Shown piece by piece: positions 1 to 64,000 of a stretch of DNA of 64,000 nucleotides. Source of the stretch: Ilex aquifolium (Eukaryota; Streptophyta; Magnoliopsida; Aquifoliales; Aquifoliaceae). Location of the stretch: contig OX637402.1 of assembly GCA_951799425.1 (NCBI GenBank), forward strand, positions 31,960,492 through 32,024,491, in the 5' to 3' direction. The notes under the pieces are model-generated. The model made no database searches, was not told the origin of the DNA, and saw only the letters and a list, made by a program, of their open reading frames with translations. The position numbers and the translations under genes were made by a program. Every line of letters begins with the position of its first letter. Positions within the stretch are counted from its first letter, which is position 1.

Positions 1-472
1 GGAATGAAAAATGGTGTAAATGTTTTGAGAAGTGCAGTTTTATAATTTTTTATGTCCCAGTACCAACTACCAAGGTTTGGAATAGAGTCTGTTGACTCTG
101 GATAAAGGGAATTTTGTTTTATTTTATACAATAATTAGGGTTGATGTCAGGTAGTTCAAAAACAACACAATGCTTCTTTTCTAACCACACCAATGATTCT
201 TTTCCCATAGTTTTATGAAGTAATGAGAACTGCACATCAAGTACGCTTACCATTAAAACTTGTCTAAAAGTACCTTTTAACTTCTTTTTTTTTGCAAACA
301 TGTTTCCACATGGAAAAACATGAGTTTGATCCACGCATTCGTAAATATAATGATGGTTTGAAAAATAAACTATGAAATGTTGTACTTGAACAAATAACTT
401 ACAAAACCATGGTAGGTTGGTAAAAAAAAAGCCCACATATCTTGTCTCAATTGTAATGTGTAACAATCTCAA

Positions 473-636
473 AGGTAGCTCGAGTGGTAATAAGGACGAA
501 CTGTAAATTTAAATATTTTGAGTTCAAACCTTGTCAACTCTTTGGTGTGGATGACTTGCCTTTGACTGAATCGGAGAGAGAATTAATCGATGCGCGGTTA
601 AGTTAACCAAAACACTTCTTACCATTAAAAAAAAAA
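473..636 (+). repeat. tRNA-derived SINE-like repeat
   Basis: It begins with an A-box-like GGTAGCTCGAGTGG. A B-box-like GAGTTCAAACC follows about 50 bases later, as in a tRNA-type polymerase III promoter. The 3' part (GATGACTTGCC ... GAATTAATCG) ends in a run of A. The same 3' part recurs with changes near 26525-26615 and 55334-55410, so this is a dispersed family. No target-site duplication was confirmed. Confidence 0.5.
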
Positions 637-2345
637 TGTAATTCGTAATGTAAATTATAATTTGATTTATTTTTTTGATCGATAACTATCCCACCTTTTA
701 GACTCGTGGTTACAAAGTAAACTCAAATAGGCACTTGCAAAATCATATGCATTGAGTAAATGACTAAAACTCTTTTGCGAATTTAAAATTCAAAATTCAA
801 AATTCAAACGTTGTACCTCTAAATTTTATTCTTAAATTTTTTTCAATTTAAATCTCGAGTCAGATATAAAGTTGTTGCATTGAGTATCTATGGAAACAGT
901 GGCCCGCAGTCCGCCGAGCAGACCCAAATTTCCTGACACGGTCCATTTATTACAGCTCTATGTTACCAATGTTGATTTCCTGACAGGGTCCATTTAATAA
1001 ATTTTTAATCCATTCATAATCATTTCGATACAATGATTTTTGTACCAGTCAAATCTTCATGGAGTCAAGGGTCAGATTTGAATAGTCGATGGTGCTGATA
1101 AGTTGAGAGTGAGCACCACCATACAAGGACAGAAGGTTAGGAAGGTAGGTGAGCAGTGAACGTTGAACTTAGGTTTCTAGACTTTAGAAGAGCCACGCTT
1201 TCATTAAATGGGGCTTAGGAGTTAGGACTACCATCAATGCCTCAAAGTCGCATTTCTTAATCATGTGTGACATTTGTTCAGCCAATATTTAAACCATTTA
1301 TAACGATGAATAATCAAATACGTGTCATATACAACTTATATTTAATCGCATACGTATTAACTTATATAATTGATGGGCCAGTCTTTAGACAATCGACTCA
1401 GTTGGATAAAATCTTTAGATGAAACGTCATCAAATGTAATTAACTAATTATTTTTTAATGCGGTTTGAAGCGTGCGACAACCCCATCATTATTTTACTGT
1501 TACGGATTGCTTGATTTATGGACACATGGATCTGTACCTAGATCTGGAAGTCAAAGAGGTAACAAATAAGACAAAGAGGTTCTAGAGTGAAATGAACAGA
1601 TAGATCGATTCTGATGTCAATTGTTAGAGAGATGGACAGACCTGAAGTTGCTTACCATGAGCCAAGATAAGGACCTTCAATAAACGATATCAATTCTCTA
1701 ATACTGAAAAACTCTGTGCCAAATAATATAAAAGCCCAAATACAATTTTCTTCTTTATCACCAAAACTTATTAAGACTAAACCCGAATTCATTAATGAAG
1801 ATCGTTTCTAGGTTGTTGGACATGATGAGGACCACCTTTTGCCAACTAGGTTGTCCCTTGCCTCTTAAAATTATGGGCTTCGTCGTACTGATGGTTGCAT
1901 TTTAATTAGAGACAGACAAACTTTATTCACATGATTCGTCATACGAGTTTTACAGTTTGGTTGGATTCATTTGGAGACACAGAAACTTTATTCACGTGAT
2001 CCACGTTTTCCTGTTTGCTTTGGAATATATATATTATTATAGTTAATTATCCATTCTTTTTCTGTAGTTAATGCATTCTTTTTGCTTTTTTTTTCCCTCT
2101 TGTATAGTGGCCGGAAGGTCTCGATTAACTTTATTTGATGCATTATTGACTCTAAATCTTACTTGATTCTCCAATAGCAACAACTCTTTTAATTAATATC
2201 GAGATTTTTACTTTATCCAAAACTCATGTTCAGTGCAAACTATAGTTTAATGGACTCAGCTTACAAACATTTCGAAAACAGTGCCCATCGATCCCAACTA
2301 AAACCCAGAAACTTTAGACCAGTTCAGAAATTTTATCTCATTGAA

Positions 2346-2700
2346 GGAGTTGTCTAGGGTACCCAAATTAAAAAAAAATTCGGTACCACACTGACATTTA
2401 TCACTTTTGTGGGTGTTTTTATTATTATTGTGGCACTGAAAGAAAAAGCGATAAAAACAATTATCACAACAATAATAAAAAAACACCCATAAAAATGATA
2501 AATCACTCATAAAAGTGATAAAATTTTTTATACCAATGATAAAAATAATTACCACAACAGTAATAAAAACACTCACAAAAATGATAATTTTTTTTTTTTT
2601 TTTTTATAAAATGACCCACAAAAGTTGTAAAAACACCAATTAGAATAACAAAATTTATCCATCCCGTACCAATTTATTTTTGATACCGTAGTTAAATCCC
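2346..2700. mobile_element. hAT-type MITE, family A, copy 1
   Basis: This is a non-coding element of about 355 bp with imperfect terminal inverted repeats: GGAGTTGTCTAGGGTACC on the left and, read inward, GGGATTTAACTACGGTATC on the right. An exact 8-bp duplication TCATTGAA flanks it at 2338-2345 and 2701-2708, which points to the hAT superfamily. The interior is made of repeated short motifs of the type AAAANTGATAAAAA and CACCCATAAAA. Related copies lie at 14397-14773 and 21478-21794. Confidence 0.75.
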
Positions 2701-3404
2701 TCATTGAATTATAATTTATAACTTGATCAAGTTGGACGATAACTAGTACCAAATTATTTTTCGTAAAGTTTCAAGTCATTGTTCGATACCCTAGGTTTAA
2801 ATAAGAGCAAGGTTTTGTCTGGCTAAGATTAAAGCAAAATCTCCACTTTGTGTGTAAAACATTCAACACTTCAACCTAGCAGTTTATGTAAAATTTGGGT
2901 AAGTTGATATTGCACAAAAGAAGATGTATTCTAGCATATATGATCCTGAGTCACACCCCTCCTAGGCTTATTAGATAAACTAGAGGACAACTTTGATTGG
3001 GTTCTCCTATTTCCAAATCTAGAGGCAAACCATCCAATAACAAGAATCTCAGTAGTAAAAAAAACTTGAAGCACTTGTATATTGTAACCTCATGTTACCC
3101 CATGATTGAAGTAATTAATGGCGGAAGTCGTCTGTTTAATGTACATATTGAAGAGGGGGCCACCAACGAGCGCAACTCCCCAAGAAATATCCAGATAAAT
3201 ATATGATCGTGCTGATATCTGTCCTCCTTGATTCCTCAGCAGGCCCCGTCGGTTTGGGGAATTCAATTGCATATCTTGTCAAATGAGAAACCAAAACATA
3301 GTGATCGAGTTAACATTATAATGCTTGTGGGATTCTGCCATGGTATCAAATACGTATATGTGTGTGTGTGTGTGTTATGCATATACCAAAACCACAAAGG
3401 TAAA

Positions 3405-4210
3405 TCATACCATTTTCAGATTATCAGGGGTCCAGATCGAGATATCTACTCTCTGGAGTTGGAGCAACTCTTTAGCACCTCCCATACTCCATCAACTGAA
3501 GCATGCTTTATAGTCATCCACTCGAGCACATGTGAATTTGCATGCAGAAAGTTGATAAAATTCAGTTCCTGTCTAACACCAGAGATTCAAGCTATTTTAA
3601 CAACCCGCAGCTGGTTAAATGAGCAAATCTGAAAATCTTCTCCGAAAATGCTTGCAACTGATTGCAATTTTGAAATTGTTTCAAATGTAGCTCCAACAAA
3701 CGAGAACCATAGGGGCAGGAAACCTTCAACCAAGCAAAAGTTGGAGACGTGGAAAATCATCATAATATGCAAGTCAAAGGACTCATATTGTAAGTTCACA
3801 TGATTTTTGTATGTATGTAACAGGGAGAAGCTCATCAACATCTCAAGCTCTTGTAGGTTAGGGGAACTTTTAATAAGACAAAAAGTTGCCAAACTCTCCT
3901 CCATGTCATTGAGATTTATATGCATAGAAAGGTAAATTCAGCTCGATACATGGTGTAGGCAGCCTTTCTGGAACCATACCAGCAGCCAAATGCTATACCA
4001 ATGAAAGATACAGTGAGAGGACATGATCAACAATGTTCACAAGCTTATTTTTCATGAGTTCCAATCTTGCGAAGAGTGTGGAAGGGTGACCCAATTATAT
4101 CTCCACCTGCTCGACAATACACTTATCCTCACTGCATCCCTAAGTGACAAATCTGACAAAATTTTCTCTATAATATGCCCCAGTAAGTTGCTGATTTTGC
4201 CCCTCTCCAT
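3405..4210 (-). pseudogene. F-box/FBD/LRR protein pseudogene (At1g13570-like)
   Basis: F-box/FBD/LRR proteins are substrate receptors of SCF ubiquitin ligases. Reading down the minus strand from an ATG at 4210, the first stretch is a clear F-box: ISNLLGHIIEKILSDLSLRD, then AVRISVLSSRWRYNWVTLP. A frameshift near 4060 leads to a segment containing LMKNKLVNIVDHVLSL. The LRR middle, roughly 150-200 residues in the family, is missing. The C-terminal part resumes near 3995 as HLAAGMVPERLPTP, then HINLNDMEESLATFCLIKSS and PNLQELEM, then FNQLRVVKIA. An in-frame TGA near 3590 follows, although the match continues beyond it (ISGVRQELNFINFLHANS). Another frameshift near 3455 precedes ELLQLQRVDISIWTPDNLK. 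Several independent lesions make this a dead copy. Confidence 0.8.
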
Positions 4211-5239
4211 TTCCACACTACAGGGGACCTTGGCCAGTTCTTTTTTCTTCTACAATGTGTACTAAAGAAAGATTACAATTCACAGGGATTAGAGAAAATC
4301 ATGTCTGTTAGTATGTAAATCACACAAGCATGCACACGCACACGCACACAGAGACACAGAGGAGAGAGAGATGATGATGATGTGTCAGCAGTAAATGCTT
4401 GCTATGGAAATTTCTTGTAAACACAGTTTTTTCGTCACTAGCAATTTCATTGTAGATTTTTTTCAATTCATTTAAATACACATGGGAAATGAAGAAGGGA
4501 TCGACAGAATCAAAATGTTATTGAAAAATGAGGGAACAAAGCGTTTACCCAAACACTAGGGTTCACTGCATAAATATTAAACAACTTGCCATACACAACA
4601 TATTCATGCATTAGACATCCATTTCTACTGCTTAAGGCATGAACTTTTAGGTCTCCTTGTACTACTGGTGATGAACTTACTCTAGAAACTTTAAACTGGC
4701 ACAATTAAACAAGATGCATTCCCAGTTGTTTATTTTAGAAAATGTGACACAGATGCAATTAGCATCATCGCATAGTCCTTAGTTTTAACCCCACAGCCAC
4801 TAAAGCACATGCTAACTGAGGTACCATGGGAGATACATTTTGAGCTGCTGCTGGTAATAGTAGTTCTGACAGCAATTATGTACTAAGGGGGTAAATTAGG
4901 AGGCAAAGAGCACTCCAAATTCAGGGAACCCAACACCACTTCCCCAATTCCCTCAAAAAGACAAAAAAGAACGAAAGAAAGGATGGTTTCACATAAAGTG
5001 GACTCCGTATGAATACTTCTGGCCTTATGGTAAGAGGAATAGAGATGTAGATAAAACAGAATGATGGTTTTGTAAAGCTTTGACATTGAACTAAAACTAA
5101 CGCTGACTTGATCCATTTGAATGATGTGTTCTATTTTGCAACTCTGTGCACCAATGATGATAAGCAGGAAAAAGCACTCTGCAGTTCCAACTTCCAAGAA
5201 GGTGGTGAAATTGTTAACAGATTATTTCAAATCGGATTT
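4211..5239. other. Stretch with no recognised gene
   Basis: It lies between the F-box pseudogene and the unidentified minus-strand gene. A short CA/GA-rich simple repeat occurs near 4328-4378. The minus-strand open frames here (for example 4510-4704 and 4883-5197) have no recognised family and no convincing splice context. They may belong to the 3' part of the upstream minus-strand transcript. Confidence 0.4.
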
Positions 5240-7000
5240 ACAGAAATGATCAGCATGTTTAACTCTGCATCACAGTCCAAAGGCAAATGATCCACTGAAA
5301 GCTTGGTCACTGAAGGGAAGCCTTACAGCAGGGCCGGCCCAACCTCATTGTAGGTAAAACTTGGGCTTTAGGCCCCACAATTTGAGAAGACCCCACAATT
5401 TGAGTTATATAATTAACCCACATTAAAATTTTAACTTTACAAAAATTTTAAGTCCTATAAATAGGCCTCAAAAAATTTAAGTTCAATCAAAATTTTTAAT
5501 TTCAATAATTTGGACTCATGATTCAACATATAATATTATAAAATTAAAAATCAAAAGTTAAAAAAAAAACTAAACGTATAAAAAATTTACTCAAAAGTCA
5601 AGTTATATTTACCTCATATTTACTCTCTTCTAGTAAAAAAATAAAAATAAAAGTTAAAACATCTCTATCGACAACACTGATTCTTCCTCTATCACACACA
5701 CATATAATAAATAAAAAATAAATTAATTTTTAATAAAATTTTAATATTAAAAATAAAAGGCCTCATTTGATATTATCCTTTTAGGCTTCAAAATGCTTTG
5801 AGCCGCCCCTGCCTTCCAGAATCAAAATATCCTGGAGCATTGCTGCTGTGGGGGAAAATAGAACTTTGACCAAACTAATAAATTCAGAGTAAATTTAAAG
5901 AAATAACGTTGGAATTATAATTTGTTTAGAATAAACAAAACACATATATATGTGGTTCGGCACACCGTACCTACATCCACAGACCAAAAAGAATGTATCG
6001 ATGTATTATTATCTTGTAATATGGTAATTGGTAACATCGAACCCAAACTTATATTTAGGGAGAAAAACTAATAAGATAAGATAAAATAAATCACCTATGC
6101 TTACCCCAAATAAATCCTATCACATGCCTAATAAACTCAGTCACATTACATTAGCATAGAAAACTTTCAATTTGTTTATCCGATATGGGTTTTTCACATC
6201 TGATTTCCCAACACATAACTATAACCCTTTGATGTATCTCCACAACATATCGTTCTTAATGCAGAAATCAAATTGTTAATTTTCCTGATAAACAGCAAAA
6301 ATGGCTACATGGACAAATTCCCATAGAATACTTTAGTAAACAAAGGGAAAAACTGCTACATTTACCTATTCTTCAACCTAGAGGTAGAAGATGACCTGGA
6401 TTCACCATTCTCCGATGTCACAGTTGAACAAGTAAACTATCTACAGCTGGATAAAATCAACAACTAAGTAGTTTTGTACATAACAACGTGTGACATTCTT
6501 GAATTGATTACTACAATATCAAATAAATTATAGTTGACCAGCAACTTGACAATAAGATGAGCGCTGCGCATAGTAGTCTTTGTAACCTAAAAAGGCCAAC
6601 TGTTCAACAAAATCATTTGATTTCTCAAACAACAGCGGATAAGAGAAATATTTACAGTATTTCATCACGAAAAAGGATCAATCATCGAAGTCTAATTCGA
6701 CATAGTTACATAAGAAACTGAATAATTTTGAAGTTCCACTTTGCAAAAAAGAAAGGGCTTTTTGAAAATAAAGTATATCCCTTTTTTTCATTACTGTGCT
6801 TTGCCTGAGAAAGAAATTGATAGAAGACAATTGATATAGAAGAAAAGATGAAAAAAAAGTCGTGAATAAAGGTTTACGTACAGCAAAAGACAATGAGCTG
6901 CCGAGGATGAGACCTTTCTTCTTCTTCTTAGACCATCGACCACCGCCGTGCCTATATTGGAGAGGAAATTAACGGACGCTGGGTTCAAGAGAGAGAGAGA
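5240..7000 (-). CDS. Unrecognised multi-exon gene or remnant, interrupted by a hAT element
   Basis: I do not recognise this gene. Reading the minus strand downward, there is a TATATA box near 7018-7025 and a pyrimidine-rich leader. Next comes an exon-like open stretch near 6895-6960 that reads GGGRWSKKKKKGLILGSSLS and ends in a good donor, but has no ATG in frame. Near 6490-6670 an open stretch starts MKYCKYFSYPLLFEKSNDFV and contains GYKDYYAQRSSYCQVAG. Near 6375-6435 an exon reads TSENGESRSSSTSRLKN and ends in a donor AG|GTAAAT. Its phase fits an acceptor near 5851 after CCCCCACAG, giving SNAPGYFDSGR. There the reading is broken by the element at 5329-5811. Beyond the element the same frame continues LPFSDQAFSGSFAFGL and stops. 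The composition looks coding, but exon linkage and the start are uncertain. Confidence 0.35.
5329..5811. mobile_element. hAT-type non-autonomous element, CAGGGCCGGCCC family, copy 1
   Basis: The left end is CAGGGCCGGCCC and the right end is GCCGCCCCTG, forming short terminal inverted repeats. An 8-bp duplication CCTTACAG / CCTTCCAG flanks it (5321-5328 and 5812-5819, one mismatch), as expected for hAT elements. The interior is AT-rich and non-coding. It sits inside an exon-like open stretch of the minus-strand gene. A larger relative with the same ends lies at 32842-33630. Confidence 0.75.
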
Positions 7001-7029
7001 GAGTGTGTGAGCCCCTATATATTGGTACT

Positions 7030-8250
7030 ACACTGGACTTTCAGGCCATAGAATAGAAGTTCGTAGTTTTTGGGACCCAAACATAATAATGTGTAGATTA
7101 ATTTATTTTCAAAAACACCCCTTCAAATTCATAAATTCTTCTTTAGCCTATTAATGTCATTAAATGGGTAAAGTATGACTCAAGAAACTATTTTGCTTGT
7201 GATTTCGTCTAATATTTCATGATTTGAAAAATAGAAAACCTAATTAGGGCCTACGTTAAAAAAATACAAGATCAAGATGGTTTTGAACATTACAAGTGGC
7301 ATAATAGGAATTAATATGTGGACATTTTTGACATTTAATAGTCTTAGCAAGATACGACGCGACATGTGATTTCATTTCACACATGCTTCTTCTTATCAAC
7401 GTGTGAAAACATTAGTTCAGATGAGTTCCTGATTTTACAAGAAATGACACAAAGACCTATGAATTAATGTAGGAAACCCTCCATAATCCCAACACCAATC
7501 CTACAAGTAACCGCAATTTCTAAGAGTAGGTTTTGAATTATCATCTTGACGTCATATTATACCATGAGATGTGTTTGGGTGGTTGGATGGACATCTTCAA
7601 ATCCAGTTCAAGTCACGGTAAACAGTTGTAGAACTCGAAAGACGACAAACAGAGTTCGAAGGAATAGTCGATACAAATCTGAAAATCTTAAAAAGACAAG
7701 AATGACTTGCTTTTAAGGAGTGTGAGAAGGGTTTTGTTATATGTAAATCAACCTCTAAGGGTTTTGTTATAACCCAATATGATAATGTTACGATATACTC
7801 AATCTAGAGTTTAGTAATTGGCATTGAAAACATGGCATTTATGTTGTTTGAAATTGCCTATTTATCAAGTTTTTTACCAAATTTTTGATCTGTAATATTA
7901 ATGAGATCCACTTATTTAATGGTGAAAATTGTGTCACATCACTTGAGATAAAAATCTTGGTCAACATAACATTGTTGTTTTGTTCGTGAAATCGACTACT
8001 AATATTTTAAATTTTCACAATTATTTACTCCAATTAAAGTCAACATTTAAAATTTTGCATGATCAAGTGAATCTGGATCAGGGTGGTCCTTTTCAAGTTT
8101 GATTTTAAGTTGTTCATATTGTCAATAACACCCAAACCTAACTCCTGGAGAAAGTGGAAATCAAATGAGACACAAGAAATTGAGATATCCTTATTTGCTT
8201 GACTTTTTCTTCCATATCTCCACCGCCTAAAGTACAGTTTTTCCGTATAT
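7030..8250. other. Intergenic region upstream of the 5-phosphatase gene
   Basis: It is AT-rich with no recognised coding stretch. A GA dinucleotide run lies at about 6988-7003. A degraded SINE-like segment with GAGTTCGAA and GTCGATACAAATC motifs lies near 7570-7770. The right part should hold the promoter of the plus-strand 5-phosphatase gene; GTATATATGG near 8244-8252 is a possible TATA box. Confidence 0.4.
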
Positions 8251-8574
8251 ATGGAAACAAAACGTCAAAGTTTATCAAGTCTCCTCTCTCTCACTATTTC
8301 ATTGAAGTTTCTGCTGATCACACAACTGTTCTTTTGTCATTCAAATACCAAGAGTCGGCTGGGGTTGATTGAAGTTTCTAAATCTCTATCAGAAGAATGG
8401 GAAATCTCTGCAGTACTATATTTGCTGGTAAAGGGTATTGTTCACTTCTTTCTTTTTTCCAAGTTTTGAAGCATATAGCTAGCTTCTTGTTCTTGCTATT
8501 CTTGCTGGTAATACCATTGATGGAGATTTAGAATTCAAAATGACTTGGGTTTGTTGAGGTTTAACAGAAGAAAA

Positions 8575-11500
8575 ATGAAGGCGAAGCGAAAACTACTGGC
8601 TGTGGCTAACAATGAAACTGCAACACATGAGGGGATCAAGACTGTTGGAGTTGATAATCGTTGCGATTTCTCCAGCAGTTCAGATGTTTGCATTTGCATA
8701 GTGACTTGGAACATGAATGGACAGGTGACTGTTTGATTCTCATTTACGGGTCTTTTGTAGTAAATCTACCATGGTTTAAAGCATCGGTCGATCTGAACAC
8801 GACTAGCTAGGCTGAGTGATCATATCCCATTTCACACTTTCTGTTCTTCACTCAACTCGTGAATGATTACCACATGGTCTCGGTCTCTGGCCATGGCTAA
8901 CTTTGCATGTTCTTCTATCTAGTATGTCCTTTCTCCTTTGTAATACCGTGATTGACATACAGTGTCTCAGTGGTTTACAATCTTAGTTACAAGTTGATGA
9001 CATTGGCACCTATAGCAATAGAAGCTTTTTTTTGGACCAAATCTGCTGTTTATATTGATTTCTTGTGTGATAATAAAGGTCTGTTATGAAGATATAGAGA
9101 AGCTGGTTGGCAGAGAAGGGAAGATTGATCTGCTGGTGATTGGTCTGCAAGAGGTGCCAAGGGACAACATTTCTCAATTATTGCAGAAGGCTCTGGTTGA
9201 TACCCACATGTAAGGGACCATTTCTCTTTCTTCTTTGGTTCTGTTTACTTTTTTCCCAGTTGTTTCTCTTTGGATTTCAAGTTGATGGATTTGTGGTGCT
9301 CACTTTTAAGATTTTCTATTTATGTAAGCACAGCCAATTACGATTTTTTGGATGAAACCTGTTGAGATGTCGAATGAGTCTCACATCGATTGGTGATGAG
9401 GGGATCCTGAGCCATATAAGTGAGCGAGTCACCCCACCTGCTAGGTACGCCTTTTGGGTTGGAAACCCATGCCCAACAAGGCCTTAACTTGATGGGTGCA
9501 CATTAGCCATCAAGGTTGGAAGTATTTTCAGTTCATTCATGAAACTTAAAACTAGCTGGAAGAATCAAGAAAACTCCATTTATATATGATATGGACCCTT
9601 CACTCACAGAAGACAATTTATATCACCATCAACCATGACAGGTCATATATTCCTATCTGTTCTGCAACAAATGGAATCGGGTGTTGGGATATTATATGTG
9701 GGAATCTGTATAGAAGAAAAAGGAAGTAAAAGCGTTATGAATGAACTCGCTATTTATGGGGCATGTTTGGATGGTTTTGGGGGGAGGGATTAGATTGGTT
9801 TTATCCTTTCAAACTCAATCTCCATCTTTGTGTATATAGGATTCATAGATGAATTATATCTATAACCATGTTTGATAAGTAACATATACATATGTGAGAC
9901 ATACGAATTTATCACTATTATCACCATACATTTGTCTTGTAAATAATTATATTGTCCATTGGTCAATCCAATCCAAACTCGTGTTTATTTAATTACATAG
10001 AGGAGTAATGAGGGGTTGGGATGTAATTTGGTAAATAGAATATTTTATTAGGAGTAGAGAGGCCATTTGACACAGTTAACCTAGACTAACGTATATGAAA
10101 CCCACCCATCTCTGGTTTGTCCAACCCCATGTATGTGGGTTTAATGCATCGGGCCACTTACGGGTAAGATATGAATCCTGAATTTAAAAGTGTCAACCAA
10201 ACACAGAATTTTGGGGTCTATCGAACTATTTTTCTTAAACTCCCCCTTCCAAACCCGATAGACAAATAGGCCATGATGTTCAAGTAATGAAGCTATTCCA
10301 TTAAAAAGTTGCCTCTAAATTCAACAATTTGACTTTTTTGGAATTGTACAAACCCAATCTGATTGTTACTGTGTCTTGTTTAATTTTCCATGGCAAATTT
10401 GAAGTCTGCTAGGAAAAGCTGTCATGCAATCACTGCAGTTGTATGTGTATGGACCAAAGAACTCAGACTTGTTCATCAGAGGTAAGCCTTTATTTTCTAC
10501 ATTTTCGTTTCATATTTAGCTAAGGTTTGAGATATATAGATGCATCACTGTCTATTTATCTGAATTCATGGTCTGTAGAGCTAAAGGTGGACAAGCATGC
10601 TGTTGGGGGCTTTGGAGGATTAATTAGGAGAAAGAAAGGGGCTGTGGCTGTGAGAATTAATTACAAAGGGATCCACATGGTGTTCATCTCTTGCCATCTC
10701 TCTGGTAAGTCCATTCATATTGTTCACTTGTTCAATCCTTTTCAAATTCTGGAAAAAAGCCCAGATAGCAGAAGAATCATCAGAAGGATTTGTTACTATA
10801 TATCTCCTGTCTATGTTTCGATAGTCGGATCAAGCTGAAAATAATTACAGCAAAAAACACAACGAACAATTTCTGAACTATTTTTGAGCTTCTGTGTATA
10901 ATAACTATTCCTTTTGTCCCCCTGTATATGCAGCTCATGCTCACAATGTAGAAGAGAGGAATGCTCAAAGCAGACACATATCACACTCACTCTTCTCCAA
11001 GAACAGGAACCCCTATGCCAGGTCTGCCCAAATTACTGTATGGTTAGGAGATCTTAACTACAGATTACAAGGGATCAATACATTCCCGGCCCGAAATCTA
11101 ATAAAGAATAACCTTCACCAAGTAAGTTCAACATATTTCAGAGGTTATAGACAATACTAGTTGCAAAATTTCTAAGGGAACTGTGTTAAGTGGATTTTGC
11201 TGCATTTTCTTTGACCACTGTAGTTACTCACCAGCAAAGATCAGCTTTTACAAGAGGCTGAAAGAGGGCAAATTTTCAATGGATACTGTGAGGGAACTTT
11301 GGCATTCAAACCAACATACAAATATGATGTAGGAAGCAGTGACTATGATACAAGTTACAAGGTATCCTCTGTCTTCCTTATTCCTCCCAAAAAAAAAAAA
11401 AAACAATATGGCGATTATACAGTCGGGAGATTATATATTAAATATATCCTCCGGTGTACTTTTTCTCAATTTCGTCCAATGTAGATTATCCGCAGTGTAA

Positions 11501-11793
11501 GGGTGTGAGACTCGCCATGGTGGTTGATAATTCAGACTAATTTTTTTCCATGCTAGTGTATGTATTGTCCTGTTTTCAAGTTGATCTACACTAAATTTGC
11601 TTCCATACATATTTCCTCTTCACAGGTTCGGGTACCATCATGGACAGACAGAATTTTGTTCAAGATAGATGATCTGGATGAGATCGATGCAACGTTGCAC
11701 TCTTATGAATCTATGGACCTAATCGACAGTTCCGACCATAAACCAGTGAAAGCACACCTCTGCTTAAAAGTTAATAAAACAGTCAAGCAATGA
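8575..11793 (+). CDS. IP5P11: Inositol polyphosphate 5-phosphatase, 5PTASE11 type
   Basis: This type of enzyme removes the 5-phosphate from phosphoinositides and is a magnesium-dependent EEP-fold hydrolase. Seven exons join in phase: 8575-8724, 9079-9209, 10405-10481, 10579-10704, 10934-11121, 11224-11361 and 11626-11793, giving 325 residues. Visible motifs are TWNMNG (around residue 44), GLQEVP (72-77, with the metal-binding Glu), WLGDLNYR (198-205), PSWTDRILF (274-282) and SDHKPV (306-311). The small size, the lack of extra N-terminal domains and FKPTYKYDVGSSDYD match Arabidopsis 5PTASE11 as I remember it (about 330 residues). The ATG at 8575 is the first in frame. All introns are GT-AG. 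Nothing looks broken. Intron 2, the longest (about 1.2 kb), holds an LTR-like repeat. Confidence 0.9.
9360..9478 (+). mobile_element. Possible solo LTR of a TRIM-like retroelement
   Basis: A 119-bp segment in intron 2 of the 5-phosphatase gene starts TGTTGAGATGTC and ends CCCAACA. It contains GAGTCTCACATCG, an ATATAAG box and CCTTTTGGGTTGGAAACCC, an arrangement common in short plant LTRs. No clear 5-bp target duplication is visible, so the boundaries are approximate. Confidence 0.35.
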
Positions 11794-13872
11794 AGCAGTT
11801 AAATACACACTTGCTACTGATTAACAATGTTGAATCCTTAGTCACCCCATCCCCACCCCAACCCAACCCAACCCAACCCAATACAGCAATCTGTTTTTCG
11901 ATGTACATATAGTCAAGCCCAAAATGCAATTTTTCATTGGTTCGTTTATTTTTCCCTCCATGTGTATTATCCTATGTGATTAGCGACGATTAATTGAGAT
12001 TTTTCTTATCTGTCACTCTCTTATTCATATGCATCGAAAAGGAAAAAAGATTAATTGAAGGGTTGTTCACAGAATTCTTCTTTTGATGTTTATCTTCTCT
12101 GTGATGTAAGCTGGTTACATTTTCTAATTATGCAACCATCTGAAAATGGAGCCCGGGAGTAATAGCGATATTTAATCATATACCGTATATTGGTGGGGAC
12201 CCACTTATGTAGAATGGATCCCGTTTAATTTACGATGAATGATAACTACAATGGAGAGAAACTAGAAAAAAAAATGTCCAATGACACATTCCTCGAGTCA
12301 TTCAAACAAGCAAATTAAGATTAAATGATGTGACATTATTAAATGATGTAATCGTATTCTGGGCCATTTTTAGGATATTGTGCAAAGCTACTAATAAATG
12401 AGGTCTAAAACTTTAGAATTGGTTCTAATTTTTAGGGTGATCCCCAAGTTTTTAACTCGGTATTAGCTTAATTTGAACAAGTCTTAACTTGACCCATTTG
12501 AATCGTAATTTAATCCGATTGTGCTGTGACTTTTCGGTACTGTAAACAAATATGTGGAATCGAAATTCTGTCACTCTTTCCAGATTACAGCATGGTACAA
12601 GCTCCCATATCTGAATCGAACTATGCTTTAAACAACAAAGGGTGAAGGGGGGGATAACGTGCTGTCTGAGATGCTTCGCTGTCTTAGCTTAAATATGTCC
12701 CAAAAAAGAAAAGAAAATGAAGGTGGTTCCACTGTCAAACCACTTTGAGTACGAGAGAAAATTTCTTTAAACCTTTTAGTAGCATAAAAAGGTTGCCTCA
12801 TAACACTGCAACAACGCTCAAGGTATATGTATATCAAACAAAAATAACAAAAAGTTTTTTATTTTATTTTATTTTATTTTACTAATACATATCCAACAAA
12901 ATAGTTAAAAGAAGAGAGCAGAAAAGGAAATTTTCAAAAATTAATCTCACTTAAACTTCAGCTTTTTGTATTGTCAAACAATTTGATTCAGTTTAGTGCT
13001 TGATACGAGTAAGTTTGGTGATATTGACAGTGAAATTGAGGTTGAAAATGGGTAGCTAGGAGATCATGGTTTCAGATACTATAGAGGAGACTGTAGTAGA
13101 CATATTTTAGGACGTATGTCATATAAGCTTTTATATATTTTAGATTTAGAAAGAATATTTCTTTTCTTGATTGATTCGATGTACAAGCCTTCTAATTTAT
13201 ATAAGTAGAGATGTAACAAACTTTATAAATGTGCAGCTAAAGTTTGACTGAATTCAAATTGTTCAAGTAACAACCTAGAGTCGTAGGATTTGATCTTCTC
13301 AGCTGAAGACTTGGTCTCCTCTTGTTCTGGAGAATCAGTTTTTTGAAATTAAATTTTTTTTATTTTGAGCATTTAACACTGAAAATATAACATTTAAATT
13401 TTAATTTTCAAACATTGCAATCAAGTGTCGAACATCAAAAGACATAAATTCATCATTAACTAACTGGATTAAGAATCATACCAACAATCATGGTCATAGG
13501 GGAAGAAATAAGCTGCTGAGAATTCTTTGATCTTCTAGCAAATTGCCATACAAATAATTTACAATGATATCTAAGTAGATACAGTGTTTGAGTTCCTTTA
13601 GCACATGCAAAATAACATTTACCCTCTTGTTCTCTTATGACTCTCAAAGCTCTGAAGATTAAAATAGCCAAACTTCAACAAGAAAATGACCAGAACAACT
13701 ATCCTATACAATTACCATCCATCTCAAACAACAAGCTATCATATTAATACTACTAACTTACACAATTCTTGCCCTTTGGGCCTTCAAGCAACCGAAATAT
13801 ATACGCGGGAAATTGTTAATGACATAGCGTTCCTGATAGAAAATGACAACCTGCTTTGCTTAGTCTGAATAC
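11794..13872. other. Intergenic region between convergent genes
   Basis: It separates the 3' ends of the 5-phosphatase gene (+) and the BEL1-like gene (-). A CCCAA pentanucleotide repeat lies at about 11850-11881 and an ATTTT repeat near 12857-12880. I see no coding or RNA gene. Confidence 0.5.
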
Positions 13873-14009
13873 TTATCCGTATGTTTTATAATTTCCTATT
13901 GAGAGCGGGCTCTTCTTTGGTACAGTTTCGGTGTGCCGAAGTCCCAGAGTGAGGGACACTTCACCTGCCGAAGTCCCAAGCCTAACAAGCGAGGACGCCA
14001 TGTTTGCAC
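13873..14009 (-). CDS. Displaced C-terminal exon of the BEL1-like homeodomain gene
   Basis: After an acceptor CTGCAG| at 14010-14015 the minus strand reads ANMASSLVRLGTSAGE, then VSLTLGLRHTETVPKKS, and stops at 13873-13875. VSLTLGLRH is the conserved C-terminal tail motif of BLH2/BLH4-type BELL proteins. Its first codon has only two bases in this exon. A donor at 14785-14786 in the upstream exon leaves one base, so the join CHYS|ANMASSLV keeps frame. That model gives a 642-residue protein and a 777-bp intron filled with transposon DNA. The donor (ATA|GTGCTC) is weak. The segment may instead be a tail stranded by insertion. Confidence 0.65.
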
Positions 14010-14396
14010 CTGCAGTGGTTCAATGGCAACATTACATGTCATTGTCATGCACAGATATCGGGCTCATGAGTGGCAGTAAATCATAAACTGTCAATCTTAC
14101 TTGAAATTGACACAAAGTTAGTAGTATTCGTTTAATCTTTTATAGATTCATGTGATACTTAGGTTGATCTGTAAAAACCCGTTTAACAAAATAAATTCTA
14201 TGAATTCGATAAACCTATTTGAACACAACCCGAATGGACACAAAATTAATGAATATGGTTCTATTTTAATGAGTTTTGGTTATAAACATGTTAACCTCTT
14301 AGACCCATTTAACAAATAAGTTGACACAAACCCTCATGGTGACTTGTGGATAATACAATAATGACACGACATGAATTCTGATTTATAGACTTGACT

Positions 14397-14773
14397 ATGG
14401 TATCGAAAAATAAAATTTTAGTATCATACCTCTGTTTATCACATTTGTGGTTGTTTTTACTATATTTGTGGGTATTTTTACAATTTATGTGGTACCCAAA
14501 ACCATGGTAAAAATAGGTTCTACAATAGTATTAAAAACATCCACAAATGTGGTAAAATACCCACAAAAATAGTAATTTTTTTTATATGGAAGAAAAGTGA
14601 TAAAAATAATTACTACAAATGTGATAAAAACACTCATAACAGTAGTAATCATAAAAGTGATAAATTTTTTTATTATAAAATAATCTATAAAAATTATAAA
14701 AACACCCTTTAAAATAATAAATTTTAGAGGTGTAATACATAATTTTTTTTGTCGGTACTTTAGTCAAATCCCT
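14397..14773. mobile_element. hAT-type MITE, family A, copy 2
   Basis: It has the same organisation as 2346-2700: terminal repeats AGACTTGACTATGGTATCG on the left and, read inward, AGGGATTTGACTAAAGTACC on the right, with AAAANTGATAAAAA-type motifs between. The flanking bases no longer match, so the insertion is old or nested. DNA to its left (14100-14396) also looks transposon-derived. Its right end lies 2 bp from the TAA that closes the contiguous last exon of the BEL1-like gene. Confidence 0.65.
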
Positions 14774-14775
14774 AA

Positions 14776-17700
14776 TTAAAGAGCACTATAATGACACCAT
14801 AAATGGCATGCAGAGGAGATGGTAGTGATACCTTCGATCATGTGTTGGTTTCCCAAGGAGTTCTGCCTATAATTGATGGTGTTGTTTGAATGGTCCTTGT
14901 CTGTTGCACTGAAATGGGATCTTTTGCCTGCTGACAAAGGTATTGATGTAGTAGTATCACACATTGGCTTTTGTGCAGAGATGCTGAATTGGTGGTGATC
15001 TTCTTGAGAGTTGGGTTCATTAGCTTCTTTTGCTGAAGCCTCTTGATCTTCTTTGGCCTCTTCTTGGTACATGTCCTCCACCATGGGTTTCCACAACCGA
15101 ACCCTGGCATTAATGAACCAGTTCGATACCTGAAAACGTGAAAATTTATTGTGTTTGGAAAGATGATAACAAATTGGATGAGTAATAAATGGCCTGCATT
15201 GATTTCATCACTCATCCCATGCAAGAAAGATGTAAATGCTAGTTACTGATCCTGTTTGTCCTCCACAGTGCTGAATGTTTTTTTGATCAATTCTAGTGAA
15301 ATTTAATTTGTTAACCTAATTTATTATAGTATTTGGATTGATTGTGGATTCCATTAAATATTAGAATTTAGTGTTAATCCAATGATTCTAATAATGTCAC
15401 ATCACTAAATCAGCAAATTAAATCAAATTTTTAAATCCAAATAATATTACTTTTTCTTTTTTCATACCCATGATGCAAGTTATATAACTAGCGTTGAAGT
15501 AAATTATGATCTATTAAAGTATTGCCACTAGACTAATATAGAATCTCATTCTTTTAACATTCATCATTAATTTTTCAGTAATGCTATGCTAACCAAAATT
15601 ATGGACCAAATAAAGAATTCAAAAGACATGGCAGTTGCTGATATGACAAGATTAACTATCATGTCATTTTTTTTCCTTGTTTTTCTTGTCTGTACGTGTT
15701 AGGGAAGCGGAAAAAATGAAAAGATTTTGTCCCATCTATTCTTGATTTGGAGAAGACGAAAAGATTTTGTTGACATGACAGTTAATCTTTCCATATAAGC
15801 AACTGTCATGTCATTTGAACTCTTTATTTGGTCCCTAATTTTGGTCAGCATAACATTACTGTTAATTTTTTTTTCTTGGTCAGACACTATTAGAAGGGAT
15901 GGGGACAACGAGGTTCGCATCAACGCCCCTAAGACCCAACAGCGGAGACGGTGACTATTAGACCAACGACTAACCTTTAACTCATTATTAATTCAAGGAT
16001 GATAATATTAGATCAATAAATGTTAACATCATTTGATCTTAGTAAAGATAAGATGACTCTCCTTTTACTCTTTTGCCCATGAACCAAGTTTCCGACAATA
16101 GCTTACATATTATAGTAGCACTGAGGGGGGAAATATATATATATATATATATATCTATTTATGAGGAGATCTCTATGGATCCGAAATGATACTAATGTGT
16201 GGTGTTCAATTTACTACTGCAACAATTCAATAATAACCAATAGGGTTGGAATTGTATCAAATGGTCTGAGACCAGCTTCAATTGTTACTGAAAGTTGTTC
16301 AACGGATCAGTAAGAACTTGAAAGAGACATTGTGAATCCAACGATAGTGATCAATAAATTCAACGAATTAAGATCATTACACCAAGCATTAATACCCTTT
16401 TTCTAGCATTTTTCATAATTTCTTCTTGTCACAATCAACCTAGCCACCTCGCCCCAAAATTGTAAAAGCTGGTTAAACTGACAAAAAAATTAATTCAAAA
16501 ATAGAGACAGGATGATTTAACGCTAATATGACGAGAGAAGTTGAATTATGAATGAATGATAAGATAAAAAATAGTATAATTTCAGTACTAAATCATCTGG
16601 TTCACCATTTTCAGCCAGAGATAATAAATACATAAAGGTATCGTTTCAAAAAGAAAAAGAAAACTTAGAGATTGCATATATTAAAAGGTGAATTGAGTTT
16701 TCTCTTTCAAGGGACATATGACCTAACAATTTTAATGTCAAAAGAAGTAATGTGAGTACCTGACTTTTGGACAAACCAGTCTGTCGAGACAACAAATGCT
16801 TGTCTGCTTCACTTGGGTACCTGCCGCAAGCCACAAAATATGACGTTATAAGGACCTCCTCGCTCCATTTCTGTATTGAACAATACATTTTCCGGAAAGA
16901 TCAATGTTATTGGGACCTAATTTACTGCTCCATCAAACATTAGAATTTGGTGTTGATCTAATAGTTTCACTGAAATTATATCATTAGATCAACAAATTAA
17001 ATCAAATTTTTATATCCAAATAATAGTACTCTTCTCGAAAGAGCTTGAGTGAAGAGGTAAAGATAAGGATCTCTTCTCAATAAATTTTACACTAGGGTAT
17101 TTACTATCATCATGTTTAATACATATAATCTTGAAGCTTTAATTTGCTTGCATGGTAGTCAACAGTTGATGAGTTCTTGAAACGTTTTCGGGGTAAATAC
17201 CTCAAACAAAGTCAGTTTTGGGTTTCAAGTAGTGATATTTTCAAGCATAATAATTGTATAAACTTTGTGTATGTGTGTGTGGAGAGAGAGAGAGAGTACG
17301 GGTGAAGAAAATGCTCAAAAAGCCAGGCTCTCAATATGTTAACAGAACGATCAGGCAAGCCTCTCTGGGGCCTCCAAGCTTCAGGCTCCAACATTCCCAT
17401 TTGCTGAATGGCTCTCTGCTGCCTTAACTGCTGCTCAAGCAGCCGAAGTCTGGGTGTCTCTCCTTTCGTCAAGCCGAATGTACCTGTCACATCTTTCTCT
17501 CCAAGAAGCTCACAAGTAAGCTTCAATTGAGCCACTATTGCATCCTTGGTGCAGCGAAAATGCCTTGACATTGCCTTCTGGGCAAGGGCTGTGTATGGAG
17601 CTGCAGCCCCAAAACCCATCACTGAATCGAACGAGTTAACCATTATTTGCATTTGTTCACAGTAACGGTTGTACCGCAAACTCACCTGTTAAGGATGAAA

Positions 17701-19699
17701 ACATACTCAAAACTGCTAGAATAGGCTCAAAGATAAAGGCTTACGCTCAAGCTCAGAGTAATTTGTTACGAACTTTGTATTGTATTTGTATACCAACTCT
17801 ATTCAAATGTGTGGTTCGAACTAAAACATCTAAATTCTTACTCATTTCGGCATTAGCAAAAAGTGATAAATAAGGAATTCTTGCATTTTATTTGAAGAAA
17901 TTGAAGTATTAAACGGACCCTCAAAGCTCCATTTGTCACCTTTCTATGGGAAAGGAAAAAAATTATTTATTATCTTCACCTGCGAAATTAGGTGTGTGAA
18001 ACCCTAGTTTCTTGACAGAATCTTGTAGTGTATTTTATCTTTGTAGTGGGAAAAATATGTCATAGGATCATGGGCATCAACTGGCAAAAAAGTAGAAGCA
18101 GGAAGGTTAATTTTTAAAGTTTTCTGAAAAATATAGGTTTTCTTACCAACTCTCTTTGCTTCTTTAACCAAAGCATGCCAGAATCCATGGTACTATTATG
18201 CCAGGAGGAGAAGAGTTATAAACTTATACCAATAATTGATCAATTTTATAGTATAAGAATGGTACTAAAAAATAAAACAGTGAATCGGAGAGAGAAATGG
18301 TCCCCCAGTGGAGGCAAATAGAAATCGTTTGCTTTCTTAGTAGAATTTCTATGATTCGCACGGATGGATCTGCAGCTCAGAAGCCTTATTACTAATGGCT
18401 TCCACCCCTATAATGGAGGCATGTCGGTCCTTGCTGGACATGTACCCTCAGGTTGAAGCCTCTCATGTTCTCTAAAGGAACATCCAAACTGTACACACTC
18501 GAAAATAATGATTACTGGATTAATAAACAGTGAAATGATTAATGTGATTGATTTGTTTAAGACGGAATCTCATATTATGAGCTTGCTTTCTCAATTCTTG
18601 CAAATTGAAATGCAAAAAGTTCAACTTTCTTGATCCGGTGGTCTGTGTGCATTAGTGAACATGTGCCCCGGAGAGAGAGAGAGAGAGAGAGACTTGCCTC
18701 GTCAAGCATAGACAACAGTTTGACCTTTTTCCTCTGGTATTCAGACTTTGCAGTAGCTGATAATGGTGGGTGGCCCTTCAATGAAGTAGCGGCTGAAGAA
18801 GCACCACTATGATTGTCTAAATTAGAATTATGGGTTCTGTTATGCTTCTTGAGAGTCTGATTTTTGAAGTGGCCCCTTCCAACACAGCAGAACTCTTCCA
18901 GCAATTCCTGAACAGCCTTCAAATACCTAGAATTTCTCAAACCATTCTCAATTCTCTGAGTTGCTGCAAACCCAACTAGAACTTGAGAATTGTGTTCTCT
19001 AATTCCTTGTGAATGTAATAGTTGTTGATTAATCTCCAAGTTCTTTGATTCATATGGATTTATAGAAGACCCTTCTCCATGATTACAGAAGAAAATCCCA
19101 TTATTTCCCACCCTCAATTCCTCGAGTTTTGCAGCTTCCAAGTTCTGTAATGAAGACGATAATGACAGAGAAAGACCTTGACCCTCCACTAACCTTCCAC
19201 AGCTGCTACCAGGAACCCAAGAGAGTTGAGCCGGACGGTTCATGCTGGCTGTAACATCTGAACCTACCAAGTGAAACCCTTGAAGCTGAGAGTCTGATGA
19301 GTTTGGGAATAACATGTTCAGAGAAGATGATGTACCGGAAGGAGAAGGTGATTTGACTTGAGTGTTCATGGAAGAAAGCTGCATAGAATTTGTTGATGAG
19401 ACTGCATTAATGCTCAAAAACTGATGATTACTCACTATATTACCACAATCATTATCATCAACATGTTCCACTTCCCCCAAAATGGCTACCTCGGCCTCAT
19501 TTGCTATTGTTTGTAGCTGTTTTGGTGGCCACTTATAATATGGATTGATCTGATCATTGAAGATGTCGGCGGTGGCTACAGGCCAGGATGGGAAGTTGAT
19601 GACCTGAGAAAGCATTCCGCCGGTGTCATATACCGGCAAATTGCCGGAAACTTCCTCTTGTAGAGACTCTGGTGGGTCGAAGCCTTGCACTCTTAACAT
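14776..19699 (-). CDS. BEL1-like homeodomain transcription factor, BLH2/BLH4 (SAWTOOTH) type
   Basis: BELL proteins pair with KNOX homeodomain proteins in the nucleus; the SAWTOOTH members restrain KNOX expression in leaf margins. Exons: 18698-19699, 17300-17685, 16760-16820 (the typical 61-bp exon) and 14776-15129, giving 600 residues. Seen in order: [16 protein letters not shown] near the start, [11 protein letters not shown] (about 174), the SKY region [15 protein letters not shown] (about 257), the BELL domain ([12 protein letters not shown] ... [19 protein letters not shown]), and a TALE homeodomain with the PYP loop and [16 protein letters not shown]. Intron 1 uses a GC donor. The ATG at 19699 is the first usable one: a longer frame reaches 19738 but begins GTG, with a stop upstream and no ATG. 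The contiguous frame ends [11 protein letters not shown] without the family tail; that tail lies at 13873-14009. Confidence 0.88.
15576..15861. mobile_element. Mutator-like fold-back MITE in BEL1-like intron 3
   Basis: Two inverted arms of about 90 bp each begin CAGTAATGCTATGC on the left and, read inward from the right, CAGTAATGTTATGC. They are nearly identical over most of their length and separated by about 100 bp. An exact 9-bp duplication TTAATTTTT flanks the element (15567-15575 and 15862-15870), the length used by Mutator-like elements. Transcribed as part of the intron, it would fold into a long hairpin. Confidence 0.8.
18661..18697 (-). promoter_or_regulatory. GC-type 5' splice site followed by a CT repeat
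   Basis: Exon 1 of the BEL1-like gene ends GACGAG, and the intron begins GCAAGT, the consensus of minor-class GC-AG introns. The next bases are a run of CT dinucleotides. The reading phase (LDE|VSLRY) and the conserved BELL position require this border. The nearest GT lies four bases further and would break the frame. Confidence 0.85.
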
Positions 19700-19731
19700 T
19701 TCCTTCTGGTTACTGTCTCCTATGTGCTTTG

Positions 19732-20400
19732 TCACCACAGATCTTTCATACCCCTTTGAAGATTTGATGTGTTAGTGGAAGCTTTGGGACATAGAATTTG
19801 AAGAAGTAACACCTTTTCGATTTGGACTTCAACGTGCTGGTGATTTCAGTTGTAGGACTGGTCTTTTTGGTGAGACAACAAATTGCAGGATGGTTTAGAA
19901 CTTTAGATAGATCAAAGAACAGATTAAAGAAGAAATGAAATGTTAAACAAGAAAGAGATTTTGCAGAAGAGATCAACATATGTGTAGATTCAAAATCTTT
20001 AATACTTGAGATGAAGTATAGATGGGTTGTTTGAATGGATCTGATTGTTGTTCTTGTTTAATTGTTATTTATTTTTTTTTTTTTCTTTTTTTGATGGCTA
20101 GTTTGGTAGTTGATATTTACCTGGTTATAGCTGCAAAGCTGGAACTGAAGCTGAAGAACTCAGAAAACATCCTTTTCTCTGTGTGTTATAGAGAACTACT
20201 ATCTCTTCATCTTTTGATCTTTGATTCATCTTTCATATCGCCTTCATGAGAACTGTGAACTGAATTCACAATCAGACAACAAACAAGCCAGTGGGATGGG
20301 GATAACGAAAGGGGAAGGAGAGAATAAAGGTCCCCTTTTAACTCTTCCTCTTCCCTTCCTCCTCCACTTTCACCCTACTTTCTTTATAATATCAGGACAT
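19732..20400 (-). promoter_or_regulatory. Leader of the BEL1-like gene with upstream ORFs and a possible 5' intron
   Basis: On the minus strand a pyrimidine-rich leader runs down to the ATG at 19699. A good donor, CAG|GTAAAT, lies at 20119-20123, so a 5' UTR intron is likely. If 19732-19980 is kept in the mRNA it carries two upstream ORFs. One has 77 codons (ATG at 19979, stop at 19746). The other is MKDLW (19749-19732) and overlaps the end of the first. I cannot see which acceptor is used. Confidence 0.4.
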
Positions 20401-21477
20401 ATTTTTGGAATTATTCAAAAATTACCCAAAAAAAAAGTTAGTGATGGTCACTCTCAACGGCTGGGAATTTTCTAAGGATGCCAAACTAAGTTGTAAAAAA
20501 GAATATAAATTATGGGATATTGATGCAGGAAGCGGGTAGAAACAAATGTATAACAAATGAAAAGAGATAATGAAAATAAACTGTTGATTTACACACAAAT
20601 ACCGATTTAAATTTCTACTCTAGGCTTGTTGATTCACAAATAATACCAGTTCAAAAAGTTTTAATAACTCTGTTAATTCCAAAGAATACCAGAAGAATTG
20701 GGAAGAAAAGAGAGACAATCAAATAAAATAAAATCCTAAATAAATTAAGAAACTAAATAAAATTGAATTGGAAAAATAAAATGTTCTAAAATTTCATTAT
20801 TGAACGGCATTCACCACGCTCAATAAATTACCAAAATTATTGTCACCCATACCCGTTTGACCAGCCTGATCCGCCTTAATATCGATCCTAGCGATCCAAG
20901 TACTGTGTTGTGATCCAATCTGTATCAGATATGTTAGAGGAACTAAAAAATTGACATAATTTATTAACCTAATGATACGATATATAATAGATTCCCACAA
21001 AAAAAAGTGCAACAATTATAGTCATAATAATAATATTAAACTATATCACAGTCAAATTATTAAATTAATAAATTAAATTAATTTTTTAAATCTCAATAAT
21101 ATTACTAATAAATTATTTTTGTGTGGTGGTAGAGGCTCTAGTACCATGAGATGAAAAAATTCAAGAGCCATCACATTACTTCTCGAACCAATGATCTTGA
21201 CAGCCCACAAGCAGTTCAGGTGACTTATAGAGTTTGACTATTTGAGTCTTGAGGTGAAACTATGATTGGGCACAAGTCATTGAGGGGTTTTAGGTGAAAA
21301 TCATGTCATTGTCAGTTGGAGTAGAGGCATGGTGGCTTCCAAACCAATATGCATGCCCGAATATCTTATTTTTAGGAGTTCAGACTGCTCTCCAACTTTA
21401 GTGTCGCTAACTCCATATGATGCATTCAAAAAAGAAAAAAAACCATCATGTACTTGTAAGATTCGTATTAAAACCTT

Positions 21478-21794
21478 AGGACATGTCTACGGTCAAAAAA
21501 AATAAAATTTTGGTATCCTGTCGATTTTTATCATATTTATGGGTGTCTTTTTAATATTTATGAATATTTTTATCGTTGTTATGGTACTAAAAAAAAGTGA
21601 CAAAATAGTTATCATAACAGTGATAAGAATACTTAAAATAGTGATAAAAACACACAAATATAGTCAATTATCCATAAAAGTGATAAATTTTTTAGTTATA
21701 AAATGACCCACAAAAATTATAAAAACACCACCAATTAAAATAGTAAAACTTGGAAGTACGATTTTTTTTTTTTTTGGTACCGTAGTCAAGTCCT
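21478..21794. mobile_element. hAT-type MITE, family A, copy 3
   Basis: 317 bp with left end AGGACATGTCTACGGT and right end, read inward, AGGACTTGACTACGGTAC. An exact 8-bp duplication AAAACCTT lies at 21470-21477 and 21795-21802. The interior shares the GTGATAAAAACAC-type motifs of copies 1 and 2. This is the least decayed of the three copies. Confidence 0.8.
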
Positions 21795-22436
21795 AAAACC
21801 TTGAGTGAATTTATAATTGGCGACTATGGGTTTATTTTTATTTTTGTTTTTATTTTTATTTTGTGCGGGTGAGTATAGAGTTGAAACCTCAAGAAAAACG
21901 AGGAAAAGATTCTTGGAGTTGTGTGTTTTTTTTTCCCGGAAAATAAATAATTTGTGTTGATTATAACCCTATGATGTATGGGTTTCAATCAAGTGAGGCA
22001 TGGCCATTCCAAACTACATTAGGCTTAGCCTTGAGTCAGTACTTCCGACTAAATCCAATCTTAATAGAGCTTCACTTGATAAATTGCTGCAAAATATATG
22101 GGAAACATGACCAGTAACTGCGGCCAAAGAATGTGCTGTTAAGCATTCAAGCATCCTGTTGGTAATTGCCATGGCTGTCTCTTTAGGTCATCTGATTATT
22201 AGCAATGTTGGGTGTTGGATCGTTACTGTAAAAATTATGTTTCTTTTTTAGAGAGAGAGAGAGAGAGAGAGAATACAAGCTGTACAAAAATTTAAATTGA
22301 AGATTTTCATGTTCTACTTTTGGAAAATATTTGCCAAAATAACCTTCCAAAAATATTAGACACAACACTAAAAAAAAAAACCCCTTCATTGCGGTGTTGT
22401 ATACATATGCATATATATACTGATATTTATGTATAA

Positions 22437-23164
22437 CTAGCAATACACGACTTATGTTGCACGTAAACAAGTTAAATACTTTTTTTTATAGAAAATGTAA
22501 ATAATAGGTGTATTTAAATTAAATAATAATTTAGGTGTCGAATAATTTATTCGTATTTTAATTATTGCTAAATTGAATGGTTGATTTATTCTATAAGTCT
22601 TTGAGTACCTAACCAAACTTGTCATTTATTTAAGTATCTCTCCAGTCCCTTTAGACATTTGCATATCTAATTATGTTATAAAATTATTAAATTTTTTGTT
22701 AAATATTGATTAGATTGTTTATTATATTATTATATACTAAAAAATTAAATATAATATATATTTGACCATAAAATATAATCTAGTAACTACATGTCTATAA
22801 TAATTTAATATAGCTAAGACTTTATTTCTTCATATAAATATAGATATGAAAAATAGTATGTAAGCGTACTACTAATAAATGAGTCTAAAAAAATTTAGAA
22901 GTCCTTAATAAAATACTCCAAAACAAGTTGAAAGTTAAATATGTGGATATAATTTACTTTATCATAATAACTAAGGATAAAATAAGAAATTAAAAGTTTT
23001 TTTGCAGATGTTGACATTTAAAGAATTAAAAGTCTTTAATAAAAGAGTCTAAAACAAGTTGAAAGTTAATTAGGTGAGTATAATTGACTTTATCATAATA
23101 ATTAAGGATAAAATAGAAAATTAAATTTTTGTTCGAAAATGTTGATATTTATAAGTAGTATAGA
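22437..23164 (-). mobile_element. Probable non-autonomous Helitron
   Basis: On the minus strand the segment starts TCTATACTACTTATAAAT after an A and ends CGTGTATTGCTAG before a T. These are the TC...CTAG ends and the A/T insertion site of Helitrons. A short GTGCAAC-type imperfect hairpin precedes the CTAG end. Inside, a unit of about 131 bp is repeated in tandem (from 22900 and from 23031). No coding sequence is visible. Confidence 0.45.
22900..23161. repeat. 131-bp tandem duplication inside the probable Helitron
   Basis: Two adjacent units start AGTCCTTAATAAAA (22900) and AGTCTTTAATAAAA (23031). Both contain AAACAAGTTGAAAGTTAA and TTTATCATAATAA and end ATGTTGACATTTA / ATGTTGATATTTA. They have diverged by point changes, so the duplication is not recent. 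Confidence 0.7.
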
Positions 23165-25147
23165 TAGACTAGTCATAACTCGTGTCTGAAGGCATGATAG
23201 AACATAAAATTCGAGTGCCCAAAAAATTGATCTCACTATATTAAATAACAATTTTTCTTTCCTTCATTTCTTTAATTACATCATTTAAAATTTATTTTTA
23301 TTCATAATTTTCTTAAAAATATCGATAAAATTTTCTCAAAATACGCAATTTTTTTTAACATGTGTATACTATTGTGTATAGATAATGTTTGAGATAAAAA
23401 TTATGTTAAACTATAAATTAATTAAATTTTAAATGATTGAACATATAATAAAAATGGGTTGTTTTTTTGGGGGAAAAATATGGAAGGGATAAAAATTTAA
23501 GTTGTTAGGTGTTTTATTATATAGATATAGATAATAAATTATATAACTAATTATTTATTGGTAGTTAAAATAACTCTAGGATATTTAAATGAAGAGTCAC
23601 AACTCTTCTAAAGATATATATGAAACACTAAAAACATAGGGTTTCTATCTTTGGCCATAGAGATGAATTCAGTTGTTAATTTCCTATTTCTATTATCATA
23701 TTTTTTTTTTTATATTGTTTTTCAGAGTTTCATTCCGGTTGAGTTCTGGTACAAAGACAACTAAAAAATGTAGTCTTAGATAGTCTTAAATGTTAGGTAT
23801 TATATGTTGAGAATAGAATTTTCATAAATTCATCTACATCATAGTAAAAAAATAATTACTATCTCGAATACAACATCTTGAATGTGCCTTACCTAAATAT
23901 TTTTTTTTATTTTTTATTTTTTGTTCTAGTTTACTATTTTTAATCACTGTAATTTGTGTCCTTTATACTGAGTTTCTGAATAAAAAACAAACCACTTGAA
24001 CTTGAAAGGAAAAAAAGGTTGAAGGAAAGAAAAAGAGGTAGCTTAAATATATCCTTAAAGTAAAACTTTCCGTACACTACTGTATTGCTTAATTAAATCA
24101 AGTTACGTACACTGCTATATATAAAATTACATAAACTCCAAATTGCAATTCCAAATTTTAGCTATATATATAATATTTTTTTTTTTTAATTCTTTGTTGG
24201 TATGCACTAGGCCAACGCAGTAGTACAACGCTTAAGCGACGCATTAAGGCCCCAACAACAAGCTACCGTGGTGGACCCTCCTTTCAAAAAAATAATTGAA
24301 TATACGTACCTCAATATTAATTAAGTAGAATAAATATAGCTATATAATTACAAGAATTTTAATTCTATTTTATTGCATACTCTCTCACTCAAGAGAGCTG
24401 GTACGCAAACAAGTAGCTTTTGGCCATAATGTCGTGAATGCATTGGAAAGGGACCACATATCTCTTTGTCGGGGGTGTTTATGAGGTGTTATTTTGTGAC
24501 TTGGAAGATCCAAAGTCTGCTCACAGTCACAGCTGATGAAATTATGAGTGCCTGCCTGCCTCTGGTGGGAGGGACTACCAATTAAAAGATGTGTATAGAT
24601 GGTGACAGCAACCATTATCTATTCAGGAAGATAAACTATTATATTTACTTGACAACCCTAAACACGAAATTATCAACCATATATATAGTTATAGAGTGTT
24701 TAAGTTTGAGCCGACTATTTTCTCGAACTCAGTCGTTGACTACCGTATGTAAGTTTTATGTATTGTTTCTAAACCGACGAAAAAATAGAGATAAAAGGAC
24801 ACCAATGTTTGGGTAGTTGTTGTATCTGCACTCATCTTTAAATGCTGAACGAAAGATTAAGGTACTGGTTGGTGTATGGTAAGTGGCAACAACCCCTAGT
24901 GATGATGGTTACTTGATCTTCATATATATATAATGTATTTTTACTTAAAAAGTTACTTAAATGGCAGTTAATGTATCGTTCGATAATACTTTTTAAAATT
25001 AACGTATTTTAAGCGAAAATGCAATGTTGTCAAAAAAAAAAAAGGAAAAAGAGAGACATATTTGAGTACTTTTAGTAAAAATTGTGTAATATACAAGTCC
25101 ATACGAAGTAACCATTTAAGCACATCTTCAAATTACTATATATGATA

Positions 25148-25337
25148 CGTTTAAGGGTAGTTCAGTAGTTGTTTATGTTTAGTAGTTCAAATATTTAATA
25201 TATTCTCATACCTCTTAAGGGATAGTCAACATTGTCCTTTTGAGAACATATTCTAGATTAGCTCAAGTTACGGAGGCCAACCGTTAAGTTCGAATGAGTA
25301 GTCGGTATAAACATGAACATCTTATAAAAAAAAATTC
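25148..25337 (+). repeat. SINE-like repeat
   Basis: Begins AAGGGTAGTTCAGTAGTTG (A-box-like), with GTAGTTCAAAT (B-box-like) about 30 bases on. The 3' part has GTTCGAATGAGTAGTCGG and ends in a run of A. Copies in the opposite orientation appear near 27368-27560 and 46215-46400. Confidence 0.45.
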
Positions 25338-26409
25338 ACTATGATACGCTAGCAACAAATAGTATGGCCATCAACCTAACTCAATTGAAGTTCTTTTCAT
25401 AATTGTTCCTTTGAGAAAGGATTGTAAACTACCATCTCTCTCTCTCTCTCTCTGAAACAAGTTGGACAAAGAAACATCAACCACAATAAAGGCTATATGA
25501 ATTGATATATTAAAGGACAGGTGACCATTCCTATACATTCTTAAAGGCAGAAATATGAAGATCAAGTGACCATCATCACTAGGGGATATTGCCCAGTACT
25601 CAACCTTAATGTGTCATCTAGCAAACGTGCGTTAATCTGGATTATTCATATGAATCTACCCTTGTTTGAGATGAAGATAGCAAGTCAATTTATTTATTAC
25701 CCAAACTCGTTAAACGTACACTTATATTCAAATAACTGCATAAACATGCTTACATGCACAAGTTTTTTTGTCAGTTCAACGGTTAGAGGGTATTCGGACT
25801 AACTTATGCAAACGTCGGTTAATCTCCTCATTAATCCGACCAAAAGCAGGTCATCCACGTCGAGACTAAGTTACATACACAAATTCGACCTAGCTGGCCA
25901 CTTCAAAATGAATGGTGCGAATGACTGCTATCAAAGCATCCCAAGGAAAGTAAAGCAAATTATTGATCAGGTTGAAGGGCTTTTGTACTTAGATATTATT
26001 AATTAATCGATGCCTTTCATGTGCTACTCATTAATTAATATTACTTAAACTCAGCACTCGGACATTACTTGGTTTGGTCCCCCCTTACACATCTCCGATA
26101 ATTGATTTTTCCTTTTGATGTGTCCCATCTCCAATAACTGGACTCCATCAATTGCTAACTCAGCATTTAATAAAACCAAAACAAAAAAAAAAAAAAATTG
26201 AAAAAAAAAATACATGAGAAATTGTGTAGATATATATATATAATCTTTGTGTATAATATTATGAAAGAAAAGGAAAATTGAAAGTAACACAAAAAAAAAA
26301 AACAGCTGAAGAAATTCATGTCTTTGTGGGAGAGAGAATGGGATTGCATTCTTAATCCATAAGCCTCTTTTTTTTTTTTTTTTAAGGTAAAGGTTTTTAG
26401 CAACTTCAT

Positions 26410-26615
26410 GCGTACATAAGTGATAATAGAGACGAGTTTTAGGAGTCCTGAATTTAAATCTTAGTAACTCTTTGAGGTTAGACCGTGAGAAATTTATTCT
26501 TCATGAATATTCTAGTCTCAGCATGGATGACTTGTTTTTGACCAGACCGAATAGAGGATTAATCGAGGTGCACATAAGTTGATCTGAACATCTCTAATTA
26601 TTAAAAAAAAAAAAA
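26410..26615 (+). repeat. SINE-like repeat
   Basis: Its 3' half (GGATGACTTGTTTTTGACC ... GGATTAATCGAGGTG) matches the 3' half of the element near 473-636 and ends in about 13 A residues. The 5' half has tRNA-like boxes but is decayed. Confidence 0.5.
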
Positions 26616-27367
26616 GGTTTTTTGCAAAATTAATGTTGTACCCAAAAGTGAAGTTCGTAGTTGAGACTGAAACAAAAAGAAAAAAGAAAAGGAATGTAAG
26701 AACAGAAAAAGTCCAATCCTAACGTGTTTCAAAGCCCAAGCCAGAACCCATTAGTATTTGTACTGCAAGTGAACTATTTATTTTCTGGCCCACGGTATTG
26801 ACATTATAGTTGGTAAGATAAGATGAGATGTAGTGATAAATAGGGCCAAACAATTGATGGCCCAATGCCTACGTTTAAAGGGGTCTTGCACATTTGCATC
26901 CTTGAATGCAATTTTTTTTGATGGGTCACCTCAGTTTCCCATTGGACTACTCATAATAGATTTGAGTTCAAGGGCACAGGACCTTCAATTAAAGGATTAA
27001 TCTACCCTTATTAAATACATTCTATTAAATCGCAATGTAAAAAACTAATTTGCATATTGCATTTTTTTGGTTTTTGAAGTTCTAAAATGTTGTATATGGA
27101 ATTCTAACAAAGAAAAACCCCTATGTATTTTTCAAAAGTTGTACTGATAACATAGGTGTGCTTCGGTTGGCCACATGACGAACATGTTTTAAGCTAACTG
27201 CATGTCGAGTGCTTAAGCGGAGTTTCTATAGTCACTCGTTCCTCCCTTGTTCCAACCCTAGTAAAGAGCTTTAAATCTGATTTTATACTACATACGATAT
27301 TCCATTCTGGCCCTCATTAGCTCTTCACTTGATTGTACAAGGAGCATGTCTGAGGGGGCTAATTTTT

Positions 27368-27560
27368 TTTTACTATAAGGTGTTCACGCATGTGTCGATT
27401 ATTTTCTCAAGTTCTGAGTTGATCACCATAATTCAAGATAGTTTAAGAACATGTCTCCTGAAGAACAAAGGTACTTGACTTTTAAGGGGTGTGAAAAATA
27501 TTAAATCTGAAACCTCTTACTTACAAGATGACAGACTTAACCACTATACCACCTTTAAGA
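27368..27560 (-). repeat. SINE-like repeat, reverse orientation
   Basis: Read on the minus strand it starts AAGGTGGTATAGTGGTTAAG (A-box) with a B-box-like AGAGGTTTCAGAT. It ends in an A-rich tail that appears as a T run near 27362-27371 on the plus strand. It belongs with the repeats near 25148 and 46215. Confidence 0.45.
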
Positions 27561-27772
27561 ATTATTGATATCACTTGATACGTTATAATATCAATTTTTT
27601 AGATAGAGATGGCGTTACTTTTTCTTCAACCACCATAGGTACATAAAAATGTAAAATTGCATATTTTTTATTATTTCTTTATTTTTTGGCTATTTTGTTT
27701 TTTTTTTTTCATTAGTGCACATTGAGGACACAAATGCGTCTCTCTTGAAACCTTTGCCAAATATGAGCGTTA

Positions 27773-28477
27773 GAGCAACTCCAACGATATTCTGCCTTTT
27801 TAGCTATTTTGGCGAGCAACACTACAAAATTCAACTTCAACCCACTAGCCATCCTTCTCGTTAAAATAGTTGGAGGTCTTCATCCTAGCTAGATATGGAG
27901 AGACCAAATTGCTCGCCAATTGCTGCTTGGCTCTTTCTCCTTTCAGTCGCTCTGCCTCCTTCCCTACCAGGTATGTTTTCCTTCCTCTAATTTCTCCATT
28001 TCTACTTCTTACCACATACACTCACTATCACTCACAAAACGACACAACACACTCACCACTCACACAACAACACATACTGTCGCACAGGCAAAACTGTTCT
28101 CTCCCTTCAGTCACTCTGCCTCCTTGCCAAATTGGGGTTTTTTTTGGTTTTTTTGAATTAGGTCTGAGAACCAGCAAAAAAAAATTAGGTCTGAGATATT
28201 TAATTCAATTCTTATGTTTTTTTGGCTTTTTTTGAATGGTTATTGTCTTTTTTGAATAGGTCTGAACTATTTGATAATTCATTTGGAGGTTCTACTGAAT
28301 GAGTGTATGCAGATGTTCTACTGATTTTTTATATTTGAGTTAAAGTTAGTTGAAATAATTAGTTAAAATAGAGAGTGTGGTTAAAATGAATTTTAAAAAG
28401 TGACTAGTTAAAGTAAAAAAATTAATATTTAAATATATTTTAAGTAACTATTTTTCTAAGCAGGATTGAAGTTGCTC
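27773..28477. mobile_element. PIF/Harbinger-like MITE
   Basis: About 705 bp with ends GAGCAACTCCAACG on the left and, read inward, GAGCAACTTCAATCC on the right. The target duplication is TTA at 27770-27772 and 28478-28480, the length and sequence preferred by PIF/Harbinger elements. The interior has a CA-rich stretch and no credible protein. Confidence 0.75.
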
Positions 28478-28849
28478 TTAAGCCTAACCTCTGACCCAAA
28501 TCAATTTTTTTTTTTTTTTTTTTTCAGGAATTAAAACCACTAACGTACTCCAAATTCACATGGGTGCTCGTGCATTGGACACCAATGATGCTTTTGTATA
28601 TAGATATTTAATTTGAAAATATAATTTAATATAATTATTAAATTACTTGTAAACTTTAAGATTGAGAGAAACCTATGTTTAATTTAATAATTATAATTAA
28701 TTAAGTTTCAAATCCCCAAATTAAATAAAAATAATATTTTTCGTTTGTAATTTGTCTTCGAGTTTTTGATGATTAGGAAAGCATCCTTACATTTACCAAG
28801 AGATAGTGATTATTACAAAAGGCATCATCAGACCGTGGAATAATCGAAG

Positions 28850-30586
28850 TGAACACACACTCTCTCTCTCACGAGCGAGGTAGCTTTCTATATATTCCAT
28901 GGCGGTCACTACTTCTAATTTGAAAAAGTTATCTTTTTTGATTCTTTTCCACTTTTTTCCGCTTTGATATCAGGGAAATCTTTCTTGCTTTTTTGATTCT
29001 GGAGAAAATCAAACTCCTCGCATCTTTTACAGTTTCATCAATCTATCAGAAGCCAGCCAAAATCCTATATTAGAGAAAGAATCTCTATCTGTGGAAAAGC
29101 TTTTGGGGTCCTTTCGTGAAAGAAATAAAGGACCCCAAATGCAGCATAAACCCCTCTCAAACCATTCAAACCACTGAAAAACCTCAACCGGGTTTGGTGT
29201 TTCTTCATCAAAATCTTTCTGGTTAAATCCAATAAGTTATGCTTTTTGGACTTCGAACTTGCGTACACATTAAGCATATTCCATATTTCAACATTCTTTA
29301 TGCATAGTTTCTGGAGGGATTCACATATAAAGATTTGGCAAATTTATTTTGTGTTTTTTAAGTGATCTTTTTGGTAATTTTTTTTTTGTTGGATTGAAAG
29401 AAATAAAGGGTACGATTGAGAATATCTTTATTCCTTCTCGATCATGCTGCTTTTGGGTTAATCGGCTTCTTTTCTGACCCGGGTCTTTCTGCTTCCACCA
29501 TTACTGCAGATTCTTGGCCTGTTTGATGTGAGTCAATCCTCCAATTCACCATTCCTTTCTATTGGTTAAATCTGAAATCAGAGGCTGATTGTCATGAATA
29601 TTACGGGCATATTAAGCTGGAAGAATTTTTTTTCTGGGAGTTTTCTTATATGAACTTGAGTGTTGATATATTTTTGATGATGTATGTGTCTGTGCTATAT
29701 TGTATTACTCACTTGGAACTGACATAATTAGACCAGTAGCACCATGATTGGTTTGTGTTTTCTTCTTTATGCTTTATTCTTTCTTTTCTGGGAGTTTTCT
29801 TATATGAACTTGAGTGCTGATATATTTTTGATGATGTATGCGTCTGTGCTATATTGCATTACTCACTTGGAACTGACATAATTAGAGCAGTAGCACCATG
29901 ATTGGTTTTTGTTTTCTTCTTTATTCTTTTCTTTTCGTGTTATGGTTCGCTTAAGTTTTAAGAGGTGAATTTCTTCGTCTGCATCACAATTATGTCCAAT
30001 TGGTGCATATGATGTTTGGTTGCCCCATTCCTGATATGCACTTTTACATGGATGGATTACATGAGGTTCCTTTATCTTTCCCTTCGTTTAACTCTTTAAC
30101 TATACAGGTTTAACAAATACCATCTTAGGCGACTGGAACTATTTCGTTAGAACTTCAATATTAGTACAACAAGTGCTCTTAGCCTGTTAATTTTGTCAGA
30201 GGCTTATGCAATCTTCATCTTTTCTAGATGTCTTTGATTAATATGCTTATTCGTTCACAGTGTCTCAGTTCTTCCAACTACTTGCGTCCGTGACTGGGAT
30301 ATTTATTTGTGACTGGGATATGTATTTGTTGCTCAACATCAAAAGTTACCATTTAGCTGTGGCATCGAGTGTCCCATAAATAATTTAAATGTGATGAAAA
30401 TTCAAGACTTCTGATTTATTATGAAGAAAACGGGATGGAAATAGTTCATAATGTATTCTATAAAGGATGAGCATAGATATCTCAGGCTTTTTAACTTACT
30501 CATAGTATGTGCTTTGTCCCACTTTTATGAATGGTTTTTATGCAGGTAAAAGCTTCCTTGATGATGAACAGCTAACATTTTGCTGA
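28850..30586 (+). promoter_or_regulatory. Promoter and leader region of the DAR1-like gene
   Basis: A CT run and a TATATATTCC box lie near 28857-28900. The likely 5' UTR exon ends at a donor near 29529 (TTTGAT|GTGAGT). The acceptor TTATGCAG at 30545 opens the exon that carries the start codon at 30587. The intron between contains a 154-bp tandem duplication. Confidence 0.45.
29631..29935. repeat. 154-bp tandem duplication in the DAR1-like 5' intron
   Basis: Two units begin TTTCTGGGAGTTTTC at 29631 and 29785. They share GAACTTGAGTG, TTGATGATGTATG and CATGATTGGTTT at the same spacing, with only a few base changes between them. This is a fairly young local duplication. Confidence 0.85.
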
Positions 30587-32710
30587 ATGGGTTGGCTTAG
30601 CAATTTTTTTAAAGGTTCAAGCCACGAAAATTCAGAAGGGCAATATGATTGGAGATATGGAGCTGAAATGGTCAGGAATCATCCTTCTAATTCATTGGTA
30701 ATATTTTTTTTTTTTTTTGAGGGCGGCCTTGAAGATCTATGGAGGGACTGTGATTTTTGCATCGTATATAATATAACCATGCCAAGTTAAAAAAAACCAT
30801 CTCTTGCTATTTCTGAAATGTTGGTTTATTTGATCTATACCAATCCATTTTCTATCTCGTTCGTCCTTTGTTAACTACATCATTTCCGAACCTGGATGTA
30901 GGATGCATGGCCCGAGATTGAAGATATAGATCATGCAATTGCAATATCCCTTTCAGAGGATCAGAAAAGGGAAGAAGTGATTGGTGAGTTACATTATTAT
31001 CTGGTCTCTTAATGAACAGAGCTTCAGATTCTTGTGGAGATTTCCCAGTTATACAATACTCAACATGGACATTTGTGTGAAACTATAACACATAGGAGCT
31101 TCCTCTTAAGCTGCCTGACGCAGATGAATTGGATGCCATTTATCACAGTTGTATGTGTTTGAAACACATTCAATATTTGTGCACATTGGTGACCTCTACA
31201 AATGTTTTTCACAAGTAAAATTTTCAGTTCCTCGATGACAGCTCTTCACCACATGGGAGTCTGTATTATGTTCCAAGGATTGGGCTATTCACCCATTGAA
31301 GAATCTTGACTTCTTTCGACACTTGCATATTTTGATTCTATTGGGTGGGAGGCATGATGGAAGCCCAGCCAGCGCCATACATGGTTTCCCAATTATAATA
31401 TCTTCTAAAAAATAACAAGTTGTTTAGGTTATTTGGCTTTCTCCATCCAGATTTTCCCCTAGAAGCTTTGGAACCTTTGGGATTGTCAATCTTATAGTCT
31501 CCTATATTATCTATGAGCCAGTAAAAAATTATCTGCGAAGTGAAGTGATTTGAGTTTTTTCATCTCTTCTAGTCTATGCTAGTTATTCAGTTCGCTACAA
31601 ATTAATTTGATGAGTTTCTTAAATGATTTGATAGATAACGAGTCCCAGTTGGAAGAGGATGAGCAATTTGCCAGAGCTCTACAAGAAAGCTTGAATTTTG
31701 AGACTTCACCACCCCGACATGAAAATGGAAGCGGAAGCGGAAGCGGAAGCGGAAATGGACTCATTCTTCAGCCTATACCTTTCCCCTATTCAACAGGATT
31801 CAGGTATATGAGTTTCTTTATATCAGTTGTAGCTTTTGTCTTACTATTCGTGGGAATCTCTTTCTGCAGACCTTGGTTTATATTAAAATCTTATTTAATG
31901 ACAAATAATGGTATTTGAAGTTCGCCGCAGCCTCATGCTTGTGTGTGCTGGGCATTTAGAATATGAAACTCAATGTATTCATGGTTTGTGAGTTCCTGAC
32001 AACCAAATTATGACCGGAAAATGGTAATGGTTCCCAAAGCAGACTGTTCAATTAGTTATTAACTTGGAAGTTTAGCCTCATTTATTGCCTATCAGATTAA
32101 TAGCTTATGGAATCTGCCAACTGCTTGTTTAATTGCTGTTTGAATCACTAGCATGTCAGTTGGTGGGTGTGTAGCTTGAGTACATGGTATTCAGGGTCAG
32201 TGGTAATGTATTTCCATTGTCTTGGAATGATGTTTGTGGCAACCCAGTTTTAGGTACTATGCAATTAACTCTCAGTAACTTCAACAGGTTTGTTGGATCA
32301 CGTCCTGATTCTAATTTGCATATCTTAGTTGTGAACATTAGGCCCTATCTATAGGTTGTTCAACAGTATGATCTTTGTGACAAGGTTTATATACACTTGA
32401 CGGGTTTCTCCGATGGAATGATGCTTATACTTGTCAAGATGCATCTAATGTTAGAGTTATCCAGCATTCGTTGCAAGAACACGTAGCTATATGGATGAGG
32501 TTTATTTTTAGCTTCTGTGACTTGATTTCATTTCGAGATCCAATTTTGAGAGACTTAAGGAAGACAAAACGATTAAGGATTCTTTTTCCTGCTTTGGACA
32601 TTTTTGTTCTGGATTTGACTGTTTAGATCCATATGGGGACGAAATAATATATTCTTGACTGCAAAATTTAAATAGTATTTCAATAAAGTTGAATGCACAA
32701 AAGGCATCTG

Positions 32711-32776
<66 letters not shown>

Positions 32777-35700
32777 ATATATGAGAGCCACAAAATACCA
32801 TGAATCGTCCATCCTAAAAACTTTTATGCATCACCTATTATTAGGGCCGGCCCTATGGCTAGGCAATCGAAGCCGTCGCCTAGGGCCTTATATTTTTGAG
32901 GCCTTCAATATTTTTAATTTTTTTTTAGATTTACTTAACTTTAAATTATTTTTAAAATTTTAGATTCAAGTTTAATTAGGTCTAAATTTGTTTTTAAGGT
33001 CCCAAATAAAACTTTTAGATCAATGTTCAACCAAATAAAATTTTATTTTTCGGGCCTCTAATTTTTTTTATAGACGCAAGTTCAATGAAGTCAAATTTTA
33101 CTTTTTCAAGTTTTATATTAATATGAGATTCATTATATTAACCATAATACTATTCATGTTTTGGAACCTACCATGTATAACAAAATTATGTAGTTTTTTC
33201 ATATATTATTTCCCATTATTTTGATTAACTTGAAAAGTATGTATTTTGATTTTTCTTTTTCGAATTTGATGGCTTTTTGATAAGTTAAATTTATTTAAAT
33301 TTAAATTGAGTTTGCTAATAACTTCTTTTGGTTGCCATGACAGCATAAACAATAATAAAATGTCTAAGATTGAACTTCAAATCTACTCTCTTACTATTTT
33401 ATTGACTATTAGTCTTTGAATGAATTTTATAAATTTAAATGATATGCTAACGAATTTGAATATATAAATTTAAATAATAAGTTGGCATCTCAAATAACAA
33501 GAATTTTTTTTTAAAATAAATATATTTTAATAAAAATTAAAAAAATTATATATTATCATAATAATCATAATTAATGGGGCCTCATCCAAAATTTTTGCCT
33601 ACAGCCTCTGTTTGGCTCGGGCCGGCCCTGCCTATTATGCTAGGGATTGTAGATGTTTGTTAATACTATTCTTTGGTGGAATACTGGAAGTGTTGCAACT
33701 CCTAGCCCCAGTTGGTACATTTATGACCTTTGATATCCAAGTGTTAAGGAATGAGAACCAATAGTGTTTATATGCTTGTGTTTGTAGGATTTTGTTTTTG
33801 ATCGGTAAAAAGTACTCTATTGATAAAATTTATAGGATATTACAATGAAGCTCAAAGCATAAAATTTATAGGATTTTGTTTTTGATCGGTAAAAAGTACT
33901 CTATTGATAAAATTTATAGGATATTACAATGAAGCTCAAAGCATGCCCGAAGGGCTACACTACATGGTGCAATCTGGCAGAGCATTTTAAACCCTTGTAA
34001 CACTCCTAGTCTACAGATAGAAAGATCTCTCATGAGAGACTAGGAACCCAGTAAAATTGATCCAGCATACCGATAAGGAATTCAGACCTTGGGTCAAGAA
34101 TTTCTCTGCAGATTCCTCTCGGTATAACAATGCACTGTCCACCAAGACAAAATCCAGCTCAATCAGTTCTGGTTTCTTAAGCAGTCAGGGTGGGCACCCT
34201 AAACAAAGGCTGGGAATCATACCCATTGGTAAGGTGTTTCAGGAAAGAGGGTTCAGGCATTAACTCTGTAGCCTTGGAAAAGGGAGGAGGTTTCTCTCGT
34301 ATGCATTGATAATTGTAGACACCAAAAACTACTGATCCAAAAATATAAGAGCAGGTCCTTTTTTTTTTTTTTTTTCTGTTTTCCTAAACAGTTGAACTTT
34401 TGGGACTTCCATGTATCAAAGAGAAGATGTCCATACAATACTTTATCTTATAGTTTCTTTTCACTTTTTTGGTAGGATATGTGCAGGTTGTAACTCTGGG
34501 ATCGGTCATGGACGATTTTTAAGTTGCATGGGTGCAGTTTGGCATCCAGAATGTTTCCGATGCCATGCTTGCAACCAACCTATATCTGATTATGAGGTAC
34601 AAAGGCTATATCTAATATAGCCTACCTGTGCTGATTCTTATCTTGCGCATTCTATTCCTCCAGCTCACTAGGAGTAGTTTCGAGCCCATTCAGTAAGAAG
34701 ATCTAATTAACTTCTGTCATCATGGATCATCCACAGTTAATTTATTCCACTCACTCTTCCAATTCATTTTACCTTTGTTTACATATCTAATGCATTAGAC
34801 AAGGAATGATGAGATAAAATAAAAATAATTAAAGCCCTGACTTTTGATGATGGACAGATGTTGTGGGACCAATAACTAAAACACTTTTGGTGGGATGGAG
34901 GGCGTATTACTGCTTTACTGTAAGAGATGCATCATTTTATACTTATTAACTTTGCACATCTTTTTTTTTCCCCTTGTAGTTCTCTATGTCTGGAAACTAT
35001 CCTTATCACAAATCTTGCTACAAGGCGCATTATCTCCCAAAATGTGACGTTTGCAAGCACTTTGTAAGTATATCTCTTGTATGAGGAAAATGTCTCTTGA
35101 CTTAATCATGGACAAGGTGGTCCTGTTTTCACTTTTGTACATGAATGGTAAACGTGATCTCAAACTTCATTGTTGTCAACTTATATCCTCAATGAAGTTG
35201 TGTAACGTTTGAATTCTGAGGTGTATTTCTACCTTGTAATAATGAACAATGGGTGCTCGTGTGATTTTCCTTATGGCAACTAAATACCGAGTGTTCATTG
35301 ACTCATACTCAAACATACAGTACATAGTATATACAGGTGCATTTAAACATGATATTGTAGCATATGATGTATTAATATGGTTATTTTGGAAGACCAAAGA
35401 GTTATGCATGAGTAGTGCTTCAATGTGGTGGTCTCTATCTGGGCACTTCTACAATGTATAGATCTCTCTTAGAACTGACCACATTCTTGTATTTATTCTA
35501 TGTTGTTGTATTATGGACTTGTTTACAATGCTGTGGGTTCAAAGCAGCACAGATTGAATTTCTACTTTTCTGAGATAATGTACTTTTTTTTGGATACATG
35601 CTATTCTACTTCTCTTGTTTCCTCTCACTTTTGGCTCATTGTCAGTGGTTGTTAGTTCTTTCAAACAAATGTAAATTGTGTCACAGATTCCAACAAATGC

Positions 35701-38631
35701 AGCTGGTCTTATTGAATATAGGGCACATCGTTTTTGGTCCCAGAAATACTGCCCTTTTCATGAGCATGATGGAACTCCTCGGTGCTGCAGCTGTGAGCGG
35801 ATGGAGGTCTGTCTGAATGAACTACATTGAATCTCCTGAGCAAACTCTTCATACTTTCGGTTATATCTGGCTGCTCATGTTGATTGTTAATTGTTCATTA
35901 ATATTGGTCCTTGTGTTGATCACATGCAGCCACAGGACACCGGGTATGTTGACCTTGATGATGGTCGGAAGCTCTGTTTGGAGTGCCTGGACTCAGCAAT
36001 CATGGATACCAATGAGTGTCAACCCCTTTATCTTGATATACAAGAATTTTACGAAGGTTTAAATATGAAAGTCAAACAGCAAGTTCCATTACTCTTGGTG
36101 GAGAGGCAAGCACTAAATGAAGCCATGGATGGAGAGAGGAATGTAAGTCGAAAGGTGTTGAAACATAATACTGGCCATTTCCTATTTTTGTTGTACTTGT
36201 ATCAGAGTGTGCTCCTCTAAGAAAAGGGTTATAGTTGGGTCCTTTTTTGGCCAGGGCCATCATCACATGCCTGAAACCAGAGGCCTTTGTCTTTCGGAGG
36301 AACAAACTGTCAGCACTGTAAGGACTTTTCGTGTGGTTTTTGTTTCTTTTACCTTGTCAGTAATAGAATTGTGCCTTGTTTACAGTTTACCCTTTAAATT
36401 AACAGATTTTGAGGCGGCCAAGGATAGGGGCTGGAAATCGAGTCGTAGGCATGAGAACAGAGCCGTATAAGCTGACGCGGCGGTGTGAGGTGACTGCGAT
36501 TCTCATTTTATATGGCCTTCCTAGGTATTGTTTCACTTCTTCTCCTTGTACTGTTAACTTTTAACTGAAGAATATTTTTTCCCTATCTTTTTGATAAAAT
36601 AGTACGGTGAGAGGAGATTTATGCAGCACCCATAAGAAATTTTTAAAAAGAATTTGCACAAAACAGGATCAATACCAATTGCATGTATGTTATTAACATA
36701 TATAACTGAAGTTTTTGTACCAGTCACAATAGATTGAGTTGGTTTATGGTACAAATTCTCACCAATTTATCTATTATAATTTGTTGACTTGGTGTAACAA
36801 TTTTAGTCAAGTGTGTAACATCCTTCAATGCTATGTCAAATGTCTTTGAATGGAATACACTTGCATAGGTGATATTTTTGTTAATTTTTTTTCATGAAAG
36901 ACATACATAGAATCAAACACACAAATTTTCACTACTTACATATGTGATATGGTTGAAGGAATTAGTAGCGAGATAAATAAGAAGTTAGACATTCTTATCA
37001 GTCCTTAAAAGTTTTAAATTCTCATAACAAAACCTGCTCAGGTTCAAAAGCCTAAAACGACAGAATAACGAGGAGAGCAAATGCTACTAAGCACAAAATA
37101 TTTGCTGTAAAACATCCTATTGCTTAGTTTCAAAATTCTTTATATAGGTAAAACCAGAGAATCGTATAGTGTGCATGTATGAGTGGGGTAGAGCTTGGAT
37201 GGTATAACTTTAATGAGATCACTATGGGAAAACAATAACATAAAAAGAAAATAAGACATTGCTATATATGTGATTTTTCAATAAGGATCAAGATATCATT
37301 ACACTTTAAAAAACATTTTGAATTGTATGTTCACCCTACTGTTCACCTTCCAACTGGAAGGTTTTGACCAATATTACTTGACTAAACTTTGTTGAGAGGT
37401 TCAGTGAATGCAAAGAATAGAGGCTAATAAAATCGATTGGTCTATATGTTGTTCCAAAAAAATTCTTATCATTTGATGGAGTTCTAGAGTGCTATGAAAT
37501 GTGGACATATACCCAGGAGAAATTCGAAGTTATATTTGACTAATCAGACATGGAACCGCCAACACCGCAAAGCGTAAAAATGTACTAGACAAATGGCAAG
37601 GAAAGTGTGTTATGCGATTATCAAGAATATACAGGAATTTCTGTTGCTATTATGTCAAAATATGAGAGAAGATATCCATTTGGGAATTTGGGGAGAAAAT
37701 TCGTTTGTTTATCAACTTAGCTATTCCAGACGTGATGTTTAAATTTAGCAAGTGTCAAGCCTATGAAGAGGTCCCATGTTATGTATGCACAAGAAGTTTA
37801 GATCCACTTACAGAAAGGATCCCGAGAGCATGCCTTCTCTAATTTTGTTTGATCTGTTATACTATGGTGGCAGAAGTTGTTAGATTGGACCTCAGTTCCA
37901 ACGTGTGACTGAAGAAACCTCTGTATACAGGTTGCTGACTGGATCAATCCTGGCTCATGAGATGATGCATGCATGGCTCCGACTTACAGGTGCTCCTCCA
38001 TTTTCTGCCACATCTTTTAACGGGGCATTGCTGAAGCCAGATGGAATGATATCACCTTACTCACTTTTTCACACCATTAAAAATAGCTAAATTGTCTTCT
38101 CAACAGTTGGCTTTTAATGAAGTCACATCAATTCTTCAAAAATGATCAACTTCGTATTATCTTATATATAAATGCGATGGCTTTATTTCACATGAGAACT
38201 TTACTGGTTGAAAGATGAACTTGTTCATTAAGGCAATAAATACAAGTTATACAACTTACAAGATTTTTGTAATTTTTCAAAATGCTGATATATTTACCAT
38301 GTGTTTGTAAGGTTATCGAACTTTGAGCCTAGATGTTGAAGAAGGTATCTGTCAGGTGCTAGCTCACATGTGGTTAGAATCCCAGATAATGTCTTTGTCG
38401 GGGAGTAACGTTCCATCAACCTCATCATCCTCTTATGCTTTCACATCATCAACACAGAGTGCAAGATCTCCATTTGACAGGAAGCTGGGGGAGTTTTTCA
38501 AACACCAAATCGAAACAGATATTTCACCGGTGTATGGAAATGGATTCAGAGCTGGTAAACATGCAATGCTCAAGTATGGACTTGAAATGACCTTGGACCA
38601 TATTCGGATGACTGGGACATTCCCTTATTGA
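30587..38631 (+). CDS. DAR1: DA1-related ubiquitin-binding LIM peptidase, DAR1-like
   Basis: DA1-family proteins bind ubiquitin, are activated by ubiquitination and cleave growth regulators, which limits cell proliferation and organ size. Eleven exons join in phase: 30587-30697, 30902-30983, 31635-31803, 34476-34596, 34980-35063, 35687-35806, 35930-36142, 36255-36317, 36406-36524, 37931-37989 and 38312-38631, giving 486 residues. Seen in order: [14 protein letters not shown] at the start, a UIM ([16 protein letters not shown]), a second UIM ([13 protein letters not shown]), a Gly-Ser run, a LIM domain (ICAGC ... WHPECFRC ... CDVC), and the peptidase domain with HEMMH at 370-374 and VEEGICQ near 389. 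The N-terminus and LRRPRIGAG favour DAR1 over DA1 or DAR2; it lacks the long acidic spacer of Arabidopsis DAR1 (553 residues, from memory). All introns are GT-AG and nothing is broken. Confidence 0.92.
31729..31757 (+). repeat. GGAAGC hexanucleotide repeat in DAR1-like exon 3
   Basis: Four GGAAGC units and a fifth partial unit encode alternating Gly and Ser between the second UIM and the LIM domain. The unit is two codons, so gain or loss of units would keep the frame. Confidence 0.85.
32717..32770 (+). repeat. GA dinucleotide microsatellite
   Basis: About 27 uninterrupted GA units in intron 3 of the DAR1-like gene. It is long enough to be length-variable between individuals. Confidence 0.95.
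32842..33630. mobile_element. hAT-type non-autonomous element, CAGGGCCGGCCC family, copy 2
   Basis: 789 bp in DAR1-like intron 3. The ends are TAGGGCCGGCCC on the left and, read inward, CAGGGCCGGCCC on the right. An exact 8-bp duplication CCTATTAT lies at 32834-32841 and 33631-33638. The interior is AT-rich with no coding sequence. The ends match the smaller copy at 5329-5811. Confidence 0.85.
33786..33953. repeat. 84-bp perfect tandem duplication
   Basis: Two units begin AGGATTTTGTTTTTGATCGG at 33786 and 33870 and appear identical, so this is a recent duplication. It lies in DAR1-like intron 3, 155 bp after the hAT element. Confidence 0.9.
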
Positions 38632-40016
38632 AGTACTGTGAACTGCGTTTTCATAATTCATTCCAATTCATCTCCAGGGCAAAGATTGGGTTTTCCTTGT
38701 TTATCATCTTAGGCTGACCTGCAGAAGTTACATCTCGATAGAGTGATTATTAGAAAAACTCTCATTTTTATAAGTAGTAGATGTCATCCCTTTTATGTAC
38801 TGTTTTAATAATATATTAAAATTATTGCTTATGTTTGTCCTCACCACTGACAGTCTTCGATTATCTCTTTCATTAGCTTTATTATGCAAATTTCTATGGC
38901 TCAGCCACTGGAGCATGGGCCTTGAGCTGAAATGTAAGTAGTTTAGATATGACTGCTCAGCTTCTTCACAACCCAGTTGATATATTCTTGTATGAATCTT
39001 CATTTCCTCCATGATCTGTAATGCCTCCGATTGTGAAAGCCATTTTTTAACTTACAGCATATTATTTTCAGGTTGATTTTAGGAATAGAAGACATGGAAC
39101 TGAAAGGAAGCTGGTGGTAGTAGTTATGTAACAACAATTTAGAGTTTAATAAGAAGTAATTCAAGCACGTGTCTGAGGGATGTACCTTGTCAAAACCTTC
39201 GAAGTACACCTACATATGTTGATACATTGGTCGAACACAGGACAAGTTGTAAACATGCATGTTCTGAGTTCAAGTCTCTTATAATGTAAAAATTCAGGTT
39301 TATCCAAGTTACGTGGTTAGTGAGTGATTATAAAATTCAGGTTTTCAATCTATCCAACTTCATATTGGTTGAAAGTCCTCATTGTGTCCAAGGATGCGGT
39401 AATGCATCGCTCTCTGTTTTGCCTCATTCATCTTCTGAGAATTGAGAAAGCTAATGGGCATTTGGCTTTGGAAATTTGAAGCATGGGGCACAACTCCTAG
39501 AATCAGTGACAAGATTTGGGCCAGTCGTCTTCATTCATTTACATTCACCAGGTAACTAGACCCTTGTTTTATTGAATTTCTTACATTTCCCCTTTCAATT
39601 TCTGTTTTGTCTTTATTTTTCTTGGTAGGCGATGAGGGGATTCGGTTTTCTTGATCTGCAATATGAATATTATAGCTTATTTAATGAACATAACATTAAC
39701 AATCATTACATAGAATCTTCTTCCTAAATGATCCTTTGACTACTTTCTTGGCACCAACTTTAGAACCCGAGCATTATGCATGTGTTAGTTTATATATACC
39801 GAAATTATTTTTTGGTGATTAGTTACAATAACCATTGTAGGTTTTGAACAATAGAAGTACTCAAAAGATAAGAATCTTTGTTTTTGAAGATTTCACTTTT
39901 GTTTGTTTATATTTATACAACATAGTGATACATGGAGTTGGCTTTCTGGCTACTGTTCTGTTCACCCCTTTTGAGATGTGGTCAGTCGAACTAATAAGGT
40001 CCGTCTTTTATCTTCT
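38632..40016. other. Intergenic region between convergent genes
   Basis: It lies between the 3' ends of the DAR1-like gene (+) and the LysM kinase pseudogene (-). It is AT-rich. I see no coding stretch, RNA gene or clear transposon. Confidence 0.5.
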
Positions 40017-43000
40017 TCAATCATGCTGTACAATAAACTCATTAACAATAATCATATCAGAACTTAATACGAAGATTATGACTTCTGCAAATTGACTTGA
40101 AATTTCAACTACCTCATCCATGCTTGGTCTTCCCACTGGATCTCTAGTTAAGCAGGGGAGTTCAACTTTATCATCTGCAATGCATATTCCACCCCACCAT
40201 TTTGTGCAAGGCTTGAATCAATAAAATAGGCAAGCTCAGTTTCTGCATCATCTCCTTCCATGATGGAAGTTATTGCTGCAGAAAGCAGTACTTCTCGACC
40301 TTCCTGTATAATTGCAGCGTCTTTTCCGGTGATCAATTCCAGCATCACTACTCCAAAGGCATAGACATCAATCTTGGGAGTCACTACCCCATTCTCAATG
40401 TACTCAGGCGCCATATAACCCCTAGTGCCCACAATTTTTGTTGTCAGAGCAGTGTTTTAAAATCCGGTCCGGCCTGACGGGTCAACCCGGTGAACCGGTG
40501 CTCAAACCAGGCCGGTTCTCATAAAAGACCGTTTGTGCATAAAAATCGGGATCAAACCGCTGAATCGGTCAAAAACCGGTGAACCCATGAGAACCGGGCA
40601 AGTTAACCAAACCGGACGGTTTAAAATTATTTGTATAAATGTTAGTTTTTTGCACATTTTGGGCATTTTGCTCTTTTGCCCTGAATCGATCCAGGCCTCC
40701 AGTTGCCCTAAATCGATCCAGACCACCAAGCAGCAGCGACTGAGCAGAGCTCTACCAACGACTGAGCACAGCCTCCACCAGCGACGAGGTGAGTTCCCTC
40801 CCCCCCATTCTCTCTCTCTCTCTCGTTCAGTGATTGTAATCAGTCACTATATTGAAAGTTTTCTTTATGGGGAAGATGATTCACTTTCTGGTTCTGGGTC
40901 TCTCTCAGAATCACCGTTTATATTTTATTTTTTGTGGTTTTTAGATTACGCAGTTTGACTGATTTTATGTGTTTATTTTACAGGCCAAGTGTTATATATG
41001 AAATTATTGTTGTTGATCTTGAAATGAAGAATTTTTTCTCCTTGTTTTGTTTTTTATTTTGTTTATCATAGTCACTTGGCAATCAGTTTCTTTTTTCTGG
41101 GCTTGTATTTTTGAGTGTGTTTTTTGATTTTTTTGGATTATGTGCAAGTTCCTTTGAAGCCTAGGATTAACCCAGCTGATATATACTGAATGTGTTGATT
41201 TTGCACTTTGAATGGTTGTCCATTTGATGTTTTGATTATCTTGGTACTAACAAAAAAAAAAAAATTTAGAATATGAGTTATGATGTAATTTTGATAATTT
41301 TATGAGTTATGATGCAATATGATTTGCAGAATTGTGATTTAAGTGTTTGATTATTTTACTAGCTGTGATGCAATCTGATTTACAGAAGCATAAAGAAAAT
41401 TTGTGAGTTTAGAGCTTCCTACAGTTTGAGTTTGAAGTTTGAACTTTGAAGAGTGTAAATTACATGAATTATGTTTAGATTGATGCATTGTTGAAGAGTT
41501 GGACTTAGACTTGGAGCCTTGAATTTCAATAGAAGTATTTTTCTCTACTCAACTTTACAAGTTGTATTGAAAATTGAATACATTGAAATTGAATACATGT
41601 TTGATGATTTTTCTCTATTTAACTTTATATGTTTGATGTTATTTTTATAAATATTGTAATTTTTTAGCCTATTTATTAGTATTTATAATTATTTTTTAAT
41701 TTTTTATTATATTACCCGTCAGACCAGTGACCCAACGGTTAAACCAGTGACCCATTGACCCGGTTTCTTTGCCGGGTTGACGTCCGGGCCGGGTTTTAAA
41801 ACTATGTGTCAGAGCATTGCTTTTTGTTTCCTTCACCGTTGTCCTTGCAAGACTAAAGTTACCACTCTTTGCTCTTAGATTGCTGTCTAGAAGAACATTG
41901 CTGCTCTTGATATCCTTGTGCACGTAGGCTGGTTTTGTGAAGTTATGAAGATAGTTAATTCCATTAGCAACATCCAGGGCAATCTGAATCCTACAAGTCC
42001 AGCTTTCAGTCTCTCTAGAGCTTTTATTGTGGAGCCATTCTCTTAGAAAATCATTTTCCATGTACTCATAGATAAGGTAGAAATGGCGGTGATGTTCGCA
42101 GAATCCATTAAGCTTAATCAGATTGAAGTGGTTGATCTTCGTCAGCATGTTCACCTCCTTGGATACATCTATACCCATTCTCTTGATGGCTAAGATTTCC
42201 CCTCTAAACACTCCACGATGCACAGAACCCCTTATTTTACTTCGAGTGCTGAAATTATCTGTTGCCACCTTTAATTCCTCAAAGTTAAGAACTTTGGGGC
42301 CTTTATCAAAACTAGCAATTTCAACAAGGATGTCTTCTGGCAGCACCCCCTTAGTTTTTTCTTCTTCATCATTCGGGGGAAGACTTTGTGTTTTCCTCTT
42401 ATAAAACAGAAACAAAGCGAGTAGGACAATACAAGCAACCAGCACAGGGCAACCTACTGCAAGTGCAATATGCACATCTTGATATCTTTTCAGTCTATTG
42501 TTTCTGATACTAGTAGTAGGAGGTGAAATGATTGGTTTATGGTTCTGGATTATCATCTGTGTACTCACAGGTTTAGTTGGCAAAGGAATTAGAATAGTTG
42601 TGAAAGGAAAAAGAATTGGATTATCTTCAGAAAACCCATTTGCTTCAAGAACACTTCTTGCGTTTACATTAAACCTCTTTCCAATATCAGGAACATTATC
42701 CTCCCTACTAACTGAGTAAGTAAATATTTTTTAACATTTTCTTTTTGTTTTTTTGTAGGACAAGTGCATCTAAGAGGGACTCGCAACTCTAGACCAGGCT
42801 TCAATCTCAACTCCCCAAAAGGATTTGCATGCTTAAGGGAATCGCAGGTTGATAACCCTTGGTATGTCTTATTTGCTATGAGAAAATAAGTGTACTCACT
42901 AGTTGGGATGAAAAAGGTTGTGTTGGCTTGATAATACTGACCTGAACAAGAGCAATTCACTGGAACAATAACCTCCTTGTTTGTTGGGAAAACTGTGAGC

Positions 43001-43267
43001 CTTGTGACATTGTTGATACGAGCAAGCTCCGATTGATTTGAAGATGTGAGTGTTGCAATAATGGAGACTGAATTATAAGGAGGCTGAGATTTGAAGATCA
43101 GAAAGGCTAGACAAGAGGATTTTTGGCCATTGCAGGAGTAAAGGAAAGCTGGGGATGGCTTTGTTTCATTGGTTGTTGCAATCCAGTACTGAATTTGCTG
43201 AATATTCTTGTTGAGCATTGATACTTGAGATGAGAAATCTGAGTGTCAAGAACTGAGGAGAATCCAT
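40017..43267 (-). pseudogene. LYK4-type LysM receptor-like kinase pseudogene
   Basis: LYK4/LYK5 proteins are plasma-membrane co-receptors for chitin that work with CERK1. The ATG at 43267 opens a signal peptide (MDSPQFLTLRFLISSSINAQ). A +1 frameshift near 43175 follows. The LysM ectodomain then reads on (YSCNGQKSSC, PPYNSVSIIATL, VNCSCSGQYYQANTTFFIP, PLRCTCPTKKQ), with CxC pairs as in the family. A one-base loss near 42718 returns to the first frame. Then come the third LysM region, a transmembrane segment (CPVLVACIVLLALFLFYKRK) and the kinase domain. The kinase has a degenerate glycine loop, AIKRM, HKD for HRD and NFS for DFG, so it was already a pseudokinase, as in LYK4/5. A 1.36-kb element interrupts it at 40452-41806, and a further one-base loss near 40158 follows YALQMIK. 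An intact kinase cannot be made from this copy. Confidence 0.88.
40452..41806. mobile_element. Mutator-like non-autonomous element in the kinase exon
   Basis: 1355 bp with inverted ends GTGTTTTAAAATCCGGTCC on the left and, read inward, CATAGTTTTAAAACCCGG on the right. Each is followed by GGTCAACCCGG-type motifs. A perfect 10-bp duplication TGTCAGAGCA lies at 40442-40451 and 41807-41816, within the Mutator-like range. Removing the element and one duplication restores a seamless kinase reading ([23 protein letters not shown]). The element interior is non-coding, with a CT run near 40810-40825. Confidence 0.88.
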
Positions 43268-46214
43268 ATACAATTCATGGATACTCTTTTCTTGTAGAAA
43301 GGTGTACTGTGGGTAGACGAGGATTTGAGACTAATGTTGAAGATGGGAAGAAGTTGTAAATCAGCATAAGCGCGTTAGAATTATAAAAATGGCTTGAATT
43401 TTGGGCACAAACAAGGGACAAACACACCACCCATGACCCAACCCACACGGTTATATGTTAGGTAGAACCTTAAAAATGCTTGTTAATGGTGAAATGGCAA
43501 GATACAGACAATGATTCTTGACTTGACTTAGTTTTTAAATGGATAGTATGTCTTACTCCAGTTATATTGTGTTTCTGTTCTGCCACACAATGATATTTAA
43601 AATTCATCCCACTTTGATTATTTTTGGTATAAATCCTCCATAGATTTGGTTGTCTTTGAGATATCCATCTATTTGCAGCTAGTCAAGACTTGATCAATCT
43701 GGCTTAGTCGAGTTGAACACACGAGGTCAAGGGGTCAATGCTATAGTCCCCTCATTCCGGATTTTTTTCTCCCCCCCTCTGGAGGTACGTTTTCATATGT
43801 TATAAATGTATTATTAAAAAATTATAATAATTAATTCTTTGTCAGTATACTAATAAAAGTGGCTTAAGTGAATTTTTTTTTTTTGATTTTCTTATTTATC
43901 ATTCAATAATTTTATAATGGCTACTTTATCCTTTTTAAAGTGGTTTAAGAGAAAAAAAAATGATTTTTTTATTTATCTTTCAAAAATTCTATAATATCTA
44001 TGATATCATTTTTTGAGGAATTTTTTATTTTTTTATTAGCTGTATTAATTCAACTAATAAATTCATTGTTTGACTTTTGATTATCTTCTTTCAAATAATA
44101 TAAATTCGATCCAAATCTTATTTGAACAATGTAATCCGAATTCGATTCAATTGTCCAATAAATTTTATTTTTCAAAGTGCATATATGGATTCTTTAAAAT
44201 AGATATCCGTTTTGATCCAAATAAGTTGATTAGAGACGATTTTAACATTTAATGCATGAATTTTTACTCAATTTTATTAAATAATCATTAAATTACATCA
44301 TATATTTGTATATGTTTGTAGGTACATAGTGCATATTCAAATTCATTAAAAACTAAATATTTGAATTGATCTAATAATCTATATACTATGTTCGAATGTC
44401 AATGATTGTCAAAAAAATTTAATTGATAATACTATCCTTAAAAAAGATAAAAACAAAATAATAACTTATTATAGTAACTTCTTATTAGTTCAAGAAATTA
44501 ATAGTTAATTATCTATTAATTACTTACTGAAGTTAAACATTACAGTTTTTAAATGTAATATAATTCAAAAAAAAAAATTGAACATTATGCAATTTAGTTC
44601 ATGCAACTCAAAATGCAAGAAAAATTTTGAGTGTAATAGTTATACCACGTCAGAGAACAAGTGAACCCCGGAAAAATTAATAATCATCATGTAATATATA
44701 AACCATCTTCATATAAAGAAAATTAGTCTCAAAATATAATGATAATTATTAGGAGTTACTGTCAATTGAGGAAGCATGATTGTTGTACAACTCTTGGAGT
44801 TTCATAACTCCAACTCATAATAAAACGTGTGAGAAGCCTATCAAGTTTTTGGATCTTATAAAAATGCCCAAATATTCTCACTTTTCGAACCTTTTAGACT
44901 TGCAATTTGGACGGGCCAGATACTTTGTATTACATTTGGATTGGTATTCATTTGTTGTGAGTAATAAAAGTCTTGATCATTAAAAGTTTAGTAAGCATGC
45001 ATCTGGAATAGTATCTTTAGGGTATGATTGGTTAGCAAGTTTTAGATTACATATCTTACAACGCTGAGCCAATTCAACTCTTCCTCTCTGATCTCTCTCT
45101 CTCTCTCTCTCACCCCCACAAACAAACATTTTTGTTGAGGTGTAGATCAATGATACATTTTCAGATAAAGGTATATACATTAAGCGAAAATAAGATTACT
45201 GCTAGAAGTGCTGAAGAAACTCTTTGAACACTGGACATATGTAATCCTATAGCGGCAAAATATTGCAACCCTCCTCACTTTAGGTGTTGTACTTAACTTG
45301 AGACGGCCTTTGAATGAGGTTGTTTATTGAGTGTTTATTTTTGCTTTTTTGAGACACTTTCTCCTAACACATTTTATAGATTTATTAGAAAAATATTTGA
45401 TACTTGAGGGCAATGTATCAATTGTATATCTTTCTCTTATAGGATAAAATTTTTCAATAGCATAATAGTTGATTTTATTACTTGAGGCAATTTTTATAGC
45501 TGGATCACTCACTGCATTGACATGCATTAGCTATTATTGATGGATATAGGTTTTTTGAGATTTTTCTAAGAAAAATATATTATTTATATACTTTTTGAAT
45601 ATAAATTATGTATTCTAGACATTTTCAATAAAACGCTTGGCATTTGTCCCAATGCCGATACCAAATGTCTTTAAAGACCATTTTTCTTGTAGTGTTAGTG
45701 GTAATGAACCATTCTAACTAAACTCCTTTGTGAGTAGTATAATTAATACTTTTAATAAAATCATTTAGTACGTATTCAATGACAAATACAATTTGAATAA
45801 TAAAAAATTGGAGCCTATTAGTGGGTCTTATGGTAGATGTTGGGAATAAACACAAATTGATTGATTAATATTTCTTCTATCTTGCTTTGATCAGCCTGTA
45901 ACGAGGATTAGTTATAGGAAGCTTCCAATGATGTTCTGATGGGGAACATTATTTACGTGAAGCTGCAATGATCAGACCGTGAATTGATAGGAGTGTAAAG
46001 TTATGTAATGAACAGTTGAAAAATAATTTTTTATTTATTCACGAAAAATATTAAAATAATTGGTGTGTCGTTACACGTGTCTCAACTAATGTACACAATT
46101 ACACTCAAGTAGTATTGGTAAACAAGTCGCTCGCAAGGTGGTGTATTCCACCAGCCACAATAAAAGTCATTGCGTAAGTGAGTACCTGGATTCCCGCTAT
46201 GGGGTTCTCACCTA

Positions 46215-46400
46215 GAGTCTTGATTAGCATTGAGTATTTGAGTTCGAATATTGGTCATCATAGTTCGAGTAGGTTTAGAACATATTCTTTGAGGAAAAAG
46301 ATGGCTGACCCTGAGGGTATATAAAAAATGTAAAACTTGAGACATTTGAATTATCAGTGGGTAGGTTCAGCCATTGAACCACTTCTAAGGGTTATGTAAA
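46215..46400 (-). repeat. SINE-like repeat, reverse orientation
   Basis: Read on the minus strand it begins AGAAGTGGTTCAATGGCTGA and continues CTCAAGTTTTACATTTTTTA. These tRNA-like boxes are similar to those of the repeats near 25148 and 27368. Confidence 0.4.
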
Positions 46401-47345
46401 TATATGTTAAATGTGTACAATCCCAATTGATAAATTGTCCGTGCATTGAACAAGATACCGCTAGTATATATGTGTATGAGGGAGAGGGAGAGAGAAAGAG
46501 GTCTAATATGAGAAAATTTTAAAATTTAAGAGTTTTAGTTTCTAAACCTGTTTTAATTAGGAGTAACTGCCTATTTTAGGGGTAATTTAGTCTTCTTATT
46601 ATGAACTATCCTTTAACTCCTAATTTTTTTTTGAATGGACTTAATGGCCTATTATGTCTATTAAATTGTACCGACCTCCAATTGGGCTTCACAACCCACT
46701 GAATTGCATACCAAACTCTAGTTGGGCTTCAGAGCCCAAAAGAATTGATTCCCATCTTCAGGAAACCTTGCATGTTAACAACAACAAAAAAAAGAAACCC
46801 ATTTGTGACCCAATCACACATGGGCTTTCGAGCCTCTATTGACTTTTCTTCTTCATTTGAGATAGAATTTCATTTATCAAAATTTTTACACCAAATTAAT
46901 CTAGATAGTTAGATTAACGAGTTTCACTAATTTTTATACATACCTGATGATTTTCAATACGACACATAATTTATTTTTCAATATTTAATAAAATTTTTGA
47001 TAAGCAAAACATTATTCATAAAATATTCAAATTCCGAACACCAACTCCCAGCAAAAATAATAGTAATAATTACATCGAAATATTAATCAATCAAAGATCA
47101 TGAAACTCATTCAATCTACTCATTAGCTTGTTAGCCAAAACAAAATTGGGACTAAATTTTTTTGCTCAATTCAACTCTGTCTCGTTACTTTTGAAGATGC
47201 CTACATGACTCGTACTTTTTTTATATTAACATAATAATATTCATGTAACAAATTATCCTAATCCGTTTTTTTTTTCTGGTTAAAAAAGGGGTGGGTACAA
47301 ATGAGAGCGTCCAGAGACCACCCCAATAAGCTTTCACTGGTGGGA

Positions 47346-48020
47346 TTATAAGACCCTTGATTGCGCCTGTTACTCTTTTTAAGAACGAACCTAATTAGGC
47401 TAGCATAGCGGCCAAACACCGAGTCTCAATGTGGACTCCAAGACTCGAACCTCTAACTCCAGGGTGAGAAATTTGACCAATACCCCACTAAACCACCCTA
47501 CTCGGTGGTAATTATCCTAATCCGTTAATTTCACATTACAAAACCTAGAGTTGTGATCTCTACGTCTCTCTTAGCTCATATGGGCTCCTAGAATGCAAAG
47601 ACATCACGGGTACAATGTATCTAGACGTTATTTGTGCATATATCATTTGATATATACATATATCATATTTATCAATTGTATATACATATATTATAAGACT
47701 CCTGATTGCGTCCGTTACTCCTTTTGAGAACGAACCTAACTAGGCTAGCACAGCGGCCAATCACCGAGTCTCAATGTGAACTCCAAAACTCGAACATCTA
47801 ACCCTAGGGTGAGAAGTTTGACCAATACCCCACTAAACCACCCTACTCGGTGGTAATTATCCTAATCCGTTAATTTCACATTACAAAACTTGGAGTTGTG
47901 ATCTCTACGTCTCTCTTAGCTCATATGGGCTCCTAGAATGCAAAGACATCACGGGTACAATGTATCTAGACGTTATTTGTGCATATATCATATTTATCAA
48001 TTGTATATCATGTATATATA
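47346..48020. repeat. 345-bp tandem duplication containing a reversed SINE-like repeat
   Basis: Unit 1 starts TTATAAGACCCTTGATTGCG at 47346. Unit 2 starts TTATAAGACTCCTGATTGCG at 47691. They stay collinear through GGCCAAACACCGAGTCTC / GGCCAATCACCGAGTCTC, the GTAATTATCCTAATCCG block and the CATCACGGGTACAATG block, with only scattered changes. The reversed GACTCGAAC box in each unit suggests a tRNA-type SINE in antisense orientation. Confidence 0.85.
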
Positions 48021-51000
48021 TTTTTTAATCCTTCTATTTTTTCATTAATACCAAACACAAAAAAAATAATCATTTCTACTTTCATCCATCCTACTAAACA
48101 CAAAGGAAGGAAAATGTATTATTAATACTTTCCTTCCTTGGAGAATAGAAAGTGTATCATTCCTATTTTCCATCTCTCATACTTTCTATCCTTCCTACCA
48201 AATAGAACATATTTATCTAAAAAAAAATAACAATTTCATGTGAAGAAGCGAAGTTCATTTCACTCATTTGTAAGTTTATTATTAAATGACAATACTGTGT
48301 GATAATGATGACATGGTGTCACTGTTACACCTAATATTTACTCGTGAAAATGCAGTCCAGGTGCATTGAACCTGATCAGATATCAAATCCCATCCCAGTT
48401 TTGCATAGAGCCTTTTTTCCGGCTTGATTCAAATAACATGTGAAAATTACATGAGAAACTCCAACCGAACAAATGTAATCTTACCCATAGACCTTGTTTT
48501 TTTCTCGTTCCCATGATTGTTCTGAAACAAGTTTGTTTTATTAAGTATTTTACCCATTTACAAAGTTTCGTAATTTTTTAATCAAAATACAGTAATTTTA
48601 AATTTATTTACTAAATTATTATATTTTCAATGAAAACGTATCTTCAAAACATGCATTTGAATGTTTTTTTTTTTTCCGTAAAATCATTTTCCGTTGAAAT
48701 TATTAGCTTTATGTATTGAACAATGGACAAAAAATAATTTATACGTTCTAAAATAGAGTTCTCCTAATTAATCTTCAACCACCTGAATTTAACTAATGCA
48801 TATAATTTACGAACAGTTGGGTATTATACGGATCTGAATTTACGTTCGAATTTTAAACCGAAATTCAAGAATATCAAATAATTGTACCAAGAACATGCAT
48901 GTATGGTGTCCCTTGGATGCTGTTCATGGCGTTATCAAAGCAATAGTAGTAGCTCTATATGCCTATATAGATGCTGCGCATCGATGGTGTACTTCATTAT
49001 TAATTTTGTCTTTTCACTTTCAACAATTTTAAAGATTGGTTCATCCTTAGCCTTTACAATGTATACGATGTTGACGGTCGGACCACGTTGAAGACTTAGT
49101 TTTCATTCCTGCGTTTAACGTCCATATTGCCCCTCATGTGGCCACCAAACTTGCAACTTGACACTTTAGTTACATTATCTCATTAACATGTTGTTAGGCG
49201 GAAAAAATCTTAAGAGAAATCACATAGGTAAATATAACTTAATAATTGATGGATCTAGTGGCGGGTGGGGGCGATCGATCATGCCTCAAGTTTAAAAATC
49301 CCTCTCATTATAGTATTATTAACTAGGAATACTATGTAATTGCGTAGCTTGTCTTTCTTGAATTGGCCCAAGCACGGATCCTTGTCTCGTTTCTAATATA
49401 TTCTTAGATTTTAAGAAATTCTTTTTTTGTTTTTTTGTTCAAACCCTAATTTTTTGTATTAATAACAAACTACAGATGTACAAGTAAAGGAGTGATTCCT
49501 TAAATCAACAATGGTCATCAACCATTGGAGTATCTCACAATCTAAGAAACTGAATTAACTATAGAAATGTTGAATTCCACTAGATAGGTCATTACTTTTG
49601 TGAACAATCCATTGAGCTTGTAACTACCTTCTTTTGAATGTTAGTTGATTTCAATCAATCATAATATTTATTATCGATCTCAACTTTTTTTTAAAAAATG
49701 TAATATGTTTTTTTTTGAATGTGAATTGATTTCAACTGAACTGTATCTAATTATTATCGAATTGTAAATTTTGATATTGGTGCCAACTCCATTTAATAAT
49801 CGCAACCTAGATATCATTGTTCTCACTGTGGAATATTCGATTTGAGTCATAACTACTAACTCGGAAGAACAACTCGTCATCACAGCATCATCAAAATCAA
49901 GTAACAAATCATGTTACTCCCGTGAATCGAGTCTTGTATGATAATTATATAGGAGTAAGTAACGACTCTAAACAGATATGACTTACAACTAGACTACCAG
50001 CTCGGGTGGTCACACTGCACACTGTGGTACGATTTGTTTTTTATTGAACAATATTTCATCCAAAAGAAGCACGGGTAACGTGACAATCTACCAGTGGAAT
50101 GTCGTCATATGTGGACATTAATTGATATACGAGAGATGTGATCTAATCCCAAAATTCTAATGGATATCCATTCCACCATTGAGCATTTTGGCACTACCTT
50201 GGTATCATGCCATCTCAAACTCATGATGTCTTCCACAGACAACGGCCGTTCTACTTCAGTGACAAAGTGCTCATGATGACCCGAACAACCCGAGTTTGAA
50301 CACTAACGTAGGGAAGTGTCATTTCAAGAATTAAGATATTTTGAGACTAGTTTTTCAAAGTGATTGTGCTTATCGTCACAAAAAAAAACGTGTTTTAAAA
50401 TTTTTTTCTTTTGTATCAGTAATTTTGTCATAAAAAAATTATTTATTATTATAAATATTATTTAAAACAGACCGTTACTGCCATAAAAATTTTTGATGCT
50501 CTTCTTAATATTGGGATTGTCTCTTGTTTTCATTTTGATAGTTTTCTTAAAATTGACAAACAAAAATCACTGTCAAAACACTATGCCATTTTGCCCTTGC
50601 ATTCTACCAAAAGCCATTTCTTAAAAGAGATAAAACTTCTTCACCTGATCATGATCATGTTGTTTCATCTTCTTATTGATAATGATTTTGTTATATAAAG
50701 TTATCTCTGCCCAATTCAATACTCTCATTAAGATATTATACAAGAGAAAGGACACATTGAATAATTGTACTGATTGAAAAAGCATATGTTCTAGAATATG
50801 CTACACCAAGCAGCTTCTTTTTTTTTTTTTTTACACTGACACCTTAGAAGGAGCATAAGCATCCTCTGCTAGACGTTTGCTTCGAATATCCCATGTGCGT
50901 TTCTTTCTTTTTAATTATTATTTTACTTATTTATTGATGTCTACACTCGAAATTCAATCGCTTAAAATATATCTGTATTATAATGTAATAACACTTATCT

Positions 51001-51282
51001 CACCGAATGTTTACATTTAATTTTACTTACTATATGATGTGACGGGCATACCATTAGCAGACAAATACGATGAATTGTGAATATATCACCTCATTTGACG
51101 AGTAAAACTTTGAATAAACATTTTTGAAACCACATCATTGCTGTGTAGAACTGCAGAGAAAAATGGCCATTAGAGTTTTTGATTATGCATGAGAGTACTA
51201 TAACTTGTATGATAGTACTGTATTCCTCTTTCTGTATTGTTTAGGTTTCTACTCGGGGAGGTAGTATTTGGGTCGTGTTCAC

Positions 51283-51322
<40 letters not shown>

Positions 51323-51390
51323 TCCTATAAACGTTCAAAACTCCTCCTCAGTTTTTCCGCATCCATATTATACTAAAACAAGAGAGAGAG

Positions 51391-54300
51391 ATGAAACCCT
51401 TGAAACTCTCAAACTGTCCTAAAGAGAAGAAGCCTTGTGTTAGATGGGTTGAGAAGTACTTCAAGGACTGTCTTTGCAATCTCAACGATGGCATTTCGTT
51501 TGGTTTCGGAATTGCAAGTCTCGTCTGTTGGGGAGTTGCAGAGATCCCTCAAATCATCACCAATTTTAAAAACAAATCTGGCCATGGAGTCTCTCTTGCA
51601 TTTCTCTTCACTTGGATCGTAGGGTACATTCTATTTCTTGTACAACCATGCATTATCTGATGATGATATGGGACATTAGTTCTATGTTGTTTAGCATTCT
51701 ATTTTGAGTATTAACTTGTGTGTCTTTTGCTCACGTTTTGAACTTTATTGAATATTTTTTTTTACAATGAAATTGTTTACTCACTTTTATCTTCCAAAAT
51801 TATCATTGTCTTGATGATTATCATGGTCATGCAGGGATTTTTTCAACCTTGTGGGTTGCATTCTCGAGCCTGCTACGGTAAAACAGTTTCTTTACACTGT
51901 TGATCATGAAGTGTTTATTGTTAATTTTATTTTAAGTGTCTCAAAGTGGGCACCAAGGCACTTCCCAATCACATTAGATCTAAGTGGCCTAGTGAGGCAG
52001 AAACCAGATAAGGATCTGTATGGGGTACTAGCATTTCCCTTGTTTAACTACAGATCCATGTCGGAGAAAGACTTCGATCGTGGTACCGCACTAAAAATTA
52101 TAATTTTTAATGGTTAAATTCTAATTTTTTGAGGTATAAATTATAACTTGTAAATGCATGATCGATTCTAAAACACTGAGACTAATCTTGTAAATTACAA
52201 TTTTCAAAGATTCAATTATAATTTTTAAAGGTCAAGTTACAACTTATAAGAGAAACGTTACAATAGAGGGAGTCTCATGATTGATTATGGACTTCGCTCA
52301 ACCAGTTGTAACTTTACCTTGTATAAGTGTAATCTTGCCACTAAAAATTGTAACTTTTGAATTTTTTTTTTAGTACTGTAGACTTTCACTTCATTGGTGT
52401 ATATATTGTTATCAACTATAGACTTTCACTTCATTGGTGTATATTGTTACTGAAAATCCAAATGGCTATGGTGAAACATATATATGTACACACACATATC
52501 ATATCTTTTTGCCAAGAAATTACCCATAATTTCTTTTTGCCAATAAATTACCGATAAGAAATTTCACCTACGAATAGTACTATTGAGAGTTAAATTTCTG
52601 TCCTAACCTGATCTAACAATATTGAAGTGGCAGATGATGTGGTCCAATTGACATAATATTAGGCCAGTGTTATAAGTAAAGGTGCAAATGGGTGGGTTGT
52701 GTTGGTTATGGGTTGAGTTAAATTGGATTGAGTTAAAATAAATTCAATCCATTTTTTACTCACGTAGTAAATGAGTTATAATGGGTTGAATTTATAACAG
52801 GTTGGGTTAAACCGATTAACCCATAAAATAATTAAAATTCTTAATAAACACATTAGTACACCAAAAAACACACACACACATTAGTAGTACACCAAAATAC
52901 AAACATACACACACACTAATACACTAAAATATACACACTAATATATAAAAAATACACACACATATACTAACACAAAAACTAAAACACATTTAATAAAAAA
53001 AAAAATACACACATAATGGGTCGGTTCGATTGTGGACTATGGGTTGGTCCATTGGTCGTGGGTCAACCCATGGGTTATGGGTTACGGGTCATAAGTGGAT
53101 TGACTCGTGGGTCATGGGTCGACCCATGGGTCATGGGTCGACCCATGGGTCATGGGTGGTGTATTAGTTTGTGTGTTTTTGGTGTACTAGTGTGTGTATG
53201 TTTTGGTGTATTAGTGTATATGTGTGTATTTTTTGCTGTAATAGTATGTGTATATTTTTTGGTATATTAGTATATTTATTTAATTTAATTACTTGTGTTA
53301 TTTAATAAAAAAATAAATACTCAACCCAATGGGTACCCATTTATAATTCATATTAACCAACTTAATTAAAATGAATCATATTACCCAACCCATTTAGAAC
53401 CCATATTAATCAATATAGGTACCTAACCCATTTATTTATGTGTGAGTTGGACGGATTAATGGGTAATGGGTTAAGATTACCACCTCTAGTTATAAGTTAG
53501 ATTTATGGGATTCTCATCTTATTGTAGTGTAACAGTTATACTATGTTAGCAATGCTGGTGTGATATAACCATCTAATAGAAAAATTACAAAATAAATAAA
53601 ATGGGGCTCATTTCTTATTATGGAGGTGGTTATGTATGTATTACATGACTGGGTGATTATGAATTTTTGTTGAACTCACTTGTATACTTGTTTATTATTA
53701 ATTGACGGTTATAGCACGTGACACTGCTGACGTGATGTAACGGTTACACACAATAATTTTTTCCTTATTTTGGGAAGATAAATTTCTGACCCAAGTTTTT
53801 ATTGGTTAATAATGCAGTTGCCAACCCAGTTCTACACCGCATTGGTAAACCTCTCACCTCACCCTCGCTCCATGCAGTTGTATAGAGTACTCTAATGCAT
53901 AATCCAACTCTTAATGGCCATTTTTCTCTGCAGTTATACACAGCAACTACAGTAGTGTTGGTGTTGCAGTGCATATACTACGATCACTTTCTGCAATGGT
54001 GGAAGTGCCGACACATCAAAGTCAATCTGGTAGAAGCATTTTAGTAACACCATGTCTTTATAATTCATAGCTTTTTATTATTATTATTATTATTATAACC
54101 GAAAAAACTAATGTGTCCAGATAACAAAGATTTCAATCATCATGCCTCGAACTATAAAGTTTGAGTCCCGTAAGAGATGCCCTAGTTGACTTGATACACG
54201 TGAATTACATAGGATTGAATCCATCCTAAGTCTACATAATAACTTAGTCTAAAAGATATTGTGTTTGTAAATGTAATGGTCCACATCCTATGTATTAAGA

Positions 54301-56376
54301 ACTGTTTCAATATAATGGGTAGTGAGGTTTGATACAATAGGGTGTCTTTTTTCAGGTTAAAGATGAGACAACAAAACCTTTGCAACCCAAGTCAGCTGCA
54401 ACACATTCCCCTGTTGAGGTACCTCGTCGGAGGGACTTCTATATTAGGTGAGAGTCGTGAGACTAAACAAAACAACGTTCACATATTCAAGAAATTATTA
54501 TATTAGAAAATGTTGATAGATTGTCTTAGTTTTGTTCAATGGTTAATCAGGTCAGCAAGATCTCTGGCTGGAAGTGATACTCCACCATTTCAATCTTACA
54601 TTAAGCCCAAAAGCGGTCCTTCTGCTTTGGAGCGTGACGCTGATTCATCATCTGAAGACGAACCACTTCCACCTTCCTCAACCAAGCCTGTTACTCAGCC
54701 TTGGAGAATTTCACGTTCGGTGAGTTTTATCTGTAATTTCCTTGAGTTCCCCCAAGCCCATTGACAAATATTCATCTACTCCTAGAGCACGTGGTGAGAC
54801 CTTAATTTCGGCCCCGATGTAAGTCCGGTGGGGTCTCATAGCTGTGTGTGATGGCATATCTGTATATCTATTTTGGCCACCATCAAATATTCATTAGTGT
54901 CTCAACCCAATGATGACTTGGGGATTTGTTCAATGCATGATGATCCCCATGTTCAAACTAGGGGTATTATTTGAGCCATCAGCCTGAACTTATGCAAATC
55001 TGATATGATACGTAATAATCCCAACAAAATCGATCCCAACTTTATTACAGAATTGAACTTGAGATTTGAACCGGAGTTGAAAATTTCAAGCATTGGTAAT
55101 TGTTGAGTTGGGTTGTATTGAGTTGAGTTTTGGATTGGTTGAACTCATGTTGGAAGTTTTTTTATCTTTGTACAATCATAGATCCAGGAAGGGTATGGTG
55201 GTAGGAGAAAGCATTTGAAAATCTCTCTTATTTTAATCCCTCGTAGCCTGATCCCAAGGAGTTGAACAGGTTCAAATTCATGACGTCTGAGTTTACAGTT
55301 CATTCTTATTACTAATATCCTATTTTTAGCGGGGATGACCTGTTTTTGATTAGACCGGGGAGGAGATTAGTCACCCGGACACTCCTCACCGTTGAACAAA
55401 AAAATATAAATAAAATAATACTATGTCTATGAATATTCTTCCAATATTCCGGATTAAATGTGTCTTGAAATGCTTTGTCAGGGGGGCTATGGGACTTTCC
55501 TTGCTGCTGCTGCCAACTTTCCCCTTCCAAGCAACTCTTTGAGGGAGCTTCACATAAATCAAACTGGGAGGAGATTATTGCAGGTGTTTGGTAAATTAAT
55601 GTTTAGTACTTTACGTGATTTCCTAGTATTATTAGCTGTGCTTGATGATATGAAACATATTCAACTATATATAGGAAGATAATGGCAACGTCTATGGACA
55701 ATCACTGGGGTGGTTGATGGCTGCTATATACATGGGAGGACGAGTCCCCCAGATTTGGCTGAACGTAAGTATTACATTTCTTAAACGAATCAATTTGGAA
55801 ACCTTATATAGTTTCTATTAATGACTTTTTATGGGATTGTATGAACAGATTAAAAGAGGGAGTGTGGAGGTACTATCCTTTTCGACCTTTCTTTCTGTTC
55901 TGTTGGTACGAAGATTGAATTGTTCCAGGTTTTTTTTCATAATATTCACTTTTTTTTATCTACGATTCTACAGGGCTTGAACCCTCTGATGTTCATCTTC
56001 GCCCTTATTGCCAATGCCACTTACGTCGGGAGGTCTCTGCCTCTCTCATACACACTTTGTCAATAATCTCTCATTCTGTGGATCATATTCTGTGGTTAAT
56101 CAATGCAGCATTCTGGTAAGAAGCACGGAATGGGAGAAGATAAAAGCTAACCTGCCTTGGCTGCTGGATGCAATAGTCTGCGTGTTGCTTGATCTCCTTG
56201 TATCCTTTTTAATTTGCTAAAGATGTTTACCTTAAACACGATAGTTTCAACACTAGTAGGGGGCCTTCATCCTCGTACACAATAGTTTCAACCTTAACAA
56301 AAGAAATAAATAGATCATCCTCCAGTTCATCTACTACAAGTACATCAGGCAAAAGAAGATCCATTACGTTGGTTAA
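51391..56376 (+). CDS. PQ-loop repeat membrane transporter (YPQ/PQLC2-like)
   Basis: PQ-loop proteins of this class export basic amino acids from vacuoles or lysosomes. Twelve exons join in phase: 51391-51623, 51835-51877, 53818-53844, 53934-54029, 54356-54447, 54551-54719, 55482-55583, 55675-55764, 55849-55869, 55974-56032, 56109-56199 and 56314-56376, giving 361 residues. The first PQ-loop is GVAEIPQIITNFKNKSGHGV (from about residue 49). The second is GGRVPQIWLNIKRGSVEGLN after the central loop. Hydrophobic segments surround both, and the centre is a charged, serine-rich cytosolic loop (DADSSSEDEPLPPSS). The last exon reads IILQFIYYKYIRQKK. Exons 3 (27 nt) and 9 (21 nt) are microexons. Arabidopsis At4g36850 is the closest relative I recall. 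Intron 2 carries an 812-bp hAT-type element. Confidence 0.88.
52379..52458. repeat. 40-bp tandem duplication in PQ-loop intron 2
   Basis: TAGACTTTCACTTCATTGGT occurs at 52379 and again 40 bases later, with ATATATTGTTATCAACTA between the copies. It is a small local duplication. Confidence 0.75.
52677..53488. mobile_element. hAT-type non-autonomous element, TAGAGGTGGCAA family, copy 1
   Basis: 812 bp in intron 2 of the PQ-loop gene. The left end is TAAAGGTGCAAATGGG and the right end, read inward, TAGAGGTGGTAATC. An exact 8-bp duplication GTTATAAG lies at 52669-52676 and 53489-53496. The interior has CA-rich stretches and a cluster of GGGTCATGGGTCGACCCA repeats near 53090-53155. It is collinear with 58872-59590. 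Confidence 0.85.
55200..55410 (+). repeat. SINE-like repeat in PQ-loop intron 6
   Basis: The 3' part (GGGATGACCTGTTTTTGATT ... GGAGATTAGTCACCCGGAC) ends in an A run. It matches the 3' parts of the repeats near 473 and 26410. It stops about 70 bp before exon 7. Confidence 0.5.
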
Positions 56377-57769
56377 GATTATGCGGACTATGTAATAGAG
56401 AAACAATTAAGTATTCTGCTATGTAACTCCATTTAATTCAGTCTATTTTTGTTATCAACATGTCAACCGCGAGTTCTATGTAATGTTGGGACCTACTGTT
56501 AATCTAACAATAACACGGAATCAGATCAACATTTCAACCGAGATAATTAAGTAACATTACCCTTTTTTTGAAAGTTAAAATAGTACCATGCCACTTGAAG
56601 TAGAATTTATTTTCTTCCTTTTGCTCCTCAATTTTAGGTGTAGAACGTTTGGTTTCGACCAATGTGAAATTGGACACAAAACTTCTATAGCTTTTGACTT
56701 TTATATCAATGGAATCAAATAACCCCAATGTTTGGTTAATTTTGCCTCAAAAGTAACCTTGGTGCCAGATTGATGAGTTGCCCTTCTTGTTGGTAACTAA
56801 AGCTAGTTTTAGACTTCCGCGGGTTCGAGTTCGGTCATACAGCATTCATGCACTTCCTTTTATTCCATAGGATCATCTTCAGCAAGCGTATGGAAAAGCA
56901 AGAAAGGAAAGTGTCACATGCCCATATGAAATTTGATAGTACGTCAAAGCAAATCTATCATTGACTAAATGGCTCAGTAAAGTAGGTACCGAGTTAATAG
57001 CTTTGTTTTTGCTTATTCATGGGGGAGGGGAGGGGAGGGGGGGGGGGGGGGGGTCATGGAAGATTTGGGTTCGAGTCCCATACACTTTGGTCATGATTGA
57101 TTTCTATTGTTGTATGTATATATATACTAGAATGGATCCAAAACTATGGAAGAATTCTCAAATTGCACGGTGATTATTGCAGCTCACAGAGTTCCAACTG
57201 TGATAGATAGTGACATGGTCATGGTCCTCTCTTTTGGTATGTTGCTATAATTTTAATTTATGTGTTCAAGCTATTTACATATGGTGAATAAATTATATAA
57301 GCAGACCCTGTCCTCCAAACATCTATGCAATATGTACCAATTCACTCCAGCTGCACATTTGTTCTCATAGTGCAAAGAAGGTAAACTTTTTAAATTCCAA
57401 GTCCTAAATCGAAATGTTTTAGCAAACATTGAAATGCTAAAACATTCACCCAAAAGAAAACTAATATGAGAACCATAAGAGACAGAACTGTGTATCTGTG
57501 TGGGTGCACAATACAAAAAATTATCGGTACCCATGAAAATATCGATGCCCAGACCGCATGTGTGTGTGTGTGTTCGAGGGTGTTCTGCGGCAAATCCTAA
57601 CGAACATTCCTAAGCAAAAATCGAAGTCAAGATTGTTGAGGGCAATATAGATTTCGAAGTCCAAAATCAACGTTGAAATTCTTGAATTTGAAGTCGCGTG
57701 TATTTGTCGAGGGATGGGGCGCTACCAATGTAAGAGAGAGATAGAGGGAGAGAGTGAGGATAACAGGGA
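56377..57769. other. Intergenic region downstream of the PQ-loop gene
   Basis: I see no gene. A G-rich run (GGGGAGGGG units, then about 20 G) lies at 57020-57054. It sits next to GGGTTCGAGTCCC at about 57069, a B-box-like motif that suggests a decayed tRNA-derived repeat. Confidence 0.45.
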
Positions 57770-57916
57770 TTTATATGCGTCGCTGCCTTCGATGGCTTCA
57801 AGAATTGCTGACTTTGCAGTTTCTGGATCAGCCGGATGATATGAGGAAGTGTCGATCCCAATCATCGGAATGGCCTTTTCAACAGAACCTAATCTTACCT
57901 CAGGAACCATTGCCAT
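57770..57916 (-). pseudogene. Aldo/keto reductase N-terminal fragment
   Basis: The minus strand from an ATG at 57916 reads MAMVPEVRLGSVEKAIPMIG, then IDTSSYHPADPETAKSAILE and AIEG. This is the first beta strand and helix of plant AKR4-type NADPH-dependent reductases (codeinone reductase or methylecgonone reductase-like). The expected GYRHFDTA, with the first catalytic Asp, is missing: after EAIEG the sequence becomes unrelated and enters a CT repeat. No further AKR exon is visible downstream. It is a truncated fragment, with no evidence of function. Confidence 0.65.
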
Positions 57917-58871
57917 GTTTTACAACCTCTCTGGTTCTCCCACAAAATTGAGTCCTTTGGGTTCTTCTATGTTTTCAAAAAAGCCGTTTTATTACATCTA
58001 ACACATGGAGGCACAGAGATAGGGAGAGGGAGAAGGTGAAAGAGTTACCTGGCAGTGAATGAGGGAGGCGCTGGGCGCTGTGGTCTGAGCTGACACTTGG
58101 TCATTAGCGGCGTTGTCGCTGCTAGAGGGGGAAGGAGATGGGTGAAAGAAAGAAGAGGCAGAGAAGGGAGAGAGAAATCACGTGAGGCATCACTGGTTGG
58201 CATCGGCAACGGCTGCGCAAGAGAGGCACTACACCGTTGTCGCTGGTTGCTGCTAGTTTGGGAGACATGGTGGGGGATTAAAGGCGTTAATTTGGAATGT
58301 AGAATAGGTTAGAGGTTTGGAATTGGGGAAGTTGGAGGCATTAATTTAGGAATAGTAAATGGAAAGTCATGTGAGCGGAAAATAAAATTTATCTGTTAAT
58401 TTGATTCGTCCGATCAATATATTTGAGTTGATAACATGGACTTTTAGATATAATTTATCTTTTGTTTAGAATTAATCTGAGCATAAAAAATTTAAGATAA
58501 ATTTTAGAATTCAAAATTAATTTTACTTTATTATATAAATATAATAATATTACATAATATTTCAAACCACGAGTGGAGATATATCAATATTACAATCAAT
58601 ATATACACTATCGACAAAAAACTAGTATTTGATAGACGCGTGGTGGTAGGGTATTAGCAATCGTTTTGGAAATGGGGTTTTGTTAATATTTACCCTATTA
58701 AGTAATCATCTTTCCTCCTATGCACTTTTATTATTATTTATTTTATTTTATGTTTTTTTTATTCTCACATGAGAATCAACCTGATCTATCAAAGTTGATA
58801 GCTTAACAGGAGATAAAAATTTATTACAGTTAAACACAAATTTCTAATACATAAATTATTATAGCCTCAAG
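57917..58871. other. Intergenic region, partly GA-rich
   Basis: GA-rich and GC-richer DNA near 58010-58260 has an open frame (58097-58312) that matches no family I recognise. The rest is AT-rich. It may be the old 5' flank of the aldo/keto reductase fragment. Confidence 0.4.
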
Positions 58872-59590
58872 TAATGGTGGTAAATGGGTGAGTTGGTTTG
58901 GTTATGTGTTGGGTTAAATTGGATTGGACTAAAATAAATCAAATCAATTTTTCACTCACGTAGTAAATGAGTTATAATGAGTTGAGTTTATAATGGATTG
59001 AGTTAAACTGATTAACCCATAAAATAATTAAAATTCTTAATAGACACATTAGTACACCAAAACACACACAAACTAATACACTAAAAATACACACATATAC
59101 TAACAAAAAAACTAAAACACATTTAATAAAAAAAGAACACACACATAATGGGTCGGGTCAATTGTGGTATATGGATTTGGTTCGTGGGTTATGATCAACC
59201 CATGGGTCGTGGGTCAATCCATGGGGCATGGGTCGATCGTGGGTCATAGATTAACCCGCAAGTCATGGGTGGTGTATTAGTGTGTGTATTTTTTTTATAC
59301 TAGTGTGTATATGTTTTAGTGTATATGTGTGTATTTTTTGGTGTAATAGTGTATTTATTTTTTGGTATATTAATATATTATTTAATTTTATTACTTGTGT
59401 TATTTAATAAAAAGATAAATACTCAACCCAATGGATACCCATTTATAATTCATATTAACTCGTTTAATTAAAATGAATCATATTACCCAACCCATTTAGA
59501 ACTCATATTAATTAATATAGGTATCCAACTTATTTATTTATAGACGGGTTGGACGAATTAATGAGTAATGAATTAAAATTGCCACCTCTA
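58872..59590. mobile_element. hAT-type non-autonomous element, TAGAGGTGGCAA family, copy 2
   Basis: 719 bp. The left end is TAATGGTGGTAAATGGG and the right end, read inward, TAGAGGTGGCAATTT. An exact 8-bp duplication GCCTCAAG lies at 58864-58871 and 59591-59598. It is collinear with 52677-53488, including the CACTCACGTAGTAAATGAG block and the GGGTCATGGGTCGA-type cluster, but is shorter. Confidence 0.85.
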
Positions 59591-59805
59591 GCCTCAAGTG
59601 TATACATATCAAAAAGATTAATGATATATAAATCCCTGTCAGATAACTTCTTGTTCTTAAGGTAATCCTTTGCATTTATCGTATTTTCTGAAATTAATAA
59701 TCTAACTAATTTAGGAGTTTCAGTGGTCAATGTAAGACTCAACATTCGGCCCGTGACATATGGGTTGGTTCGAAAAGTCTCACGATTTAGTGGGCTATAG
59801 CCTGG

Positions 59806-60521
59806 CCCGATTTTCATATGACAATTCTTTGGTGGCCCATTAGCTCAAAGGCAATAAATAACCCGGTCCAAGAAAACAAAATATAAAAAAAAAAAAAAAA
59901 ACTGAAAACAAAGTGCCAAAAAATAAAAATAAAACAATAATATTATTAGAACCTAATTTATTGACATAATTTACTCACTTAATCTATCACAACCATTAAA
60001 TTAGTAGCAGATCCCAACGAATACTGAAACTTACTGTCAATTAAATGATTTTGAGTGATTAAGTCAATAAATTATGTACAATTAAATTACTCAAAATAAA
60101 AATAATAAATCGAGTTTGAACAAAACTAGGCTCATTACCGCAGGCCTAATAAAAAGTCCCTTCAATGCTCTTTTTTCTTCAGTGGGATGGGTAGCCCAGC
60201 CCAGCCCATTGACCGGTGACATCAAAGCCCACATGCAGCCTCGGCCCCAGTATGTCCGGCCCGATACCATAGCCGAGGGGTCTTCAACCTTCGAAATCGA
60301 AACAAAGGTTAACTACCAACAGCAGACAAGACTAGTTCTGCAACAGAGGGGACTAGTGAGAGACTGTACTCAAATCAAATGAGAAGAGCGCGAGAGTTTC
60401 GTTCAACTGAGGTTTCAAAATCTCAGACAATCCAGATTGCCGAATCAACGAGACTTTCCAGGAAAGTTTTTCCATGGATCCAAACACAGCTGAGACGAAT
60501 GCGACTTCAATTCCAGATTGA
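59806..60521 (+). promoter_or_regulatory. Promoter and leader of the PPR gene with site II-like motifs
   Basis: GCCCAGCCCAGCCCA lies at about 60194-60208, so three TGGGC-type site II motifs stand in a row on the minus strand. Further GGCCC boxes occur near 59800-59840. Site II elements (TGGGCC/T) are known from promoters of plant genes for organelle and housekeeping proteins. I see no clear TATA box close to the start. The ATG used is at 60522. Confidence 0.45.
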
Positions 60522-63443
60522 ATGGCCGACGCCGACTCGTTAAGGAGAGAACCAATGACAAATCCGATGATGATGATGATTCCCTCAAAGCTCAGGTACA
60601 CATCCCGACTCATCTCTTTCCTTTACCTTCGAAACTCAATCCATACCTCACCAACCTTGCAATGGAAGCCCCTCCGGCACCAATCCAAGTTGACCCGACC
60701 CGAAATTCTTGATCGGATATGCCGCCTTCTAGTCCTCCAACGATTCGACGCTATCGCCACTCTCTCCTTCAATTTCTCTGACGACCTCCTTGACGACGTT
60801 CTTCGAAAACTCAAATTAAACCCTACCGCTTCTCTGCATTTCTTCAAATTGGCTTCAATGCAACAAACTTATAGACCACACGTCAAAGCTTATTGCAAAA
60901 TCGTCCATATACTGTCCAGAGCTCGAATGTTCGATGAAACGAGGTCGTATTTGAATGAACTCGTTGAATTAAGTAAAAGCAAGCACTCAGTTTCTTCCAT
61001 CTGGGATGAAGTGGTTAGCGTTTATAGAGAATTTTTATTTTCGCCGGCGGTTTTTGATATGATATTGAAGATTTATGCAGAGAAGGGGTTGACAAAGAAT
61101 GCATTATATGTGTTTGACAATATGAGTAAGTGTGGACGTGTGCCGGGCTTGCGGTCTTGCAATAGTTTGTTAAGTAAATTGGTTAAAAATGGTGAATTTC
61201 ATACTGTTTTTTCTGTGTATGATCAGATGATTAGAGTTGGGATTGTTCCGGATGTGTATACTTGTACAATAATGGTGAATGCGTATTGCAAGCTTGGTAG
61301 AGTGGGTAAAGCTGTAGAATTTGTAGAAGAAATGGAGAACAAATTGGGTCTTGAGCCTAATATTGTGACTTACCATTGCTTGGTAAATGGGTTTGTTGAT
61401 ATGGGCGATGTGAATGGAGCTGAAGGAGTATTGAGGTTAATGAATGAAAAAGGGGTCTCAGGGAATGTTGTCACGTATACATTGTTGATTAAGGGTCATT
61501 GTAAGCAAGGGAAGATGGAAGAAGCAGAGGACGTGCTTCGAGGCATGAAGGAGGGGGAGTTGGTTGTAGATGAGCATGCTTATGGAGTGTTAATTGATGG
61601 GTATTGTAGAATTGGAAAAATGGATGATGCTGCTAGGATTCAGGATGAGATGTTGGGATTAGGCTTGAAGATGAATTTGTTTATTTGCAATTCCATGATC
61701 AATGGGTATTGCAAGCTTGGTCAAATTGTTAAAGCTGAGGGAGTTGTAATGAGTATGGATCATTGGAACCTCAAGCCAGATTCTTATAGCTACAATACAT
61801 TACTGGACGGGTGCTGCAGGGAAGGTTGTATAACTGCAGCTTTCAAGCTCTGTGACCAGATGCTCCGCGACGGTGTAGGTCTGACTATTGTAACTTATAA
61901 TACTCTTCTGAAAGGTCTATGTCAAACTGGTGCAATTAATAATGCTTTGCACCTTTGGCGTTTGATGTTACATAGAGGTTTGGCTCCTAATGAGGTTGGA
62001 TATTGTACTCTGCTTGACGGGCTTTTCAAAATGGGGGATTCTGAAGGGGCTTTAGTGTTATGGAAGCATGTTCTAGCAAAGGGCTTCACCAAAAGCAGGA
62101 TTGCTTTCAATACAATGCTTAACGGATTGTGTAAGATGGGGAAAATGGTTGAATCAGAGCAGCTTTTTAACAAGATGAAGGAGCTCGGCTGTCCACCTGA
62201 TGCAATAACTTATAGGACCCTAAGTGATGGGTATTGTAAAGTTGAGAACGTTGAAAAAGCTTTCAAAGTTAAGGATGTGATGGAAAGGGAAGCAATTCCT
62301 GTTTCCATTGAAATGTATAACTCACTTATTAGTGGGCTCTTCAAGGCTAAGAAGTCAAGCGAAGTGACAGATCTACTTGCTGAGATGCACATTAGGGGTT
62401 TAAGCCCAAACATTGTTACTTATGGAACCCTCATTGCTGGTTGGTGCAGAGAAGGAATGATGGATAAAGCTTTCCATTTATACTTTGAGATGACAGAAAA
62501 GGGGTTAGCTCCCAGTATAATTATATGCAGTGCAATTGTTAGTGGCTTATACAGGCTTGGTAGGATAGACGAAGCAAACATGCTGTTACAGAAGATAATG
62601 GATTTTGATTTTGTTCCCGGCCATTACTTTTCTGACAGTTTCCTCAACTCTGACACTAGATCGGTAGATGCTCAGAAAATTGTAAATACCCTTGAAGAAA
62701 GTGCAAAAAGTTTTCTTCTACCCAACAATGTTGTTTACAATGTAGCTATATCAGCCGTATGCAAATTTGGGAAGGTAGACGAAGCAAGAAGACTTATATC
62801 TGCTTTGCTACTGAGGGGCTTTACTCCAGATAATTTTACATACTGTACCCTAATCCATGGTTTTTCAGTTGCTGGTAACGTTGATGAAGCTTTTACGTTA
62901 CGGGATGAGATGTTGAAGAAGGGTCTTGTTCCAAGTATCAGTATATACAATGCTCTTATAAATGGCCTTTGTAAATCAGGAAACCTTACTCGAGCACTGA
63001 GGCTTTTCCATAAACTGCACTCAAAAGGTTTAGCTCCTAATGTTGTAACTTATAATACATTGATTGATGGATACTGTAAGAGTGGCAATATTGATGAGGC
63101 CCTTAAACTGGAAGAGAAAATGAGAGAAAAAGGGATCACTGCTTCAGTCGTGACCTACTCTGCTCTAATCAATGGCCTTTGTAAGCAAGGTGATATCAAA
63201 GAATCTACGAAGCTTTTGTCTCGAATGATGAAAACTGGTGTGGACCCTAACCTTATGACACACTACATATCAGTGCAAGGATACATTAAAAATGGAGACA
63301 TAGAAAAGATGTCCAGTCTTCATAATGTTCCGAATAACCGTAGTCTTTCCTCTGGCAGAATTTATCAAGGGACACAGTCGACAGAAGCCTCAGGCTATAC
63401 AGGACATCGTGATGCAAGTAACTTGTTTGCAGTTGTTTGTTGA
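60522..63443 (+). CDS. P-class pentatricopeptide repeat protein, 973 residues
   Basis: PPR proteins bind organellar RNA one base per repeat and guide its processing, stability or translation. This is a single uninterrupted frame, as is usual for the family. The N-terminus is rich in Arg, Ser and hydroxyl residues with few acids after a Met run (IPSKLRYTSRLISFLYLRN), which suits a mitochondrial or plastid presequence. The ATG at 60522 gives the full frame; the Met run near residues 12-19 could also serve. From about residue 177 there are some 20 repeats of 35 residues of P type (such as NVVTYNTLIDGYCKSGNIDE), with a divergent spacer of about 35 residues after the fifteenth. There is no E, DYW or SMR domain. 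It resembles Arabidopsis At1g19290 as I remember it (about 900 residues). No lesions are visible. Confidence 0.93.
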   Translation: MADADSLRREPMTNPMMMMIPSKLRYTSRLISFLYLRNSIHTSPTLQWKPLRHQSKLTRPEILDRICRLLVLQRFDAIATLSFNFSDDLLDDVLRKLKLNPTASLHFFKLASMQQTYRPHVKAYCKIVHILSRARMFDETRSYLNELVELSKSKHSVSSIWDEVVSVYREFLFSPAVFDMILKIYAEKGLTKNALYVFDNMSKCGRVPGLRSCNSLLSKLVKNGEFHTVFSVYDQMIRVGIVPDVYTCTIMVNAYCKLGRVGKAVEFVEEMENKLGLEPNIVTYHCLVNGFVDMGDVNGAEGVLRLMNEKGVSGNVVTYTLLIKGHCKQGKMEEAEDVLRGMKEGELVVDEHAYGVLIDGYCRIGKMDDAARIQDEMLGLGLKMNLFICNSMINGYCKLGQIVKAEGVVMSMDHWNLKPDSYSYNTLLDGCCREGCITAAFKLCDQMLRDGVGLTIVTYNTLLKGLCQTGAINNALHLWRLMLHRGLAPNEVGYCTLLDGLFKMGDSEGALVLWKHVLAKGFTKSRIAFNTMLNGLCKMGKMVESEQLFNKMKELGCPPDAITYRTLSDGYCKVENVEKAFKVKDVMEREAIPVSIEMYNSLISGLFKAKKSSEVTDLLAEMHIRGLSPNIVTYGTLIAGWCREGMMDKAFHLYFEMTEKGLAPSIIICSAIVSGLYRLGRIDEANMLLQKIMDFDFVPGHYFSDSFLNSDTRSVDAQKIVNTLEESAKSFLLPNNVVYNVAISAVCKFGKVDEARRLISALLLRGFTPDNFTYCTLIHGFSVAGNVDEAFTLRDEMLKKGLVPSISIYNALINGLCKSGNLTRALRLFHKLHSKGLAPNVVTYNTLIDGYCKSGNIDEALKLEEKMREKGITASVVTYSALINGLCKQGDIKESTKLLSRMMKTGVDPNLMTHYISVQGYIKNGDIEKMSSLHNVPNNRSLSSGRIYQGTQSTEASGYTGHRDASNLFAVVC

Positions 63444-64000
63444 TGCAGCTCAGTAATCCAACCAATTTTCCCTGACAAATTTTCTGCCAATCGAGGAAGT
63501 CTGGTCATTGCTTGTGCTCTTGAGCGTGCAGTAATGCACATTGTGGGGTTTGAATTCCATATTAATACTGACCACACGTGCTTTAATGTCATCTACAGAG
63601 CCCAGGTAATTTGCATTTCTGGTGCTGATATAACTTTCTTTTATTTATGAGTACTTCCATATGATATTGAGTTCCTGGTGCAGGATGTGGCTCCTCAGGT
63701 TTATTTCGCAGCGAATTAAGATCTCGACCATCTTAGTGTTTCTTGGTTGATGGTTGACCATTGAAAGCCTTCAGTGGCAGGCATATTCCCGAAAGCCATT
63801 AATATGAATGAGTGGGACCAATGATGAAAACAACCATACATTTGAACCTAAAGGACTGTTTGAAGGTGAGATTTTACTGGATTAGTTTTAACTTATAATT
63901 TTTAACATATGTGTGTTGCTCTTATAACCATTGTTTCCTCCGTAGTTTGGTGCAAGTATCCTTGGTGCAACCTTTCGTTGCTTCTTCTATTTGTTGGTTT
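63444..64000. other. 3' flank of the PPR gene
   Basis: It probably includes the PPR 3' UTR. A possible spliced segment has a donor CCCAG|GTAATT near 63606 and an acceptor GGTGCAG near 63683. No coding gene is recognised before the window ends. Confidence 0.35.

Follow-up and report, generated by a model that had tools for sequence, protein, structure and literature searches.

The question raised by this locus is whether a BEL1-like homeodomain gene whose conserved VSLTLGL tail (14009-13873) is parted from its homeodomain exon by about 0.8 kb still encodes that tail as part of its protein and, if so, how the interruption came about. The window (the whole stretch of DNA analysed, 64,000 nt of Ilex aquifolium contig OX637402.1) carries the gene on its minus strand, with five predicted coding exons (Table 1); spliced in silico, these give a stop-free frame of 627 codons, tail included. 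The reading toward which we lean, with some reserve, is that an ancestral last exon was split by a derived, repeat-filled intron, which would be spliced out and leave the tail still translated.

Table 1. Features of the BEL1-like gene and of the DNA separating its last two coding exons (positions are those of the window; a slash marks an exon-intron boundary).
Feature	Position	Strand	Remarks
Coding exon 1	18698..19699	-	In-frame ATG start (MLRVQGF...); donor GAG/GCAAGT (GC donor); aligned with the C1 paralog
Coding exon 2	17300..17685	-	386 nt; latter half of BELL/POX, then the first part of the homeodomain
Coding exon 3	16760..16820	-	61 nt; homeodomain
Coding exon 4	14832..15129	-	298 nt; ends at predicted donor AAG/GTATCACT
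Predicted intron 4	14010..14831	-	822 bp, phase 1, 71% A+T; not in the C1 paralog
Presumed target duplication, MITE upstream end	14772..14780	-	TTTAATTAG
In-frame TAA	14776..14778	-	Protein end if intron 4 is kept
MITE	14387..14771	-	385 bp; ends GGATTTGACTA.../...TAGTCAAGTCT; high-copy, with other copies showing 9-bp target duplications
Presumed target duplication, MITE downstream end	14378..14386	-	ATAAATCAG; 6/9 identical to TTTAATTAG
Second, very degenerate repeat	14103..14332	-	14332-14233 clear; 14233-14103 weak
Coding exon 5	13873..14009	-	137 nt; acceptor CACTGCAG/GTGCAAAC; includes the VSLTLGL motif and the stop codon

The predicted protein matches the POX (PF07526; 148.3 bits, cut-off 27) and Homeobox_KN (PF05920; 68.4 bits, cut-off 24) families; by its POX domain and TALE (KN) homeodomain, it is a BEL1-like homeodomain protein. 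We provisionally take the gene to be BLH2/BLH4-like (the SAW1/SAW2 branch), a label that follows the Arabidopsis proteins; ATH1 was dropped as its identity, and a different family member (L058) is presumably ATH1. In a family tree restricted to genes of the Ilex aquifolium genome (14 of 16 included; L045 and L059 were left out), its nearest relative is a gene on contig C1 (L057; support 99/99), called the C1 paralog below. Over 128 columns of exon 2 the two are 81% identical, with an exon 2 dS of 1.6; the paralogs are old. Other family pairs in the genome have exon 2 dS values of 1.6 in one case and of 0.29-0.52 in four close pairs (L038/L039, L043/L044, L042/L046, and L035/L036), which would fit the trace of a whole-genome duplication in the lineage. 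The 61-nt length of exon 3 is also that of 12 of the 13 active potato BEL genes, as described in the text of PMC3904721.

At the other end of the gene, intron 1 opens with the same GC donor (GAG/GCAAGT, window 18698-18697, minus strand) in both the window gene and the C1 paralog, with a CT-rich run within a few bases after it in both; it is seemingly a GC-AG intron retained since the old duplication. Exon 1 encodes an N-terminus that may extend upstream. Relative to the C1 paralog, the window gene as read from its first in-frame ATG is short of about 70 residues at the N-terminus, and the frame upstream of exon 1 (window 19700-19771) bears some likeness, by eye, to that paralog; the gene may have an upstream exon or encode a shortened protein.

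The original prediction held that the tail had been cut off from the last exon, reappearing beyond the gap behind an acceptor in a compatible phase, and that the open frame of the contiguous exon ended at 14776. Reading frames and alignment with the C1 paralog bear this out: the contiguous frame stops at the TAA at 14778-14776, VSLTLGLRH is in frame within the tail exon, and the frame joined across the acceptor at 14009 stays open. In the C1 paralog, one unbroken exon runs from the homeodomain through to VSLTLGLRHTGNLPEKSPFSVRDFGGF and the stop codon. A POX family search of the genome gave 31 matches, grouped into 16 genes including the window gene. Among the 15 others, homeodomain and motif share a single exon in all 12 that could be assessed (the C1 paralog included), with variant motifs in two of these (SLALGL in L037, VSLSLGL in L086). 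Outside the assessable set are L058, which ends without the motif; L059, in which the homeodomain exon was not seen; and L049 (2421-2523), whose homeodomain exon stops after 34 residues, with no VSLTLGL-type motif in the next 630 bp read, and which may encode a short protein or have a second split tail. Since the exon is unbroken in the C1 paralog and throughout the assessable set (12/12), the split looks derived on the window gene's line, as had been suspected from the start, and it is quite probable from this comparison that intron 4 was gained there. The relatives that lack the insertion and are unbroken at the place of intron 4 (the C1 paralog and 11 others) are all paralogs; when viral contigs were scanned with exon 4, no relative was confirmed.

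Published BEL gene structures, mostly of four exons, agree with a derived split in exon number, intron positions being absent from the text of these sources. As given there, 12 of the 13 potato genes have four exons, StBEL11 being the odd one out (PMC3904721); so do all the BEL genes of sweet orange, the BEL1-like genes of soybean apart from GmTALE26, and those of barley apart from HvBELL4 and HvBELL7. Tomato SlTALE9, grouped with BIP, is given 6 introns, and three tomato BELL-IV genes are given five exons, in both cases with places unstated in the text; these tomato genes potentially count against a derived split. For Prunus mume, 10 exons are given for PmTALE15 and 2 for PmTALE21 (named BLH2 there), while the passion fruit and cucumber accounts state exon numbers as ranges only. 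The five-exon StBEL11 was weighed as an earlier instance of this intron and rejected, as the source paper places it with BLH1. Our literature search gave no paper that we recognised as reporting intron 4 of the window gene, which is no proof of absence.

The DNA within the gap had been described as about 0.75 kb of transposon-like sequence, with a hAT-type MITE lying 2 bp from the stop codon. The MITE itself is real and of high copy number: of the 2189 candidates that a genome search with the gap stretch gave at first look, 40 were scored, and 39 of these lie at other places, with 71-81% identity. Its inverted ends match at 77% over 35 nt. Its distance from the stop needs correction, the TAA sitting inside the presumed upstream target duplication, and its assignment to hAT does not hold. 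For target duplications, 24 MITE copies were read and the 17 with both ends used, 7 with weak ends being omitted. The 9-bp flanks match at 9/9 in six of these copies and at 8/9 in four (10/17 together), with a mean identity of 0.73 against 0.30 at displaced flanks. An 8-bp register scores alike in the same 17 copies (11/17, mean 0.73) because it is nested within the 9-bp register; since all nine bases match in the six perfect copies, the duplication length is taken as 9. Target-duplication length is tied to transposon superfamily, and 9 bp favours a Mutator-type element and disfavours hAT, so the MITE looks Mutator-type. The flanks of the window copy itself, at 6/9, are a weak figure alone, since the same level occurs at 12 out of 400 places nearby. 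A 13-bp direct repeat (14355-14367 and 14785-14797, 12/13 identical) was also entertained as a target duplication. Against the consensus of 24 other copies, the window copy has a K of 0.18, a biased value that serves as a guide only, since the selection of copies rested on their resemblance to the window copy, and one that the age of the family may inflate; judged by this divergence, the window MITE is old.

The second repeat is harder to delimit. A direct genome search with 14010-14385 returned only itself. A pattern allowing C/T and G/A alternatives was found at five other places, against none for the reversed pattern, and pairwise alignments at these places were in 5/5 cases best over 41-100 bp, at 71-76% identity and with the 29-base pattern included. 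A profile of 10 loci matched the second repeat with an E of 2.7e-10 (1.9 for a second piece), evidence that is partly circular in that the loci had been selected for resembling the window. Given these pattern, alignment, and profile matches elsewhere, the idea that it is single copy was rejected. Matches of 14010-14385 within the examined DNA, the best at window 1754, gave no extension, and the left flank was rejected as part of the second repeat (scores 10-13 against shuffle means of 11.0-11.8); the limits given for this degenerate repeat are approximate. Elsewhere in the window, 1650-1745 is a repeat with 75-82% matches at four further genomic places.

Intron 4 has an A+T content of 0.71, against 0.56 and 0.50 in the adjoining exons. 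The MITE begins 60 bp inside it, and about 200 bp of the intron lies in neither repeat (some 50 bp on the upstream side of the MITE, and some 140 bp further down). Repeats are found in the other introns as well: intron 3 (15350-15454) and intron 2 (16929-17033) share a direct repeat of 105 nt with 80% identity, and intron 3 also has an inverted repeat (15569-15666 and 15771-15868, with 98-nt arms 87% complementary) of foldback or MITE-like form. Repeats have thus entered the window gene more than once.

These observations bear on how the intron arose. It might be older than its repeats, part of the exon having been intronized, or some other route taken, with transposons as later arrivals. The intron DNA that lies in no repeat found would fit such a history, as would the C1 paralog's roughly 40 extra codons at this place, which could have turned into intron, and the repeat-bearing introns 2 and 3 make insertion into existing introns a ready alternative. 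We nonetheless think it unlikely, there being no intron at the same place in any of the 12 assessable family genes. The read-through peptide next to the donor was rejected as a leftover exon, its likeness to the C1 paralog not being significant (P 0.15), a result that favours neither history for this donor-side piece. Of the "intron birth by transposon insertion" first proposed, then, the derived state of the interruption stands on the paralog comparison, but the founding role does not follow, as part of the intron is non-repeat and introns 2 and 3 also carry repeats. That a transposon insertion founded intron 4, rather than enlarging an existing intron, is conceivable but somewhat doubtful; founding by a transposon, and repeats filling an intron that had arisen in another way, are two possible histories, both live.

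Whether the intron would be removed depends on its predicted splice sites. A GT donor, an AG acceptor, and an open joined frame are all present for an intron at 14831-14010. On a generic plant donor matrix (100 GT/GC sites ranked), donor 14832 (AAG/GTATCA) scores 6.5 and ranks 5th, the gene's own donors of introns 1, 2, and 3 scoring 5.2, 1.7, and 7.7. On a matrix built from 22 donors of the BEL family, the lowest of which scores 5.5, it scores 1.2, 16th of 99 and under that lowest member; to call it a strong new donor, as its generic rank might suggest, would be too simple. The donor originally proposed, at 14785-14786 and joining CHYS, is very poor on both matrices (donor 14787, ATA/GTGCTC: -0.5, rank 52/100, on the generic matrix; -7.6, 85th of 99, on the family matrix). 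The donor at 14832/14831 is better, yet mediocre. With a score of 4.9, the acceptor at 14009 comes eighth among 61. Altogether 27 site pairs keep the motif in frame; by the family matrix, junction 14832-14009 ranks 11th, below the GC donor 14928 joined to 13964 or 14009, 14832 joined to 13964, and others. Splicing with continued translation of the tail appears probable; that it takes place at exactly 14832/14009 is less sure.

The tail itself gives some indication of continued use. In an alignment of 44 codons it is 50% identical to the C1 paralog, and VSLTLGLRH is unchanged. Its dN against that paralog is 0.32, compared with 0.51 for exon 4, 0.39 for exon 1, and 0.11 for exons 2-3; dS is 0.9-1.6 and is not computable for the tail. 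Neutral decay of the tail was simulated, success being an open frame with VSLTLGLRH unchanged and indels being set at one per ten substitutions. Simulated survival is 0.3% with indels and 2.7% without at a K of 0.18, 5.7 and 16% at a K of 0.09, and 19 and 35% at a K of 0.05. On this moderate evidence, the tail looks retained. Its last ten residues (LSIGNYKTYG, window 13873-13905) have drifted from the FSVRDFGGF of the C1 paralog, which fits weakened constraint.

Drift at the extreme C-terminus would also suit a gene truncated by the insertion, its protein ending at the TAA and the VSLTLGL tail surviving as a decaying relic. The frame is open as far as that TAA, an AATAAA hexamer lies within the MITE at 14674, and the family matrix rates the predicted donor as mediocre; moreover, the potato BEL6 and BEL31 proteins are without the motif, according to the text of PMC3904721, so its absence is tolerated in the BEL family. 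Truncation is nevertheless improbable in view of the open tail, the acceptor, and a VSLTLGLRH that has stayed the same through a long period next to the MITE. As an intermediate case, splicing might coexist with intron retention or internal polyadenylation, giving proteins with and without the motif; the mediocre donor, the competing in-frame junctions, and the in-frame stop and AATAAA inside intron 4 are all consistent with an optional tail of this kind, to which we assign a low probability. A more elaborate version, in which a transposon inserted in a coding exon founded a working intron with splice sites supplied by the flanking exon, the tail being optional and splicing efficiency setting its dose, seems to us very doubtful.

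If, as we prefer, a derived and spliced intron splits the ancestral last exon, that exon would have become two on the window gene's own line of descent, and the 822-bp insert would be removed as an ordinary GT-AG intron. Its splice sites would lie outside both repeats (donor AAG/GTATCA, acceptor CTGCAG/GTG), splicing would join ...HMIEG-ANMASSLVRLGTSAGEVSLTLGLRH..., and the Mutator-type MITE and the degenerate repeat would together occupy most of the intron. Few intron gains are caught while the repeat DNA inside the new intron can still be recognised. If splicing and an empty exon in relatives hold, the locus would offer a datable example of an intron gained next to a transposon, a conserved motif being dependent on it.

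In most of its structure, the gene resembles known members of its family. Like the BLH2/BLH4 (SAW1/SAW2) branch, it combines POX and Homeobox_KN domains with a 61-nt third exon and encodes VSLTLGL, and, as described for BEL1-like genes in the text of PMC3904721, it has an intron inside the first proline codon of PYP. It differs from them in its fifth coding exon and in having the motif off the homeodomain exon, the two being kept together in the 12 assessable relatives. A transposon-associated intron is a known kind of event. Introners, as presented in the text of PMC9860276, are likewise non-autonomous DNA transposons with inverted ends and a target duplication that lie inside introns, and in one Introner family the splice sites are outside the element, as is predicted here; the intron of the window gene differs in holding two repeats, not one. 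The wide survey in that paper is described as finding no Introners in land plants, and a proven case would therefore be worth having. The rice OPR genes, as described in the text of PMC2688005, also have a MITE within a plant gene intron, and intron gain is proposed there for green algae only; in rice, MITE fragments lie in introns, whereas in the window gene the intron itself is specific to the gene.
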